Source: Tabrizicola soli (lineage in GTDB: Bacteria > Pseudomonadota > Alphaproteobacteria > Rhodobacterales > Rhodobacteraceae). Taken from it: a stretch of DNA of 64,000 bases. Position numbers and translations under genes: made by a program. Under the pieces are notes generated by a model, which was not told the DNA's origin, did no database searches, and was given only the letters and a program-made list of their open reading frames with translations. The stretch lies in assembly GCF_015999335.1 (NCBI RefSeq), contig NZ_JAEACP010000012.1, positions 62,001 through 126,000 on the forward strand, read 5' to 3'. Positions 1 through 64,000 of the stretch are shown here, one piece after another (positions within the stretch are counted from its first letter, which is position 1; each line of letters begins with the position of its first letter).

Positions 1-821
1 CGGCCCTGGCCTCGCTGCTGCGGCAGACCTCGCGCCCCGAGGCGGTTGAGCTGTATATCCCCCGGTCCTACCGGCGCTTTCCGGACTGGGTCGGCGGCTT
101 GCCGGAGGTGCCGGAGGGGGTGCGGATCGTGCGGGTGGAGGAGGACCTCGGCCCCGCGACCAAGGTCCTGCCCGCCGCCCGGGCCTGGCGAGGGCAGGGG
201 GTGGAGCTGCTGTATGCGGATGACGACCACCACTACGCGCCAGGCTGGGCGGCGCGATTTCTGGCGGTCCGGCGTCAGCATCCCGAAGCGGCGGTCTGTG
301 CCGCGGCCACGACCCTCGAGCGCATGGGCCGGCCATGGTCCGCGCCGCGCTCCGAGCCGGTGGCCGTCATCGCGCCGGGGTTTCCCGAGCAGTTCGGCTT
401 TCACCTGCGCCGTCTGGGCAGGGTCATCGGCGGGCGGCTGCTGCTGTCGCGGACGGCGCAGCCAAGATTGCTGGCGCAGTTCCGCAAGCTGGACCGTTCC
501 GGCCATGCCGATATCGCCGAGGGCTATGCGGGCGTCGCGCTGCGCCCCGAGTTCCTGGACGATGCCGCCTTCGATATCCCGCCGGTGGTCTGGTCGGTGG
601 ATGATGTCTGGCTTTCGGGACACCTTGCCCGGCGGGGCATCCCGATCTGGGCCGACCGCCGCCTGAACCTTGCCCGGGCGGTCCTGCCCCTGTCGCGGGT
701 TGCGCCGCTCTATTCGGCGGTCATCGAGGGCGCCGACCGCATGGCTGCGAACCGGGCCTGCATCGACCACATGCGCCGGGCCTATGGGATCTGGGGCGGG
801 GTGGCGGACCAGAGCACCTGA
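1..821 (+). CDS. Glycosyltransferase-like protein, 5' end outside window
   Basis: The reading frame is open from base 3 without an initiator, so the gene starts upstream of the window; about 272 codons are visible, ending in TGA. The sequence contains a DD-rich stretch (LLYADDDHHYAPGW) followed by W and A/R-rich segments, resembling the nucleotide-sugar/metal site of GT-A-like glycosyltransferases, and the earlier segment EDLGPATKVLPA is typical of a conserved family of putative bacterial glycosyltransferases. No signal peptide can be judged because the N-terminus is missing. Its 3' end overlaps the convergent methyltransferase by 40 nt. Function is a family-level guess; the substrate is unknown. 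Confidence 0.6.
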   Translation, partial: ALASLLRQTSRPEAVELYIPRSYRRFPDWVGGLPEVPEGVRIVRVEEDLGPATKVLPAARAWRGQGVELLYADDDHHYAPGWAARFLAVRRQHPEAAVCAAATTLERMGRPWSAPRSEPVAVIAPGFPEQFGFHLRRLGRVIGGRLLLSRTAQPRLLAQFRKLDRSGHADIAEGYAGVALRPEFLDDAAFDIPPVVWSVDDVWLSGHLARRGIPIWADRRLNLARAVLPLSRVAPLYSAVIEGADRMAANRACIDHMRRAYGIWGGVADQST

Positions 822-1447
822 CCGCGCGGCAGGAGCATCGGCTTCAGCCGGGGAACGAAGCCGGCGGCGCGGATGGCGGCCTCGGTCGCGGCTTTGCCCA
901 CATGGTAGGGCGGGCGGTCGGGATGGGTCACGACACCGTCGGGCTGGCGGGCGGGGCCGGGTGTTTCGGAGTGAAAGACGGTGAAGATGGCCGCCCGGAG
1001 GTTGGAGAAGCGGCGCAGGTTTCCGAGGGCCGTCGCCAGCGCCGGGGCGGGCAGATGGGTGAAGACGCCGAAGGCGATGGCCAGCGTGATCGTGTCGGGG
1101 ACGCCGGGAAAGGCGAAGGCGGCGTCCTCGATCAGGCGGTCCTCGGGCAGGCGCGCGGGGTCGGGAAGTTCGTGGAGCCGCCCGTGCCGCATCAGGGCCA
1201 GCGAGGCGTCGGTGCCCCAGTAGTGGCCGGGTTTCAGGAAGGGGACGGCCTTGTGGCCGAGGCGGAGGGCGCCGCAGCCGATGTCGAGAAGGTGGTCCTC
1301 GGGCGTCATCCCCTCGGCCAGGAGGGCGGCCATCTGGACACGTCCGGTCTCGTCCCAGCGGCCGCCGACGATGTCGCGGTGCCGGCCCCTGGCGATAGCC
1401 TCGTCATAGAAGCCGGGGGCGAGGTAGGGCGAGACGAGCCTGGTCAG
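782..1447 (-). CDS. Class I SAM-dependent methyltransferase
   Basis: About 221 aa. Motif I is clear (LLDIGCGALRLG), followed by a GTDAS acidic-loop motif and a hydrophobic strand (ITLAIAFGVFTHL) typical of the Rossmann-fold methyltransferases. The substrate cannot be read from the sequence. The conserved part begins immediately after the end of the upstream 54-aa gene, and no ATG, GTG or TTG lies between. The best initiator is CTG at 1447, which overlaps the upstream stop as CTGA and has AAGGA about 8 nt before it. An upstream ATG in the same frame exists, but it would translate the 54-aa gene out of frame. The start is therefore uncertain. The last 40 nt overlap the convergent gene. Confidence 0.75.
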   Translation of the reverse strand: MTRLVSPYLAPGFYDEAIARGRHRDIVGGRWDETGRVQMAALLAEGMTPEDHLLDIGCGALRLGHKAVPFLKPGHYWGTDASLALMRHGRLHELPDPARLPEDRLIEDAAFAFPGVPDTITLAIAFGVFTHLPAPALATALGNLRRFSNLRAAIFTVFHSETPGPARQPDGVVTHPDRPPYHVGKAATEAAIRAAGFVPRLKPMLLPRGQVLWSATPPQIP

Positions 1448-1608
1448 CTCTTGTCGTCCTTCTTCGCCGCCGCCTTCATCCGGGCGAGGAGGTCTTCCTT
1501 GGTCTCGCGCGGCGGGGTCGTGGCCTTGGGCGCGCCCTTCCGGGCGTGGTCGGGTCCGCGGGGGGTGCGGCGGGCCCCCTTGGGGTTGCCGGATTTCGAG
1601 TAGTCCAT
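1444..1608 (-). CDS. Small basic protein, 54 aa, unknown function
   Basis: Starts MDYSKSGNPKG and ends in a Lys-rich tail (LLARMKAAAKKDDKS). A good ribosome binding site (GGAGGG) lies 5 nt before the ATG at 1608, which is why this start is preferred over an upstream in-frame ATG without one. The protein is strongly basic, rich in Lys/Arg/Pro, probably unstructured in its first 35 residues with a short C-terminal helix. I do not recognise a named domain; proteins with the SKSGNPKG opening recur in Rhodobacteraceae. It is probably translationally coupled to the methyltransferase, whose likely start overlaps its stop codon. Confidence 0.65.
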   Translation of the reverse strand: MDYSKSGNPKGARRTPRGPDHARKGAPKATTPPRETKEDLLARMKAAAKKDDKS

Positions 1609-1823
1609 CGGGGCCCTCCGGAAAAGAATGTGGCCCTTGGGGATGCCGGATTTGCGGGCGGGGGGCAAGGGGGTGTCGTGGCGCCACGCGTGGACAGGGA
1701 GTGGAGCGCAGGGAAATCAATGGGTTGGGTTTGGACGTTAGGGATGCGTTAAGGGTTGAGTCTGGCGCGTGCCCCGCATCCCCGGCCCATCCCGCAGAGG
1801 GGGGGCGGCGGGTTGGGGTGGGG

Positions 1824-1847
1824 AGTCGGGGCAGGCCCCGACCTACG
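1824..1847. repeat. Inverted-repeat element, copy 1
   Basis: AGTCGGGGCA, three variable bases, then CCCGACCT-C/G-CG. The arms GTCGGGGC (1825-1832) and GCCCCGAC (1835-1842) are perfectly complementary. Copy 2 is 80 bp away with the same flanks. Confidence 0.6.
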
Positions 1848-1903
1848 CGGGCGGCGCGCTTGTCAGGGGGAAACGGTCGAGGGCAACTGCCGGTGGTCGG
1901 GAA

Positions 1904-1927
1904 AGTCGGGGCACTTCCCGACCTGCG
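1904..1927. repeat. Inverted-repeat element, copy 2
   Basis: Same outer sequence as copy 1 (AGTCGGGGCA...CCCGACCTGCG) with a different centre; arms GTCGGG (1905-1910) and CCCGAC (1917-1922). It sits just beyond the mdh terminator. Confidence 0.55.
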
Positions 1928-1931
1928 AATG

Positions 1932-1962
1932 AAAAGGGCGGCACCCGGGGGATGCCGCCCTT
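1932..1962 (-). terminator. Rho-independent terminator of mdh
   Basis: Read on the minus strand: AAGGGCGGCA, a 9-nt loop, TGCCGCCCTT followed by TTC. The stem is 10 bp and perfect, 21 nt after the mdh stop codon. Confidence 0.85.
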
Positions 1963-1983
1963 GGAAGTGATGTTGGTGCCGCC

Positions 1984-3850
<1,867 letters not shown>

Positions 3851-3929
3851 CCCGGAAGCTGCGCAAACGGGGCCGGGGGGCTTTGGCTGCGCCTCGGGCC
3901 GTGGCAGGCTGGGGCGAAAGGATTCCGCC

Positions 3930-4157
3930 ATGCTGCCCGATGCCGATCTGCTTTATGCCGCCCTTGCCGCGCGTGACCCGGCCTTCGAGGGGCGCGCCTT
4001 CGCCTGTGTCAGGACCACCGGAATCTTCTGCCGCCTGACCTGCCCGGCCCGCACCGCGAAGCGCGGGAATGTCAGCTTCCGCGCCAGCGTTGCCGACTGT
4101 CTGGCCGAGGGCTTCCGGCCCTGCAGGCGATGCTTTCCGGCCGGCCGACCCGACTGA
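3930..4157 (+). CDS. Orphan Ada-type zinc-binding domain protein, 75 aa
   Basis: The whole protein matches only the N-terminal metal-binding domain of Ada: FEGRAFACVRTTGIFCRLTCPAR followed by a CRRC pair, giving the four Cys (F-C-x3-C ... C-x2-C) that hold zinc and accept a methyl group from DNA methylphosphotriesters. In Ada and AdaA this domain is fused to an AraC-type helix-turn-helix and/or methyltransferase or AlkA domain. Here the frame stops directly after it and only 89 bp separate it from mcl2, so no remainder exists. It is either a decayed remnant or a stand-alone small protein; the cysteines are intact. A plausible AAAGGA site precedes the ATG. Confidence 0.7.
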   Translation: MLPDADLLYAALAARDPAFEGRAFACVRTTGIFCRLTCPARTAKRGNVSFRASVADCLAEGFRPCRRCFPAGRPD

Positions 4158-4165
4158 CGGCTTTC

Positions 4166-4180
4166 GCTGCGATGCGGCAT
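4166..4180 (+). promoter_or_regulatory. TGC-rich motif upstream of mcl2
   Basis: GCTGCGATGCGGCAT. The 14-mer GCTGCGATGCGGCA recurs exactly upstream of ccr (20229-20242). A related sequence lies upstream of ecm on the minus strand, and ATGCGGCATT lies upstream of sdhC. The motif ends 66 nt before the mcl2 start codon. Candidate site for a shared regulator of the ethylmalonyl-CoA pathway. Confidence 0.5.
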
Positions 4181-4217
4181 TATTGGTCTTGCCGTTTGTG
4201 TCGGATTCATGCTTTCA

Positions 4218-4236
4218 AGCGCAAGAATCTTGCGCT
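4218..4236. promoter_or_regulatory. 9-bp-arm inverted repeat at the mcl2 start
   Basis: AGCGCAAGA, one A, TCTTGCGCT: perfect arms of 9 bp, ending 10 nt before the GTG start and abutting the ribosome binding site. It could be an operator or an mRNA hairpin that controls translation. Confidence 0.45.
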
Positions 4237-4246
4237 GAGGTGAGTC

Positions 4247-5107
4247 GTGTCGCGTCCCTGTCGCTCTGTCCTCTATATTCCGGCCTCGAAGGAGCGCGCG
4301 CTTGAGAAGGCGCGTGACCTGGCGGCCGATGCGATCATCTTCGACCTCGAGGATGCGGTCGCGCCCGAGGAGAAGGCCCGCGCCCGGCGGCTGCTGGTCG
4401 CGGATCTGGAGCGGGGCGGTTTCGGCCAGCGGCTGCGGATCGTGCGGGTGAACGGGCTGGACACCCCCTGGGGCGCGGCGGACATGCTGGCCTTCGCGGC
4501 GCATCCGGGGGTGGATGCGGTGCTGGTGCCCAAGGTGAACGGGCCGGAGGATCTGGACGCGGCGGCGGCGCGGGTGGCCAAGCCGCTCTGGGCGATGCTG
4601 GAGACGGCGAAGGGCTGCCTGACCCCCGGACCGATCGCGGCGCATCCGCGGCTGGAGGGGCTGGTGATGGGCACCAACGACCTTGCGCGCGAACTGGGCG
4701 CGCGGGCGCGGGCGGACCGGATGCCGCTGATGGCGGCGCTGGGGACCTGCCTCATGGCGGCGAAGGCCGCGGGCAAGCCGATCGTGGACGGGGTGTTCAA
4801 CGCCTTCAGGGACGAGGCGGGGCTGCGGGCGGAATGCGAGCAGGGCCGCGACATGGGCTTCGACGGCAAGACGCTGATCCATCCGGCGCAACTGGACATC
4901 GCGAACGAGGTCTTTGCGCCCTCGGAGGCGGAGGTGGCGCTGGCGCGGCGGCAGATCGCGGCCCATGCCGAGGCGCTGGCGCGGGGCGAGGGCGTGGCGG
5001 TGGTCGACGGCCGGATCGTGGAGAACCTGCATGTCGCGACGGCGAAGCTTCTGATCGGGAAGGCCGAGGCGATTGCGGCGCGGTCGATTGCAGTGGGGGC
5101 GGTTTAG
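4247..5107 (+). CDS. mcl2: (3S)-malyl-CoA thioesterase (CitE/HpcH family)
   Basis: 286 aa. Opens with RSVLYIPASKERALEKA and the metal-site strand DAIIFDLEDAVAPEEKARAR, and contains ETAKG, GTNDLARELG, and the C-terminal block GFDGKTLIHPAQL, all typical of the CitE-like lyase superfamily. Length and these blocks match Mcl2 of Rhodobacter sphaeroides, which hydrolyses malyl-CoA to malate and CoA after the aldol step by Mcl1. The lyase Mcl1 is a longer relative and is less likely. Start is GTG at 4247 with GAGGTGAG just upstream. First gene of a probable operon continuing to mch. A TGC-rich motif and an inverted repeat lie just upstream. Confidence 0.88.
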   Translation: MSRPCRSVLYIPASKERALEKARDLAADAIIFDLEDAVAPEEKARARRLLVADLERGGFGQRLRIVRVNGLDTPWGAADMLAFAAHPGVDAVLVPKVNGPEDLDAAAARVAKPLWAMLETAKGCLTPGPIAAHPRLEGLVMGTNDLARELGARARADRMPLMAALGTCLMAAKAAGKPIVDGVFNAFRDEAGLRAECEQGRDMGFDGKTLIHPAQLDIANEVFAPSEAEVALARRQIAAHAEALARGEGVAVVDGRIVENLHVATAKLLIGKAEAIAARSIAVGAV

Positions 5108-5146
5108 GGGCAGGCTGCGGCCCGTGAACCGGCAGGAGGCTTTGCG

Positions 5147-5692
5147 ATGACATTGATCGTTCTGGGACTGGCGCTGTGGTGGGGCGCGCATCTCTTCAAG
5201 CGCCTGGCCCCGGCCGCGCGCGCAGGGATGGGCGACGCCGGCAAGGGGCTGGTTGCGGCCGGCGTGCTGGCGGGACTGGTGCTGATGGTCCTGGGCTATC
5301 GCGGGGTCGAGCAGGTGGACCTGTGGTATCCGCCGCGCTTCCTGACGCATCTGAACAACCTGCTGATGATGATCGCGGTCTATCTTTTCGCCACCAGCGT
5401 GACGAAGACGCGGATCACCGGCGTGATCCGGCATCCGCAGCTGACGGCGGTGAAGACCTGGGCCGTGGCGCATCTTCTGGTGAACGGCGATCTGGCGAGC
5501 CTGCTGCTGTTCGGCGGGCTGCTGGTCTGGGCCGTGGTCGAGGTGATCCTGATCAACCGCGCCGAGCCGCGCCCGGCGCCGCCGCCGCCCGCGCCCATGA
5601 GCCGCGAGATCGGCACGGTGCTGGGGGCGCTGGTGGTGTTCGGGGCGATCGCCTGGGTGCACAACTGGCTGGGCTACTGGCCCTATGGCTGA
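5147..5692 (+). CDS. NnrU family membrane protein
   Basis: 181 aa, inner-membrane protein with about five hydrophobic helices, starting MTLIVLGLALWWGAHLFKR. The N-terminal HLFKR, the RHPQLTAVKTWAVAHLLVNGD core and the FGAIAWVHNWL end are typical of the NnrU family, first linked to denitrification genes but found widely in Rhodobacteraceae without them; the family resembles isoprenylcysteine-methyltransferase-like membrane folds. Lies 39 nt after mcl2 with an AGGAGG site, so co-transcription is likely. Its role between two ethylmalonyl-CoA pathway genes is unknown. Confidence 0.85.
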   Translation: MTLIVLGLALWWGAHLFKRLAPAARAGMGDAGKGLVAAGVLAGLVLMVLGYRGVEQVDLWYPPRFLTHLNNLLMMIAVYLFATSVTKTRITGVIRHPQLTAVKTWAVAHLLVNGDLASLLLFGGLLVWAVVEVILINRAEPRPAPPPPAPMSREIGTVLGALVVFGAIAWVHNWLGYWPYG

Positions 5693-5699
5693 GGTCGGA

Positions 5700-5751
5700 G
5701 CGGGGGTTTCACACCCCCGCACCCCCGTGGAGTATTTCTCCAAGAGGAAGC
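5700..5751. repeat. Rhodobacteraceae-type intergenic hairpin repeat, copy 1
   Basis: Begins with the hairpin GCGGGGGT-TTCAC-ACCCCCGC, continues ACCCCCGTGGAGTATTTCTC and ends CAAGAGGAAGC. It is almost identical to 23881-23933. It sits directly after the nnrU-like gene, inside the probable mcl2-mch operon. Confidence 0.75.
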
Positions 5752-5787
5752 GCAAGTTTTAATCGAATTTTCGGGGTCTGGGGGAAG

Positions 5788-5991
5788 ATGAAGCTGTATC
5801 GGTTCCTGAGCGCGGAGGACACTTCGGCCTTCTGTCACAAGGTGACGGCGGCCTTGAACAAGGGGTGGGAGCTCTATGGCTCTCCGACCTATGCCTATGA
5901 CGCGGGCGCGGGCGCGATGCGCTGCGGGCAGGCGGTGGTTAAGGATGTGGCGGGGGACTATCACCCCGAGCTGAAGCTGGGGGAGCAATGA
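5788..5991 (+). CDS. DUF1737 small protein, 67 aa
   Basis: MKLYRFLSAEDTSAFCHKV opening, then LNKGWELYGSPTYAYD, which is the conserved core of the DUF1737 family of small cytoplasmic proteins of unknown function. Its length is that of the bare domain. The ATG at 5788 lies in an A/G-rich context (GGGGGAAG) and its stop overlaps the mch start by ATGA, indicating translational coupling with mch. The Gly-Trp-Glu-Leu-x-Gly motif is the most conserved part seen in such proteins. Confidence 0.8.
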   Translation: MKLYRFLSAEDTSAFCHKVTAALNKGWELYGSPTYAYDAGAGAMRCGQAVVKDVAGDYHPELKLGEQ

Positions 5992-7010
5992 AGACCAATC
6001 CGGGCCGGTTCTTCGAGGATTACAGCCTTGGCGAGGTGATCCGCCATGCGGTGCCGCGCACGGTGGGCGCGGGCGAACGGGCGCTTTACCATGCGCTTTA
6101 TCCGGCGCGGGGGGCGGTGTCTTCCTCGGACGAGTTCGCGCGCTCGGTCGGGTTGGCGGCGAGCCCGCTGGACGACCTGGTGGCCTTTCATACGGTCTTC
6201 GGCAAGACGGTGCCGGACATCAGCCTGAACGCGGTGGCGAACCTGGGCTATGCCGAGGGGCGCTGGCTGCGGCCGGTCTGGCCGGGGGACACGTTGCGCT
6301 CGGAATCCGAGGTGATCGGGTTGAAGGAGACTTCGTCGGGGACGACGGGGGTGGTCTGGGTGCGGACGCGCGGGCTGAACCAGCGCGGCGAGGCGGTGCT
6401 GGACTATGTCCGCTGGGTGCTGGTGCGCAAGCGGTGGCGCGAGGTCGAGGTGCCGGTGCATGTGCCGGAACTGGCGCCGGTGGTGGCGCCGGAGGCGCTG
6501 GTGGTGCCGGAAGGGCTGGACTTCGGCCGGCATGACTTCGGCCTGTCCGGCGAGCCGCACCGCTGGGGCGACTATGCGGTGGGCGAGGTGATCGACCATG
6601 TCGATGCGGTGACGGTCGAGGAGGCCGAGCACATGCTGGCGACGCGGCTGTGGCAGAACACCGCCAAGGTGCATTTCGACGTGACCCAGCGCGAGGATGG
6701 CAAGCGGCTGATCTATGGCGGCCATGTGATCAGCCTGGCGCGCAGCCTGTCGTTCAACGGCCTGGCCAATGCGCATTTCATCGCCGGCTTGAACGCGGGC
6801 GCGCATGTGAACCCCTGTTTCGCGGGCGATACGGTGCGGGCCTGGTCCGAGGTGCTGGACCGCGCCGAGACCGCGGCGCCCTCGGTCGGCGCGCTGCGGC
6901 TGCGGCTGGTGGCGACGCGGGGCGCGGCCGGGGAATTGCGGGGCGCGGACGGGAAATACCTGCCCGAGGTGCTGCTGGATCTGGATTACTGGGCGTTGCT
7001 GCCGCGCTGA
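5988..7010 (+). CDS. mch: Mesaconyl-CoA hydratase (MaoC-like)
   Basis: 340 aa. Two hot-dog-fold halves: the first opens FFEDYSLGEVIRHAVPRTV (residues 8-26), the second around residue 190 with RWGDYAVGEVIDHVDAVTV. IYGGHVISLARSLSFNGL carries the hydratase-2-like segment and HVNPCFAGDTVRAWSEV the second conserved block. This length and double-domain arrangement match mesaconyl-C1-CoA hydratase (beta-methylmalyl-CoA dehydratase), the ethylmalonyl-CoA pathway enzyme between methylsuccinyl-CoA dehydrogenase and the malyl-CoA lyase. It overlaps the DUF1737 stop by 4 nt and lies in the mcl2 operon. The sdh operon follows after 214 nt. Confidence 0.92.
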   Translation: MKTNPGRFFEDYSLGEVIRHAVPRTVGAGERALYHALYPARGAVSSSDEFARSVGLAASPLDDLVAFHTVFGKTVPDISLNAVANLGYAEGRWLRPVWPGDTLRSESEVIGLKETSSGTTGVVWVRTRGLNQRGEAVLDYVRWVLVRKRWREVEVPVHVPELAPVVAPEALVVPEGLDFGRHDFGLSGEPHRWGDYAVGEVIDHVDAVTVEEAEHMLATRLWQNTAKVHFDVTQREDGKRLIYGGHVISLARSLSFNGLANAHFIAGLNAGAHVNPCFAGDTVRAWSEVLDRAETAAPSVGALRLRLVATRGAAGELRGADGKYLPEVLLDLDYWALLPR

Positions 7011-7040
7011 GTCGGGGGGACGCCAAACGGCGGCCTTCCC

Positions 7041-7070
7041 GTGATCACAGCCCGGAAATTCGTGATCACA
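7041..7070. promoter_or_regulatory. Paired GTGATCACA sites upstream of sdhC
   Basis: GTGATCACA occurs at 7041-7049 and again at 7062-7070. Each contains the perfect palindrome GTGATCAC, and the centres are 21 bp apart, that is two helical turns. They lie about 155 nt before sdhC. The spacing suggests cooperative binding of two repressor or activator dimers. Confidence 0.5.
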
Positions 7071-7110
7071 AAGCGGAAAAACTTGCGCGGATAGCGAAAA
7101 CATCTCGCAA

Positions 7111-7120
7111 ATGCGGCATT
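7111..7120 (+). promoter_or_regulatory. ATGCGGCATT motif upstream of sdhC
   Basis: The 10-mer is identical to 4172-4181 upstream of mcl2 and is preceded by GCAA instead of TGCG. It is the weakest member of the TGC-rich motif group found at mcl2, ccr and ecm. Confidence 0.3.
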
Positions 7121-7224
7121 CCATGGCGTGACACCGGCGAAATCCGCGTTATTGAAGAGAAGCAATCGAAGCCATCCGGCCGGACCCTCGCGCCGCGGCC
7201 GGGACAGCGACGAAGGAAAGCACG

Positions 7225-7617
7225 ATGGCTGCACCGAAGCGGGTCGAACGGCCCCTCTCCCCGTTCATGATCGGGCCGTATTACCGGCCGCAGATGACCT
7301 CGATCTCGTCGATCCTGACGCGGATCACCGGAAACGCGCTGGTGGTGGGCGTGCTGCTGGCGGTCTGGTGGCTTCTGGCGGCGGCGACCTCGGAGGAGTA
7401 TTTCGCGGTCGCCGATGCGGTCGCGACCAGCTGGTTCGGCGATCTGGTGTTCACCCTCTCGCTCTGGGCGGTGTGGTATCACTATCTGGCCGGGCTGCGG
7501 CACCTCTATTTCGATGCGGGCAAGGGGCTGGACGTCCCGACGGCGGAAAAGCTGGGCTGGGCCTGCATCATCGGTTCGGTCGTGCTGACCGTGCTGACCA
7601 TCCTTCTGGTCCAGTGA
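7225..7617 (+). CDS. sdhC: Succinate dehydrogenase cytochrome b556 subunit
   Basis: 130 aa membrane anchor of complex [21 protein letters not shown] is the classical SdhC N-terminal motif containing the quinone-site Ser/Arg; three hydrophobic helices follow, with the haem-ligand region [15 protein letters not shown] near residue 90. First gene of sdhCDAB, preceded by 214 nt of non-coding DNA with paired palindromic sites. The GAAGGAAAGCACG leader provides the ribosome binding site. Confidence 0.96.
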
Positions 7618-7625
7618 GGCAAGAC

Positions 7626-7997
7626 ATGCGTTATCTGACCGCACGCAAGCGCGCCGAGTTCCGGGGTTCGGCGCATCACGGCACGGAACACCACTGGTCG
7701 ATGATGGTCTCGGCCGTGGGGCTGGCCCTCCTGGTTCCGGTCTGGCTTTACATCTTCGGCGCGGCCCTGGGCGGCACGCGCGAGGAGGTGCTGGCCACCT
7801 TCGCCCGGCCCTTCCCGGCGATCGTGACCGGGCTTCTGCTGGTCGTGGGGATGCGCCATTTCGCGATGGGCGCGACCACGATGATCGAGGATTACACCCG
7901 CGGCACGATGCGCAAGATGCTGATCATCGGCGTGATCGCGCTGTCCTGGGCGGTCGCCGCGACGGGGCTGTTCGCCCTGGTCCGCATCGCGCTTTGA
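7626..7997 (+). CDS. sdhD: Succinate dehydrogenase hydrophobic membrane anchor
   Basis: 123 aa with three transmembrane helices. It opens [19 protein letters not shown], and [19 protein letters not shown] starts the first helix. [16 protein letters not shown] carries the conserved His and the terminal DY motif that contact haem and ubiquinone. It starts 8 nt after the sdhC stop, and its stop lies just before the sdhA start. The start at 7626 is the only one that retains the conserved N-terminus at the family length. Confidence 0.94.
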
Positions 7998-8008
7998 AGG
8001 GAATGATG

Positions 8009-9811
8009 ATGACTGCCTATCCTTATGAAGTGCATGACTATGACGTGGTCGTGGTGGGGGCTGGCGGCGCCGGCCTGCGCGCCACGCTCGGCATGGCCGA
8101 GCAGGGGCTGCGCACGGCCTGCGTGACCAAGGTCTTCCCGACGCGGTCGCATACCGTGGCGGCGCAGGGCGGGATCGCTGCGTCCCTGGGCAACATGGGC
8201 CCGGACAGCTGGCAGTGGCACATGTTCGACACGGTGAAGGGCTCGGACTGGCTGGGCGACACCGATGCGATGGAATACCTCGCGCGGGAGGCGCCGAAGG
8301 CGGTCTACGAGCTGGAGCATTACGGCGTTCCGTTCAGCCGCACCGAGGAAGGCAAGATCTACCAGCGCCCCTTCGGCGGCCATACGACCGAGTTCGGCGA
8401 GGGCCCGCCGGTGCAGCGCACCTGTGCCGCCGCCGACCGGACCGGACATGCGATCCTGCACACGCTCTATGGGCAAAGCCTGAAGAACAACGCGGAATTC
8501 TACATCGAATATTTCGCCATCGACCTGATCATCACCGATGGCGCCTGCACCGGGGTGGTGGCCTGGAAGCTGGACGACGGCACGATCCATGTCTTCAACG
8601 CGAAGATGGTGGTCTTGGCGACGGGCGGCTACGGCCGGGCCTATTTCAGCGCGACCTCGGCGCATACCTGCACCGGCGACGGCGGCGGGATGGTGGCGCG
8701 GGCCGGGCTGCCGCTGCAGGACATGGAGTTCGTGCAGTTCCACCCGACCGGCATCTATGGCTCGGGCTGCCTGATCACCGAAGGCGCGCGGGGCGAGGGC
8801 GGTTATCTGACCAACGCCAATGGCGAGCGGTTCATGGAGCGCTATGCGCCGCATTACAAGGACCTGGCGCCGCGCGACTATGTCAGCCGCTGCATGACGC
8901 TGGAGATCCGCGAGGGGCGCGGGGTGGGGGCCCACAAGGACCATATCCACCTGAACCTGTCGCATCTGCCCAAGGAGACGCTGGAGCTGCGCCTGCCCGG
9001 CATCAGCGAAAGCGCCCGCATCTTCGCCGGCGTCGACCTGACGAAAGAGCCGATCCCGGTCCTGCCGACGGTGCATTACAACATGGGCGGCATCCCGACG
9101 AACTATTGGGGCGAGGTGCTGAACCCGACCGCCGCCAACCCGGATGCGGTCTTCCCCGGCCTGATGGCGGTGGGCGAGGCCGGCTGTGCCTCCGTGCATG
9201 GCGCGAACCGGCTGGGGTCCAACTCCCTCATCGACCTGGTGGTCTTCGGCCGGGCGGCGGCGATCCGGGCCGGGCAGGTGGTGGACCGGGACGCAAGCGT
9301 TCCGGCGACGAACAAGGCCGGGGTCGACAAGGCGCTGGGCCGTTTCGACGACCTGCGCCACGCCAAGGGCGCGATCCCGACCGCCGAGTTGCGGCTTGAG
9401 ATGCAGAAGACCATGCAGGCCGATGCGGCCGTCTTCCGCGCCGAGGAGACCCTTGCGGCGGGCGAGACGAAGATGACCGCCATCGCGGGCAAGATGGGCG
9501 ACCTGAAGGTCACCGACCGCAGCATGGTCTGGAACAGCGACCTGATGGAGACGCTGGAGCTGACCAACCTGATGCCGAACGCGCTGGCGACGATCTACGG
9601 CGCGCATGCCCGGACCGAAAGCCGCGGCGCCCATGCGCATGAGGATCACCCGAACCGCGACGATGCGAACTGGCGCAAGCACTCGCTGGCCTGGGTCGAG
9701 GGCAACCGGGTGCGGCTGGACTATCGTCCGGTCCATGCCGATCCGCTGACCACCGAGGCCGAGGGCGGGATCCCGCTGGCGAAGATCGCCCCGGCCGAGA
9801 GGAAGTTCTGA
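8009..9811 (+). CDS. sdhA: Succinate dehydrogenase flavoprotein subunit
   Basis: 600 aa. FAD dinucleotide motif [17 protein letters not shown] at the N-terminus; covalent-FAD histidine in [16 protein letters not shown]; substrate-site blocks [13 protein letters not shown] and [11 protein letters not shown]; active-site Arg/His region [14 protein letters not shown]-terminal [18 protein letters not shown]. Catalyses succinate to fumarate. Three ATGs in a row occur at 8003, 8006 and 8009. AAGGGA at 7997-8002 is best spaced from 8009. The TTG at 7994 overlapping the sdhD stop is less likely. Confidence 0.97.
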
Positions 9812-10125
9812 TGCGCGCCGGGGCCGCCTTGCTTGTCCTGCTGGCGCTCTCTGCCTGCGATCCGGCCGAGATGGCCGACAAGGCCGTGCGGCGGACGGCG
9901 GAAAGCGTGGTCTTTCCGGTGGTGAACATCGACATGCCGGCCGATCCGGCGCAGGCGGCGACGAATTGCATCCTGGATGCCGCGAGCCCCGACGAGCTGC
10001 GGCTTCTGGCGCGCGACGTGGGCGTCGAGGCCGGGACCTCGACCAAGGCCACGATCCGCGATATCGCCCTGCGCCCCGCCGCGCAGGCCTGTTTCTCCGC
10101 CCATGCCGTGCCGCCGATCCGGTGA
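9811..10125 (+). CDS. Small lipoprotein A between sdhA and sdhB, 104 aa
   Basis: Starts at the last base of the sdhA stop (TGATG). A type II signal peptide is visible: [16 protein letters not shown] with lipobox LSAC, Cys at residue 16, so a lipid-anchored periplasmic protein is expected. The mature part contains one further Cys pair (TNCILDAAS and QACFSAH) that could form a disulfide. No named domain is recognised. The position, embedded in the sdh operon with a 1-nt overlap, suggests co-translation with complex II subunits; whether it assists complex II is unknown. Confidence 0.75.
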   Translation: MRAGAALLVLLALSACDPAEMADKAVRRTAESVVFPVVNIDMPADPAQAATNCILDAASPDELRLLARDVGVEAGTSTKATIRDIALRPAAQACFSAHAVPPIR

Positions 10126-10421
10126 TGAAGATGCGGCTGGCCCTGATCCCCTGCCTTCTCCTCCTCGCCTGCGGCCCGATGACCATGGCCGAGGCCGAGC
10201 GCCAGTGCTTCGAGCGCGCGCGCCTTGCGCAGCAGCCGCGGGGCACGCTGGGGGTGGGGGTGGGATCGGGCGGACATGCCGCGGGCGCGGTCGAGCTGGA
10301 GGTAAGCTCGGACTTCCTGCTCGGCCGTGATCCCTCGGCCATCTACGAGACCTGCGTGATGGCAAGGACGGGCGAGCCGCCCAGCCGTCCGCTTTATGCA
10401 AGACCCGACTGGAAAGGCTGA
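10125..10421 (+). CDS. Small lipoprotein B between sdhA and sdhB, 98 aa
   Basis: Overlaps the previous stop by 1 nt (TGATG). MKMRLALIPCLLLLACGP contains a lipobox (LLAC) with Cys at about residue 16. A basic, Gly-rich middle (GTLGVGVGSGGHAAG) and two later Cys (RQCFERAR, YETCVMAR) follow. I cannot assign a domain. ATG at 10131 is an alternative start. Like lipoprotein A it is interleaved between sdhA and sdhB, separated from sdhB by only 6 nt, so it must be produced with succinate dehydrogenase. Confidence 0.75.
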   Translation: MKMRLALIPCLLLLACGPMTMAEAERQCFERARLAQQPRGTLGVGVGSGGHAAGAVELEVSSDFLLGRDPSAIYETCVMARTGEPPSRPLYARPDWKG

Positions 10422-10427
10422 TTTCCC

Positions 10428-11204
10428 ATGGTCCAGCTCACCCTGCCCAAGAACTCGAAGATCCGCACCGGCAAGACCTGGCCGAAGCCGGACGGCAAGA
10501 ACGTCCGCAAGTTCCAGATCTACCGCTGGAACCCCGATGACGGCGAGAACCCGCGGGTCGACACCTATTTCATCGACATGGACCAGTGCGGCCCGATGGT
10601 CCTGGACGCGCTGATCAAGATCAAGAACGAGATCGACCCGACCCTGACCTTCCGCCGGTCCTGCCGCGAGGGGATCTGCGGCTCTTGTGCGATGAACATC
10701 GACGGGATCAACACCCTGGCCTGCATCTACGGGCTGGACGAGGTGAAGGGCGACGTCCGGATCTATCCCTTGCCGCATATGGAAGTGGTCAAGGACCTGA
10801 TCCCCGACCTGACGCATTTCTACGCCCAGCACGCCAGCATCATGCCCTGGCTGGAGACCAAGACCAACCGCCCGGCCAAGGAATGGCGGCAGTCGATCGA
10901 GGACCGCAAGAAGCTGGACGGGCTTTATGAATGCGTGATGTGCGCCTCGTGCAGCACCGCCTGCCCGTCCTACTGGTGGAACTCGGACCGCTATCTCGGC
11001 CCGGCGGCGCTCTTGCATGCCTATCGCTGGATCATCGACAGCCGGGACGAGGCGACGGGGGAGCGGCTGGATGCGCTGGAGGATCCGTTCAAGCTCTATC
11101 GCTGCCACACGATCATGAACTGCGCCAAGACCTGCCCCAAGGGGCTGAACCCGGCCAAGGCGATCGCCGAGATCAAGAAGATGATGGTCGAGCGGGTGGT
11201 GTAA
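10428..11204 (+). CDS. sdhB: Succinate dehydrogenase iron-sulfur subunit
   Basis: 258 aa. Carries the [2Fe-2S] motif [16 protein letters not shown], the [4Fe-4S] motif [17 protein letters not shown] and the [3Fe-4S] region [17 protein letters not shown], in the order expected for complex II electron transfer from FAD to ubiquinone. Length is normal. It starts 6 nt after lipoprotein B. Only GATT precedes the ATG, so translation probably relies partly on coupling to the upstream gene. Confidence 0.97.
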
Positions 11205-11211
11205 CGCGCCT

Positions 11212-11409
11212 GTGCCGCTGCTGCTGATCCTGCTGGCGGTTTCGGTCTACCTCTATCTCTGGCTGAGCCGGCGCAAGTCGACCCTGACCCGCAACTGCCG
11301 CTGGCGGCTGGACCGGAGCGTCGCGCCGGACTTCTGGCGCTGCGTGGCCTGCGGGGCGACGGCGCGCGGGGCGGAACCGAGGGATTGCCTGCGAGGCAGT
11401 CAGGAATAA
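11212..11409 (+). CDS. Small membrane protein with C-terminal Cys pair, 65 aa
   Basis: GTG start 7 nt after sdhB. One N-terminal transmembrane helix (LLLILLAVSVYLYLWLS) followed by a basic loop and a WRCVACGATAR segment resembling half of a zinc ribbon, with two further Cys (RNC, RDC). Unknown function; the position makes it the probable last gene of the sdh operon. The 3' end overlaps the convergent aldo/keto reductase gene by 10 nt. Confidence 0.6.
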   Translation: MPLLLILLAVSVYLYLWLSRRKSTLTRNCRWRLDRSVAPDFWRCVACGATARGAEPRDCLRGSQE

Positions 11410-12383
11410 CGCTCCACCGTCGCGGCCTGGTGGTCGTCGTAGCGGTCGCCCCAGGCCCAGCCGACCGGGAGAAGACGGTCGATTTCCGCCCGGTCGTCGT
11501 CGGTCAGGGTGATCTCCGGCGCGCCGGACCAGGCCTGCAGGTGCCCGGCCGTGCGGGTGCCCGGAATCGGGATCACATGCGGCCCGCGGTCGAGGAGCCA
11601 GGCGAGCGCGACGGCGGCCGGGCTGTGGCCCCGGTCGCGGGCGAAGGCGTGGAAGGCGACGAGCTTGGCGCGGTTATGCGGCCAGTTCCCGGGGTGGAAG
11701 CGCGGGATGCGGCTGCGGAACTCGCCCGCGCGGAAGGTCGCGGGATCGGCCATCGGCGTGCCGAAGGCGCCGCGCGCGAGGGGGGAGAAGGGGACGAAGG
11801 CCACGTCCAGCTCGGCGCAACGCTGGATCAGGCCCAGTTCCGGCTGGCGGGTCCAGAGCGAATATTCGTTCTGCACCGCCGTCACCGGATGCACCGCATG
11901 GGCGCGCTCCAGCGTGTGGGGCGCGATCTCGGACAGGCCGTAGCCCAGGATTTTCCCTTCTTCCTGAAGGCGTTGCATCGTGCCTGCCAGATCCTCGGCC
12001 GGGACTTGCGGGTCGTGGCGGTGGGCGTAGAACAGCATCACATGGTCCACGCCAAGTCGCTTCAGAGAACCTTCCAACTCGGCCCGCAGATGTTCCGGCC
12101 GGTTGTCGATGCGGCGGGCGGGGTCGTCGGTGAAGGCGGCCTTGGTGGCGAGGTGCGGCCGGTGGCCCCGGCTGCGCAGCCAGGCGCCGATCACCGTTTC
12201 GCACAGGCCCTTGCCATAGATGTTCGCGACATCGAGGAAGGTGATCCCGGCCTCCCAGGCGGCGTCCAGCGCGCGCAGGCTCTCGGCCTCGGTCGTGGGG
12301 CCGAACATGCCGCCGAAGGACAGGCAGCCGAAGCCGAGGGCCGAGACCATCGGGCCGCGCTGCCCGAGCTGACGCTGTTTCAT
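11400..12383 (-). CDS. Aldo/keto reductase
   Basis: 327 aa, cytoplasmic NADPH-dependent oxidoreductase of the TIM-barrel AKR superfamily. Opens with GPMVSALGFGCLSFGG, has the catalytic Asp/Tyr in FLDVANIYGKG, catalytic Lys in LATKAAF, His in LFYAHRHDP, and the NADPH-binding region IPIPGTRTAGHLQ near residue 275. The sequence resembles the general-stress/aryl-alcohol AKR13 type. Substrate unknown. It is transcribed alone, convergent with the sdh operon. Confidence 0.9.
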   Translation of the reverse strand: MKQRQLGQRGPMVSALGFGCLSFGGMFGPTTEAESLRALDAAWEAGITFLDVANIYGKGLCETVIGAWLRSRGHRPHLATKAAFTDDPARRIDNRPEHLRAELEGSLKRLGVDHVMLFYAHRHDPQVPAEDLAGTMQRLQEEGKILGYGLSEIAPHTLERAHAVHPVTAVQNEYSLWTRQPELGLIQRCAELDVAFVPFSPLARGAFGTPMADPATFRAGEFRSRIPRFHPGNWPHNRAKLVAFHAFARDRGHSPAAVALAWLLDRGPHVIPIPGTRTAGHLQAWSGAPEITLTDDDRAEIDRLLPVGWAWGDRYDDHQAATVERYS

Positions 12384-12432
12384 GCCGCTCTCCCCCCGTT
12401 TGGCGGCAAGAGAGGGAAGCGGGCGGGAATGG

Positions 12433-13752
12433 TCAAGGGGTGACGAAATGTATCCCCTGGAAGCGGGCGCGCAGGGCCTTGGTGCGCGGGGCGACGGTTT
12501 CTGGGGCGTTCGAGCGCAGGCCCTCGGCGATTAGCGCGGCGAGAGCGGGGGCGTCGGCCGGGGTGACGCCACGGCGGACGAGCTCGGGCGTGCCGATGCG
12601 CAGGCCGTTCAGGTCGCCGGGGACCTCGGCGATGGGCAAGCCGATGCCGCAGGCGAGGAAGCCCGCCTTGCGCAGGGTCTTCGAGGCCGCCTGGCCTCCG
12701 CCGAAGGGGGCTGCCTCGATGGCGAACTGGTGCGAGGTGGTGGCGCCCCGGTCGGCGGCAAAGACGGGCAGGCCGAGCTTGGCGAGTTCCGTTGCGAGGG
12801 CCCGGGCGAGGTCGACCATGGCCTTGGCATAGGCCCGCCCGTAGTCGCGCCAGTCGAGGAGGGTATAGGCCAGCGCGGCGGATTTGGCGGCGTCGAAATT
12901 GGCGGTCAGGCCGGGGAAGGCGATGGCGTCCAGCCGCTCGGCGATCGCGGCGTCATTGGCCAGGATCAGCCCGCCGGCGGGGCCGCCGAGCGACTTGTAG
13001 GTGCTCATGGTCATCAGATGCGCGCCCTCGGTGAGCGGGTTGGCCCAGACGCCGCCGGCGATGATGCCGCATTGATGGGCGGCGTCGAACAGGACCTTGG
13101 CCCCGACCTGATCGGCGATCTTGCGCACCTCGGCGACGGGGTGCGGGAAGAGGTTGAGGCTGCCGCCGACGGTGATGATCTTTGGGCGGACGGCATGGGC
13201 GAGGTCGTGCAGGCCTTTCAGGTCAAGGGTATAGCCATCGGCGTCGATCGGCGCGGGATGGGTGGTCAGGCCGTAGAGGCCCGCACATCCCGCCGCATGG
13301 TGGGTGACATGGCCACCGACGGCGCCGGGGGGCGCGATGATGCTGTCGCCGGGTTTCGCCAGCGCCATGAAGCCGTAGAGGTTCGCGAGCGCGCCGGAGG
13401 CGACGCGGATCTCGGCGTATTTCGCCTGGAAGACTTCGGCCGCGAGTTCGGCGGCGATGACCTCGATTTCCTCGATGGCCTCCAGCCCCATCTCGTATTT
13501 GTCGCCCGGATAGCCGAGCGAGGGGCGCGAGCCGATGCCGGAGGCCAGCGCGGCCTCGGCCCTGGGGTTCATCACATTGGTCGCGGGGTTCAGGTTGAAG
13601 CAGTCCTGGTCGTGGATCTCGCGGTTCTGCGCGATCAGATGGTCGAGGCGCCGGGCAACCCCGGCGGAGGGCTGGTCCGCATCGCTGGCGAGGCGCTGGA
13701 TATGGGTCTCGCAAGCGGCGGGGACCCAGGGGCGGGGGGCGAGATGGGGCAT
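12433..13752 (-). CDS. Serine hydroxymethyltransferase-like PLP enzyme
   Basis: 439 aa, fold-type I PLP enzyme. Overall organisation follows SHMT: NLNPATNVMNPRAEAAL for the substrate loop, GYPGDKYEMG in place of the usual YPG(K/R)RYYGG, LFDAAHQCGIIAGG with the PLP-pyridine Asp and the His, and a C-terminal block GLRIGTPELVRRG. The Schiff-base Lys lies in TMSTYKSLGGPAGG rather than the standard TTTTHK-T-RGPRGG, so it is a divergent paralogue rather than housekeeping GlyA; alpha-methylserine or another beta-hydroxy amino acid may be the substrate. ATG at 13752 has AAGGAGA upstream. A LysR gene diverges 87 nt away. Confidence 0.8.
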   Translation of the reverse strand: MPHLAPRPWVPAACETHIQRLASDADQPSAGVARRLDHLIAQNREIHDQDCFNLNPATNVMNPRAEAALASGIGSRPSLGYPGDKYEMGLEAIEEIEVIAAELAAEVFQAKYAEIRVASGALANLYGFMALAKPGDSIIAPPGAVGGHVTHHAAGCAGLYGLTTHPAPIDADGYTLDLKGLHDLAHAVRPKIITVGGSLNLFPHPVAEVRKIADQVGAKVLFDAAHQCGIIAGGVWANPLTEGAHLMTMSTYKSLGGPAGGLILANDAAIAERLDAIAFPGLTANFDAAKSAALAYTLLDWRDYGRAYAKAMVDLARALATELAKLGLPVFAADRGATTSHQFAIEAAPFGGGQAASKTLRKAGFLACGIGLPIAEVPGDLNGLRIGTPELVRRGVTPADAPALAALIAEGLRSNAPETVAPRTKALRARFQGIHFVTP

Positions 13753-13839
13753 GGCGGTCTCCTTTTGCGGCAGGGTAGGGGGGAGGGGCCTTGCGGGCAA
13801 ATCAGTTCTGCGGAAAATTAGGGTCAGGAAAGTTAAGCC

Positions 13840-14709
13840 ATGCCCGTCGCGCCGCCGCCCCTGACCCGCCTGCCGCTGAACGCGCTGCGTGCCTTCGAGG
13901 CGGCGGCGCGGACGGGGGCTTTCACGCTGGCGGCGGCGGAGCTGGGGGTGACGCCCGGCGCGGTGACGGCGCATGTGAAGGCGCTGGAGGAACGGCTGGG
14001 GGCGGCGCTCTTCGAGCGGCAGGCCAGGGGGGTGCGGCTGACCGCGCTGGGGCTGGCGGCGGCCGGGGAACTGACCGGGGCCTTCGACGCGCTGGCCGGG
14101 GCCGAGGCTCGCTTGAGGGCGCTGGCCCTGCCGCGCGAGGTGCGTGTCGCGACCCTGCCGGCGATTGCGCAGCTCTGGCTCTCGCCGCGCCTGCCTGCAC
14201 TAAGGGCCGCCGCGCCGGAGATTTCGGTGTCCATCACCGCGCTGGAGGCGGCTCCGAACCTGAAGCGCAGCCTGCACGACCTGAGCCTGTTTCCGGCCGA
14301 AAGCGGGGGCAGGCTGGTTGTGAAGGACGAGCTGTTCCCGGTTTGCGCGCCCGCGCTGGCGGACCGGCTAGCCTGCGTCGCCGATCTGGGCGGGGTGCCC
14401 TGTCTGTCGGATTCGTCATGGGCGCGGGACTGGGACATCTGGTTGCAGGCCGTGGGCGAGATTGTGCCGATGCGGGGGCCGGTCTTCTCGCTATATGCGC
14501 TGGCGGTGGAAGAGGCGGTGAACGGTGCGGGCGTGCTGATGGGGCACGGGCCGCTGGTGGCGGGGCATCTGGAGCGGGGAACGCTGGTTTCGCCGTTTTC
14601 CCAACGGGTTGGCTTGCCCGAAGGGTTCCGGCTGTGGTCGGCACGGCCCCTGAGGAAGGGCAGCGCGGCGGCGCAAGTGGCCAACTTTCTGGTGGAGCCT
14701 CTGGGGTAA
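13840..14709 (+). CDS. LysR family transcriptional regulator
   Basis: 289 aa. N-terminal winged helix-turn-helix LNALRAFEAAARTGAFTLAA...VTPGAVTAHVKALEE (residues 13-50) of the GcvA-like subgroup, followed by a periplasmic-binding-fold effector domain. It diverges from the SHMT-like gene across 87 bp, the usual arrangement for a LysR regulator and its target, so it probably controls that gene in response to an amino acid. A perfect palindrome terminator follows directly. Confidence 0.9.
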   Translation: MPVAPPPLTRLPLNALRAFEAAARTGAFTLAAAELGVTPGAVTAHVKALEERLGAALFERQARGVRLTALGLAAAGELTGAFDALAGAEARLRALALPREVRVATLPAIAQLWLSPRLPALRAAAPEISVSITALEAAPNLKRSLHDLSLFPAESGGRLVVKDELFPVCAPALADRLACVADLGGVPCLSDSSWARDWDIWLQAVGEIVPMRGPVFSLYALAVEEAVNGAGVLMGHGPLVAGHLERGTLVSPFSQRVGLPEGFRLWSARPLRKGSAAAQVANFLVEPLG

Positions 14710-14739
14710 GCCCAAGAATTTTCTAGAAAATTCTTGGGC
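14710..14739. terminator. Perfect 30-bp A/T-rich palindrome, bidirectional terminator
   Basis: Arms GCCCAAGAATTTTCT and its exact complement, meeting at the central CTAG. Lies 1 nt after the LysR stop and 19 nt from the deoD stop, between convergent genes, so it can terminate both. Same style as palindromes at 23542, 59597 and 63800. Confidence 0.75.
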
Positions 14740-14757
14740 CTGGTGTCGTGTTTCGGC

Positions 14758-15462
14758 TCAGGCGAAGGCCGCCTCCAGCGCGATCTCGATCATCGCGCCG
14801 AAGCTTGTCTCGCGTTGGTCCGAAGGCAGCGCCTCGCCGGTGGTGATGTGGTCCGAGACGGTGAGCACCGCCAAGGCGCGGGCACCGTGGCGGGCGGCGA
14901 GCATGTAGAGCTCGGCCGCCTCCATCTCGACACCAAGGCAGCCGTGGCGGAGGAGTTGCCCTGTCAGGTCCGGGCGTTCGTCGTAGAAGGTGTCCGAGGA
15001 GAAGATTCCGCCGACATGGACCGGCGTGCCCTTGGCGGTCGCGGCGGCGTAGGCCTTTGACAATAGGCCGAAATCGGCGCAAGGGGCGAAGTTCAGCTCC
15101 TTGAAGAGGGTGCGCGAGGGCGAGCCTGTCGTGGAGCAGGTCTGCGCCAGGATCACGTCGCGGACCTTGACATGCTCGGGCAGCGCCCCGGCGGAGCCGA
15201 CGCGGATCAGCGTCCGCGCGCCATAGTCGCGGATCAGTTCATTGGCGTAGATCGAGAGCGACGGCATCCCCATTCCGGTGCCGTGGATGGTGACCCGGTG
15301 GCCGCGCCAGCTGCCGGTATAGCCCAGCATCCCGCGCACCTCGTTCACCAGAACGGCGTCGGTGAGGAAAGTCCGGGCCGCCCAGCGGGCGCGGTAGGGA
15401 TCGCCGGGCAGAAGCACGGTCTCGGCGATCTCGCCGGGTCGGGCAGCGATATGGACGGTCAT
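14758..15462 (-). CDS. deoD: Purine nucleoside phosphorylase, DeoD type
   Basis: 234 aa, the length of hexameric bacterial PNP. Visible blocks: phosphate-site [23 protein letters not shown], and the nucleoside-site [20 protein letters not shown] followed by [10 protein letters not shown] with the catalytic Asp. It cleaves purine (deoxy)nucleosides with phosphate in salvage. Start at 15462 is supported by a GGGGGAGAGAG leader. It is not in a deo operon here. It lies alone between an intrinsic terminator and the DUF6455 gene. Confidence 0.93.
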
Positions 15463-15533
15463 TCTCTCTCCCCCTCCGGCCGGTCGGGCCCGGCCATTAA
15501 GGCGGGGCGCGGGGCGGTCCGCAAGGGGGGCCG

Positions 15534-15890
15534 TCAGCGCGGATGGGCTGCCAGATGGGCAAAGCTTTCGCGGTTGCCGCAGAAGCTGCATTGCGATGGA
15601 ACCGGATGCGCGCCGGCCAGCGTCGCGGCGCAGATCGCCCGGTCGGTGCAATGGCCGCAGGTGGTCAGAAGTTCGACCCATTGTTCGTAATCGCGCTTGA
15701 GATCCTCCTCGGGCACGCCGAAGACCTTGCCCATGGCGATGACGCGCTCGTTGATGTCGCGCGGCATGCGGAGGAAATCCAGCACCTGATGGCGGCTCAG
15801 CCCGAGATCGGCGAAGTCGCGGTCGGAGAGGGCGTTGACCTCCTGCACCTCGTGCAGGCGGTGAAGGAAGGTGCGGATGCGGTCGAACAT
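15534..15890 (-). CDS. DUF6455-like cysteine-rich protein, 118 aa
   Basis: An N-terminal amphipathic region ([36 protein letters not shown]) resembles the DUF1127-type motif of small alphaproteobacterial proteins. The C-terminal half has a Cys array: [16 protein letters not shown] then [11 protein letters not shown], five cysteines in a likely zinc or Fe-S site. I associate this layout with the DUF6455 family; function unknown. No signal peptide, so cytoplasmic. The neighbouring ecm is on the same strand downstream but separated by its own upstream region. Confidence 0.75.
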
Positions 15891-15978
15891 GGGCGCTGTC
15901 CTCGGCCGGGGGTTCGACTTGCAGGATAGGCGGCGCGGAAGGCTGCGCCTTGATTTGCGTCAAGGTCCGGAGCGGCCG

Positions 15979-17946
15979 CTATTCGGCCGCGACCGCCTCG
16001 GGATCGGCCAGCGCCACCAGGTCCAGCATGATCCGGTTCAACTGGAAGTCCTTCGGCGTATAGACCCGGGCCACGCCCATGGCCTGCAGGGTCCTTGCGT
16101 CATCCTCGGGGATGATGCCGCCGACGACCAGCGGCGTCCGCGAGAGACCCGCCGCCCGCATCCGCTCCAGCGTCTCGCCGATCAGCGGCAGGTGGCTGCC
16201 GGAGAGGATCGACAGGCCGATCACGTCGGGGCGTCTTTCGGCGGCGGCGGCGACGATCTCGTCGGGCGTCAGGCGGATGCCGTCATAGGTGATCTCCATG
16301 CCGCAGTCGCGGGCGCGGGCGGCGATCTGCTCGGCGCCGTTGGAATGGCCGTCGAGGCCGGGCTTGCCGAGGAGAAGGCGCATGGGGCGGCCGAGTTTCG
16401 TCGCGACCTGCGCCACGGCATCGCGGACCGGCTCCAGCCCCTCGGTGCGGTTGGAGGGGTGTTGGGAGACGCCCGTCGGCGCGCGGTATTCGCCGTAGAG
16501 CGCGCGCATCGCGCCGCCCCATTCGCCGGTGGTGACGCCGGCGCGGGCCGCAGCGATGGAGGCGGGCATGATGTTTTCGCCGGTCTGGGCGGCCTTGCGC
16601 AGGGCTGCGAGGGCTTCGGCGACCTTCTGCGGGTCGCGTTGCGCGCGCCAGTCGGCGAGGCGGGCGCATTGGTCGGCCTCGGCCCTGGGATCGGCCTGCA
16701 TGATCGCGCCGTCGCCGGTGGCGAGGGGGGAGGGTTCGGTGGTGGTGAACCTGTTGACGCCGACGACGGTGGTTTCGCCGGATTCGATGCGGGCCAGGCG
16801 TTCGGCGTTTGCCTCGACCAGGCGGGATTTCATATAGGCGATGGCGGCGACCGCGCCTCCCATCGCGTCGATATGGGCAAGTTCCTCAAGGGCTCCGGCC
16901 TTCAGCGCGTCGACCTTGCGGTCCACGGCCGGGTTGCCGTCGAAGAGATCGTCGTATTCCAGAAGGTCGGTCTCATAGGCCAGAATCTGCTGCATCCGCA
17001 GCGACCATTGCTGGTCGAAGGGGCGCGGCAGGCCGAGCGCCTCGTTCCAGGCCGGAAGCTGGACGGCGCGGGCCCGGGCGTTTTTGGACAGGGTGACGGC
17101 CAGCATTTCCAGGAGGATGCGGTAGACGTTGTTCTCTGGCTGCTGTTCGGTGAGGCCGAGGGAGTTGACCTGAACGCCATAGCGGAAGCGGCGGAAGCGG
17201 GCGTCGGCGATGCCGTAACGGGTTTCCAGAAGCTCGTCCCAGAGCGCGGTGAAGGCGCGCATCTTGCACAGCTCGGTCACGAAGCGGATGCCGGCATTGA
17301 CGAAAAACGACATTCTGCCGGCCATGGCGGGGAAATCCCCGGCCGGGACTTTCACTTTCAGATCATCCAGCACCGCGCAGGCGGTGGCGAGCGCGAAGGC
17401 CAGTTCCTGCTCCGGCGTGGCCCCGGCTTCCTGCAGGTGGTAGGAACAGACGTTCATCGGGTTCCACTTCGGCAGGTGCCTGCCGGTATAGGCCGCGACA
17501 TCGGTGATCAGGCGCAAGGAGGGCTGCGGCGGCAGGATGTAGGTGCCGCGGCTGAGGTATTCCTTGATGATGTCGTTCTGGACCGTGCCCTGGAGTTTGG
17601 CGACATCGGCCCCCTGCTCCTCGGCCACGGCGATATAGAGCGCCAGGAGCCAGGGGGCGGTGGCGTTGATCGTCATCGAGGTGTTCATCTGTTCCAGCGG
17701 GATCTCCGCGAACAGCGCACGCATGTCGCCGAGATGCGCGACGGGGACGCCGACCTTGCCGACCTCGCCGCGCGAGCGGGGGTCGTCGCTGTCATAGCCG
17801 GTCTGCGTCGGCAGGTCGAAGGCGACCGACAACCCGGTCTGCCCCTTGGCCAGGTTGGTGCGGTAAAGCGCGTTCGAGGCCGCGGCGGTGGAATGGCCGG
17901 CGTAGGTGCGGAAGAGCCAGGGGGCGTCTTTGGCGGGCGGAGTCAT
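15979..17946 (-). CDS. ecm: (2R)-ethylmalonyl-CoA mutase
   Basis: 655 aa adenosylcobalamin mutase converting ethylmalonyl-CoA to methylsuccinyl-CoA. The catalytic TIM-barrel half contains LFRTYAGHSTAAASNALYR, LSVAFDLPTQTGYDSDD, MNTSMTINATAPWLLALY and GTVQNDIIKEY. The C-terminal B12 domain has the base-off motif KPGLDGHSNGAEQ (DxHxxG) and LSILSGSH. Near-identical length and pattern to Ecm of R. sphaeroides; methylmalonyl-CoA mutase is longer (about 710 aa) and has a different substrate region. ATG at 17946 follows GAAGG; a TTG 18 nt upstream is less likely. A TGC-rich motif lies 67 nt upstream. Confidence 0.95.
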   Translation of the reverse strand: MTPPAKDAPWLFRTYAGHSTAAASNALYRTNLAKGQTGLSVAFDLPTQTGYDSDDPRSRGEVGKVGVPVAHLGDMRALFAEIPLEQMNTSMTINATAPWLLALYIAVAEEQGADVAKLQGTVQNDIIKEYLSRGTYILPPQPSLRLITDVAAYTGRHLPKWNPMNVCSYHLQEAGATPEQELAFALATACAVLDDLKVKVPAGDFPAMAGRMSFFVNAGIRFVTELCKMRAFTALWDELLETRYGIADARFRRFRYGVQVNSLGLTEQQPENNVYRILLEMLAVTLSKNARARAVQLPAWNEALGLPRPFDQQWSLRMQQILAYETDLLEYDDLFDGNPAVDRKVDALKAGALEELAHIDAMGGAVAAIAYMKSRLVEANAERLARIESGETTVVGVNRFTTTEPSPLATGDGAIMQADPRAEADQCARLADWRAQRDPQKVAEALAALRKAAQTGENIMPASIAAARAGVTTGEWGGAMRALYGEYRAPTGVSQHPSNRTEGLEPVRDAVAQVATKLGRPMRLLLGKPGLDGHSNGAEQIAARARDCGMEITYDGIRLTPDEIVAAAAERRPDVIGLSILSGSHLPLIGETLERMRAAGLSRTPLVVGGIIPEDDARTLQAMGVARVYTPKDFQLNRIMLDLVALADPEAVAAE

Positions 17947-18012
17947 GGCGGCACCTTCAGGCAAGATAATTCCCTTGCGGCCAACCTAATCGGAATAAAC
18001 TTGCGCGTCCAG

Positions 18013-18025
18013 ATGCTGCACTGCA
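18013..18025 (-). promoter_or_regulatory. TGC-rich motif upstream of ecm
   Basis: On the minus strand it reads TGCAGTGCAGCAT, matching TGCGATGCGGCAT upstream of mcl2 at 10 of 13 positions. The end nearest the gene lies 66 nt before the ecm start codon, the same distance as at mcl2. Confidence 0.45.
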
Positions 18026-18071
18026 AAAAGATCGGGTCGGAACCTGGTGGATTCCGGCCCGGAAGGCGGTC

Positions 18072-18704
18072 TCAATCCGCTGCGAAGCAGTAGAGGAGAC
18101 CATCGCCGCCGGTGCCCTGCAGCGCCTCGATCCCGCAGCCGCCGCGCGAGGCATGCGACGAATTCCAGGACTTTGCGGCATCGGACTCGTCGAGGCCCAT
18201 CCGGTCGTGATGACCGACCATGCCGGCGGTTTCGGCCGCGTCGCTGGTCCAGTCCTCGCAGGTCTGGCCGGCGGCGACGGTGCCGTCGGGCAGCGAGCCG
18301 GTCAGGATGTCGTGGCGGTTCGGTTCGTCACCGCGCCCGTTCACCACCTCGCCCTTCTCGTTCAGCGCGGTGTCCTTGGTGATGGCGTTGTCCGGCCCGT
18401 GCAGCGCATCGAGGCTTTCCGCGATGGTCACGCCGGCGGCGTTCACCCAGGGGCCGGCACCGATCCGGTCGCGGGCGTTCTCGGTCGAGGTCGAGAGGTA
18501 GGCCCGCCAGGTCTTGCCGGTGGCGCCGGCGGCCTCGGCCAGCGCGGCGCAATGGGCATCGGCCCCGGCGAGGCCGCCCAGGTTGCCGCCATTGCCGGGG
18601 TTCTGGCTGGTGACGAAGAAGCTCATGCCGGAATCCTGCGCCTGCGCGGCGGCGGTCGCGGCCAGCGCGACGCCGAATGCCAGGCCGATGGTTCTGATCC
18701 TCAT
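18072..18704 (-). CDS. Secreted lectin-like protein
   Basis: 210 aa with a Sec signal peptide (MRIRTIGLAFGVALAATAAAQA, cleavage after AQA). The mature protein begins with SFFVTSQNPGNGGNLGGLAG and DAHCAALAEAAG, continues with KTWRAYLSTS and a GPWVNAAG segment, and ends in GGCGIEALQGTGGDGLLYCF. This order is that of the C-type-lectin-like/DUF1554 fold seen in periplasmic proteins, stabilised by disulfides between the four Cys. ATG at 18704 is preceded by AAGGAGA; the longer upstream frame has none. Ligand unknown. It sits upstream of ecm, and there is no clear functional link. Confidence 0.75.
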   Translation of the reverse strand: MRIRTIGLAFGVALAATAAAQAQDSGMSFFVTSQNPGNGGNLGGLAGADAHCAALAEAAGATGKTWRAYLSTSTENARDRIGAGPWVNAAGVTIAESLDALHGPDNAITKDTALNEKGEVVNGRGDEPNRHDILTGSLPDGTVAAGQTCEDWTSDAAETAGMVGHHDRMGLDESDAAKSWNSSHASRGGCGIEALQGTGGDGLLYCFAAD

Positions 18705-18888
18705 CTGCCGTCTCCTTTCTGCTGGGGCCGGGGTCATTGCCCGGCGCCGAGAGGGTAGCACGGCCCCCGGCGCATCCATTTGTCACGCCTTGGTGAAGCG
18801 GCGATCCCCGCCGGGGATCATCGCTGTGGCGGGGCGGGCGCCGTTCCGCTAAGCCTTGGAAAAGCGGAGCGGAGGGCGCTACCCCGGC

Positions 18889-20223
18889 ATGCTGAGAACC
18901 GTGGAACTGCCTCTCTGGCTTTTGGTTCTGATCCTGGGCTTCGCCGCGGTCAGCTTTGCCACGCATTTCCTCTTCCCCTCGGTCCGCTGGGTGTTCCGGC
19001 GGCGGGCCGAGCGGGCGCTGGCGCGGCTGAATGCCCGGCTGGACCGGAAGATCGACCTGTTCAAGCTGGCCGAGCATGCCGACATGGTGGCCCGGCTGGC
19101 CTATGACCGGCAGGTGGTCGAGGCGGCGATGGCGCATGCGGCGGAAACCGGGGTGCCGGGCGAGGTCGCCTTCGAGGAGGCGCGGCGCTATGCGCGCGAG
19201 ATCGTGCCGGGGTTCTCGGCGACGGTCTATTTCGGCTTCGGCACGAGGGCGGCCAAATGGTTGAGCCGGCTTCTGTTCCGGGTGCGGGTCGGCAAGGTGG
19301 ATCAGGCGCTGGCGCGGATCGACCCGAAGGCCACGGTGATCTTCGTGATGAACCACCGCTCGAACCTGGACTACGTGCTGGTGACCTGGCTGGTCGCGGG
19401 GCGCTCGGCGGTCAGCTATGCGGTGGGGGAATGGGCGCGGGTCTGGCCGCTGAGCGCGCTGATCCGGTCGATGGGGGCCTATTTCATCCGGCGCGGCAGC
19501 CGCAACGCGCTCTATCGCAAGGTGCTGGCGCGCTATGTGCAGATGGCGACCGAGGCGGGGACGACGCAGGCGATCTTCCCCGAGGGCGGGCTGTCGCTGG
19601 ACGGGCGGGTCGGGCCGGCGAAACTGGGGCTTCTGAGCTATGTCGTGGAGGGCTGGAACCCCGGCGAGCGGGACGTGGTCTTCGTGCCGGTGGGGCTGGC
19701 CTATGACCGGGTGCTGGAGGATCGGGTGCTGGTCGAGGCGGCCAAGGCCGGGACGCGACGGTTCCGCAACCGGCCGCTCTGGGTGGCCTGGCACGCGGCC
19801 CGCTTCCTCTGGGCGCGGTTCCGGGGCCGGACCAGGGGCTTCGGCACCGCGGCGGCGGGGTTTGGCGCCCCGGTCAGCCTGCGCGAGCATCTGGCGGCGG
19901 GCGGGACGGTGGATTCGCTGGGAGAGCGACTGATGGCGGCAATCGCGTCGGTCGTGCCGGTCCTGCCGGTGCCGCTGGTGGCCAGGGCGCTGGGCGAAGG
20001 GGTCGCCGGCCGCGAGGAGCTTCTGGGGCGGATCGAGGCTCTGGTCGCGCGGCTGACGGCGGCCGGAACGGTGCTGAAGCTGCCGCCGCAGGGGCTGGCG
20101 GTCACGCTGGACGAGGGGCTGGCGCCGTTGCAACGCCGGGGGTTGGTGGGGGCGGACCTGCGGCCGCTGCCGGGCGCGCGGCCGCTTCTGGACTTTTATG
20201 CCGCCTCGGTTCCGGCGCCCTGA
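18889..20223 (+). CDS. PlsB-like glycerol-3-phosphate/lysophospholipid acyltransferase
   Basis: 444 aa. An N-terminal membrane helix (WLLVLILGFAAVSFATHFLF) is followed by the acyltransferase motifs: NHRSNLDYVL (HX4D, residues about 167-172), GAYFIRRGSRN (motif II), IFPEGGLS (motif III) and VFVPVGLAYDRV (motif IV). Arrangement and C-terminal extension fit the PlsB-type family in the inner membrane that acylates glycerol-3-phosphate. ATG at 18889 is chosen because the upstream TTG (18856) leader is not hydrophobic; GGAGGG lies somewhat far upstream (about 14 nt). It precedes ccr by 132 nt. Confidence 0.82.
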   Translation: MLRTVELPLWLLVLILGFAAVSFATHFLFPSVRWVFRRRAERALARLNARLDRKIDLFKLAEHADMVARLAYDRQVVEAAMAHAAETGVPGEVAFEEARRYAREIVPGFSATVYFGFGTRAAKWLSRLLFRVRVGKVDQALARIDPKATVIFVMNHRSNLDYVLVTWLVAGRSAVSYAVGEWARVWPLSALIRSMGAYFIRRGSRNALYRKVLARYVQMATEAGTTQAIFPEGGLSLDGRVGPAKLGLLSYVVEGWNPGERDVVFVPVGLAYDRVLEDRVLVEAAKAGTRRFRNRPLWVAWHAARFLWARFRGRTRGFGTAAAGFGAPVSLREHLAAGGTVDSLGERLMAAIASVVPVLPVPLVARALGEGVAGREELLGRIEALVARLTAAGTVLKLPPQGLAVTLDEGLAPLQRRGLVGADLRPLPGARPLLDFYAASVPAP

Positions 20224-20228
20224 CCGCT

Positions 20229-20243
20229 GCTGCGATGCGGCAG
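20229..20243 (+). promoter_or_regulatory. TGC-rich motif upstream of ccr
   Basis: GCTGCGATGCGGCAG; the first 14 bases are identical to 4166-4179 upstream of mcl2. It is followed by an A/T-rich stretch (ATAAAATTACAAGAAATGG) that probably holds the ccr promoter. The distance to the TTG start is 112 nt. Confidence 0.5.
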
Positions 20244-20355
20244 ACATAAAATTACAAGAAATGGCGATCATACTATTGCATTGTTGCGCGATGAAAGTTT
20301 AGCTGCAGGAAACGGCGCGGCGATTCTGCGGCGCGGCATCTGGCTGGAGGCTCTG

Positions 20356-21648
20356 TTGGCTTTGGATACGCAAAACGCACCCGTGATCTACGACGCTCCG
20401 AAGAAGGACCTGTACGAACTGGGCGAGATGCCGCCGCTCGGCCATGTGCCGGCGAAGATGTATGCCTGGGCGATCCGCCGCGACCGGCATGGGCCGCCCG
20501 AGCAGGCGATGGTGCAGGAGGTCGTCGACACCTGGAAGATCGACAGCCACGAGGTGCTGGTCCTGGTGATGGCGGCAGGCGTCAACTACAACGGGGTCTG
20601 GGCCGGACTGGGCCAGCCGATTTCCCCCTTCGACGGGCACAAGGCGGCCTATCACATCGCGGGTTCGGATGCCGCGGGCATCGTCTGGGCGGTCGGCGAC
20701 AAGGTGAAGCGCTGGAAGGTCGGCGACGAGGTGGTGATCCACTGCAACCAGGACGACGGTGACGACGAGGAGTGCAACGGCGGCGACCCGATGTTCTCGC
20801 CCTCCCAGCGGATCTGGGGCTACGAGACACCGGACGGCAGCTTCAGCCAGTTCACCCGGGTGCAGGCGCAGCAGCTGATGCCACGGCCGCGCCACCTGAC
20901 CTGGGAGGAATCGGCCTGCTACACCCTGACGCTGGCGACGGCCTACCGGATGCTCTTCGGCCATGCGCCGCACGATTTGCAACCGGGGCAGAACGTGCTG
21001 GTCTGGGGGGCGTCGGGAGGCCTTGGCTCCTATGCGATCCAGCTGATCAACACGGCGGGGGCGAATGCGATCGGGGTGATCAGCGACGAATCCAAGCGAG
21101 ATTTCGTGATGTCGCTGGGCGCCAAGGGCGTGATCAACCGCAACGAGTTCAAGTGCTGGGGGCAACTGCCGAAGGTGAACTCCGAAGAATACAACGCCTG
21201 GCTGAAGGAGGCGCGCCGCTTCGGCAAGGCGATCTGGGACATCACCGGCAAGGGCGTGAACGTCGACATGGTGTTCGAGCATCCGGGCGAGGCGACCTTC
21301 CCGGTCTCGTCGCTGGTCTGCAAGAAAGGCGGCATGGTGGTGATCTGCGCCGGGACCAGCGGATTCAACTGCACCTTCGACGTGCGCTACATGTGGATGC
21401 ACCAGAAGCGTCTGCAGGGCAGCCATTTCGCGCATCTGAAGCAGGCGGCGGCGGCCAACAAGCTGATGTGCGAGCGCAGGCTCGACCCCTGCATGTCCGA
21501 GGTCTTCCCCTGGGCCGAGATCCCGCGCGCCCATACGCTGATGTGGAAGAACCAGCACAAGCCCGGCAACATGGCGGTGCTGGTGCAGGCGCCGCGTACC
21601 GGCCTTCGGACCTTTGCGGACACGCTGGAGGCGAGTGAGGGCCGTTGA
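20356..21648 (+). CDS. ccr: Crotonyl-CoA carboxylase/reductase
   Basis: 430 aa, NADPH-dependent reductive carboxylation of crotonyl-CoA to (2S)-ethylmalonyl-CoA, the defining step of the ethylmalonyl-CoA pathway. MDR-family fold: AGVNYNGVWAGLG, CNQDDGDDEECNGGDPMFS, the nucleotide motif VWGASGGLGSYAIQL and CAGTSGFNCTFDVRYMWMHQ. The N-terminus aligns with Rhodobacter Ccr (ALDxQ...YDAPKKDLYE) only if translation starts at TTG 20356, which has GGAGG 5 nt upstream; earlier frames lack homology. Lies 132 nt after the acyltransferase and has its own TGC-rich motif upstream. Confidence 0.96.
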   Translation: MALDTQNAPVIYDAPKKDLYELGEMPPLGHVPAKMYAWAIRRDRHGPPEQAMVQEVVDTWKIDSHEVLVLVMAAGVNYNGVWAGLGQPISPFDGHKAAYHIAGSDAAGIVWAVGDKVKRWKVGDEVVIHCNQDDGDDEECNGGDPMFSPSQRIWGYETPDGSFSQFTRVQAQQLMPRPRHLTWEESACYTLTLATAYRMLFGHAPHDLQPGQNVLVWGASGGLGSYAIQLINTAGANAIGVISDESKRDFVMSLGAKGVINRNEFKCWGQLPKVNSEEYNAWLKEARRFGKAIWDITGKGVNVDMVFEHPGEATFPVSSLVCKKGGMVVICAGTSGFNCTFDVRYMWMHQKRLQGSHFAHLKQAAAANKLMCERRLDPCMSEVFPWAEIPRAHTLMWKNQHKPGNMAVLVQAPRTGLRTFADTLEASEGR

Positions 21649-21658
21649 TCCACAACCG

Positions 21659-21674
21659 TTAATCTTGGATTTAC
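21659..21674. promoter_or_regulatory. CtrA-box-like sequence
   Basis: TTAA-TCTTGGA-TTTAC matches the CtrA consensus TTAA-N7-TTAAC with one mismatch, in the gap between ccr and the small gene at 21787. Weak candidate. Confidence 0.25.
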
Positions 21675-21786
21675 CCGCGGCGGCGAACCTGTCGCCGCGG
21701 GGTTGCCTGACCCGGGCCCTCTGGCGTTGCCGTGGGGACGGGTGCAGTCTCTCGGCCGCCACAAGCTGGATCGACCCGAGGGGTTC

Positions 21787-21966
21787 ATGCGCCACGACTG
21801 GATTTTCGCTGTGCTGTCGGACCTGCACGCCTATGCCGAAAGCAATGACCTGCAAGGGCTGGCCCTGAAGCTTGAGGAGACGCTGGCAATGGCACGCTGG
21901 GAGGTGGCCCCGGCTGATGGCGAGGACAGCCCCGATCCGCCGCACCTGTCCCGGCCTGCGCATTGA
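21787..21966 (+). CDS. Small protein, 59 aa, unknown function
   Basis: MRHDWIFAVLSDLHAYAES opening followed by NDLQGLALKLEETLAMARWEV, an amphipathic helix-rich N-terminal 40 residues, and an acidic Pro-rich tail. GAGGGG precedes the ATG at a suitable distance. No domain recognised; the N-terminal pattern (WIFxVLxDLxxYAExNxLxxLAxxLEE) is of a kind that recurs in Rhodobacteraceae hypothetical proteins. A CtrA-like box lies about 115 nt upstream. Confidence 0.6.
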   Translation: MRHDWIFAVLSDLHAYAESNDLQGLALKLEETLAMARWEVAPADGEDSPDPPHLSRPAH

Positions 21967-22003
21967 CCTTACGCCCGGCGCGCGAAGCGGCTAGGTTGCG
22001 GCA

Positions 22004-23542
22004 ATGCAACTGCCCGCGCTGACCTTTTCCGACGACCAGGCCGAGGCCTATGACCGCCTGGCCGCCGCCCTTCTGGGGGCGGGGATCGACCTGGCCGAGG
22101 GCGCGCTTGCCCCCGCGGCCGAGGGCCGGACGAGCGTGCTGGCGGTGGTGGGCAAGGCCGGCTCGGGCAAGACCATGCTGCTGGCCGAGCTTTACAAGGG
22201 CCTGAAGGCGGCCGGGGTCGAGGTGATCTCGGGCGATTACGAGGGCAGGAAGCGCAAGGACCGCCGGACGCTGGCGATCCTCGCCCCGACGAACAAGGCG
22301 GCCAGCGTGTTGCGGCTGCGCGGGGTGCCGGCGACGACGATCCACCGCATCCTCTACACCCCGGTCTATGACCCGGAATACGAGAAGATCGCCGAATGGC
22401 TGGCCGGGACCGGGACGCGGCCGGTGGCAGGCAACCTGGCCATCGCGGGCCTGACCGACCTGGCGCTGGACCGGGCGCATGCCTTCTACCAGCAGGTCGC
22501 CTCGATCCCCGGCGCGCTGGCGGCGGCGGGGCTGAAGGGCAGCGATTTCATCAAGGGCTGGAAGCGGCGGGAAGAGCCGCTGGACGTGGGTTTCGTCGAT
22601 GAATCCTCGATGCTGGACGAACGCCAGTTCGAGGACCTGCGCGAGATCTTCCCGACGCTGGTCCTGTTCGGCGATCCGGCGCAGCTGGCGCCGGTCGGGC
22701 AGTCGGGCGAGATGGTGTTCGACCGCCTCGCCGAAGGGCGCAAGCTGATCCTGCACCGCATCCACCGCCAGACGCAGGACAACCCGATCCTGGACCTGGC
22801 CCATGCGCTGGCCGACGAGGGCCTGGGGTTCGAGGATTTCGAGGCGCTGGTGCGGGAAAAGGCCCGCGCCGACGACCGGGTGGTCTGGGCCGAGCGGGTG
22901 GAGGCGGGGCTGATGGCGCGCTCTCCGGTCCTCGTCTGGCGCAATGCCACGCGGGTGCGGCTGATCCAGGCCTTCCGCAACGCCTATGGCGCGCCCGAGG
23001 ACCGGCTTCTGCCGGGCGAGCCGCTGATCTGCGACGGGATCGAGCTGCCGCTGAAGCATCGCAAGAAGCGCATCGACCTCGAGGCGCGGGGCCTGATCAA
23101 GGGCGCGCAGGTGATCTATCTGGGCGAGGGCACCCGCGAGGGCTTTGCCCGGCTGCATGTGATCGGCGCCGAGGAACCGCAGCTCTCGGCGGCCAGTATC
23201 ATCAAGATCGAGAAACCCGAGGAGGAGGAACCCTTCATTCCGCATGCCGCGCGGATGGGGGCGACCTTCCTGCATGGTGCGGCGGTGACGATCCACAAGG
23301 CGCAGGGCAGTCAGTGGGAGGAGGTGCAGGTCTTCGCACCGGACCTTTCCGCCGCCGCCTGGTCGGGCCGGTCCGAGGCCGGGGTGCCGCTCTGGAAGCG
23401 GCTGGCCTATGTCGCGATCACCAGGGCGCAGACCCGGCTTTACTGGGTGGTCCGCAATCGCCTCGCCCGGCCGCAGGCGCCGCTGTCGATCGAGGACCTG
23501 AAGCGCCCGGCGGCCCCCCTGGCGCTGGACGCGGGGGAGTAG
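22004..23542 (+). CDS. RecD-like ATP-dependent DNA helicase
   Basis: 512 aa, superfamily 1B helicase. Walker A in VVGKAGSGKTML (near residue 50), motif Ia LAPTNKAASVL, Walker B in VGFVDESSMLDE, motif III LFGDPAQLAPVGQ, motif IV-like IHRQTQDNP, and the RecD-type motifs V/VI TIHKAQGSQWEEV and YVAITRAQ. It lacks RecB/RecC neighbours and the long N-terminal region of RecD2, so it is a stand-alone RecD/TraA-type helicase probably acting in DNA repair or replication. ATG at 22004 follows a short gap of 37 nt after the small upstream gene. A palindromic terminator lies at its 3' end. Confidence 0.88.
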   Translation: MQLPALTFSDDQAEAYDRLAAALLGAGIDLAEGALAPAAEGRTSVLAVVGKAGSGKTMLLAELYKGLKAAGVEVISGDYEGRKRKDRRTLAILAPTNKAASVLRLRGVPATTIHRILYTPVYDPEYEKIAEWLAGTGTRPVAGNLAIAGLTDLALDRAHAFYQQVASIPGALAAAGLKGSDFIKGWKRREEPLDVGFVDESSMLDERQFEDLREIFPTLVLFGDPAQLAPVGQSGEMVFDRLAEGRKLILHRIHRQTQDNPILDLAHALADEGLGFEDFEALVREKARADDRVVWAERVEAGLMARSPVLVWRNATRVRLIQAFRNAYGAPEDRLLPGEPLICDGIELPLKHRKKRIDLEARGLIKGAQVIYLGEGTREGFARLHVIGAEEPQLSAASIIKIEKPEEEEPFIPHAARMGATFLHGAAVTIHKAQGSQWEEVQVFAPDLSAAAWSGRSEAGVPLWKRLAYVAITRAQTRLYWVVRNRLARPQAPLSIEDLKRPAAPLALDAGE

Positions 23543-23570
23543 CCAAAATTTTTCGTCGAAAAATTTTGGC
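23542..23570. terminator. A/T-rich palindromic terminator
   Basis: GCCAAAATTTTTC, loop GTC, GAAAAATTTTGGC: a 13-bp perfect stem beginning at the last base of the helicase stop codon. Confidence 0.8.
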
Positions 23571-23630
23571 CCCTGCTGTTCAGCTTGCGCGGCAACTGGC
23601 CTATCCTTCGCGCAAAGAAGGAGCTTCCGC

Positions 23631-23867
23631 ATGGCTTTGGTTTTCGTCCAGTTCCGCTGCACCCCCGGCCAGACCTACGAGGTCGCCGATGCGATCTGGG
23701 ACCGTGAGGTAGTGAGCGAGCTTTACTCGACCAGCGGCGATTACGACCTGATCGCCAAGGTCTATATCCCCGACGACCAGGACGTGGGCCATTACCTGTC
23801 GTCCCGGCTGTTCGACATTCCGGGCATCCAGCGGACGCTGACCACGATGACCTTCAAGGCGTTTTGA
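23631..23867 (+). CDS. Stand-alone Lrp/AsnC ligand-binding (RAM) domain protein, 78 aa
   Basis: MALVFVQFRCTPGQTYEVADAIWDRE through SGDYDLIAKVYIPDDQDVGHYL and the end IPGIQRTLTTMTFKAF reproduce the amino-acid-binding C-terminal domain of Lrp/AsnC regulators, with no helix-turn-helix. Such stand-alone RAM proteins form oligomers and bind amino acids. GAAGGAG precedes the ATG at 23631. It follows a strong terminator, so it has its own promoter. The effector and partner are unknown; a full-length Lrp-type regulator is encoded at 56490. Confidence 0.85.
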   Translation: MALVFVQFRCTPGQTYEVADAIWDREVVSELYSTSGDYDLIAKVYIPDDQDVGHYLSSRLFDIPGIQRTLTTMTFKAF

Positions 23868-23880
23868 GCGGTGGCAGCCG

Positions 23881-23933
23881 CCGGGGGTTTCACACCCCCG
23901 GACCCCCGTGGAGTACTTGCGCCAAGAGGAAGC
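23881..23933. repeat. Rhodobacteraceae-type intergenic hairpin repeat, copy 2
   Basis: CCGGGGGT-TTCAC-ACCCCCGG hairpin, then ACCCCCGTGGAGTACTTGCG and CCAAGAGGAAGC. Nearly identical to 5700-5751 and positioned between convergent genes (RAM protein and pyrD). Confidence 0.75.
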
Positions 23934-23946
23934 CGCTGGGCCGGGG

Positions 23947-25008
23947 TCAGAGCCAGTCGGCGCGGCCCGTTCCCACGGCCTCCGCGACGCTGGCAAAGCC
24001 GTCGCGGGCGAGGAGCGCGTCGAGGTCCCGCGCGATCCGGGGGATGAGCGAGATTCCTTCGTAGACCATGGCGGTGTAAAGCTGCACCGCCGAGGCCCCG
24101 GCGCGGATCTTCTGATAGGCCTGTTCGGCTGTCGCGACGCCGCCGACCCCGATCAGGGGCAGCCCGCCCTCGGTCAGCTGCGACAGTTGCGCCAGCACCC
24201 GGGTGGACTTTTCAAACAAAGGTGCGCCGGAAAGCCCGCCCTGCTGTTCTTGATTTGCGGATTTCAAACCTTCGCGCGAAAGCGTGGTGTTGGTGGCGAT
24301 GATGCCGGAAAGGCCCGACTGCAGGGCCACCCCGGCGATCTGCGCCAACTCGCCCTGGGTCAGATCGGGGGCGATCTTCAGGAAGATGGGGATCGGGCGC
24401 GGCAGGGCGGCGCGGGCCGCCATCACTCCGGCAAGGAGGGCCGACAGGGCGGCGGGGCCCTGCAGGTCGCGCAGTTTCTCGGTATTGGGCGAGCTGACGT
24501 TGACCGTCGCGAAATCGACATGCGGGCCGCAGAGCGCCAGCACGCGGGCGAAATCGGCGGCGCGGTTCTCGGAGGTCTTGTTCGCGCCAAGGTTCAGCCC
24601 GACCGGAACCGGGCCCGGGGTGCGTCGGGCAAGACGGGCGGCGATCACCTCGGCGCCCGCGTTGTTGAAGCCGAAGCGGTTGATCGCTGCGCGGTCCTCG
24701 GTCAGCCGGAACAGGCGCGGGCGCGGATTGCCGGGCTGCGGCAGGGGGGTGGCGGCGCCCACCTCGATGAAGCCGAAGCCCGCGCGCGAGAGGGGGGCGA
24801 TCGCCTCGGCGTTCTTGTCGTAACCCGCCGCAAGGCCCACCGGGTTCGGCAGCGCCAGACCCGCAAGCCTGGTCGCCAGTCGGGGCGAGGTCACCGGGCC
24901 GGGCAGCGGGGCCAGGCCCGACCGCAGCGCGCGGAGCGACAGGCCATGCGCGCGCTCGGGGTCGATCCGGTGCAGAAGCGCGAGGCCCGCGTGTTCCAGG
25001 AGGCTCAC
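23947..25008 (-). CDS. pyrD: Dihydroorotate dehydrogenase (quinone), class 2
   Basis: 353 aa, membrane-associated FMN enzyme of pyrimidine synthesis. [48 protein letters not shown], the catalytic serine region [18 protein letters not shown] (class 2 uses Ser), and the FMN-phosphate end [17 protein letters not shown] are visible. The start is GTG at 25008, overlapping the DUF952 stop as [24 protein letters not shown] is the usual class 2 N-terminal helix. Confidence 0.95.
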
Positions 25009-25343
25009 AGCAGGCCCTCGGGGAAGATGTGGCCGGAGGCGCCCAGCGGCAGGGACTTGTCCCAGACCACCTCCTCCAGGCGGAGCGGCCGGTAGAGATG
25101 CGGGAAGAGCTGTCCGCCCCGCGAAGGCTCCCATTTCAGTTCCGGACCCAGCCGGTCGGGGTCGAAGGCCACCAGCACCAGGTCGCTTTCGCTGGCGAAC
25201 CATTTGGCGGCGGTCTCGGCGACCTGGGCGGGGGTCGAGAAATGGATGAAGCCGTCGGCAAGGTCCACCGGCGCGCCCAGCGTCTGGCCGGCGGCGCGGA
25301 AGGCATCCCATTCGGAGCGGCGGAGGATCTTGAGGATGAGCAT
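25005..25343 (-). CDS. DUF952 family protein
   Basis: 112 aa. [19 protein letters not shown], then [20 protein letters not shown] and [14 protein letters not shown], the diagnostic blocks of DUF952, a small cytoplasmic fold related to tRNA-like or glutathione-transferase-associated proteins whose biochemistry is unknown. ATG at 25343 chosen because the conserved sequence begins there. Stop overlaps the pyrD start by 4 nt, so the two are translationally coupled, an arrangement that recurs in alphaproteobacteria. Confidence 0.85.
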
Positions 25344-25422
25344 GGCTGCCGAATAGCGAAGCTTGGGGATGCTGGCAATGGAGCCCGTCACCCGGCGCCT
25401 GTCTGCGGCGGCTCACAGCCGG

Positions 25423-25457
25423 AAAATGGGACACGGCGCGCTGGCACGCCGTGTCCC
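25423..25457 (-). terminator. Terminator of the Gly-Asn repeat protein gene
   Basis: Minus strand: GGGACACGGCG, 8-nt loop, CGCCGTGTCCC followed by ATTTTCC. The stem is 11 bp and perfect, 14 nt after the stop codon. Confidence 0.85.
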
Positions 25458-25470
25458 TTGTTGCTGGGCG

Positions 25471-26313
25471 TCAGTTGTTCTTGCCCTTGCCGTTGCCATT
25501 GCCCTGGCCGGGGTTGCTGGGATCGACGCCGTCCGGATCGTTGCCGTGGCCGTTGTCGTCGTGGCTTCCAGAGTTGTCATTGCCCTGGCCCTGGCTGCCA
25601 CCGTCGTTACCGTTACCGTTACCGTTACCGTTAGCGTTACCGTTACCGTTACCGTTACCGTTACCGTTACCGTTACCGTTACCGTTACCCTGGCCGGGGT
25701 TGCCATTGCCCTGGCCGGGGTTGCTGGGATCGACGCCGCCCGGATCGTTGCCGTGGCCATTGTCGTCATGGCTTCCCGAGTTGTCGTTGCCTTGGCCTTG
25801 GCCCTGATTGCCGTTACCGTTACCGTTACCGTTACCGTTACCGTTACCCTGGCCCGGATTGCCATTGCCTTGACCCGGATTGCTGGGATCGACGCCGCCC
25901 GGATCATTGCCGTGGCCGTTGTCGTCCTTGTCGCCGTCCGAATTGTCGGGCTCACCGCCACCCTGGCCCGGATTGCCGGGATCGACGCCGCCGGGGTCAT
26001 TGCCGTGGCCGTTGTTCCCATCGTCTGGGGACGGGTCCGGAGTCTGTTCAGGCTCCGGTTGCGGGGTGGGGTCCGGCTCCTGGGTGACGTCCTGTCCGGG
26101 CGTCGGCAGAGGATCCGGCTTGGTACCCGGTCCGACTGGCTGGCGGGAGGGCGCATTGTGGTCGCCCGAACCTTGGGCGCAATCCGACCTCATCCATCCT
26201 TCGTCATTTTTATCCTTGGTGTCGGAATAATGACACTCATTAGGACCTTTTGTTTCCGCACTGGCACTCAACGCAATCGTAACGAAAGTACACGCAAGCA
26301 GCAATTGTTTCAT
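25471..26313 (-). CDS. Secreted low-complexity (Gly-Asn)n repeat protein
   Basis: 280 aa. Sec signal peptide MKQLLLACTFVTIALSASA, then a short Cys-containing segment (NECHYSDTKDK...SDCAQ) and a Pro/Thr/Asp-rich linker. The remaining two thirds are repeats of an acidic module (DDNGHGNDPGGVDPSNPGQG, four copies with small differences) separated by pure Gly-Asn runs. Asp/Asn/Gly richness suggests calcium binding or a flexible extracellular spacer; no catalytic domain. The runs are encoded by GGTAAC hexamers, using GGT where the genome prefers GGC, a sign of recent slippage expansion. ATG has GAAAGGAAAAG upstream. Confidence 0.85.
   Translation of the reverse strand: MKQLLLACTFVTIALSASAETKGPNECHYSDTKDKNDEGWMRSDCAQGSGDHNAPSRQPVGPGTKPDPLPTPGQDVTQEPDPTPQPEPEQTPDPSPDDGNNGHGNDPGGVDPGNPGQGGGEPDNSDGDKDDNGHGNDPGGVDPSNPGQGNGNPGQGNGNGNGNGNGNGNQGQGQGNDNSGSHDDNGHGNDPGGVDPSNPGQGNGNPGQGNGNGNGNGNGNGNGNGNANGNGNGNGNDGGSQGQGNDNSGSHDDNGHGNDPDGVDPSNPGQGNGNGKGKNN
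25606..25689. repeat. GTTACC hexanucleotide tandem tract, 14 units
   Basis: Fourteen consecutive 6-bp units on the plus strand, one of them GTTAGC (giving Ala for Gly). In the minus-strand gene each unit encodes Gly-Asn and keeps frame. Confidence 0.9.
25813..25848. repeat. GTTACC hexanucleotide tandem tract, 6 units
   Basis: Six perfect units of the same hexamer as the 14-unit tract, in the same gene and frame. Confidence 0.9.
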
Positions 26314-26383
26314 TGCTTTTCCTTTCGCAGTCTAAGCCATACTTTTGCGCGCTTGACACGGCTGTTCGGTGACTGGATCGGGG

Positions 26384-26399
26384 TTAACGGGAGGTTAAT
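26384..26399. promoter_or_regulatory. CtrA-box-like sequence in a divergent promoter
   Basis: TTAA-CGGGAGG-TTAAT matches TTAA-N7-TTAAC with only the last base different. It lies 70 nt upstream of the repeat-protein gene and 150 nt upstream of the nucleotidase homologue. Confidence 0.35.
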
Positions 26400-26548
26400 T
26401 TGCGGCGGCAATATGCCGCACTTACCAGGGGTTGTGTCACCGCACCCCCAACAGGCGAGTCGGGCCGGTTGCATACAACGCGGCTTTGACAGCGGCGCGG
26501 AATCTGGCGCAGTCTCGACCTCGGGGACCGATCAAAAGGAGACTCGCG

Positions 26549-28045
26549 ATGCATGGGATTTCAAGACTGGCGGTTGTCGCGGCACTGATGGCCTCGGCGG
26601 CGCAGGCCGAGACGGTGAAGCTGACGCTGCTTGGCGTGGGCGATGTCTACAACTTCGAGGAGGAGGACGGCCGCGGTGGTTTCGCCCGGCTGAACGCGGT
26701 GGCCAAGGCCGAGCGCGCGGCCAATCCGAACACGCTTTATCTCTTCAACGGCGACATGCTCTCGCCCTCGCTGGCCTCGGGGTTCGACCAGGGCCAGAAC
26801 ACCATCGACTTCACCAATCTGGTGCCCTTCGACCTGGCGGTGCCGGGCAACCACGAGTTCGATTTCGGGCCGGAGAACTTCTTCCAGAAGATGAAGGCGT
26901 CGAAATATCCTTGGGCGGCGATCAACATCACCAATGATGACGGCAGCGCCATCGAGGGGCTGGGCGGCGTGATGGTGAAGGAGGTCGGCGGCCTCAAGGT
27001 GGCGCTGATCCCGCTGGCGCAGGATACCTCGCCCGAGGTCAGCTCGACCGGCAGCCTGAAGTTCCTGCCGACAGTGGAAACCGGCATCGCGGCGGCCGCG
27101 AAAGCGCGCGAGGAGGGCGCGGATATCGTCGTCGGCGTCGTCCAGACCAATATGGAGAACGACCGGGCATTGATGGCGTCGCATGCCTTCGACGTGATCC
27201 TGTCGGGCGACGACCATTCCTATGCCACCGCCTACGACGGGGTGACGGCCTATGTCGAGACCAGTATCGACGGGCAGTTCCTGACTCCGGTCGATCTGGC
27301 GGTCGAGGTCGAGGAGAAGGACGGCAAGCGCGAGATCAGCTGGACTCCGGCCTTCCGCTTCATCGACACGGCGACGGTGGAACCCGACCCGGAATCGGTC
27401 GCGATGGCCGACAAGCTGCGCGCGACGATGGACCAGAACCTGAATGTCGAGATCGGCACGGTCGAGGCCCCGCTGGACAGCCGCCGCAACGTGGTGCGGG
27501 CCGAGGAAGCGACGATGGGCAACCTGATCGCCGATGCGATGCGGGATGCGACGGCGGCGGATATCGCGATCATGAATGGTGGCGGCATCCGGGGCGACAC
27601 GACCTATGAGGCGGGGCGCAAGCTCACCCGGCGCGACATCCTGACCGAACTGCCCTTCGGCAACATCACCGTGGTGACGGAGCTGCCGGGCAGCCAGGTG
27701 CTGCTGGCGCTGGAAAACGGGGTGAGCCAGGTCGAGAACGGCGCGGGCCGCTTCGCGCAGGTCTCGGGCGTGACCTATGCCTTCGACGCCTCGGCCCCGG
27801 CGGGGTCGCGGGTCAGCGAGGTCATGGTGGCGGGCGCGCCGCTCGAGGCCGACAAGCTCTACAAGGTCGCGGTCAACGACTATATCCTGGGCGGCGGCGA
27901 CGGCTATGCCGCGCTTGGCGGCGGGCGGATCGTGACGGATGGGCCGACCGGGCAGCTCGTGGCCAATGACGTGATGGCCTATGTCGAGAAGCTGGGCACG
28001 GTGAATGTCGCGGTCGAGGGGCGGATCAGGAAGCTGGGACAGTAA
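26549..28045 (+). CDS. 5'-nucleotidase/UshA-family periplasmic protein with altered metal site
   Basis: 498 aa with a Sec signal peptide (MHGISRLAVVAALMASAAQA). N-terminal calcineurin-like domain and C-terminal nucleotide-binding domain are both present: FNGDMLSPS, VPGNHEFDFG, then MNGGGIRGD and LGGGDGYAAL. Usual metal ligands differ: the first DxH reads DVY, the middle SH motif reads VVQTNMEND, and the last GHxH reads SGDDHS. It may therefore have altered metal use or have lost catalysis, while the substrate-binding half is intact. ATG at 26549 follows AAAAGGAGA. It diverges from the Gly-Asn repeat gene. Confidence 0.85.
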   Translation: MHGISRLAVVAALMASAAQAETVKLTLLGVGDVYNFEEEDGRGGFARLNAVAKAERAANPNTLYLFNGDMLSPSLASGFDQGQNTIDFTNLVPFDLAVPGNHEFDFGPENFFQKMKASKYPWAAINITNDDGSAIEGLGGVMVKEVGGLKVALIPLAQDTSPEVSSTGSLKFLPTVETGIAAAAKAREEGADIVVGVVQTNMENDRALMASHAFDVILSGDDHSYATAYDGVTAYVETSIDGQFLTPVDLAVEVEEKDGKREISWTPAFRFIDTATVEPDPESVAMADKLRATMDQNLNVEIGTVEAPLDSRRNVVRAEEATMGNLIADAMRDATAADIAIMNGGGIRGDTTYEAGRKLTRRDILTELPFGNITVVTELPGSQVLLALENGVSQVENGAGRFAQVSGVTYAFDASAPAGSRVSEVMVAGAPLEADKLYKVAVNDYILGGGDGYAALGGGRIVTDGPTGQLVANDVMAYVEKLGTVNVAVEGRIRKLGQ

Positions 28046-28056
28046 CCGGGTCTCTG

Positions 28057-28123
28057 CTCGTCGATTGACTTCGTCACTCCTCGCGCGGGGCCTGCCGAGG
28101 AGGAGACGAAGTCGAACGACGAG
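28057..28123. repeat. REP-like palindrome, copy 1
   Basis: The left arm starts CTCGTCGATTGACTTCGTCA and the right arm ends GACGAAGTCGAACGACGAG; the arms are about 27 nt each and nearly complementary. It is related to 62481-62556. It lies 12 nt after the nucleotidase stop and may terminate its transcription. Confidence 0.7.
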
Positions 28124-28215
28124 GGGTGCGGGCGCGGGGATGGACGCGATCCACCACCGCGAGTGGGGCGGCGCCGATCCTCCCGCTGGCGGGCGCAGAT
28201 TCCGCGGGCCAAGGC

Positions 28216-28244
28216 TTGAGGTCGGGGCAGGGCGATGCTATCTG
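28216..28244 (+). promoter_or_regulatory. Sigma-70-type promoter of tRNA-Gly
   Basis: TTGAGG, 17-bp spacer, TATCTG; the -10 element ends 9 nt before the mature tRNA start. Confidence 0.7.
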
Positions 28245-28253
28245 AAAGGCAGC

Positions 28254-28327
28254 GCGGGTGTTGTGTAATGGTAAGACCCTAGCCTTCCAAGCTAGAGACA
28301 CGGGTTCGATTCCCGTCACCCGCTCCA
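28254..28327 (+). tRNA. tRNA-Gly (UCC)
   Basis: Acceptor GCGGGTG pairs with CACCCGC. The short D arm is GTGTAATGGTAAGAC, and the anticodon arm CTAGC-CTTCCAA-GCTAG carries anticodon TCC. The T arm is CGGGTTCGATTCCCG. Discriminator T is followed by an encoded CCA at 28325-28327. Confidence 0.97.
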
Positions 28328-28470
28328 TTCCCCCATATACCTGTCCACGTTGGACAATTCGGTCGTTCCCAATGAAATCAACGGCTTGGCTGTGGGCTTT
28401 TACCACCTGTCAAGCATGATTCCGGGCCGCGCCGGGCGCAGGCGGGCAATATCGCCCACCCTTGCGATCG

Positions 28471-29259
28471 TCACAGGTTCTCGGCCTGCGGGAAGCCCAG
28501 GACGTGATAGCCGCCGTCGACATGGACGATCTCGCCCGTCGTGCAGGCGCCATAGTCCGAGCAGAGCCAGACCGCCGTGCCGCCGATCGCCTCCAGCGTC
28601 GCATTGGCGCGCAGGGGGGCGTTGTCCTCGGTATGGCGGAAGGTTGCCCGTGCGCCGCCAATGGCCGATCCGGCCAGCGTCTTCATCGGGCCGGGGGAGA
28701 TCGCGTTCACCCGGATCTTCTGCGGCCCGAGGTCATTCGCCAGATAGCGCGTCGCCGATTCCAGCGCCGCCTTGGCCACGCCCATCACGTTGTAGTTCGG
28801 CACCACCTTGTTCGACCCCTGGAAGGTCAGCGTGATCAGCGTGCCGCCCTGGGGCATCAGCGCCTCGGCCCGGCGGGCGACGTCGATGAAGCTGAAGCAG
28901 GAGATGTTCAGCGAGTTCAGGAAGTTGCCCTTGGTCGTGTTGATGAAGCGCCCGGTCAGCTCGTTCTTGTCGGAAAAGGCGATGGCGTGGATGATGAAAT
29001 CCAGCGCGCCCCAGCGGCGGCCGATCTCGGCGAAGCAGGCGTCGAGGCTGTCCTCGTCGGTCACGTCCACGTCGATCAGGAGGTCCGAGCCGACGCTGGC
29101 GGCCAGCGGTTGCACCCGCTTGCCGAAAGCCTCGCCCTGGTAGCTGAACGCAAGCTCCGCCCCCTCGGCCGCCAGCGCGGATGCGATGCCCCAGGCGATG
29201 GAACGCTCGTTCGCCACGCCCATGACAAGCCCGCGCTTGCCCTTCATCAGTTCGGCCAT
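28471..29259 (-). CDS. fabI: Enoyl-[acyl-carrier-protein] reductase (NADH)
   Basis: 262 aa SDR-fold enzyme reducing enoyl-ACP in fatty acid elongation. KGKRGLVMGVANERSIAWGI is the FabI-specific nucleotide motif; the catalytic pair lies in SNKVVPNYNVMGVAKAALE (Tyr-x6-Lys), and ISPGPMKTLAGSAIGG is the substrate loop. It starts 6 nt after the fabB stop, so fabB-fabI form an operon. Normal length. Confidence 0.97.
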   Translation of the reverse strand: MAELMKGKRGLVMGVANERSIAWGIASALAAEGAELAFSYQGEAFGKRVQPLAASVGSDLLIDVDVTDEDSLDACFAEIGRRWGALDFIIHAIAFSDKNELTGRFINTTKGNFLNSLNISCFSFIDVARRAEALMPQGGTLITLTFQGSNKVVPNYNVMGVAKAALESATRYLANDLGPQKIRVNAISPGPMKTLAGSAIGGARATFRHTEDNAPLRANATLEAIGGTAVWLCSDYGACTTGEIVHVDGGYHVLGFPQAENL

Positions 29260-29265
29260 GATGCG

Positions 29266-32164
<2,899 letters not shown>

Positions 32165-32253
32165 CGCCCGTCAGGCGGGGCCCCGCGCGGGCCCCGTTTT
32201 CGGTCTTGCGCGCCGGGCCTTGCGGGCCGATCCTGCGGGCAGGAGGTGCGCTC

Positions 32254-32628
32254 ATGGACCCGGTGACCGGTGGATGCCAATGCGGCGCGGTGCGGCTCAC
32301 GGCGGCGGGACCGCCCCTGCGGGTGGGCATCTGCCATTGCCTCGACTGCCGCAAGCACCACGGCACGCTGTTTCACGCCTCGGCGATCTTCCCGGCCTCG
32401 GCCGTCACGGTGACGGGAGAGTTGCGCGACTACCACGGCCGCTGCTTCTGCCCGACCTGCGGCTCCTCGGTCCTGGGCCGCAGCGGCGACGAGATCGAGG
32501 TCAACCTCGGCACTCTCGATGCCCCCGACCAGTTCCGCCCGATCTATGAGCTGTGGTGCATCCGGCGCGAGGGCTGGTTGCCCCCGTTCCCCGGCATGAC
32601 GCTGCATCCCCGCGATGCGGGGCCGTGA
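32254..32628 (+). CDS. GFA family zinc protein
   Basis: 124 aa. GGCQCGAVRLTA, GICHCLDCRKHHGTLF and CFCPTCGSSV provide the zinc-binding Cys arrangement of the GFA (glutathione-dependent formaldehyde-activating enzyme) / CENP-V family. The catalytic claim for the founding member is weak, so only the fold is assigned. ATG at 32254 follows AGGAGG. It lies 89 nt after gdhA on the same strand and ends 1 nt before the convergent fabA stop. A second GFA gene is at 34846. Confidence 0.85.
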   Translation: MDPVTGGCQCGAVRLTAAGPPLRVGICHCLDCRKHHGTLFHASAIFPASAVTVTGELRDYHGRCFCPTCGSSVLGRSGDEIEVNLGTLDAPDQFRPIYELWCIRREGWLPPFPGMTLHPRDAGP

Positions 32629-32629
32629 C

Positions 32630-33139
32630 TCAGGCCTCGCTCAGCGCGACCTTCATGTCCTTGACGAGGTAGATCGTCTCGCCATCCGCCTCGACGCGCC
32701 CGTCCGCCACGCCCATCGTCAGGCGGCGGGTCTGGATCGCCTTGGTGAAATCCACGAAATAGGTCAGCTTCTTGCGGTCCGGCCGCACCATGCCGGTCAG
32801 CTTGACCTCGCCCACGCCAAGCGCGTAGCCGCGCCCCTGCCAGCCGCGCCAGCCGAGGTTGAAGCCGGTCAGCTGCCACAGGCCGTCCAGCCCCAGGCAA
32901 CCCGGCATGATCGGGTTGCCGGGGAAGTGGCATTCGAAGAACCACAGGTCCGGGGTGATGTCGAACTCGGCCACCACATGGCCCTTGCCATGCTCGCCCC
33001 GATCTTCGGAGATGTCGGTGATCCGGTCCATCATCAGCATCGGCGGCGCGGGCAGTTGCGCGTTGCCGGGGCCGAAAAGCTCCCCCCGCGAGCAGGCGAG
33101 CAGCGCCTCCTTGTCGAAAAAGGTCGGATAGGACGCCAT
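32630..33139 (-). CDS. fabA: 3-hydroxydecanoyl-[acyl-carrier-protein] dehydratase/isomerase
   Basis: 169 aa hot-dog-fold enzyme that introduces the cis double bond for unsaturated fatty acids. Active-site His in [19 protein letters not shown] (about residue 70) and Asp in the following helix; [20 protein letters not shown] completes the domain. It is divergent from irr. In related genomes I know fabA, fabB and fabI as one run beside irr; here gdhA and a GFA gene intervene between fabA and fabB. Confidence 0.97.
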
Positions 33140-33269
33140 CGCTCGTGATCCCCTCGTTACATCTGGCCCTGATTAGCATCCGGGCGCAAAGAGTGGCAAG
33201 TCTGGCCCGCCCGGCGTCTGGCCGCCCGGCCTTTGGGGTGCGTCACCTTGCCAGCCGGGGGATTAGGGT

Positions 33270-33298
33270 TTGAAACCGGGCCGCAGAACCCCTTATAT
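33270..33298 (+). promoter_or_regulatory. Promoter of irr
   Basis: TTGAAA, exactly 17 bp, TTATAT, ending 22 nt before the irr start codon; an excellent sigma-70-type match. Confidence 0.75.
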
Positions 33299-33320
33299 GG
33301 AGTGACGCACAGGAAAACCG

Positions 33321-33749
33321 ATGACCCAGGCATTTGATCCCCGGCAGACGCAGCGCAGCACCGCATGGCTGGCCTCGGCCGGACTGCGCCCGACGCGGCA
33401 ACGCATCGCCCTGGCCGAGCTTCTGGTCGGCGATGGCGAGAACCGGCATGTCACCGCCGAAAGCCTGCACGCGGCCTCGCGCGCTGCGGGTGAGGCGGTC
33501 AGCCTTGCCACCGTCTATAACACGCTGCGCGCCTTCTGCGAGGCCGGCCTGATGAACGAGGTCGTGGTCGACGGCTCGAAAAGCTATTTCGACACCCGCA
33601 CCGACGACCATCCGCATTACTACTGGGAAGACAGCCACAGCCTGACCGACGCCCCGGCCGAGGAGTTGAGCATCGCCTCCTTGCCGAAGGTGCCCGAGGG
33701 GATGACCGTCTCCCGCGTCGATGTGGTGATCCGCCTGCGCAAGGCCTGA
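33321..33749 (+). CDS. irr: Iron response regulator Irr (Fur family)
   Basis: 142 aa. The Fur-type winged helix (LRPTRQRIALAELL ... VSLATVYNTLRAFCEAGLM) is complete. DTRTDDHPHYYWEDSHSL contains the HxH (HPH) region that in Irr proteins binds haem or metal, replacing the Fur Cys-rich zinc sites; there are no CxxC motifs. Irr represses or activates iron genes under iron limitation in alphaproteobacteria and is degraded on sensing haem in rhizobia. An AGGAAA site precedes the ATG. The position beside fabA is typical. Confidence 0.92.
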   Translation: MTQAFDPRQTQRSTAWLASAGLRPTRQRIALAELLVGDGENRHVTAESLHAASRAAGEAVSLATVYNTLRAFCEAGLMNEVVVDGSKSYFDTRTDDHPHYYWEDSHSLTDAPAEELSIASLPKVPEGMTVSRVDVVIRLRKA

Positions 33750-33849
33750 GACGCGCCGGGCGGGACCGGGGCGGGTAGCCCCACGCCCGCGCCGCTTACC
33801 GCACCGAAGGGCGGCCGATGCCGCGCCGACGCCGGCCCCCGGCAAGGGG

Positions 33850-34719
33850 TCAGAACCACTGTCCCGGCTCCATCAGGCCAAGGTCCATCAACTGCTGGCT
33901 CTCCCAGCGGAACGGGGCCGAGTTGTGCCAGCGGAACCCCGAGATCGCATGGCGCGAGCCGGGATTGCTGCGCAGCGCCTTGGCGGTGCGGAAGGAGCAG
34001 ACTGCCGCCGTCAGGTTGTGATGCCAGGCGCAGGCATAGGTGTTCATCTCCTCCTCCGACAGGGTGAAGTCGGGCAGAAGCCGCAGGCCCGGTTTGGCGC
34101 GGAACAGCGAGATCCGGTCGATCCGCCGCCGGGCCGGGGGGACATGCTCCTCGAAGCGCCAGCGCAGACCGCCGTAGAAATCCAGCTGGCGCTCTTTCGG
34201 GTGGTTGTGCCGCGCCGGGTCCTTGCGGGCCAGCGCGTAATAGCCCGAGCGGTCAAGCCAGCAGTCCTGCAGGTCGACCGCATTGCCGTGGGCGCCGAGG
34301 TCGCCGGCGTAAAGGTCGATGACATAGGTCAGCATCGCCTCGCGCCGTTCCTCGCCGTGGAAGGTCAGCATCTCGCCGACGCGCCGGGTCTCGCAGAAGG
34401 GGAAGAACAGGTATTCGGCGTTGTGGCAGTAGTGGAGCCAGGCCCCCGCGACCTGGTCGACCACCTGGTTGACGGCACCGACCAGCGCATCCTCGGCAAA
34501 GACGTCATGGGTGACGACATGGATCCGGTCGGAAAGGCCCGGCCCCGGCGTGATCCCTTCGGGGGCCAGCAGCACCACGTCGCGGAAGCCGCATTTCAGC
34601 TGATGCGCGAGGGTCGACGCGACCTCGACCGCATCCTCGGCCATGACCAGCGACAGGGGGCCTTTGGCAAGATCCGGGGCCTTGGCGGCCAGAAGCGAGG
34701 CAAGCGAGGGATAGCGCAT
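33850..34719 (-). CDS. Conserved protein of unknown function, 289 aa
   Basis: Opens MRYPSLASLLAAKAPDLAKG with the alternating hydrophobic strand PLSLVMAEDAVEVASTLAHQL, followed by FRDVVLLAPEGI and DRIHVVTHDVF, which suggest an alpha/beta nucleotide-sugar-type domain; the second half is rich in aromatic residues, His and Arg (LDFYGGLRWRFEEHVP, WHHNLTAAVCSF, SGFRWHNSAPFRWES). A glycosyltransferase-like fold is possible, but there is no clear DxD. No signal peptide or membrane helix. The start is the ATG at 34719; the upstream sequence has only a weak ribosome site. Confidence 0.55.
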   Translation of the reverse strand: MRYPSLASLLAAKAPDLAKGPLSLVMAEDAVEVASTLAHQLKCGFRDVVLLAPEGITPGPGLSDRIHVVTHDVFAEDALVGAVNQVVDQVAGAWLHYCHNAEYLFFPFCETRRVGEMLTFHGEERREAMLTYVIDLYAGDLGAHGNAVDLQDCWLDRSGYYALARKDPARHNHPKERQLDFYGGLRWRFEEHVPPARRRIDRISLFRAKPGLRLLPDFTLSEEEMNTYACAWHHNLTAAVCSFRTAKALRSNPGSRHAISGFRWHNSAPFRWESQQLMDLGLMEPGQWF

Positions 34720-34845
34720 GGCGCCAGATTCCGCGATCCGGGGCGGCGGCGCAAGGTGTCGTCTCGCCTGCCGCCGGTGTCGGCTTTGTCGGGTCGGCGG
34801 CGGCCGTTTGCTGCCAGCCTGGCCACACAGGGATTGGAGGACAGG

Positions 34846-35265
34846 ATGAGCGAGCATGAGACCGGGGGCTGCCTTTGCGGCAAGGTGCGTTTCACCACCC
34901 ATGGCCCGCTGCGCGAGGTGGTGTTCTGCCATTGCTCGCAATGCCGCCGCCAGTCGGGGCTTTACTTCGCCGCCACCAGCATCCCCGCCGATCGGCTGAC
35001 GCTGGAGGGCGAGGCGGAGATCACCTGGTTCGCGGCCTCGGACTTCGCCCGGCGCGGCTTCTGCGGCACCTGCGGGACGCTCCTGTTCTGGAAGCCGAAT
35101 GACGAGCCGCGCTATGCGATCCTGGCGGGGGCCTTCGACCGGCCGGAATGCCTGCACCCCGGCCACCACATCTGCACCGCGGGCCGGCCCCGGTTCTATG
35201 CGATCGGCGACGGCCTGCCGCAGTACCCCGGCGACGGTCCCGGCGTCGTGACCGCCGCAGGCTGA
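34846..35265 (+). CDS. GFA family zinc protein, second copy
   Basis: 139 aa. [29 protein letters not shown] and [14 protein letters not shown] are the three zinc-ligand blocks of the GFA/CENP-V family. Its sequence is clearly different from the copy at 32254, so it is not a recent duplicate. ATG at 34846 is preceded by GGAGGACAGG. It leads toward miaB on the same strand after 77 nt. Confidence 0.87.
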
Positions 35266-35342
35266 ACCCGGCGTTGCCGCGCCCGGCGTCAGGGTGTAAA
35301 CGGCCGGTCATCCCGGCCCGACCCTCCGGAAGGACACCGCGC

Positions 35343-36650
35343 ATGATCGACGCCAAGAAGCTGTTCGTCAAGACCTACGGCTGCCAGATGAACGTCTACG
35401 ACAGCGAGCGCATGGCCGAGGCCCTGGGCGCGAAGGGCTATGTCACCACCGAGACGGTCGAGGAGGCGGACATGGTCCTCCTCAACACCTGCCACATCCG
35501 CGAGAAGGCGTCCGAGAAGCTGTATTCCGACCTCGGCCGGTTGCGCGCGCTGAAGGCGGCACGTCCGGGGATGAAGGTCGGCGTCGCCGGTTGCGTCGCC
35601 CAGGCCGAGGGCGAGGAGATCCTGCGCCGCTCGCCCGTGGTCGACCTCGTGGTCGGCCCGCAGGCCTATCACCGCCTGCCCGCGATGGTCGAGGCCGGTG
35701 GCCGGGTCGTGGACACCGACTTTCCGGTCGAGGACAAGTTCACCCTGCTGCCCGAGCGCAAGGCCCTGCGCGGCCCGACCGCCTTCCTGACCGTGCAGGA
35801 AGGCTGCGACAAGTTCTGCGCCTTCTGCGTGGTGCCCTACACCCGCGGGGCCGAGGTCAGCCGCCCGGTCGCGCGGCTTCTGGACGAGGCTCGCGCGCTG
35901 GTGGCGCAGGGCGTGCGGGAGATCACGCTTCTGGGCCAGAACGTCAACGGCTACCATGGGCAGGGTCCGGATGGCACTTGGGGCCTCGCCCGCCTGTTGC
36001 GCGAGATGGCGGGGATCGAGGGCCTTGCCCGGCTGCGCTATACCACCAGCCACCCCAACGACATGGACGACGAACTGATCGCCGCCCATGGCGAGTTGCC
36101 GCAGCTTATGCCTTACCTGCACCTGCCGGTGCAGTCGGGCAGCGACCGGATCCTGAAGGCGATGAACCGCAAGCACACGGCGGAAAGCTACCTGCGCCTG
36201 GTCGAGCGCATCCGCGCCGCCCGGCCCGACATCCTGCTGTCCTCGGATTTCATCGTGGGCTTCCCCGGCGAGACCGATGCCGACTTCCAGGCCACGATGG
36301 AGCTGATCCGCGCTGTCGGCTACGGCGCCGCCTTCAGCTTCCGCTATTCCGCCCGCCCCGGCACCCCGGCCGCCGAAAAGCCCGCCGTCCCGGCCGGGAT
36401 CGCCGATGCCCGCCTGCAGGAGCTTCAGGCCCTGGTCACCGCCCAGCAGCGCGCCGCGCAAGAGGCGATGGTCGGACGCGAGGTCTCGGTCCTTTATGAG
36501 AAGCCGGGCCGCAAGGAGGGGCAGATGGTGGGCAAGTCCGACCACCTCCACGCCGTCCACGTCCAGGACCCGGCGGGCCGAATCGGCCAGCTGGTCCGCG
36601 TCCGCGTCACCGCCTCCTCCACGAACTCGCTGGCCGCAGAGCCCCTCTGA
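35343..36650 (+). CDS. miaB: tRNA-2-methylthio-N6-dimethylallyladenosine synthase
   Basis: 435 aa radical-SAM methylthiotransferase. UPF0004 domain at the N-terminus with Cys in [24 protein letters not shown] and [10 protein letters not shown]; the radical-SAM CxxxCxxC in [23 protein letters not shown] domain at the C-terminus. It adds the methylthio group to i6A37 of tRNAs. Start at 35343 has GGAAGGA upstream. phoH follows 1.2 kb later, with two envelope-protein genes between. Confidence 0.96.
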
Positions 36651-36800
36651 CTGCCGCGGCGGCCGCCCAGTTCCGCCCGGCTATGGAGTTATCCCCCGGA
36701 AACGCAGGCCGGCGGCGCCGAGATGGCTTCTCTTTTCCCGCCTCGCCCTGCTTAACTCGGGCGGGTCTTGAAGAGTGGTCGGGTTGAAGGGAGTTCAGTG

Positions 36801-37364
36801 GTGAGTAACGGAAGCAGGCCGCGGCGCGCCTTCGCGTCGGCCTTGGCGGGCATGTGCCTTGCCGTCGCTCCGATGGCCGCGGCGCAGGAGGCGCCGGTCA
36901 CGGGCAAGATCGAATGGGGAGTCTGGATCGACGCCGACGGCTGCCAGCACTGGTGGGCCGATGGCGGGACCGAAGGCTATATGGTGCCGCGCCGCGATCC
37001 GCAGACCGGCAAGCCGGTCTGCCTGCAGCAGGCCAGCTGCCTCGACGCCCAGGCGGATGCCCATTTCGCCACCGCCAGCGCCCGGCTGACCGATGAGGGA
37101 CGGCGCAAGCTGGAAGTCTTCTTCACCAGTTCGGACGCCTTTTCCTACATCATCACCGGCCATACCGACAGCCGCGGCACCAGGGAAGACAACCAGGCCC
37201 TCTCCGAGGCCCGCGCCGCCAGCGTGGCCGAGGTCGCCCGATCCCTCGGCGCCGTGGTCGAGACTGTCACCGGCCAGGGCGAGACCCGGCCGGTCGCCTC
37301 GAACGCCACGGATGAAGGCATGGCGGCAAATCGCCGTGTCGAAGTCTTCTGCAAGAAGGGCTGA
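36801..37364 (+). CDS. OmpA-family peptidoglycan-associated protein
   Basis: 187 aa. A basic N-terminus and hydrophobic signal (FASALAGMCLAVAPMAAAQ) precede a short module GVWIDADGCQHWWADGGTEG...PRRDPQTGKPVC, then a C-terminal OmpA domain: SYIITGHTDSRGTREDNQAL, LSEARAASVAEV, and GMAANRRVEVFCKK. Start is probably GTG at 36801 (AAGGGAG 7 nt upstream), with GTG 36798 as alternative. It should attach to peptidoglycan in the periplasm. The next gene encodes a lipoprotein with the same module. Confidence 0.85.
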   Translation: MSNGSRPRRAFASALAGMCLAVAPMAAAQEAPVTGKIEWGVWIDADGCQHWWADGGTEGYMVPRRDPQTGKPVCLQQASCLDAQADAHFATASARLTDEGRRKLEVFFTSSDAFSYIITGHTDSRGTREDNQALSEARAASVAEVARSLGAVVETVTGQGETRPVASNATDEGMAANRRVEVFCKKG

Positions 37365-37368
37365 CCAG

Positions 37369-37761
37369 ATGACGCTTGCAGGAAAACACCGGCCGCGGGC
37401 TGCACTTGCGCTGGCCATCGCCACCGCCCTGTCGGGCTGCGGCGGCTATACCGAGGGCTTCGGCTTCGAGGGGACGCAGGGCTATGGCGGTCCCGACTCG
37501 GTCATCGCCACCGGCCAGGACCAAGGCGTCGACAATGTCTCGCTGAAGGACGGGGTCGCCGCCATCGCCTATGACCCGGACGGCTGCCAGGTCTGGATCA
37601 TCGACGACGGGATCGAGGGCTATGCCTCGCCGCGCTTCGACCCGAAGACCGGCCTGCCGGTCTGCGACGGCAAATATCCCGCCGGCACGGTCCTTGGCGT
37701 CTACGAGACCGCCTCCGCGCCCTTCCCCGACCGCGTCTCCGGTCCGGCGCAGAGCGACTGA
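37369..37761 (+). CDS. Lipoprotein sharing a module with the upstream OmpA protein
   Basis: 130 aa. Signal peptide with lipobox (ALALAIATALSGCGG, Cys at about residue 24). The mature part contains DPDGCQVWIIDDGIEGY and PRFDPKTGLPVCDG, matching the DADGCQHWW...PRRDPQTGKPVC module of the OmpA-type neighbour. It starts 4 nt after that gene, so the two are an operon and probably act together at the outer membrane. Two module Cys may form a disulfide. Function unknown. Confidence 0.82.
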   Translation: MTLAGKHRPRAALALAIATALSGCGGYTEGFGFEGTQGYGGPDSVIATGQDQGVDNVSLKDGVAAIAYDPDGCQVWIIDDGIEGYASPRFDPKTGLPVCDGKYPAGTVLGVYETASAPFPDRVSGPAQSD

Positions 37762-37936
37762 CACCGCGCAACGGCGGTAGAAGGGGGCTCCGGCTTGGCC
37801 GGGGCCCTTTTCGGCCAGCGTCACAAAAATTGCACTCTTGCACGCAACTATTTGTGGGGGCAGCGGGTTTCCCTTGCCAGAGTTCGTGTCCGGGCGCACA
37901 ATTCATCCTGTGGCCCTTGAGAGAAGGAGCGCCCGC

Positions 37937-38938
37937 TTGGGCATCAGCGCGCTGACCCCCCCGACCGCCGAGGATATCGTCGAGACCGTCCTCGAATTTC
38001 CCGACAACCGCTTGCTGATCGACCTTTGCGGCGAATTCGACCGCAATCTCGCCCAGATCGAGCACCAGATGGGGGTGCACATCCTGCGGCGCGGCAACCG
38101 CCTGGCAGTCATCGGCGAGAAACCGGCGCGCGAACAGGCGGCAGCCGTGCTGCGCTCGCTCTATGCCCGGCTGGAATCGGGTCGCGGCGTGGGCGCGGGC
38201 GACATCGACGGCGCGCTGCGCATGGGCCGTCCGGTCGATGCCGAAAGCGCCGAGCAGATCGAGCTCTTTTCGACCGGGATGGAGCTGCGCACCCGCAAGA
38301 AGCCGATCGAACCGCGGACCGAGGCGCAGAAGGCCTATGTCGCCAACCTGTTCCAGCATGAGCTGGGCTTCGGCATCGGCCCGGCCGGGACCGGCAAGAC
38401 CTATCTCGCCGTCGCGGTGGGGGTAACGATGTTCATCTCCGGCGCGGTCGAGAAGATCGTCCTGTCGCGCCCGGCGGTCGAGGCCGGGGAACGTCTGGGC
38501 TTCCTGCCCGGCGACATGAAGGAGAAGGTCGATCCCTACATGCAGCCGCTCTACGACGCGCTGAACGACTTCCTGCCGTCGAAGCAGGTGGAAAAGTTGA
38601 TGCAGGAAAAGCGGATCGAGATCGCGCCGCTGGCCTTCATGCGCGGCCGGACGCTGTCGAACGCCTTCATCGTGCTGGACGAGGCGCAGAATGCCACGAC
38701 CATGCAGATGAAGATGTTCCTGACCCGGCTGGGCGAGGGGTCGCGCATGGTGATCACCGGCGACCGCACCCAGGTCGACCTGCCGCGCGGCACGGCCTCG
38801 GGCCTGGCCGATGCGGAGCGGATCCTGAAGGGGGTGAAGGGCGTCAGCTTCAACTATTTCACCTCGCGCGATGTGGTGCGCCACCCGCTGGTCGGCCGGA
38901 TCATCGAGGCCTACGAGGCCGACGAAGCCGCCGGGTAG
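37937..38938 (+). CDS. phoH: PhoH-like ATPase
   Basis: 333 aa. N-terminal KH-like region (FPDNRLLIDLCGEFDRNLAQIE...MGVHILRRGN), then the P-loop domain: GIGPAGTGKTYLAVAVG (Walker A), IVLSRPAVEAGERLGFLPGD and FIVLDEAQNATTMQMKMFL (Walker B). Start assigned to TTG 37937 because GAGAAGGAG lies 7 nt upstream and the resulting length matches PhoH; the open frame extends to 37838, but that part has no homology. In many relatives ybeY follows; here a hairpin follows instead. Confidence 0.93.
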   Translation: MGISALTPPTAEDIVETVLEFPDNRLLIDLCGEFDRNLAQIEHQMGVHILRRGNRLAVIGEKPAREQAAAVLRSLYARLESGRGVGAGDIDGALRMGRPVDAESAEQIELFSTGMELRTRKKPIEPRTEAQKAYVANLFQHELGFGIGPAGTGKTYLAVAVGVTMFISGAVEKIVLSRPAVEAGERLGFLPGDMKEKVDPYMQPLYDALNDFLPSKQVEKLMQEKRIEIAPLAFMRGRTLSNAFIVLDEAQNATTMQMKMFLTRLGEGSRMVITGDRTQVDLPRGTASGLADAERILKGVKGVSFNYFTSRDVVRHPLVGRIIEAYEADEAAG

Positions 38939-38958
38939 GGGCGGCAACCGAGTCGAGC

Positions 38959-38992
38959 ACGCAAGCCCTTGTCTCGTCGTCGGGGCTTGCGT
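38959..38992 (+). terminator. phoH terminator hairpin
   Basis: ACGCAAGCCC, 14-nt loop, GGGCTTGCGT followed by TCTCC; 10-bp perfect stem 20 nt after the stop. Confidence 0.65.
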
Positions 38993-39010
38993 TCTCCGCC
39001 ATCGGCTGAT

Positions 39011-39042
39011 GGGGGGTCACCCCCCGACCCCCCAAGATACCT
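39011..39042. repeat. Intergenic hairpin repeat, diverged copy 3
   Basis: GGGGGGT-C-ACCCCCC followed by GACCCCCCAAGATACCT; same architecture as the repeats at 5700 and 23881 but not the same tail. Confidence 0.45.
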
Positions 39043-39247
39043 GACCCGGTATGAAAGCAGGCGACTCTTTCATGCCGGGCCGAATATCCCCGCCGGAGGC
39101 TCCGACGCCGGGAGCGGGAGGCGCATTTTCCATGCCGGTCGAACCTTCAGGCCGGGTGCCGCGGAGACAACCGGGCGCAGTCCCGCGCAGGCGACCTGAA
39201 AGGCTGGGCAAGCGGCAGCCGCGCAATCTGGTTGCCGCCGCCGAAGG

Positions 39248-40024
39248 TCAGGCCACTTCGGTGACGCCTTCGGGCAGTTTCGCGCCGGTCATGAAGGCCA
39301 CCGCGTCGGACATGCTGTAATCCTGCGGCTTGATCACGCAGAGCCTGCGTCCCAGCCGGTGGATGTGGATGCGGTCGGCGATCTCGAACACATGCGGCAT
39401 GTTGTGGCTGATCAGGATGATCGGAATCCCCCGGTTCTTGACGTCGCGGATCAGCTCCAGCACCCGGCGGCTTTCCTTGACGCCAAGCGCCGCCGTCGGT
39501 TCGTCCAGGATCACCACCTTCGATCCGAAGGCCGCCGCGCGGGCCACCGCCACCCCCTGGCGCTGGCCGCCCGACAGCGTCTCCACCGCCTGGTTGATGT
39601 TCTGGATCGTCATCAGTCCCAGTTCGGTCAGCTTCTCGCGCGCGAATTTCTCCATCCGGGGGCGGTCGAGCTTGCGGAAGAGGCTGCCCATGATCCCCGG
39701 CGCGCGCAACTCGCGCCCCATGAACATGTTGTCGGCGATCGACAGGGCAGGGGACATGGCGAGCGTCTGGTAGACCGTCTCGATCCCCGCTGCCCGGGCC
39801 TCGATCGGGGTCCTGAAGGCGACCTCCTGGCCGTCGAGCCAGATCTGCCCCTCGTCCGGCACCACCGCGCCCGAGATCGCCTTGATCAGCGTCGATTTCC
39901 CCGCACCGTTGTCGCCGATGACGGCCAGGATCTCGCCCGGCATCAGTTCGAAGTCGCAGTCGTTCAGCGCGGTGACCTTGCCATAGCGCTTGGTCAGGCC
40001 GCGCGCCTTGAGGATGGGTTCCAT
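39248..40024 (-). CDS. frcA: Sugar ABC transporter ATP-binding protein
   Basis: 258 aa single-domain ATPase. Walker A AVIGDNGAGKSTLIKAISG, signature ETLSGGQRQGVAVARAAAFG, Walker B VVILDEPTAALG, and switch His in ILISHNMPHVFE. The sequence closely follows FrcA of the rhizobial/rhodobacterial fructose-mannose-ribose importer, e.g. RIHIHRLGRRLCVI near the C-terminus. It overlaps the frcC stop by 1 nt; last gene of frcBCA. Confidence 0.9.
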   Translation of the reverse strand: MEPILKARGLTKRYGKVTALNDCDFELMPGEILAVIGDNGAGKSTLIKAISGAVVPDEGQIWLDGQEVAFRTPIEARAAGIETVYQTLAMSPALSIADNMFMGRELRAPGIMGSLFRKLDRPRMEKFAREKLTELGLMTIQNINQAVETLSGGQRQGVAVARAAAFGSKVVILDEPTAALGVKESRRVLELIRDVKNRGIPIILISHNMPHVFEIADRIHIHRLGRRLCVIKPQDYSMSDAVAFMTGAKLPEGVTEVA

Positions 40025-41100
40025 CAGCCTGCCACCTTTCTGATCCATTGGTCCACGGCCACGGCGAAGATGATCAGCGCGCCGATGAGGAAGAAGGTCC
40101 ATTGCGGGTCGGTGCCGACCAGGCGCAGCCCCATCTCGAACACGCCGACGATCAGGGCGCCGAAGAACATGCCGACGATGCTGCCGCGCCCGCCGAAGAG
40201 GCTGATGCCCCCGATCACCACGGCGGTGATGGACTGGATGTTGCCCAGCTGGCCGGTGGAGGCGGTGGGAGAGACCGAGCCGAAGCGGCCGATCATCACC
40301 CAGCCGGCGATGGCGCAGAAGAGACCGGCCAGGGCGTAGACCTGGACCAGAACCTTCTTCGTCGGCACCCCGGCCAGTTCCGCCGCTGCCGGGTCGTCGC
40401 CTGTGGCATAGACGTGCCGGCCCCAGGCGGTGTGGCGCAGGACATAGGCCATGATCGCCACCAGTGCGATCATCAGGAACACCGCGTAGAGGATCTTCAC
40501 CCCGCCCGGATTGATCGAATAGCCCCAGAACTGCAGCGCCGCCGCCTGTTCCGCGATGTCCGACGAGCGGATCGTCTCGTTCGCCGAATAGATGAAGTTC
40601 GCAGCCAGCAGGATCTGCCAGGTCCCCAGCGTCACGATGAAGGGCGGCAGCCGCAGCCGGGCGATCAGGATACCGTTCAGGGCCCCCATCGCGGTGCCGA
40701 GGATCAGGCCGATGACAATGGACAACTCGGCCGGCACCCCATAGCGGAAGGTGATCTGCCCCATCAGCACCGAGGAGAACACCGCGATCGCGCCGACCGA
40801 CAGGTCGATCCCCGCGGTCAGAACCACGATGGTCTGGGCGCAGCCCAGGATGCCGACGATGGCGATCTGTTGCAGGATCGTCGACAATGTTCCTGCCTTG
40901 AAGAAATTGTCGGCCAGGGCGCCAAAGACCAGGAGCGCCACCACCAGCACGATCATCGGCACCGCCGAGGGCGTCTGGTGCAGCCAGTGCTGCAGCTTCT
41001 TCAGCGCGCTTTCGGGCTCGTGGAACTCGGCCACTGCCTCGGCAGCGCCCTTGAGGCCTGCCTCATAGCTGCCCGAGACCGACCTTGCGTCGTTGGACAT
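40024..41100 (-). CDS. frcC: Sugar ABC transporter permease
   Basis: 358 aa, about nine to ten membrane helices, RbsC/FrcC type. The N-terminal cytoplasmic part (residues 1-45) precedes MIVLVVALLVFGALADNFF; the EAA-like ATYGxDPAAAELAGVPTKK loop corresponds to YATGDDPAAAELAGVPTKK around residue 240. GIDLSVGAIAVFSS is the conserved family motif. ATG at 41100 follows GGGAGGAG. Downstream of frcB, separated by a hairpin. Confidence 0.92.
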   Translation of the reverse strand: MSNDARSVSGSYEAGLKGAAEAVAEFHEPESALKKLQHWLHQTPSAVPMIVLVVALLVFGALADNFFKAGTLSTILQQIAIVGILGCAQTIVVLTAGIDLSVGAIAVFSSVLMGQITFRYGVPAELSIVIGLILGTAMGALNGILIARLRLPPFIVTLGTWQILLAANFIYSANETIRSSDIAEQAAALQFWGYSINPGGVKILYAVFLMIALVAIMAYVLRHTAWGRHVYATGDDPAAAELAGVPTKKVLVQVYALAGLFCAIAGWVMIGRFGSVSPTASTGQLGNIQSITAVVIGGISLFGGRGSIVGMFFGALIVGVFEMGLRLVGTDPQWTFFLIGALIIFAVAVDQWIRKVAG

Positions 41101-41137
41101 GCGATCTCCTCCCAAGGGCCTTGGGCCCGGTTCGGAT

Positions 41138-41163
41138 CAAGGGCGGCGCGAGGGCCGCCCTTG
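41138..41163 (-). terminator. Intercistronic hairpin between frcB and frcC
   Basis: CAAGGGCGGC, 6-nt loop, GCCGCCCTTG: perfect 10-bp stem without a good T run on the minus strand. Probably a partial terminator or 3' stabiliser that keeps the binding protein more abundant than the membrane parts. Confidence 0.6.
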
Positions 41164-41210
41164 ACTGCAGTCTGGCCATACCGGCCGCACCGATCAATCA
41201 CCAAACGGGC

Positions 41211-42230
41211 TCAGCCCCAGCAAAGCTCGGTGCCCTTGGCGGTGTCGATCGATTCTACTCCCTCGACCGGCTTGTCCGTCACCAGCGCCACGCCGGTGTC
41301 GAAGAAGTCCTTGCCTTCGGTCGGCGCGGGCTTGGTGCCGTCGGCGGCATATTTGGCGATCGCCTCCACGCCCAGCGACGCCATCATCAGCGGGTATTGC
41401 TGCGAGGTCGCGCCGATCACGCCGTCCTTCACATCCGCCACGCCGGGGCAGCCGCCATCGACCGAGACAATCAGCACGCCTTCCTTGCCGGCGGCCTTCA
41501 GCGCCTCGAAGGCGCCAGCGGCCGAGGGTTCGTTGATCGTGTAGACCACGTTGATCCCGGCGTCCTTGGCCAGAAGCGCCTCCATCGCCTTCAGCCCGCC
41601 TTCCTCGTTGCCGGCGGTGACCTCGTTGCCGACGATGCGCGGATCGTCCTCGTCGCCCCATTTGGCGATGTCCTTGGTGTCGATGCCGAAGCCGGTCAGG
41701 AAGCCCTGGTCGCGCAGCACGTCGACCGAGGGCTGGCTGATGCCGAGGTCCAGCATCGCGATCTTCGCATTCGCCGCCTCATCGCCCAGCGTCGCCTTGG
41801 CCCATTGCCCGATCAGCAGGCCCGCCTGGAAGTTGTCGGTGGCGAAGGTGGCATCCGCGGCGTCGATGGGATCGAGCGGGGTGTCCAGCGCGATGACCAG
41901 CACGCCGGCATCCCGCGCGGCCTTGACCGAATCGACGATGGCCTTGGTGTCCGAGGCGGTGATCAGGATGCCCTTGGCGCCGTCGGCCACGCAGGCCTCG
42001 ATGGCCGCGACCTGGCTTTCATGGTCGCCGTCGATCTTCCCGGCATAGGATTTCAGCGTGACGCCCAGTTCGGCCGCCTTGGCCTCGGCGCCTTCCTTCA
42101 TCTTCACGAAGAACGGGTTGGTGTCGGTCTTGGTGATCAGGCAGGCCGAAACGGCGTCCTGCGCCGAGGCGATGCCCGCCGACAGCGCCAGCGCGCCCGC
42201 GCCCATCAGGGCTTTGGTGATCAGTTTCAT
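41211..42230 (-). CDS. frcB: Sugar ABC transporter substrate-binding protein
   Basis: 339 aa periplasmic binding protein of the ribose/galactose family. Signal peptide [23 protein letters not shown], then [60 protein letters not shown] and the hinge region [17 protein letters not shown]. It resembles FrcB, which binds fructose, mannose and ribose. First gene of the operon, with the ROK regulator divergent 177 nt away. Confidence 0.92.
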
Positions 42231-42349
42231 GTGGTTCCTCCCAAGGATCGGGCCATTTCCGGTCCCGACGAACAGGTCTTCGCTCAGCCGGGGGTCTTGC
42301 CCGTGCCACGGTAAAGGAAACCCGATTCCCGACCCTGCGTCAAGATAAT

Positions 42350-42366
42350 TAAATCACTCTGATTTA
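42350..42366. promoter_or_regulatory. Operator candidate in the frcB/ROK divergent promoter
   Basis: TAAATCA-CTC-TGATTTA, a perfect inverted repeat in an A/T-rich island. A TTGACA lies 4 nt to the right (plus strand), and TTGACG on the minus strand at 42339-42344. This is the most likely binding site of the ROK repressor. Confidence 0.6.
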
Positions 42367-42407
42367 TTATTGACAGAGCCGGTCTTCGCGCTCCACTCTG
42401 GCCTGAA

Positions 42408-43655
42408 ATGCACCGCAGGACCCATGCCTTGAAGATCCATGTCGAACCCGCACCAGATCCGCGCCCCGGCCCCGAGGCCGCGGGGCTGCGCGGCTCGAAC
42501 CAGTCGGGGATGCGGGCCTGGAACGAACGGCTGGTGCTCAGCCTCGTCCGCCAGCACGGGGCGCTGGCGAAATCCGACATCGCGCGGATGACCGGGCTTT
42601 CCGCGCAGACCGTCAGCGTGATCATGCGGGCGCTGGAGCAGGACGGGCTTCTGGTCCGGGGCGAACCCATCCGGGGCAGGATCGGCCAGCCCTCGGTGCC
42701 GATGTCGCTGGCTGCCGAGGGAGCTTTCTTCATCGGCCTGAAGCTCGGGCGGCGGTCGGCCGACCTTGCGCTGGTCGATTTCCTGGGCCGGGTCCGGGGC
42801 GCGCGGCGCAGCATCTATCGCTATCCCACCCCCGACGCCGTGACTGCCTTCGTGGCCGAGGCCCTGCCGGCGCTCCTCGCCTCGCTGCCGCCGGGCCAGC
42901 GCGGAAGGGTCGGGGGGATGGGGGTGGCCATGCCGTTCCAGCTCTGGTCCTGGGTCGAGCAGATCGGCGCCCCCCAGGCCGAGATGGATGCCTGGCGGCA
43001 CCGCGACATCCAGGCCGAGCTTGCGGCGCTGACCGGGTTGCCGGTGCATGTCCAGAACGACGGATCGGCCGCCTGCGGGGCGGAGCTGGTCTTCGGCACG
43101 GGCGAGCGGCCGAAGGATTTCCTCTACTTCTACTTCGGCTATTTCATCGGCGGCGGGCTGGTGCTGAACGGCCAGCTCTTCACCGGGCGGGGGGGCAACG
43201 CCGCAGGCGTGGGGCCGATGCCGGTGCCGGGGCCGGACGGGCGGATGCGGCGGCTCCTGTCGGTCGCCTCGATCTCGGTCCTTGCCGCGCAGATCGAGGC
43301 GGCGGGCCAGTCCTCGGCGCCGCTTTGGGAAAGCCCGGACAGCTGGCAGGTGGACCGGGGGCTGCTCGACAGCTGGATGACCGGCGCGGCCGAGGGGCTG
43401 GCGGCGGCCTCGCTTACCGCTTCCGCCCTGCTGGAAATCGAGGCCGTTCTGATCGACGGCTGGATGCCGGCCACCGTGCGGGCCGAGGTGACGCGGCGGA
43501 CCGAGGCCGCGCTCTACCGCCTCGACCTTTCCGGGATCGCGCCGCCCGCGATCCGCGAGGGCACCGTCGGGGCCCAGGCCCGCGCCCTGGGCGCCGCTGC
43601 CGTCCCCCTCTCGCTGCGCTACCTGATCGACCAGAACCCGGTCCGCGACGCCTGA
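42408..43655 (+). CDS. frcR: ROK family transcriptional repressor
   Basis: 415 aa. N-terminal winged helix (LVLSLVRQHGALAKSDIARMTGLSAQTVSVIMRALEQDGLL, residues about 43-83) followed by the ROK sugar-kinase-like domain (FFIGLKLGRRSADLALVDFLG, VHVQNDGSAACGAELVFG, FYFGYFIGGGLVLNGQLFTG). The HxCGxG zinc motif of classical ROK proteins is replaced by NAAGVGPMP. Divergent from frcBCA, so expected to repress it and be released by the sugar. Start at 42408 is the ORF start; an internal ATG at 42510 is possible. Confidence 0.88.
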   Translation: MHRRTHALKIHVEPAPDPRPGPEAAGLRGSNQSGMRAWNERLVLSLVRQHGALAKSDIARMTGLSAQTVSVIMRALEQDGLLVRGEPIRGRIGQPSVPMSLAAEGAFFIGLKLGRRSADLALVDFLGRVRGARRSIYRYPTPDAVTAFVAEALPALLASLPPGQRGRVGGMGVAMPFQLWSWVEQIGAPQAEMDAWRHRDIQAELAALTGLPVHVQNDGSAACGAELVFGTGERPKDFLYFYFGYFIGGGLVLNGQLFTGRGGNAAGVGPMPVPGPDGRMRRLLSVASISVLAAQIEAAGQSSAPLWESPDSWQVDRGLLDSWMTGAAEGLAAASLTASALLEIEAVLIDGWMPATVRAEVTRRTEAALYRLDLSGIAPPAIREGTVGAQARALGAAAVPLSLRYLIDQNPVRDA

Positions 43656-43667
43656 CGTCCATCGTAG

Positions 43668-43685
43668 GGTGCGCTACAGCGCACC
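43668..43685. terminator. Small hairpin between convergent genes
   Basis: GGTGCGCT-AC-AGCGCACC, a common extragenic palindrome type in GC-rich proteobacteria; 13 nt after the ROK gene stop. Confidence 0.55.
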
Positions 43686-43744
43686 ATCCGAACGCCCGCC
43701 GTCCGCGAGCAACCTTTCCAGTTCCCCAACACTTCAGGCAGACC

Positions 43745-45445
43745 TCAGGCCATCACCTCGAACCGATCCACGTCGACCATCCCGAAATCGGTGATCTTCA
43801 GATGCGGGATCACCGGCAGGGCCAGGAAGGCGAGCTGCAGGAACGGCTCCTCCAGCACCACCCCAAGCGAGCGCGCCGCCGCCCGCAGCGCGACCAGGCG
43901 CTCCCGCACCACCTCGAAGCTCTCCAGACTCATCAACCCCGCCACCGGCAGCGCCAGTTCGGCCAGAACGCGGCCGCCCTCGACCACCACGAAGCCTCCC
44001 TCGATCTCGCCCAGCCGGGTCGCCGCCAGCGCCATGTCGGCGTAATCCGCCCCGACCACCGCGATGTTGTGGTGATCGTGGCAGACCGTGGAGCCGATCG
44101 CCCCGCGCGCCAGCCCGAAGCCCTGCACGAACCCTGTCGCCCGGTTCCCGTTCACCCCGTGCCGCTCGATCACCGCGATCTTGACCAGGTCGCGCGCGAG
44201 GTCCGGCTTCTTGTCCCCGTCCTGCGGGGCGATGTCGAAGCTGCGGTGCTCGGTGATGATCTTGCCCGGCAGGATGCCGATGACCGGGGTCTCGACCCGG
44301 TTGCCACCCGTCCTGAAATCCGCGGCCCCGACCGGCGGGGCTTTGACCGAGCGCCGGGCCACCGGCGCCGTCGTGGCCCGCGCCGCGAAGGCCGCGTCAT
44401 CGGCCACCACGCCCCCCGCCAGCACCAGGCTGGCATGGCAACCCTCGAGGCTGTCGATCACCGCGATATCGGCCCGCTTGCCCGGCGCGATCAGACCGCG
44501 GTCCTTCAGCCCGAAGGCCTCGGCCGCGCTCAGGGAAGCCGCCCGGTAGACCGCCAGCACCGGCGCCCCCAGTTCGATGGCGGTGCGGATCATGTAGTCG
44601 AGATGCCCGTGCTCGCCGATGTCCAGCGGATTGCGGTCGTCGGTGCAGAAGGCAAGGTAGGGCGAAAACCGTTCCGTCAAGAGCCCCGCCAGCGCGTGCA
44701 GGTCCTTGGAGACCGAACCCTCGCGGATCAGAACCCGCATCCCCTTGCGCAGCTTCTCCAGCCCTTCCTCGTAAGAGGTCGCCTCATGCTCGGTGCGGAT
44801 CCCGGCCGCGATATAGCCGTTCAGGTCGTTGCCGCGCAGCAGGGGCGCGTGGCCGTCGATGTGGCGGCCCTGGAAGGCTTCCAGCTTCTCCAGGCAACCG
44901 GGGTCCTTCATCAGCACGCCGGGGTAGTTCATGAACTCGGCCAGGCCGATGACCTTGGGGTGGTCCATGAAGGGCACCAGATCGGCCGCCGACAGCCGCG
45001 CGCCCGTGGTCTCCATATGGGTCGAGGGCACGCAGGAGGACAGCTGCACGCGCAGGTCCATCACCAGTTGCGACGCGGACTCGAGAAAATACCGGATGCC
45101 GGTCATGCCGCAGACATTGGCGATCTCGTGCGGGTCGCAGATCGCCGTCGTCACCCCCCGCGGGGTCACGCAGCGGTCGAACTCGTGCGGCGTCACCAGC
45201 GAGGATTCCACATGCAGATGCGTGTCGATGAAGCCCGGCACCAGCACCCGGCCCGAGACGTCGATCTCGCGCTGTCCCGCATAGGTCCCGAAGACGCCGA
45301 CGATGGTGTCGCCGCAGATCGCCACGTCGGTTTCCACCAGATCGCCGGTGATCAGGTCGAACACCCGGCCGCCCTTCAGCACCAGATCGGCGGGGACAAG
45401 GCCGCGGCCCTGATCGATTCTGTCGGCAAGGGACGATTTCGGCAT
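43745..45445 (-). CDS. ade: Adenine deaminase
   Basis: 566 aa amidohydrolase (Ade/YicP type) converting adenine to hypoxanthine. Metal site [21 protein letters not shown], then [47 protein letters not shown] and [20 protein letters not shown]-terminal ade domain with [17 protein letters not shown] at 45445 with AAAGGAGAAAG upstream. No purine genes adjacent; deoD is 30 kb away. Divergent from the EamA transporter gene 36 nt away. Confidence 0.95.
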
Positions 45446-45481
45446 GGCTTTCTCCTTTCCGATCAGGGAACCTGAAAGCCG

Positions 45482-46441
45482 ATGCGGCGTCCAGTGGCCG
45501 TGACCGAAACGGACCTTTCCATGCGCCCCCTGCGCGGCATTGCCTTCAAGCTCGGCTCTGTCCTGGTGTTCATCGTCATGTCCTCGCTGATCAAGGCGAC
45601 GGCGCAGCATGTGCCGGCGGGGCAGGCGGTGTTCTTCCGGTCCTTCTTCGCGATTCCGGTGATCGTGGGCTGGCTTGCCGTCCAGCGCGAACTTGCGACG
45701 GGACTGAGGACCGCCAATCCGCTGGGGCATGTCTGGCGGGGGGTGGCGGGGACCATGGCGATGGGGCTGGGCTTCGCGGGCCTGGGCTATCTGCCGCTGC
45801 CCGAGGTGACGGCCATCGGCTATGCCGCGCCGCTGTTGACGGTGATCTTCGCCGCGATGTTCCTGGGCGAGGAGGTGCGGGCCTTCCGCATCTCGGCCGT
45901 GGCCCTGGGCATGGTCGGGGTGCTGATCGTGCTGGCCCCGCGCCTGTCCATCGACCCCGGCAGCGCCGGCATCGCCGAGACCCTGGGCGCGATGCTGGTC
46001 CTTGGCGGCGCGGTCTTTGCCGCGCTGGCGCAGGTCTTCGTCCGCCGCCTGGTGCAGACCGAGGTGACGGCGGCCATCGTCTTCTACTTCTCGCTGACCG
46101 CGACGCTTCTGTCGCTGGTCACGCTGCCCTTCGGCTGGGTCTGGCCCACGCCCGCAGAGGCCGCGCTACTGGTCACGGCGGGGCTTCTGGGCGGAGTGGG
46201 GCAGATCCTCCTGACCTCAAGCTACCGCGAGGCCGATGCCTCGCTGGTGGCGCCCTTCGACTATGCCTCGATGCTCTTCGCGCTGGGGATCGGCTATTTC
46301 GTCTTTGCCGAAGTGCCGACCCTGCCGATGCTGGCCGGTGCGGCGCTGATCGTGACGGCCGGAATCCTGATCATCTGGCGCGAGCGCAGGCTGGGGCTGG
46401 AGCGGGCGCGGCAAAGGAAGGCGATGACGCCGCAGGGCTAG
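45482..46441 (+). CDS. EamA/RhaT family (DMT) transporter
   Basis: 319 aa inner-membrane protein with about ten hydrophobic helices in two EamA halves (first half from residue 20, second from about 165). [15 protein letters not shown] and [21 protein letters not shown] in the first half, and [24 protein letters not shown] in the second are typical of the S-adenosylmethionine/amino-acid-exporter subgroup of DMT. An in-frame ATG at 45521 may be the true start. Ends with a 4-nt overlap with convergent liuC. Confidence 0.85.
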
Positions 46442-47226
46442 GCCTGCCGCCAAGGCGGGGATTTGCGGTCCAGGAAGGCCGCGATGCCGAGACGGGCCTC
46501 TTCGCCTTCCCAGATGTCGGCGAGGCGGCGGATGCTGTCCTCGATCACCGCCGCGTCGATCCGGGGGCCAAGCGCGCGGGCCAGCCGCTTTGCGGCGGCG
46601 ACGGCGGCGGGGGCGGCGGCAAGATAGGGCGCGACCTCGGCCTCGATGGCGACGTCGAGCGCGTCCGGTTCCACCGCGCGGGCGATGAGGCCCAGCCGTT
46701 CGGCCTCGTCCGCATCGAAGGCGCGGGCCGACATGAAGACGCGGCGGGCGCGGCCCTCGCCGATCCGGGCCAGGACATAGGGGCCGATGGTCGCGGGGAT
46801 CAGGCCAAGCCGGGTCTCGGAAAAGCAGAAGCCGGTGCCCCGTGCCGCGAGGGCCACGTCGCAGACGCAGGCGAGGCCCAGGCCGCCGCCATAGGCCCCG
46901 CCGTGCAGCCTGCCGATCAGCGGCGCGGGGATCGTGTTCAGCGCCTGCAGCATTCCGGCCAGTTTCCCGGCCTCGCGGATTCTTTGCGCCCGGTCGGCCT
47001 CGACCTGCGCCTTCATCCAGGCAAGGTCGCCGCCCGCGCAGAAGACGGGGCCCGCGCCGGACAGCACGATGGCCCGCGTCGCGGGATTCTGTCCGACGGT
47101 GGACGCGAATTCGGTCAGTTCGGCGATCATGGCCGGGGACAGGACATTGCGCCGCTCGGGCGTGTTCAGGACCAGCCGGACCACGCCGCGCGGATCGGTG
47201 GTGACGTCCAGGGTCTGCCAGGTCAT
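46438..47226 (-). CDS. liuC: Enoyl-CoA hydratase/isomerase, probable 3-methylglutaconyl-CoA hydratase
   Basis: 262 aa crotonase fold. VLNTPERRNVLSPAMIAELT, the oxyanion-hole segments GPVFCAGGDLAWMK and HGGAYGGGLGLACVCDVALA, and FSETRLGLIPATIGPYVL with the catalytic acidic residue. Context identifies the substrate: last gene of an isovaleryl/methylcrotonyl-CoA operon, so it should hydrate 3-methylglutaconyl-CoA to HMG-CoA. Start overlaps the liuE stop by 4 nt (ATGA). Confidence 0.88.
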   Translation of the reverse strand: MTWQTLDVTTDPRGVVRLVLNTPERRNVLSPAMIAELTEFASTVGQNPATRAIVLSGAGPVFCAGGDLAWMKAQVEADRAQRIREAGKLAGMLQALNTIPAPLIGRLHGGAYGGGLGLACVCDVALAARGTGFCFSETRLGLIPATIGPYVLARIGEGRARRVFMSARAFDADEAERLGLIARAVEPDALDVAIEAEVAPYLAAAPAAVAAAKRLARALGPRIDAAVIEDSIRRLADIWEGEEARLGIAAFLDRKSPPWRQA

Positions 47227-48072
47227 GGCGCGCTCCTCAGGCTGCGGGCGAAGCTGGCGGCACCGGCCAGCCGGTCGGGATCAAGGCCGGTGGCAAGGCC
47301 TTGGGACTGCAGGAAGGCGGCCACCGTCTCGGTCGCGACATTGCCTTTGGCGCCGGGCGCATAGGGGCAGCCGCCAAGGCCGCCGACCGAGGTGTCGAAG
47401 ACCCGCAGCCCAAGGTCGAGGCTGGTCGCGATGTTCTGCAGGGCAAGGCCCCGCGTGTCGTGGTAGTGCCCGGCAAGGCGGTCGGCGGGCAGGCGTTCCA
47501 GCACCGCCTTCAGCATCCGGCCGATGGTTTCGGGCGTGCCCGCGCCCAGGGTGTCGCCCAGGCTGATCCGCTGGCAACCCATGGCCGCCAGAGCCGCGGC
47601 CAGATCGGCCACCGCCCCAGGAGCGACGGGACCGTCATAGGGGCAATCCGTGACGCAGGAGACATAGCCCCGGACCGGGATCGACTTCTCCGCCGCCTGG
47701 GCCAGCACCGGGCGGAAGCGGTCCAGGCTTTCGGCGACGGAACAGTTGATGTTGCGCTGCGAGAAACCTTCGGAGGCCGAGGCGAAGACCGCAACCTCGT
47801 CCGCCCCGGCGGCGAGGGCGTGCTCAAAGCCCTGGAGGTTGGGCGTCAGCGCCGCATAGCACACTCCCGGCCTGCGCGTGATCCCGGCCATGACCTCGGC
47901 CGCGTCGGCAAGCTGCGGCACCCATTTCGGGCTGACGAAACTGGTCACCTCGATATGGCTAAAACCGCAGTCGGAAAGCTGGTCGACAAGGCGGATCTTG
48001 TCGGGGGTGGCGATCGGCCGGGCCTCGTTCTGCAGCCCGTCGCGGGGGCCGACCTCGTAGAGGGTGACGTGA

Positions 48073-48080
<8 letters not shown>
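47223..48080 (-). CDS. liuE: Hydroxymethylglutaryl-CoA lyase
   Basis: 285 aa TIM-barrel lyase splitting HMG-CoA to acetyl-CoA and acetoacetate. YEVGPRDGLQNEARPI is the metal/substrate motif, ISLGDTLGAGTPETI and HYHDTRGLALQNI give metal ligands (Asp, His), and GGLGGCPYAPGAKGNVATE contains the catalytic Cys loop. It overlaps the end of liuD by 8 nt and liuC by 4 nt. Last step of leucine breakdown. Confidence 0.96.
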
Positions 48081-50076
<1,996 letters not shown>

Positions 50077-50083
50077 CCGGGCC

Positions 50084-51691
50084 TCACATGCGGAACAGGC
50101 CAAAGCGCGTCGGCGGGATCGGGGCGTTCAGCGTGGCAGACAGCGACAGGGCCAGCACCGCCCGCGTCTGGCGGGGGTCGATGATCCCGTCGTCCCACAG
50201 CCTTGCCGAGGCGTAGAGCGGGTGCGACTGGCGCTCGAACATCTCCAGCGTCGGGCGCTTGAACTCGGCCTCCTCTTCTTGCGACCAACTGCCGCCCTGG
50301 CGCTGGATCGCCTCGCGGCGGACGGTGGCAAGGACGCCCGCCGCCTGCTCGCCGCCCATGACGGAGATCCGGCTGTTGGGCCAGGTCCAGAGGAAGCGCG
50401 GCCCGTAGGCGCGGCCGCACATGCCGTAATTGCCCGCCCCGAACGAGCCGCCCACGATCATAGTGATCTTCGGCACCTGCACCGTGGCGACGGCGGTGAC
50501 CAGCTTCGCGCCATCCTTGGCGATACCCCGGTTTTCCGCCGTCCGGCCGACCATGAAGCCCGAGATGTTCTGCAGGAACACCAGCGGAATGCCGCGCTGG
50601 GCGCAAAGCTCGACGAAATGCGCGGCCTTCAGCGCGCTTTCCGAAAAGATCACCCCGTTGTTGCCGATGATGCCGACGGGTATTCCCATCACATGGGCGA
50701 AACCGCAGGTGATGGTCGTGCCATAGCGCGGCTTGAACTCGTCATAGCGCGAGCCGTCGACGGTGCGGGCGATCAGCTCGCGGATGTCCCAGGGGGTTTT
50801 CAGGCCGGGCGGGACAAGGCCCAGGATCTCTTCAGGGTCGAAGGCCGGGTCCTCGGGGGATTGCAGGGCGACGGCGGGGCTTTTGCGGCGGTTCAGGGTC
50901 GCCACGGCGCGACGGGCAAGGGCGAGGGCATGGGCGTCGTCCTCGGCCAGAAGGTCGGCCACGCCGGAAAGGCGGGTGTGCACGTCGCCGCCGCCCAGTT
51001 CTTCGGCGCTGACGACCTCTCCTGTCGCGGCCTTCACCAGGGGCGGGCCGGCGAGGAAGATCGTCCCCTGGTCCTTCACGATGATCGTCACATCCGACAT
51101 GGCCGGCACATAGGCCCCGCCCGCGGTGCAGGATCCCATGACGACGGCAATCTGCGCGATGCCCTGCGCCGACATGTTGGCCTGGTTGAAGAAGATCCGG
51201 CCGAAATGGTCGCGGTCGGGAAAGACCTCGTCCTGGTTGGGCAGGTTCGCGCCGCCGCTGTCGACCAGATAGACGCAGGGCAGGCGGTTCTCGGCAGCGA
51301 TCTCCTGCGCGCGCAGGTGCTTCTTCACCGTCATCGGGAAATAGGTGCCGCCCTTCACCGTGGCGTCGTTGGCGAGGATCATCACCTCCTGCCCCTCGAC
51401 CCGGCCGATCCCGGCGATCAGCCCGGCCGAGGGGCTGGCGCCGTCGTAAAGCCCATGAGCGGCGAACAGGCCGATCTCCAGGAAGGGCGAGCCGGGGTCG
51501 AGCAGCCGGTCGATGCGTTCGCGCGGCAGAAGCTTGCCCCTGCTCTGGTGCAGGCCGCGGGCCTTGTCGCCGCCACCGGCAAGGGCCAGCGTGGCGGCAG
51601 TCTTCACGGTCTCCAGCGCGGCAAGGTTGACGGCCTGGTTGGCGCGGAACGCCTCGCTGCGGGGCGAGATCGCCGAGGTCAGGATCGTCAT
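50084..51691 (-). CDS. liuB: 3-methylcrotonyl-CoA carboxylase, beta (carboxyltransferase) subunit
   Basis: 535 aa. [41 protein letters not shown] and [13 protein letters not shown] near the N-terminus, then [42 protein letters not shown] and [13 protein letters not shown], matching MccB rather than PccB (which lacks the last blocks in this form). Transfers the carboxyl group from biotin to 3-methylcrotonyl-CoA. Overlaps the liuA stop by 4 nt. Confidence 0.96.
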
Positions 51692-52854
51692 GCCCCCATC
51701 GCCCCCATCAATTCGCGCCCGATCAGCATGCGGCGGATCTCGCTGGTGCCCGCGCCGATCTCCATGAGCTTCGCGTCGCGGAAGATGCGGGCGACGGCTG
51801 CGTCGTTCAGGAAGCCCGCGCCGCCCATCGCCTGCACGGACTGGTGCGCCACCTCCATCGCCATCTCCGAGGCGTAAAGCACGCAGGCCGCCGCATCCTG
51901 GCGCGTGACCTGGCCCCGGTCGCAGGCGCGGGCGACGGCGTAGACATAGGCCCGGGCCGAGTTCAGCTTGGTGTAGATGTCGGCGATCTTGCCCTGCATC
52001 AGCTGGAACTGCCCGATGCTTTGCCCGAACTGCTTGCGGCTGACCATGTAGGGCATGATCTCGTCCAGGCAGGCGGCCATGATGCCGGTGCCGATGCCCG
52101 AAAGCACAACCCGTTCATAGTCGAGGCCGGACATCAGGACGCGCACGCCCTTGCCCTCGGCCCCCAGCACGTTCCCGGCCGGGACGGCAACATCCTCGAA
52201 GATCAGCTCGCCGGTGTTCGACCCCCGCATCCCCAGCTTGTCGAAATGCGGCGAGGTGCGGAAGCCCGGCATGGTCCGCTCCACCAGGAAGGCGGTGATG
52301 CCCTTCGATCCCGCCTGCGGGTCGGTCTTGGCATAGACCACCAGCACATCGGCGTCGGGGCCATTGGTGATCCAGTATTTCGTGCCGTTCAGGATGTAGT
52401 GGTCGCCGCGCTTCTCGGCGCGCAGCGTCATCGACACCACATCCGACCCGGCCCCGGCCTCGGACATGGCCAGCGCGCCGACCTGGGTGCCAGCGATCAG
52501 GCCGGGCAGGTATTTTCGCTTCTGCGCCTCGGTCCCGTTCAGCGCGATCTGGTTGACGCAGAGGTTGGAATGCGCGCCGTAGCTCAGCGAGACCGAGGCC
52601 GAGGCGCGGGCGATCTCCTCCACCGCGACGACATGGGCGAGGTAGCCCAGCCCTGCGCCGCCATGGGCCTCGGGCACGGTGATGCCGAGAAGACCAAGCT
52701 CGCCCATCTCGGGCCAAAGCTCCGCCGGGAAGGCGTTCCGCCGGTCGATCTCCGCCGCCATCGGCCTGACCCGGTCCTGCGCCCAGCGGTGGACCATCTC
52801 GCGCAGCGCCTCGACATCCTCGCCCAGATCGAAACCCATCGAACCCAGAAACAT
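51688..52854 (-). CDS. liuA: Isovaleryl-CoA dehydrogenase
   Basis: 388 aa FAD-dependent acyl-CoA dehydrogenase. [35 protein letters not shown] and [21 protein letters not shown] are family motifs. The Glu in [15 protein letters not shown] (about residue 254) is the IVD-specific catalytic base position. [26 protein letters not shown] closes the protein. Located 9 nt after the indolepyruvate oxidoreductase stop, and 4 nt overlapped by liuB. An in-frame ATG lies at 52839. Confidence 0.96.
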
Positions 52855-52863
52855 TCCGTCCCC

Positions 52864-55800
52864 CTATTCCGCCGCCGTTGCCAACGGTCTTTGCTCTTGC
52901 AGCGCCGCCCGCAGCGCGTCGCGCCGTTCCATCTGCCGGGCGAAGGCCGTCTCCTTGACCGGACCATAGCCCCGAATCTCCTGCGGCAGGGCCAGAAGTT
53001 CGCGCAGGAGCGGCAGGGTTTCCGCCGAAAGCACCCGCTCGGCGAGATCGAGGTCGGCCTCGTAAAGCGCGATCAGCCGGCGCTCCATCCGGCGGTCGGC
53101 GGTATGGCCGAAGGGATCGGCCCAGGTGCCGCGCAGGCGTTTCAACCGGGCGAGGACGCCGAGGACCGGCAGGATCCAGGGTCCGAACTCGCGCTTGCGA
53201 GGGCGGCCGTCTGCAGCCTTGCCCGGCAGGATCGGCGGGGCGAGGTTCAGGGAGATACGGTAGGGACCTTCGAACTCGGCCTCCAGCCCGGCGCGGAAGG
53301 CGGGGTCGGAATAAAGCCGCGCGACCTCGTATTCGTCCTTGTAGGCCAGGACCTTGGCATAGGTCTCGGCGGCGGTGCGGATCAGGTCCCCGGCCCCGAT
53401 CCGGTCCGCGGCCCTGCCGATCCGGTCCAGCCGGGCGCGGTAGCGGTCGGCAAGGGCCGCGTCCTGATAGGCGCGCAAGTGGTCGGCGCGGCGGTCGATC
53501 AGCGCCGGAAGCGACGGCGCCTCGGGCGCCGCCTTCGTACCGGCAAGCGCCGCGACCCGCGCGGGGTCATGCGCCAGGAGCCGGCCCCAGTTGAAGGCAT
53601 CGGTGGTGGATTGCACCGCCGTCCCGTTCAGCGCGATGGCCTGCAGGATCGACTCCCGCGCGAGAGGGATCAGGCCAAGTTGCCAGGCATAGCCCACCAT
53701 CATCAGGTTCGCGCCGATTTCGTCTCCGGTCAGGCCCCTAGCCAGCGCCGAGAAGTTCAGGAAATTCCGCGACGACCGCGTGGCCTGCGCGACCGAGGCC
53801 TCGACCTGCGCCTCCTTGAAGTCGAAATCTCGGTGGCGGATGAAGTCCGAGACCGGCGTGATGCGGGTGTTCAGCACCACCTCGGTCCGGGCCGGATCGC
53901 AGAGAAGGATGCTGTCCTTCGACGCCGCGACCACCGAATCCGCCGCCAGCAGCAGATCGGCCGAGCCCGCAGCGATCCGGGGCGCGGCGATCGGCCGGTC
54001 GGGGCGCGAGATGCGGACATTGCTCATCACCGCGCCGCCTTTCTGCGCAAGGCCCGCCATGTCCAGCACCATCGGGATCTTGCCGTCGACATGCGCCGCC
54101 ATCCCCAGGATCGCGCTGATCGTCAGCACCCCTGTTCCCCCCACCCCCGCCAGCGCCAGGTTCCAGGCGCGTTCGATCTTCGGCAGTTCCGGCTCGGGCA
54201 GGGCCGAGACATCCGCCCCCGCCTGTGGCCTTGCCTTGCGCAGGGTCGCGCCCCTCACGGTCACGAACGAGGGGCAGAAGCCCTTGAGGCAGGAATAATC
54301 CTTGTTGCAGGCCGACTGGTTGATCTTGCGCTTGCGGCCGAGGTCGGTCTCCAGCGGCTCGACCGCAACGCAGTTCGACGTCTCCGAGCAATCGCCACAG
54401 CCCTCGCAGACCGCCGGATTGATCCAGAGGCGGAGGTCGGGGTCCTCCATCTCTCCGCGCTTGCGGCGCCGGCGCTTTTCGGCGGCGCAGGTCTGTTCGT
54501 AGACGATGATCGTCACGCCCGGCACCTCGCGCAGTTCCAGCATCACCGCGTCGATCTCGTCGCGGTGGCGGACCTCGGTGCCCTTGGCCAGGTCGGCGGC
54601 GCGATAGGTCTCGGGCTTGTCCGACATCAGGACGACGCGGGCCACGCGCTCGTTGTGGACCAGGTGGGTGATCTGCTCGGGCGTCAGCACCCCGTCGATC
54701 GGCTGGCCGCCGGTCATGGCGACGGCGTCGTTGAACAGGATCTTGTAGGTGACATTGGCGCCCGCCGCGACCGACTGGCGGATCGCCATATGGCCCGAGT
54801 GGAAATAGGTGCCGTCGCCCAGATTGACGAAACGGTGCCTCTCGTCGGTGAAATGCTGGATCGCGGTCCAGGGCACGCCCTCGCCGCCCATCTGCGACAG
54901 GGTCTCGGTCCGGCGGTCCATCCAGATCGCCATGTAATGGCAGCCGATCCCCGCCATGGCCGTCGATCCCTCCGGCACGCGGGTCGAGGTGTTGTGCGGG
55001 CAGCCGGCGCAGTAATAGGGCACGCGCAGCACGGGGGGCACATGGCCGGCCGCCCGCGCCTCGGCCCGGTGCAGCGCCTCGGCCCGCGCGCGCAGATGGG
55101 CGGCAAGGCTTTCGGGCAGGTCCAGCCGCAGAAGCCGCTCGGCGATGGCCCCGGCCACCCGCGCCACCGTCAGCCCGGCGGAAAGGCTGAGGAACGGCTG
55201 GTCCTTCTCGTCGAACTTGCCGACGATGCGCGGGCGCACGTCGCTGCGCCAGTTGAACAGCTCCTGCTTGATCTGGTTCTCGATGATCTCGCGGCGTTCC
55301 TCGACGACCAGCACCTCCTCCAGCCCCTGCGAGAAGGCGCGGATGCCCTCGGGTTCCAGCGGCCAGGGCATGCGCACCTTGTAGAGCCGTAGCCCGATCA
55401 CCGCCTGCTCCGCCGCGCCCAGGCCCAGTTCGGCCAGCGCCTGCCGCACGTCCTCATAGGCCTTGCCCGAGGCGACGATCCCGAAGCGGTCGCGGCCATG
55501 GGTGGTGATCAGCCGGTCCACCCCGTTGGCGCGGGCGAAGGCGATGGCGGCATAGCCCTTGTGCTCCTGCAACCGCTCGTCCTGCACCAGCGGCGGATCG
55601 GGCCAGCGCAGGCCGAGGCCGCCGGGCGGCAGCGCGAAGTCCGGGGGCAGCACGAATTGCCGCGCCTCCTGCGCCAGGTCCACGACCGAGGAGATCTCGA
55701 CCGTCTCCGAGATCACCTTGAAGCCGACCCAGCAGCCCGAGAAGCGCGACATGGCGATGCCCAGCAGACCCATCTCCAGGAATTCATGGATCGACGAGGG

Positions 55801-56307
55801 GTAGAGCATCGGCATCAGCGCCGAGATGAAGGCATGGTCCGACTGGTGCGGGATCGAGCTGGACTTGCAGGTGTGGTCATCCCCCGCGATCGCCAGCACG
55901 CCGCCATGCGGGGCGGTGCCCGCCGCATTCGCGTGCTTGAACACATCGCCCGAGCGATCCACGCCCGGACCCTTGCCATACCAGATGCCCAGGACCCCGT
56001 CCTTGCGTGCGCCCTTCGACAGATGCACCTGCTGGCTGCCCCAGACCGCCGTGGCCGCCAGGTCTTCGTTCAGGCCCGGCTGGAACACCACCCCGTGCCG
56101 GTCCAGGAACTTCCGCGCCTTGACCAGCTGCTGGTCATAGCCGCCCAGGGGAGAGCCGCGATAGCCCGAGATGAAACAGCCCGTGTCCAGCCCCGCCGCC
56201 CGGTCGCGGCGCATCTGGGTCATGGGCAGGCGGACCAGGGCTTGCGTCCCGGTCATGAAGACCGAACCCGCCTCGGCCGCGTATTTGTCGTCAAGCGAGA
56301 TGGCCAT
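52864..56307 (-). CDS. Indolepyruvate:ferredoxin oxidoreductase, IorA-IorB fusion
   Basis: 1147 aa. N-terminal TPP-enzyme pyrimidine-binding half (RDRAAGLDTGCFISGYRGSP, WGSQQVHLSKGARKDG), TPP-binding core (VPYYCAGCPHNTSTRVPEG, GIGCHYMAIWMDR, FVNLGDGTYFHSGH), an iron-sulfur segment (AVCEGCGDCSETSNC and ACNKDYSCLKGFCPSF), then the gamma-like IorB half (LALAGVGGTGVLTISAIL, QKGGAVMSNVRI). It oxidatively decarboxylates 2-oxo acids, classically arylpyruvates, to acyl-CoA. It is the first gene of an operon with liuA, 9 nt away, so a branched-chain oxo-acid substrate is possible. ATG at 56307 follows AAAGGAC. Confidence 0.92.
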   Translation of the reverse strand: MAISLDDKYAAEAGSVFMTGTQALVRLPMTQMRRDRAAGLDTGCFISGYRGSPLGGYDQQLVKARKFLDRHGVVFQPGLNEDLAATAVWGSQQVHLSKGARKDGVLGIWYGKGPGVDRSGDVFKHANAAGTAPHGGVLAIAGDDHTCKSSSIPHQSDHAFISALMPMLYPSSIHEFLEMGLLGIAMSRFSGCWVGFKVISETVEISSVVDLAQEARQFVLPPDFALPPGGLGLRWPDPPLVQDERLQEHKGYAAIAFARANGVDRLITTHGRDRFGIVASGKAYEDVRQALAELGLGAAEQAVIGLRLYKVRMPWPLEPEGIRAFSQGLEEVLVVEERREIIENQIKQELFNWRSDVRPRIVGKFDEKDQPFLSLSAGLTVARVAGAIAERLLRLDLPESLAAHLRARAEALHRAEARAAGHVPPVLRVPYYCAGCPHNTSTRVPEGSTAMAGIGCHYMAIWMDRRTETLSQMGGEGVPWTAIQHFTDERHRFVNLGDGTYFHSGHMAIRQSVAAGANVTYKILFNDAVAMTGGQPIDGVLTPEQITHLVHNERVARVVLMSDKPETYRAADLAKGTEVRHRDEIDAVMLELREVPGVTIIVYEQTCAAEKRRRRKRGEMEDPDLRLWINPAVCEGCGDCSETSNCVAVEPLETDLGRKRKINQSACNKDYSCLKGFCPSFVTVRGATLRKARPQAGADVSALPEPELPKIERAWNLALAGVGGTGVLTISAILGMAAHVDGKIPMVLDMAGLAQKGGAVMSNVRISRPDRPIAAPRIAAGSADLLLAADSVVAASKDSILLCDPARTEVVLNTRITPVSDFIRHRDFDFKEAQVEASVAQATRSSRNFLNFSALARGLTGDEIGANLMMVGYAWQLGLIPLARESILQAIALNGTAVQSTTDAFNWGRLLAHDPARVAALAGTKAAPEAPSLPALIDRRADHLRAYQDAALADRYRARLDRIGRAADRIGAGDLIRTAAETYAKVLAYKDEYEVARLYSDPAFRAGLEAEFEGPYRISLNLAPPILPGKAADGRPRKREFGPWILPVLGVLARLKRLRGTWADPFGHTADRRMERRLIALYEADLDLAERVLSAETLPLLRELLALPQEIRGYGPVKETAFARQMERRDALRAALQEQRPLATAAE

Positions 56308-56401
56308 GCGCGCGTCCTTTCTCTCGGACCCCCTGTGGCAACACTCTAGGACCGGCCGACGGGACAAGGTCTCTATTGCTGACCTGCTTGTCGGCGACCT
56401 T

Positions 56402-56420
56402 GGAACACCGTACCTGTTCC
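56402..56420. promoter_or_regulatory. Inverted repeat between the oxidoreductase and Lrp genes
   Basis: GGAACA-N7-TGTTCC, 19 bp, in the 182-bp divergent promoter region; 95 nt from the oxidoreductase start and 70 nt from the Lrp-type start. Candidate binding site for the Lrp/AsnC protein. Confidence 0.4.
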
Positions 56421-56489
56421 TTGCGTCTTCAAGGCAATATGGTGCTCTGTCGGGCGAGTTTCCACCTGCCTGTCGCTTGAGGAGGAAAG

Positions 56490-56948
56490 ATGCAGCTGGA
56501 CGAACCCGACCGCCGCATCCTGCGTGCCCTGCAGGATGAGCCCGAACTGACCCTGCGCGAGCTGGGCGAGGTCACCGGCCTCAGCCATTCCCCGTGCTGG
56601 CGGCGGCTCAAACGGTTGCAGGACGAGGGGGCGATCAGCCCGAAGCGCTTCGTCGTCGATCCCGAGGCGGTGGGCTTCGAGATCCTGGTCCTGTGCTTCG
56701 TCAAGATCTCGCACCACCAGCGCGACCGCCTGCGCGCCTTCGAGGAGGCGGTGGTCAAGGTGCCCGAGGTCATGCAGTGCCATTCGCTGACCGGCGAATA
56801 CGACTATGTGCTGCAGGTCGTGGCGACCAGCGTGCGGGACTACGAGGCAACGGTGAAGAACGCGCTGGTCGAGTTGCCCAATGTGCAGTCGATCAACACC
56901 AGCTTCACGTTGAAGCGGGTCAAGCACACGCTGAACGTGCCGGTCTAG
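56490..56948 (+). CDS. Lrp/AsnC family transcriptional regulator
   Basis: 152 aa. HTH at residues 4-55 (LDEPDRRILRALQDEPELTL, then LGEVTGLSHSPCWRRLKRLQ), RAM effector domain from about 70 (FEILVLCFVKISHH, HSLTGEYDYVLQVVATSVRDYE). Standard length. Divergent from the 2-oxo-acid oxidoreductase/liu operon, a classical position for a local activator or repressor that senses branched-chain or aromatic amino acids. AGGAGGAAAG precedes the ATG. Confidence 0.93.
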   Translation: MQLDEPDRRILRALQDEPELTLRELGEVTGLSHSPCWRRLKRLQDEGAISPKRFVVDPEAVGFEILVLCFVKISHHQRDRLRAFEEAVVKVPEVMQCHSLTGEYDYVLQVVATSVRDYEATVKNALVELPNVQSINTSFTLKRVKHTLNVPV

Positions 56949-57013
56949 AAATCCGCCTTCAGTCCGCGCGGGCGCCGGTGCATCCTGTGCGCAGGACGCA
57001 AGGGAGGTAAAGG

Positions 57014-57655
57014 ATGCGCACATTGCTGCTTTACGGCGACAGCAACACCCATGGCACGCTGCCGATGGAGGGGCTTGGGGCCTCGGGCCGTTTCCCGCGC
57101 GACGACCGCTGGCCGGGACGGCTGGCGAAGCTCCTGCCCGATTGGGAGGTGATCGCCGAGGGGCATCCGGGTCGCACCACGCTGCATGACGACCCGGTCG
57201 AAGGGGCGCATCGCAACGGCTTGACGGTGCTGCCCGCGATCCTGGAAAGCCACCGGCCGGTGGATGTGGTCCTTCTGATGCTGGGGACCAATGACCTGAA
57301 GGCGCGGTTCTCGGTCACCGCAAGCGACATCGCCCTGTCGCTGGAGCGGCTGGTGCGCGTGATCCGCGCCTCGGAGGCGGGGCCGGGGCGGGGGGCTCCG
57401 GACGTGCTTCTGGTGGCGCCGCCGCCGATTGCCGAGGTCGGTTGCCTTGCCGGCATGTTCGCCGGCGGCGCGGCGAAGTCGCAGGGCCTTGCGGCCGAGA
57501 TCCGGGCAGCGGCGGCGCGGCTGGCGGTGCCGTTCCTGGATGCGGGCGCGGTGGTCCAGGTCTCGCCCATCGACGGGATCCACTATGACCCCGAGGCGAA
57601 TCCGGCGTTGGCCGAAGCCTTCGCTGTCGCAATCCGCCACTATTTCCCCGGTTGA
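57014..57655 (+). CDS. SGNH/GDSL hydrolase (arylesterase-type)
   Basis: 213 aa. Block I LLYGDSNTHGTLP with the nucleophilic Ser, block II around EGHPGRTTLHDDP, block III LLMLGTNDLKARFS with Asn, and block V DGIHYDPEANPALAEA with Asp/His. The family includes arylesterases and acetyl-hydrolases; GDSNTHG is typical of cephalosporin/arylesterase-like members. No signal peptide, so cytoplasmic. GGGAGG precedes the ATG. Function otherwise open. Confidence 0.88.
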   Translation: MRTLLLYGDSNTHGTLPMEGLGASGRFPRDDRWPGRLAKLLPDWEVIAEGHPGRTTLHDDPVEGAHRNGLTVLPAILESHRPVDVVLLMLGTNDLKARFSVTASDIALSLERLVRVIRASEAGPGRGAPDVLLVAPPPIAEVGCLAGMFAGGAAKSQGLAAEIRAAAARLAVPFLDAGAVVQVSPIDGIHYDPEANPALAEAFAVAIRHYFPG

Positions 57656-57717
57656 GGTCGGGATCGAACTTGCCTGCGCCGGGCTTCGACCGCAGGATCG
57701 GTCGGGGAGGACCAGCC

Positions 57718-58851
57718 ATGACCAGCCACGATACTGCCCTTGCCGCCATCGCCGAGTTGCGCGCCAATGTCTCGGTGCCCTTCGAGCGTGCCCAGGCGAT
57801 GCCGAAGGCGGTCTATACCTCGCCCGATTTCGCCCGCGCCGAACAGGAGCATATCTTCGCGAAGGAATGGCTTTGCGCCGGCCGGGCCGATGCGCTGGCC
57901 AATCCCGGCGACTATCTGACGATGAACATCGCCGGCGAGCCGGTGATCATCCTGCGCGACCGCGAAGGCGCCCTGCGCGGCATGTCCAACGTCTGCCGGC
58001 ACCGGATGAGCACGTTGCTGGAGGGCCGGGGCAATGTACGCTCGATCGTCTGTCCCTACCACGCCTGGACCTACAATCTGGACGGCAGCCTGCGCGGCGC
58101 CCCGGCGATGGCGCGGAACGAGGGCTTCTGCAAGGAGGACGTGAAGCTTCCGGCGGTCCGGGTCGAGGACTGGCAGGGCTGGATCATGGTCACGCTGAAC
58201 CCCGATGCCCCGCCGGTGGCCGAGCGTCTGGCGGGAGTTGACCGGCTGGTCGGCCACCTGCCGATGGCGGACTACCGCGAGGTCTTCCGCGAGGAGTTCC
58301 GCTGGGACACCAACTGGAAGGTGCTGGCCGAGAACTTCATGGAAAGCTACCACCTGCCGGTCTGCCATTCCGGCACCATCGGCGGGGCCTCGGACCTGAA
58401 CAAGATGGAATGCCCCGAGGGCGAGGAGGCCTTCAACCATCACTGGATCATCAAGAACGACCTGGTGCCCCTGGCGCTGGCGCACCCGTCGAACACCGCG
58501 CTTCAGGGCGATGACCGCCGGATCACCTGGCTTCTGGCGATCTACCCCGCGCTCCTCATCACCCTGACGCCGGGCTATTTCTGGTATCTCTCGCTGACGG
58601 CCGACGGCCCGGGCTCGGTCCGGGTGCTGTTCGGCGGCGGGATGAGCAAGGAATGGATGGCCGACCCCGAGGCGGAGCGGCATCTGGCGTCGGTGAAGGC
58701 GCTGCTGGACGACGTCAACGTCGAGGACAAGGGCTGCGTCGAGAAGGTCTGGAAGGGGCTGTGCGCCGGCATGTCCTCGCCCGGCGCGCTCAGCCATCTG
58801 GAGCGGCCGAACTACGATTTCGCCCGCTACATCGCCAGCCGGATGCCGTAG
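57718..58851 (+). CDS. Rieske non-haem iron oxygenase, alpha subunit
   Basis: 377 aa. Rieske [2Fe-2S] ligands in NVCRHRMSTLL and IVCPYHAWTYNLDGSL (CxH-x16-CxxH). The mononuclear iron site is visible in LAENFMESYHLPVCH (His, His) with an Asp expected near residue 330. It belongs to the aromatic-ring-hydroxylating dioxygenase family, whose relatives also demethylate quaternary amines (glycine betaine, carnitine). The substrate is not evident. No reductase subunit is adjacent. GGGGAGG precedes the ATG. It lies near a glutamine-synthetase-like gene and an aminotransferase gene, which hints at an amine substrate. Confidence 0.88.
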   Translation: MTSHDTALAAIAELRANVSVPFERAQAMPKAVYTSPDFARAEQEHIFAKEWLCAGRADALANPGDYLTMNIAGEPVIILRDREGALRGMSNVCRHRMSTLLEGRGNVRSIVCPYHAWTYNLDGSLRGAPAMARNEGFCKEDVKLPAVRVEDWQGWIMVTLNPDAPPVAERLAGVDRLVGHLPMADYREVFREEFRWDTNWKVLAENFMESYHLPVCHSGTIGGASDLNKMECPEGEEAFNHHWIIKNDLVPLALAHPSNTALQGDDRRITWLLAIYPALLITLTPGYFWYLSLTADGPGSVRVLFGGGMSKEWMADPEAERHLASVKALLDDVNVEDKGCVEKVWKGLCAGMSSPGALSHLERPNYDFARYIASRMP

Positions 58852-58890
58852 GGGCTTGACCCCGGCGCAGGAGGCGTCACCTATCCGGGC

Positions 58891-59598
58891 ATGACGCAAC
58901 ATGCCCTGATCGTGGCGCACGGCCAGCCCTCGGACCCCCTGACCGCCGCCCGCGCACTGGAGGCGCTGGCGGCGCGGGTGCAGACCCTCCTGCCGGACTG
59001 GGAGGTCGCGGCCGCGACGCTGGCCGAACCGGGCGCGCTGGCCCGGGCGGTGGCGGGGCGGCCGGGTGGGGTGGTCTTTCCGATGTTCATGGCCGGGGGC
59101 TGGTTCACCCGGGTGCAGATCCCGGCGAAGCTGGCCGAGGCCGGGGCGGGGGCGCGGTCCGGACTTTGGACGGTGCTGGAGCCCTTCGGCTGCGACCCCG
59201 CCGTCCACGACCTCTGCGTCGCTCTGGCACGCGAGGCGGGCGGGCGCGAGGTGATCCTGGCGGCGCACGGCTCGTTCAAGTCGCCCGCACCGTCGCAGAT
59301 CGCGGGGCATGTGGCGGAACGCATCGCGGCCGAGACCGGCGCGCGTGTCCGGTCGGGCTTCATCGACCAGGAGCCGCAGCTTTCCTCCCTGACCGGGATG
59401 GCGGGCGTCTGCCTGCCGTTCTTCGCGGCCGGAGGCGGCCATGTCAGCGACGACATTCCCGCCGCGCTGGCGAAGGCGGGGTTCCAGGGGCGGATCCTGC
59501 CGCCGGTGGGGCTGGACCCGCGGGTGCCGGAGATCGTTGCGGCGGCGATCGCACGGCGGGTGCCGGTCTGTTCCGGGGCCTGCCGGTGGGTGCGGTGA
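58891..59598 (+). CDS. CbiX/SirB-like chelatase protein
   Basis: 235 aa with the chelatase-type repeat: MTQHALIVAHGQPSDPLTAA in the N-terminal half, HGSFKSPAPSQIAGHVAERI in the second half, then PQLSSLTGMAGVCLPFFAAGGGH and DIPAALAKAGF. The two His (HGQ and HGS) are the metal-insertion residues of sirohydrochlorin cobalto/ferrochelatases. It may insert Co or Fe into sirohydrochlorin for cobalamin, useful here since Ecm needs B12, but no other cob gene is adjacent. Its stop codon is embedded in the palindromic terminator that follows. Confidence 0.75.
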   Translation: MTQHALIVAHGQPSDPLTAARALEALAARVQTLLPDWEVAAATLAEPGALARAVAGRPGGVVFPMFMAGGWFTRVQIPAKLAEAGAGARSGLWTVLEPFGCDPAVHDLCVALAREAGGREVILAAHGSFKSPAPSQIAGHVAERIAAETGARVRSGFIDQEPQLSSLTGMAGVCLPFFAAGGGHVSDDIPAALAKAGFQGRILPPVGLDPRVPEIVAAAIARRVPVCSGACRWVR

Positions 59599-59646
59599 CC
59601 AAAATCCTTCGAAGGATTTTGCAAATTTCTTCGAAGAAATTTGGTC
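59597..59646. terminator. Double-palindrome terminator, three-way junction architecture
   Basis: Two perfect 20-bp palindromes in succession, AAAATCCTTCGAAGGATTTT (59601-59620) and AAATTTCTTCGAAGAAATTT (59623-59642), enclosed by the outer stem GACC/GGTC. Situated between the convergent chelatase and glutamine-synthetase genes. Confidence 0.75.
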
Positions 59647-59653
59647 CCCGGCC

Positions 59654-61042
59654 TCAGACCGTGTGCAGGTAGAGGTCGAAGTCCACCTCGCTGACCGTCC
59701 GCATCACACGTGCATATTCCGCCGCCATGATCGCGGTGAAGGTGCGGTGCATGTCCTCGCCCAGGGCGTTCTTCAGGAAATCCGACCGTTTCGCCGCGTC
59801 GATGGCGGATTTCCAGTCCGACGGGATGCCGGCGTTGTCCTCGTCGGCATAGCCGTTGCCGGTGGTCTCGGGGCCGGGGTCGATCTGCTCCTTCATGCCC
59901 TTGCGCACGCCCGCCAGTACGGTCGCGGCCACCAGATAGGGATTGGCGTCCACCCCCGCCGGGCGATGCTCGATCCGCCGGGCCTTGATCTCTCCCGCCG
60001 GGATCCGCAGCGCGACCGAGCGGTTGTTGACGCCCCAGGTCGGGCTGACGGGCGCATAGGACTGGCTCGCGAAGCGCCGCCACGAATTCGCATGGGGCGC
60101 GAAGACCAGCATCGATTCGCCCATCGTCTGTTTCAGGCCGCCGAGGGCATGCAGGATCGTGGGGTTCCACTTGCCCTCTTCCGCCTCGACGAAGACGTTC
60201 TTCCCCGCATCGTCCAGCATCGAGACGTGGAAATGCATCCCCGACCCGGCGTAGTTCTCGTTCGGCTTGGCCATGAAGCAGGCCACCACGCCATGCGCGC
60301 GCGCCTGCGCTCGGACGATGCGCTTCAGCCGCATCAGGTCGTCGGCTGCCTGCATCACGTCGGTGCGGTAGTGCAGCGTCAACTCGTACTGGCCGGGGGC
60401 ATATTCCGAGATCAGCGTCTCGGCCTTGATGCCCGCCTTTTCGGCCCCGGCGTAGATGTCGGAGAACAAGGGCAGCATCCCGTGCAGATGATCGACGGAA
60501 TAGACCTCGGTCTTGCGGCTGGACCGGCGGTCGAGCACGTCGCGGGCGGGCTGCATCTTGCCGTCGGGGCCGCGCTCCGGGTCGAGCAGGAAGAACTCCA
60601 GTTCGAAGGCGCCGGCAGGGTGCAGGCCGTCCTGCGCAAGGAGGTCCACCTGCCGCTGCATCGCGTGGCGGGGGTCCGAGGTCATCGGCGCGCCATCGAG
60701 CGTATACATCGACATGAACACCTCGCCGCGCGGCGGCTGGGTGTTGTGCAGCGGCTTCAGCGTGCCGGGGATCGGCCAGGCGCGCAGGTCGCCGTCGCCC
60801 TGGTCCCAGATGAGACCCGTCTCGTGCACGTCCTCGCCGCAGATGTCGAGGCCGAGGATCGAGATCGGCAGATGGCGGCCATTGTTGTAAAAGGACAAAA
60901 GCTCATGCCGGCGGATGATCTTGCCCCGGCCGATGCCGTTGGCGTCGTGCAGGATGATGTCAAAAGCCTCGATCTCGGGATGGGCTTCGAGAAAGGCTTC
61001 CGCCTCGGCTGCGGTGGAACCGGAGGGGCTGGTCGTGGTCAT
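59654..61042 (-). CDS. Glutamine synthetase family protein, PuuA-like
   Basis: 462 aa. GAFELEFFLLD and EYAPGQYELTLHY carry the metal-binding Glu residues, GSGMHFHVSMLDD the next His, NSWRRFA and VNNRSVALRIPAG the ammonia/ATP sites, and RRIEHRPAGVDANPYLVAA the substrate-binding end. Shorter N-terminus than GlnA and closest in pattern to gamma-glutamylputrescine or gamma-glutamylamide synthetases that ligate glutamate to amines. It starts 2 nt after the class III aminotransferase stop, so the two form an operon for amine catabolism. Confidence 0.85.
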   Translation of the reverse strand: MTTTSPSGSTAAEAEAFLEAHPEIEAFDIILHDANGIGRGKIIRRHELLSFYNNGRHLPISILGLDICGEDVHETGLIWDQGDGDLRAWPIPGTLKPLHNTQPPRGEVFMSMYTLDGAPMTSDPRHAMQRQVDLLAQDGLHPAGAFELEFFLLDPERGPDGKMQPARDVLDRRSSRKTEVYSVDHLHGMLPLFSDIYAGAEKAGIKAETLISEYAPGQYELTLHYRTDVMQAADDLMRLKRIVRAQARAHGVVACFMAKPNENYAGSGMHFHVSMLDDAGKNVFVEAEEGKWNPTILHALGGLKQTMGESMLVFAPHANSWRRFASQSYAPVSPTWGVNNRSVALRIPAGEIKARRIEHRPAGVDANPYLVAATVLAGVRKGMKEQIDPGPETTGNGYADEDNAGIPSDWKSAIDAAKRSDFLKNALGEDMHRTFTAIMAAEYARVMRTVSEVDFDLYLHTV

Positions 61043-61044
61043 TT

Positions 61045-62418
61045 TCAGTCTGCCTGGAAAAGGTCGGAAAGGATGGCGTCGAAGCTGGCAATCAGGCGGT
61101 CGACCTGGGCCTTCTTCGTCGCGGGGCTGATCAGCATCATGTTGTGGAAGGGCGCGATGAGCGTGCCGCGGTTGATGAGGCCGGTGTGGATCGCGGCCTC
61201 CACCTGCGGCTGGTGGGCGTAACCCGCCTGCGTCCCGTTCTTCAGGGGGCCGGGGGCGCAGATGAACTCCACCCGCGCGCCGACGCGGACGACGTGCCAG
61301 GGGGCCTTGTGCCTGTCGATGACCCTGGCGAGGCCACGGGACAGGCGCTCGGCCAGCTTCTCCATATGGGCGTAGTTTTCCGGGGTCATCACTTCGGACA
61401 GGTTGGCGACGAGGCAGGCGAACTGCATCGGGTTGGCGGAAAGCGTGGTGCCCATGCCGCTGCGGCCGGGCGCGCGCCGTGCGTTCGCCTCCTCGTACCG
61501 CTGCGCGGTCTCGTCGGTCAGGCCCCAGACGGCGGTCGGCATCCCCCCGGCAACGCATTTGCCGACGACGAAGATGTCGGGGCTGAGGGAATGGACGCGG
61601 GTATAGCCGCCGAGGCCGGAGGAGATGGTGTGCGTCTCGTCCATGATGAGAAGCGCGCCGTATTGTTTCGACAGGCGGCGCAGGCCGTCGTGGAAGCCGG
61701 GGTCGGGCAGGACCATGCAGGAGTTGGTCATCACCGGCTCGGTCAGGATCGCGGCGACGTCGCCCTTGGCGAGCGCGGCCTCGACGCTGGCCAGGTCGTT
61801 GAATTCGCAGGCGACGGCGGTCTGCGTCAGGTCGGCCACCTGGCCGAGAAGACCCGGGGAGTTCACCGTGACCCCGTTTTCCAGCGAGACGAAGCTGTCG
61901 TCCACCGTGCCGTGGTAGCAGCCGTTGAACACCAGGACCTTGGGCTTGCCGGTGATCGCCCGGGCGACGCGGAGGGCGAAGCGGTTGGCGTCGGTGGCGG
62001 TGGTGGCGATCTGCCAGCGGAAGGGACCGAAACGCTCGGTCAGGAGGCGGCCTGCCTCCAGCGCGGCTTCCGTGGGGAGCATGTAGGTCAGGCCGCGCCG
62101 GGCCTGCTGGCGGATCGCCCTGGCGACGGGGGCGGGGGAGTGGCCGAACATCGAGCCGGTGTCGCCGAGGCAGAAGTCGTCCAGCGTCACGCCGTCGATA
62201 TCCTCGATCCGCGCGCCTTGGGCGCGGGCGACCAGCGGCAGATGCGGCATCGGCCAGTCGGCCATCCAGTGCATCGGCACGCCGCCAAGGAAGTGCCGCG
62301 ATCCTTCGGCCAGCGCCTTCCGGGCCTTCGGGCGGGCCTTGGCGTAGATCCCGGCCTCACGCCTGGCGAAAGCGGCCAGGCGGTCCTGGCGGATACCGGC
62401 GATCATCTCGTCTGACAA
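61045..62418 (-). CDS. Class III PLP-dependent aminotransferase
   Basis: 457 aa, fold type I. Substrate/PLP region: ATTATDANRFALRVARAITG, CYHGTVDDSFVSLENG, LIMDETHTISSGLGG with the PLP Asp, and Schiff-base Lys in FVVGKCVAGGMPTAVWG. Near-complete homology is to GSA-like and omega-amino acid/beta-alanine:pyruvate-type transaminases. Acts with the PuuA-like synthetase in one operon, so an omega-amino or diamine substrate is likely. Begins at ATG 62418; an A/T-rich promoter region with a TTTGATCAAA palindrome lies 41 nt upstream. Confidence 0.85.
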   Translation of the reverse strand: MSDEMIAGIRQDRLAAFARREAGIYAKARPKARKALAEGSRHFLGGVPMHWMADWPMPHLPLVARAQGARIEDIDGVTLDDFCLGDTGSMFGHSPAPVARAIRQQARRGLTYMLPTEAALEAGRLLTERFGPFRWQIATTATDANRFALRVARAITGKPKVLVFNGCYHGTVDDSFVSLENGVTVNSPGLLGQVADLTQTAVACEFNDLASVEAALAKGDVAAILTEPVMTNSCMVLPDPGFHDGLRRLSKQYGALLIMDETHTISSGLGGYTRVHSLSPDIFVVGKCVAGGMPTAVWGLTDETAQRYEEANARRAPGRSGMGTTLSANPMQFACLVANLSEVMTPENYAHMEKLAERLSRGLARVIDRHKAPWHVVRVGARVEFICAPGPLKNGTQAGYAHQPQVEAAIHTGLINRGTLIAPFHNMMLISPATKKAQVDRLIASFDAILSDLFQAD

Positions 62419-62458
62419 TTCGGGCCTCGCGGGGTTGCTGGCCGTATATGCGACATAA

Positions 62459-62468
62459 TTTGATCAAA
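62459..62468. promoter_or_regulatory. TTTGATCAAA palindrome upstream of the aminotransferase
   Basis: TTTGATCAAA, a perfect 10-bp palindrome in the only A/T-rich stretch of the promoter region of the aminotransferase/synthetase operon. Possible repressor operator. Confidence 0.35.
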
Positions 62469-62480
62469 AAGCAAGCGGTG

Positions 62481-62556
62481 GCTCGTCGTTCGCCTTCGGC
62501 TCCTCCTCGCAGGGCGTCACGCGCGACCTGTGAGGAGTGACGAAGTCACCGACGAG
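62481..62556. repeat. REP-like palindrome, copy 2
   Basis: The left arm starts GCTCGTCGTTCGCCTTCGGC and the right arm ends GTGACGAAGTCACCGACGAGC. Same family as 28057-28123; lies between the lldD stop and the aminotransferase promoter. Confidence 0.7.
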
Positions 62557-62564
62557 CGGGTGGG

Positions 62565-63728
62565 TCAGGCCCAGTTTCCCTCGAAATCCTGCGGGATCAA
62601 CAGGTTGTGCCGGCCCATCGCCTTCACGTCACGCTCGCCGCAGAGCGCCATGGTAATGTCCATCTCCTTGCGGATCACCTCGAGCGCGGCGGTCACGCCA
62701 GTCTCGCCCATCGCGCCGAGGCCGTGGATATAGGCCCGGCCGATCATCGTGCCCGTCGCACCAAGGCTGAGCGCCTTCAGCACGTCCTGGCCCGAGCGGA
62801 TGCCCGAATCCAGCCAGACCTCGGTCCGGTCGCCGATGGCGCGGACAATCGACGGCAGCATCCGGATCGAGCTGAGCGCCCCGTCCAGCTGCCGCCCGCC
62901 GTGGTTCGAGACGATCACCGCATCGGCGCCGGCGTCGGCGGCCATCCTGGCATCCTCGGGGTCGAGCACGCCCTTGAGGATGAACTTGCCCTTCCACTGG
63001 TCGCGGATCCGGGCGACCTTGGCCCAGTCGAGCTGGGGATCGAACTGCTCGTTCGTCCAGGTGGTCAGGTCGGAAAGGCTGGTCACGCCCTTCACATGGC
63101 CGACGATGTTGCGGAACTGCCGACGCGGGGTCTTCAGCATGTTCAGCGACCAGCGCGGCTTCAGCGCCATGTTGATCAGGTTCGGGATCGTCGGCCGTGG
63201 TGGCGAGGTCAGGCCGTTCTTCAGGTCCTTGTGGCGCTGGCCCAGGATCTGCAGGTCCAGCGTCAGCACCAGGGCGCTGCATTTCGCGGCCCGGGCGCGT
63301 TCGATGGCGCTGTCGACGAAATCCTCGTCCTTCATCACGTAAAGCTGGAACCAGAACGGATCGGGGCTGGCCGCCGCCACGTCCTCGATCGAACAGATCG
63401 ACATGGTCGAGAGGGTGAAGGGCACCCCCGCCCTGGCCGCGGCCCGCGCCGCGTGGATCTCGCCGTCGGGATGCTGCATCCCGGTCGATCCGACCGGGGC
63501 CAGCGCCACCGGCATCGAGACCCTGTGCCCGGCCATCGTGCTGGAGAGGTCACGCCCGGTCAGGTCGCGCGCGACCCGCTGGCGGAAGCGGAGTTTCGTG
63601 AAGTCCGAGGAATTCTCGCGGAAGGTCTGCTCGGTGTAGCTGCCGCTTTCGCAATAGTCCCAGAACATGCGCGGCGTGCGCTTCCGGTGCAGGCGCTTCA
63701 GATCCTCGATGCAGGTGATCACGGGCAT
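62565..63728 (-). CDS. lldD: FMN-dependent L-lactate dehydrogenase
   Basis: 387 aa alpha-hydroxy-acid dehydrogenase. MPVITCIEDLKRLHRKR is the family start; PVALAPVGSTGMQHPDGE, FTLSTMSICSIEDVAAA, FWFQLYVMKDEDFV, the catalytic His in VSNHGGRQLDGALSS and the phosphate-binding LDSGIRSGQDVLKALSLGA are all seen. It oxidises L-lactate (or a similar alpha-hydroxy acid) and passes electrons to quinone. ATG at 63728 preferred over an upstream in-frame ATG that would add a leader without homology. Confidence 0.93.
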   Translation of the reverse strand: MPVITCIEDLKRLHRKRTPRMFWDYCESGSYTEQTFRENSSDFTKLRFRQRVARDLTGRDLSSTMAGHRVSMPVALAPVGSTGMQHPDGEIHAARAAARAGVPFTLSTMSICSIEDVAAASPDPFWFQLYVMKDEDFVDSAIERARAAKCSALVLTLDLQILGQRHKDLKNGLTSPPRPTIPNLINMALKPRWSLNMLKTPRRQFRNIVGHVKGVTSLSDLTTWTNEQFDPQLDWAKVARIRDQWKGKFILKGVLDPEDARMAADAGADAVIVSNHGGRQLDGALSSIRMLPSIVRAIGDRTEVWLDSGIRSGQDVLKALSLGATGTMIGRAYIHGLGAMGETGVTAALEVIRKEMDITMALCGERDVKAMGRHNLLIPQDFEGNWA

Positions 63729-63799
63729 GGGTGGTGGCTCCCGGTATTGGTCAACTCCTGTTACCAATACCGCGGGCATCCGTCCATACGTCCGGCAAG

Positions 63800-63862
63800 C
63801 GCGCGACCCCGGAATTCGAACGAATTCCGGGACGATTTCCGTCCGGAAATCGGCGTCGCGCG
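63800..63862. terminator. Three-way-junction palindrome between lldD and trpA
   Basis: Outer stem CGCGCGAC (63800-63807) with GTCGCGCG (63855-63862). It encloses two perfect hairpins: CCCGGAATTCG-AA-CGAATTCCGGG (63808-63831) and CGATTTCCG-TC-CGGAAATCG (63833-63852). Same layout as 59597-59646. It follows the trpA stop on the minus strand. Confidence 0.7.
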
Positions 63863-63866
63863 AGGA

Positions 63867-64000
63867 TCAGGCCGAATGCGCTCCGTCGGCCAGCGCCTTC
63901 ACGCGGGCCAGCACCTGCGCAACCGGCACGCCCGCACCGATGTCCTTGACGATGGCCGAGCCCACGACGCAGCCATCCGCCACGCCGGCGATGGTCTTCG
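63867..64000 (-). CDS. trpA: Tryptophan synthase alpha chain, 3' end only
   Basis: Only the last 44 codons are in the window; the frame reads [19 protein letters not shown] and ends DGAHSA before TGA. VADGxVVGSAIV is the C-terminal phosphate-loop strand of TrpA, which releases indole and glyceraldehyde-3-phosphate from indole-3-glycerol phosphate. The gene continues past the right edge. The identification rests on this short piece. Confidence 0.8.

Follow-up and report, generated by a model that had tools for sequence, protein, structure and literature searches.

Four PhaR-type boxes, one before mcl2, one before ecm and two before ccr, stand in the promoters of ethylmalonyl-CoA pathway genes in the stretch of Tabrizicola soli DNA analysed here (64,000 nucleotides, hereafter the window), and the core YGCRNYGCR is present in all four (Table 1). 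The boxes match those of phasin promoters, are conserved in related genomes and are lost or decay in genomes that have lost PhaR and PHA synthase. We consider it probable that the motif is the PhaR box, that PhaR represses ccr, ecm and mcl2, and that PHB granules titrate PhaR away from these promoters.

Table 1. Boxes, second promoter elements and pathway genes in the window.
Feature	Positions	Strand	Evidence
PhaR-type box before mcl2, CGCTGCGATGCGGCA	4165..4179	+	phasin matrix 17.4, rank 2 in the window
Palindrome GCGCAAGAATCTTGCGC, mcl2 promoter	4219..4235	+	EM on box-masked mcl2 upstreams
mcl2, CitE/HpcH-family lyase (name from the initial annotation)	4247..5107	+	PF03328; CitE-like model below cut-off
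mch, mesaconyl-CoA hydratase, downstream of mcl2 on the same strand	5988..7010	+	PF19315, 39.6 bits (cut-off 26.5)
ecm, acyl-CoA mutase	15979..17946	-	TIGR00641 and TIGR00640 over cut-off
PhaR-type box before ecm, TTTTGCAGTGCAGCA	18014..18028	-	phasin matrix 20.7, rank 1 in the window
Distal PhaR-type box before ccr, TGCTGCGATGCGGCA, includes the reported 14-mer	20228..20242	+	exact box match
Second conserved ccr promoter element, TTGCATTGTTGCGC	20276..20289	+	EM on box-masked ccr upstreams
Proximal PhaR-type box before ccr, TTCTGCGGCGCGGCA	20324..20338	+	exact box match; phasin matrix 14.9, rank 3 in the window
ccr, crotonyl-CoA carboxylase/reductase, TTG start	20356..21648	+	TIGR01751, 612.5 bits (cut-off 378.55); translation

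Family models also support sdhCDAB in the window. We took the mutase to be ethylmalonyl-CoA mutase because it neighbours ccr and was so named in the initial annotation, and we infer that mch is co-transcribed with mcl2. Rfam families were absent from the box sites; the window contains one tRNA. Two repeats were seen elsewhere in the window. A near-identical intergenic hairpin (CGGGGGTTTCACACCCCCG, then ACCCCCGTGGAGTA) lies at 5700-5737 and 23881-23918, after two unrelated genes, and may be a genomic repeat; the copy at 5700-5737, between an NnrU-family gene and a DUF1737 gene before mch, might affect read-through from mcl2. Hexamer arrays, (CGTTAC)n with about 14 and 6 copies, occupy 25605-25965 and overlap a 159-bp repeat.

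The link to PhaR comes from phasin promoters, and phaP is reportedly repressed by PhaR in Paracoccus denitrificans and Rhodobacter sphaeroides. The T. soli genome has one PhaR match (TIGR01848, 157.4 bits, cut-off 109.45), in a cluster with the order phaC-phaP-(GST-like gene)-phaR and two boxes before phaP; phaP itself matches the phasin family weakly (PF09361, 19.6 bits, cut-off 24.9) and owes its identification to its location between phaC and phaR. Paired boxes 26-30 bp apart were found in 28 of 31 phaR loci, and the resulting 56 sites (two of them our own), from pairs picked with a consensus, define a 21-mer phasin matrix. Over the 64-kb window, its three best places are the boxes of ecm, mcl2 and proximal ccr (20321-20341 for the 21-mer; scores in Table 1), followed by an intragenic place at 10.6.

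Because the matrix pairs had been chosen in this way, EM motif discovery was also run on phaP promoters (27 of 30) with no consensus and with our own genome left out. It recovered TGCTGCGGTGCAGCA, whose top places in the window are ecm and both ccr boxes; counted by distinct places, mcl2 comes fifth, behind an intragenic site at 38082. The 21-mer, which has AT-rich arms, gives high scores to the ecm and mcl2 boxes, a lower one to proximal ccr and 1.0 to the distal ccr box, which is without the AT-rich flanks and reaches 17.75 in the consensus-free EM motif. Most pathway boxes read GCGG where phasin boxes have GCAG, the ecm box of the window being an exception; our guess is that the GCGG form may be bound more weakly and give a graded response.

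The 15-mer consensus TKCTGCRNYGCRGMA, together with its line at 14 of 15 positions, was set after the phaP and ccr sites were known, and the phasin matrix and the EM motif are for this reason the less circular tests. At up to one mismatch, the consensus has eight matches at five places in the window where 1.16 matches are expected, and none of 100 shuffles reaches eight; mcl2, ecm and the two ccr sites make up four of the five places, and the fifth is again 38082, inside a gene.

The same box recurs in the rest of the genome. At up to one mismatch, TKCTGCRNYGCRGMA matches 66 and 60 times on the two strands, compared to 18 and 12 times for the reversed pattern, one of the matches lying between thiolase and acetoacetyl-CoA reductase genes that are phaA/phaB-like. 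Exact matches occur at 10 places: two each at ccr and phaP, one inside a gene (C56:92806), one across the predicted start of a ppdK-like gene, one separating a ParA-family gene from a gene that looks cold-shock-like by eye (C5:101004), and one each at a DUF3563-like gene (25.7 bits, cut-off 26.9; C6:59026), a MaoC-type gene (C9:24469) and an ATP-sulfurylase gene (C9:8446). The pattern TGCDRTGCRGCA has 27 matches (reversed pattern: 4), of which rough gene calls place 18 inside genes and nine outside; those outside include mcl2, ecm, ccr and two before phaP. Further TGCDRTGCRGCA matches stand 43 bp upstream of a pyruvate-carboxylase-like (pyc-like) gene and between ccoN and a Usp-family gene (C45:71587), and two are without a clear target (L003, L023). 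Judged by these matches, the ParA-family, DUF3563-like, ccoN/Usp, MaoC-type and ATP-sulfurylase genes are possible further PhaR targets. A whole-genome model scan scored 150 of 5038 candidates, with ecm, mcl2 and distal ccr unlisted, and is not taken as a ranking.

Conservation was assessed in three sets of upstream regions: ccr loci from the best 80 of 596 relatives, hence close relatives (81 upstreams with the window); 70 ecm upstreams with the start inside the locus, window included; and mcl2 loci from 30 of 41 genomes, our own included. A box with at least 14 of 15 positions is present in 80/81 ccr, 34/70 ecm and 24/30 mcl2 upstreams and in none of the reversed sequences of any set; at 13 of 15 or better, the counts are 80/81, 64/70 and 26/30, compared to 4, 3 and 1 in reversed sequences. 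Across the 861,541 bases of the 80 ccr loci, 80 of the 83 phasin-matrix matches scoring at least 12 fall within 250 bp before ccr or ecm. Among the mcl2 promoters, 21 of 30 (own included) carry a site scoring at least 15, at -85 to -104 (shuffles: 0.13%); only one of the nine loci below 15, that of G052, belongs to a genome known to be PhaR-less.

The proximal ccr site, overlooked in the initial annotation, is the more widely conserved of the two: it is present at 13 of 15 or better in 80/81 ccr upstreams, and together with the distal box at the same level in 26/81. In the 80 rows of the proximal box (selected at 13/15, for which 80 of 81 qualify), the GC steps are invariant and the base at the centre varies freely (0.13 bits); over the 20 flanking columns the mean is 0.43 bits. 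PhaR was found in all 49 tested genomes with ccr loci, corresponding to 49 of the 80 loci. Outside the family but within the class, boxes at 14/15 also precede ccr in three genomes (G361, G362 and G367); in G367 a single box between ecm and ccr (L291) lies upstream of both, as if common to two divergent promoters.

Upstream of the mcd candidate (L211, an acyl-CoA dehydrogenase-family protein of 554 residues, so designated from its size and family alone), no core was found in 290 bp. The candidate for mcl1 (L215) was chosen for its size and its resemblance to mcl2, and its upstream region shows a weak core at -71 with a matrix score of -3.6.

PhaR is present in 290 of 296 family genomes. At 14 of 15 or better, a line chosen after the fact, the ccr box is found in 27 of 31 PhaR-positive and one of nine PhaR-less genomes (Fisher 5e-5, kinship ignored). 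At 13/15 the numbers are 28/31 and 4/9, three of the four PhaR-less sites being sites of genus g4 with the second GC step broken, and by a phasin-matrix score of at least 10 they are 18/31 and 1/9. The exceptions at 14/15 are four PhaR-positive genomes without the box (G051, G066, G053 and G356) and one PhaR-less genome with it (G286, whose ccr is about 50% identical). The comparison leaves out partial or paralogous ccr (G178, G067, G057, G359, G364, G365, G369), genomes without a ccr match (G313, G360, G363, G368) and G082, which has no PhaR match and is 74% complete. As five of the nine PhaR-less genomes come from genus g4 and three of these share nearly the same broken site, the co-loss amounts to few independent events.

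Within genus g4, all five PhaR-less genomes retain ccr and ecm with no intact box at either gene, and the PhaR-positive G353 has both boxes; the ecm part of this comparison, in which the box is absent from 5/5 PhaR-less genomes, covers these six genomes, as no ecm upstream was obtained from G356 or G357. In G052 and G358 the broken ccr site reads TTCTGCGCCACGGCT and has lost the second GC step, whereas the TTGCA element beside the ccr box is intact in all eight genomes of the genus, the five PhaR-less ones among them. G356 is PhaR-positive yet its ccr box is broken, and G352 (81% complete) and G355 (66%) could carry an undetected PhaR. The PHA synthase follows PhaR: it was matched in none of 11 PhaR-less and all six PhaR-positive genomes tested. 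For mcl2 the pattern is less clear, as the PhaR-less G052 has no box (-14.4), and neither do some PhaR-positive genomes, e.g. G060 and G057. PhaR or a similar protein had been suggested as the ligand in the initial annotation, and the phasin-derived motifs and the tracking of PhaR across genomes, its exceptions included, lend this suggestion good support at the level of sequence.

The box-bearing promoters of ccr and mcl2 have a second conserved element, which resembles TTGCAATGTTGCGC in the former and GCAA...TTGCGC in the latter. Both the element and the proximal box were found in 72 ccr upstreams, and in 70 of these the element precedes the box by 45-50 bp. The palindrome of the mcl2 promoter is a possible counterpart, and EM found an AT-rich form, GCAATTTTATT.CG, at ecm that is possibly related. 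The ccr element may be a -35 element or the site of another regulator.

In the mechanism that we propose, PhaR as a PHB-binding repressor would occupy two boxes in the ccr promoter and one each in the promoters of ecm and mcl2, the last probably serving mch as well. Under acetyl-CoA excess, as PHB accumulates in granules, PhaR would be drawn to the granules and off the DNA, and its release would turn on the phasin gene and the ethylmalonyl-CoA genes together; PHB would then be the signal that opens a competing route for the same intermediates. We infer binding of PhaR at the pathway boxes, and repression rather than activation; its titration by PHB at these promoters would follow by analogy with PhaR of other species. 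If the TTGCA element is a -35 element, the proximal ccr box would lie just past the transcription start, which suits a repressor. We lean, by a narrow margin of confidence, towards the broader proposal that across Alphaproteobacteria PhaR acts as a general switch for transcription of ethylmalonyl-CoA pathway genes, in which the polymer would signal the opening of a route that competes for its precursor, with strong paired phasin boxes and weaker pathway boxes allowing graded release.

The boxes might also be PhaR sites at which PhaR activates the pathway genes in the absence of PHB, so that PHB formation turns the pathway down. We regard this as unlikely. The motif does occur in seven PhaR-activated genes of Sinorhizobium meliloti as well, according to the sections of PMC12542648 used here, but the same sections describe it as enriched in module 1, the PhaR-repressed genes, and the phasin genes as repressed. 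The distance of the mcl2 box from the start, large in the 21 good loci, leaves room for an activator; the proximal ccr box, in contrast, lies about 30-68 bp before the start and downstream of TTGCA, an arrangement that would suit a repressor if TTGCA is indeed the -35 element.

Considerably less probable is that another regulator of the pathway binds the TGC motif, either RamB or another ScfR protein, or a TetR protein like CcrR. In Methylorubrum extorquens, an ethylmalonyl-CoA pathway gene is reportedly activated by CcrR, and deletion of RamB in P. denitrificans raises transcripts of the pathway (from the portion of PMC10370305 drawn on here). Against such a regulator, motifs derived from phasin promoters alone pick out the pathway sites, and the boxes decay along with PhaR and PHA synthase while the second ccr element persists. 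This second element is a better candidate than the PhaR-type box for a regulator such as RamB/ScfR or a CcrR-like protein.

The case for PhaR rests on the phasin-motif match, conservation and co-loss, and not on the exact repeat from which the initial annotation had started. The exact 14-mer GCTGCGATGCGGCA is indeed found at 4166-4179 and 20229-20242 and nowhere else in the window. Its rarity, which had been put forward as an argument, carries little weight because repeated 14-mers are common here: the window (68% GC) contains 487 of them, compared to 131-178 in ten second-order Markov shuffles, and with up to two mismatches GCTGCGATGCGGCA has three matches where 2.88 are expected, i.e. no enrichment. 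These 14-mer statistics are all that speaks for a chance repeat in GC-rich DNA, an explanation rejected by the matrix, the EM motif and the conservation counts and of practically no remaining probability.

The relative of the 14-mer at ecm is real, lies on the minus strand and shares 10 of 13 positions with the mcl2 form in a comparison by eye. The spacing of 66 nt to the start codon claimed for both genes holds for ecm (ATG 17946); for mcl2 (GTG 4247) it is 67 nt. A fourth motif had been reported upstream of sdhC, which we rejected as a target: the GC steps of that site are 6 apart, not 5, the core YGCRNYGCR is absent from it, and before sdhC the phasin matrix reaches at most -4.5, far from the scores of ecm, mcl2 and proximal ccr.

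The closest known system is the PhaR (AniA) regulon of S. meliloti. There PhaR recognises the motif WNWD2NYGCRNYGCRNH2WNW, is sequestered by PHB, which derepresses phasin and depolymerase genes, and has targets that include pyc, ppdK and gltA (PMC12542648, in the sections used). The core YGCRNYGCR and the paired boxes before phasin genes are shared with T. soli, as are a box at ppdK and pyc as a target, which correspond to boxes at ppdK-like and pyc-like genes here; unlike in T. soli, where sdhC has no box, sdhC is weakly bound in S. meliloti (same source and sections). The terms ethylmalonyl, crotonyl-CoA, ccr and mcl have no occurrence in the main text of PMC12542648.

Within the same bacterial order as T. 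soli, a TGC-rich PhaR motif is known from P. denitrificans and R. sphaeroides, as described in passages of PMC10888616; these describe it for PHB genes, whereas here the box precedes ccr, ecm and mcl2. RamB of P. denitrificans resembles the proposed role of PhaR in linking acetyl-CoA assimilation pathways transcriptionally and altering transcripts of the ethylmalonyl-CoA pathway, but it is an ScfR-family CoA-ester sensor with two boxes and an 18-bp spacer before the glyoxylate operon (PMC10370305, in the portion drawn on). The main text of that paper does not contain the word PhaR, and the signal that turns the ethylmalonyl-CoA pathway down in P. denitrificans is there called yet unknown. In M. 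extorquens, PhaR takes part in acetyl-CoA partitioning (as cited in PMC6520949); the main text of PMC6520949, on the transcriptome of a phaR mutant, names no change of ccr, and neither "ccr" nor "crotonyl" occurs in it. Among the matches listed in a search of the open-licence literature, no paper ties PhaR to ccr, ecm or mcl promoters.

That PhaR regulates genes of central carbon metabolism is known, and what is new here is the ethylmalonyl-CoA target set, for which the predicted sites make a strong computational case. If true, the link would give the partly open control of the pathway a specific protein, defined sites and PHB as its physical signal; it could explain the coupling of storage with acetate assimilation and would be relevant to bioplastic and acetate-based production. 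Set beside S. meliloti, where PHB releases phasin and depolymerase genes from PhaR, the T. soli boxes suggest that the bioplastic (PHB) store also helps to switch on the pathway used for growth on acetate.
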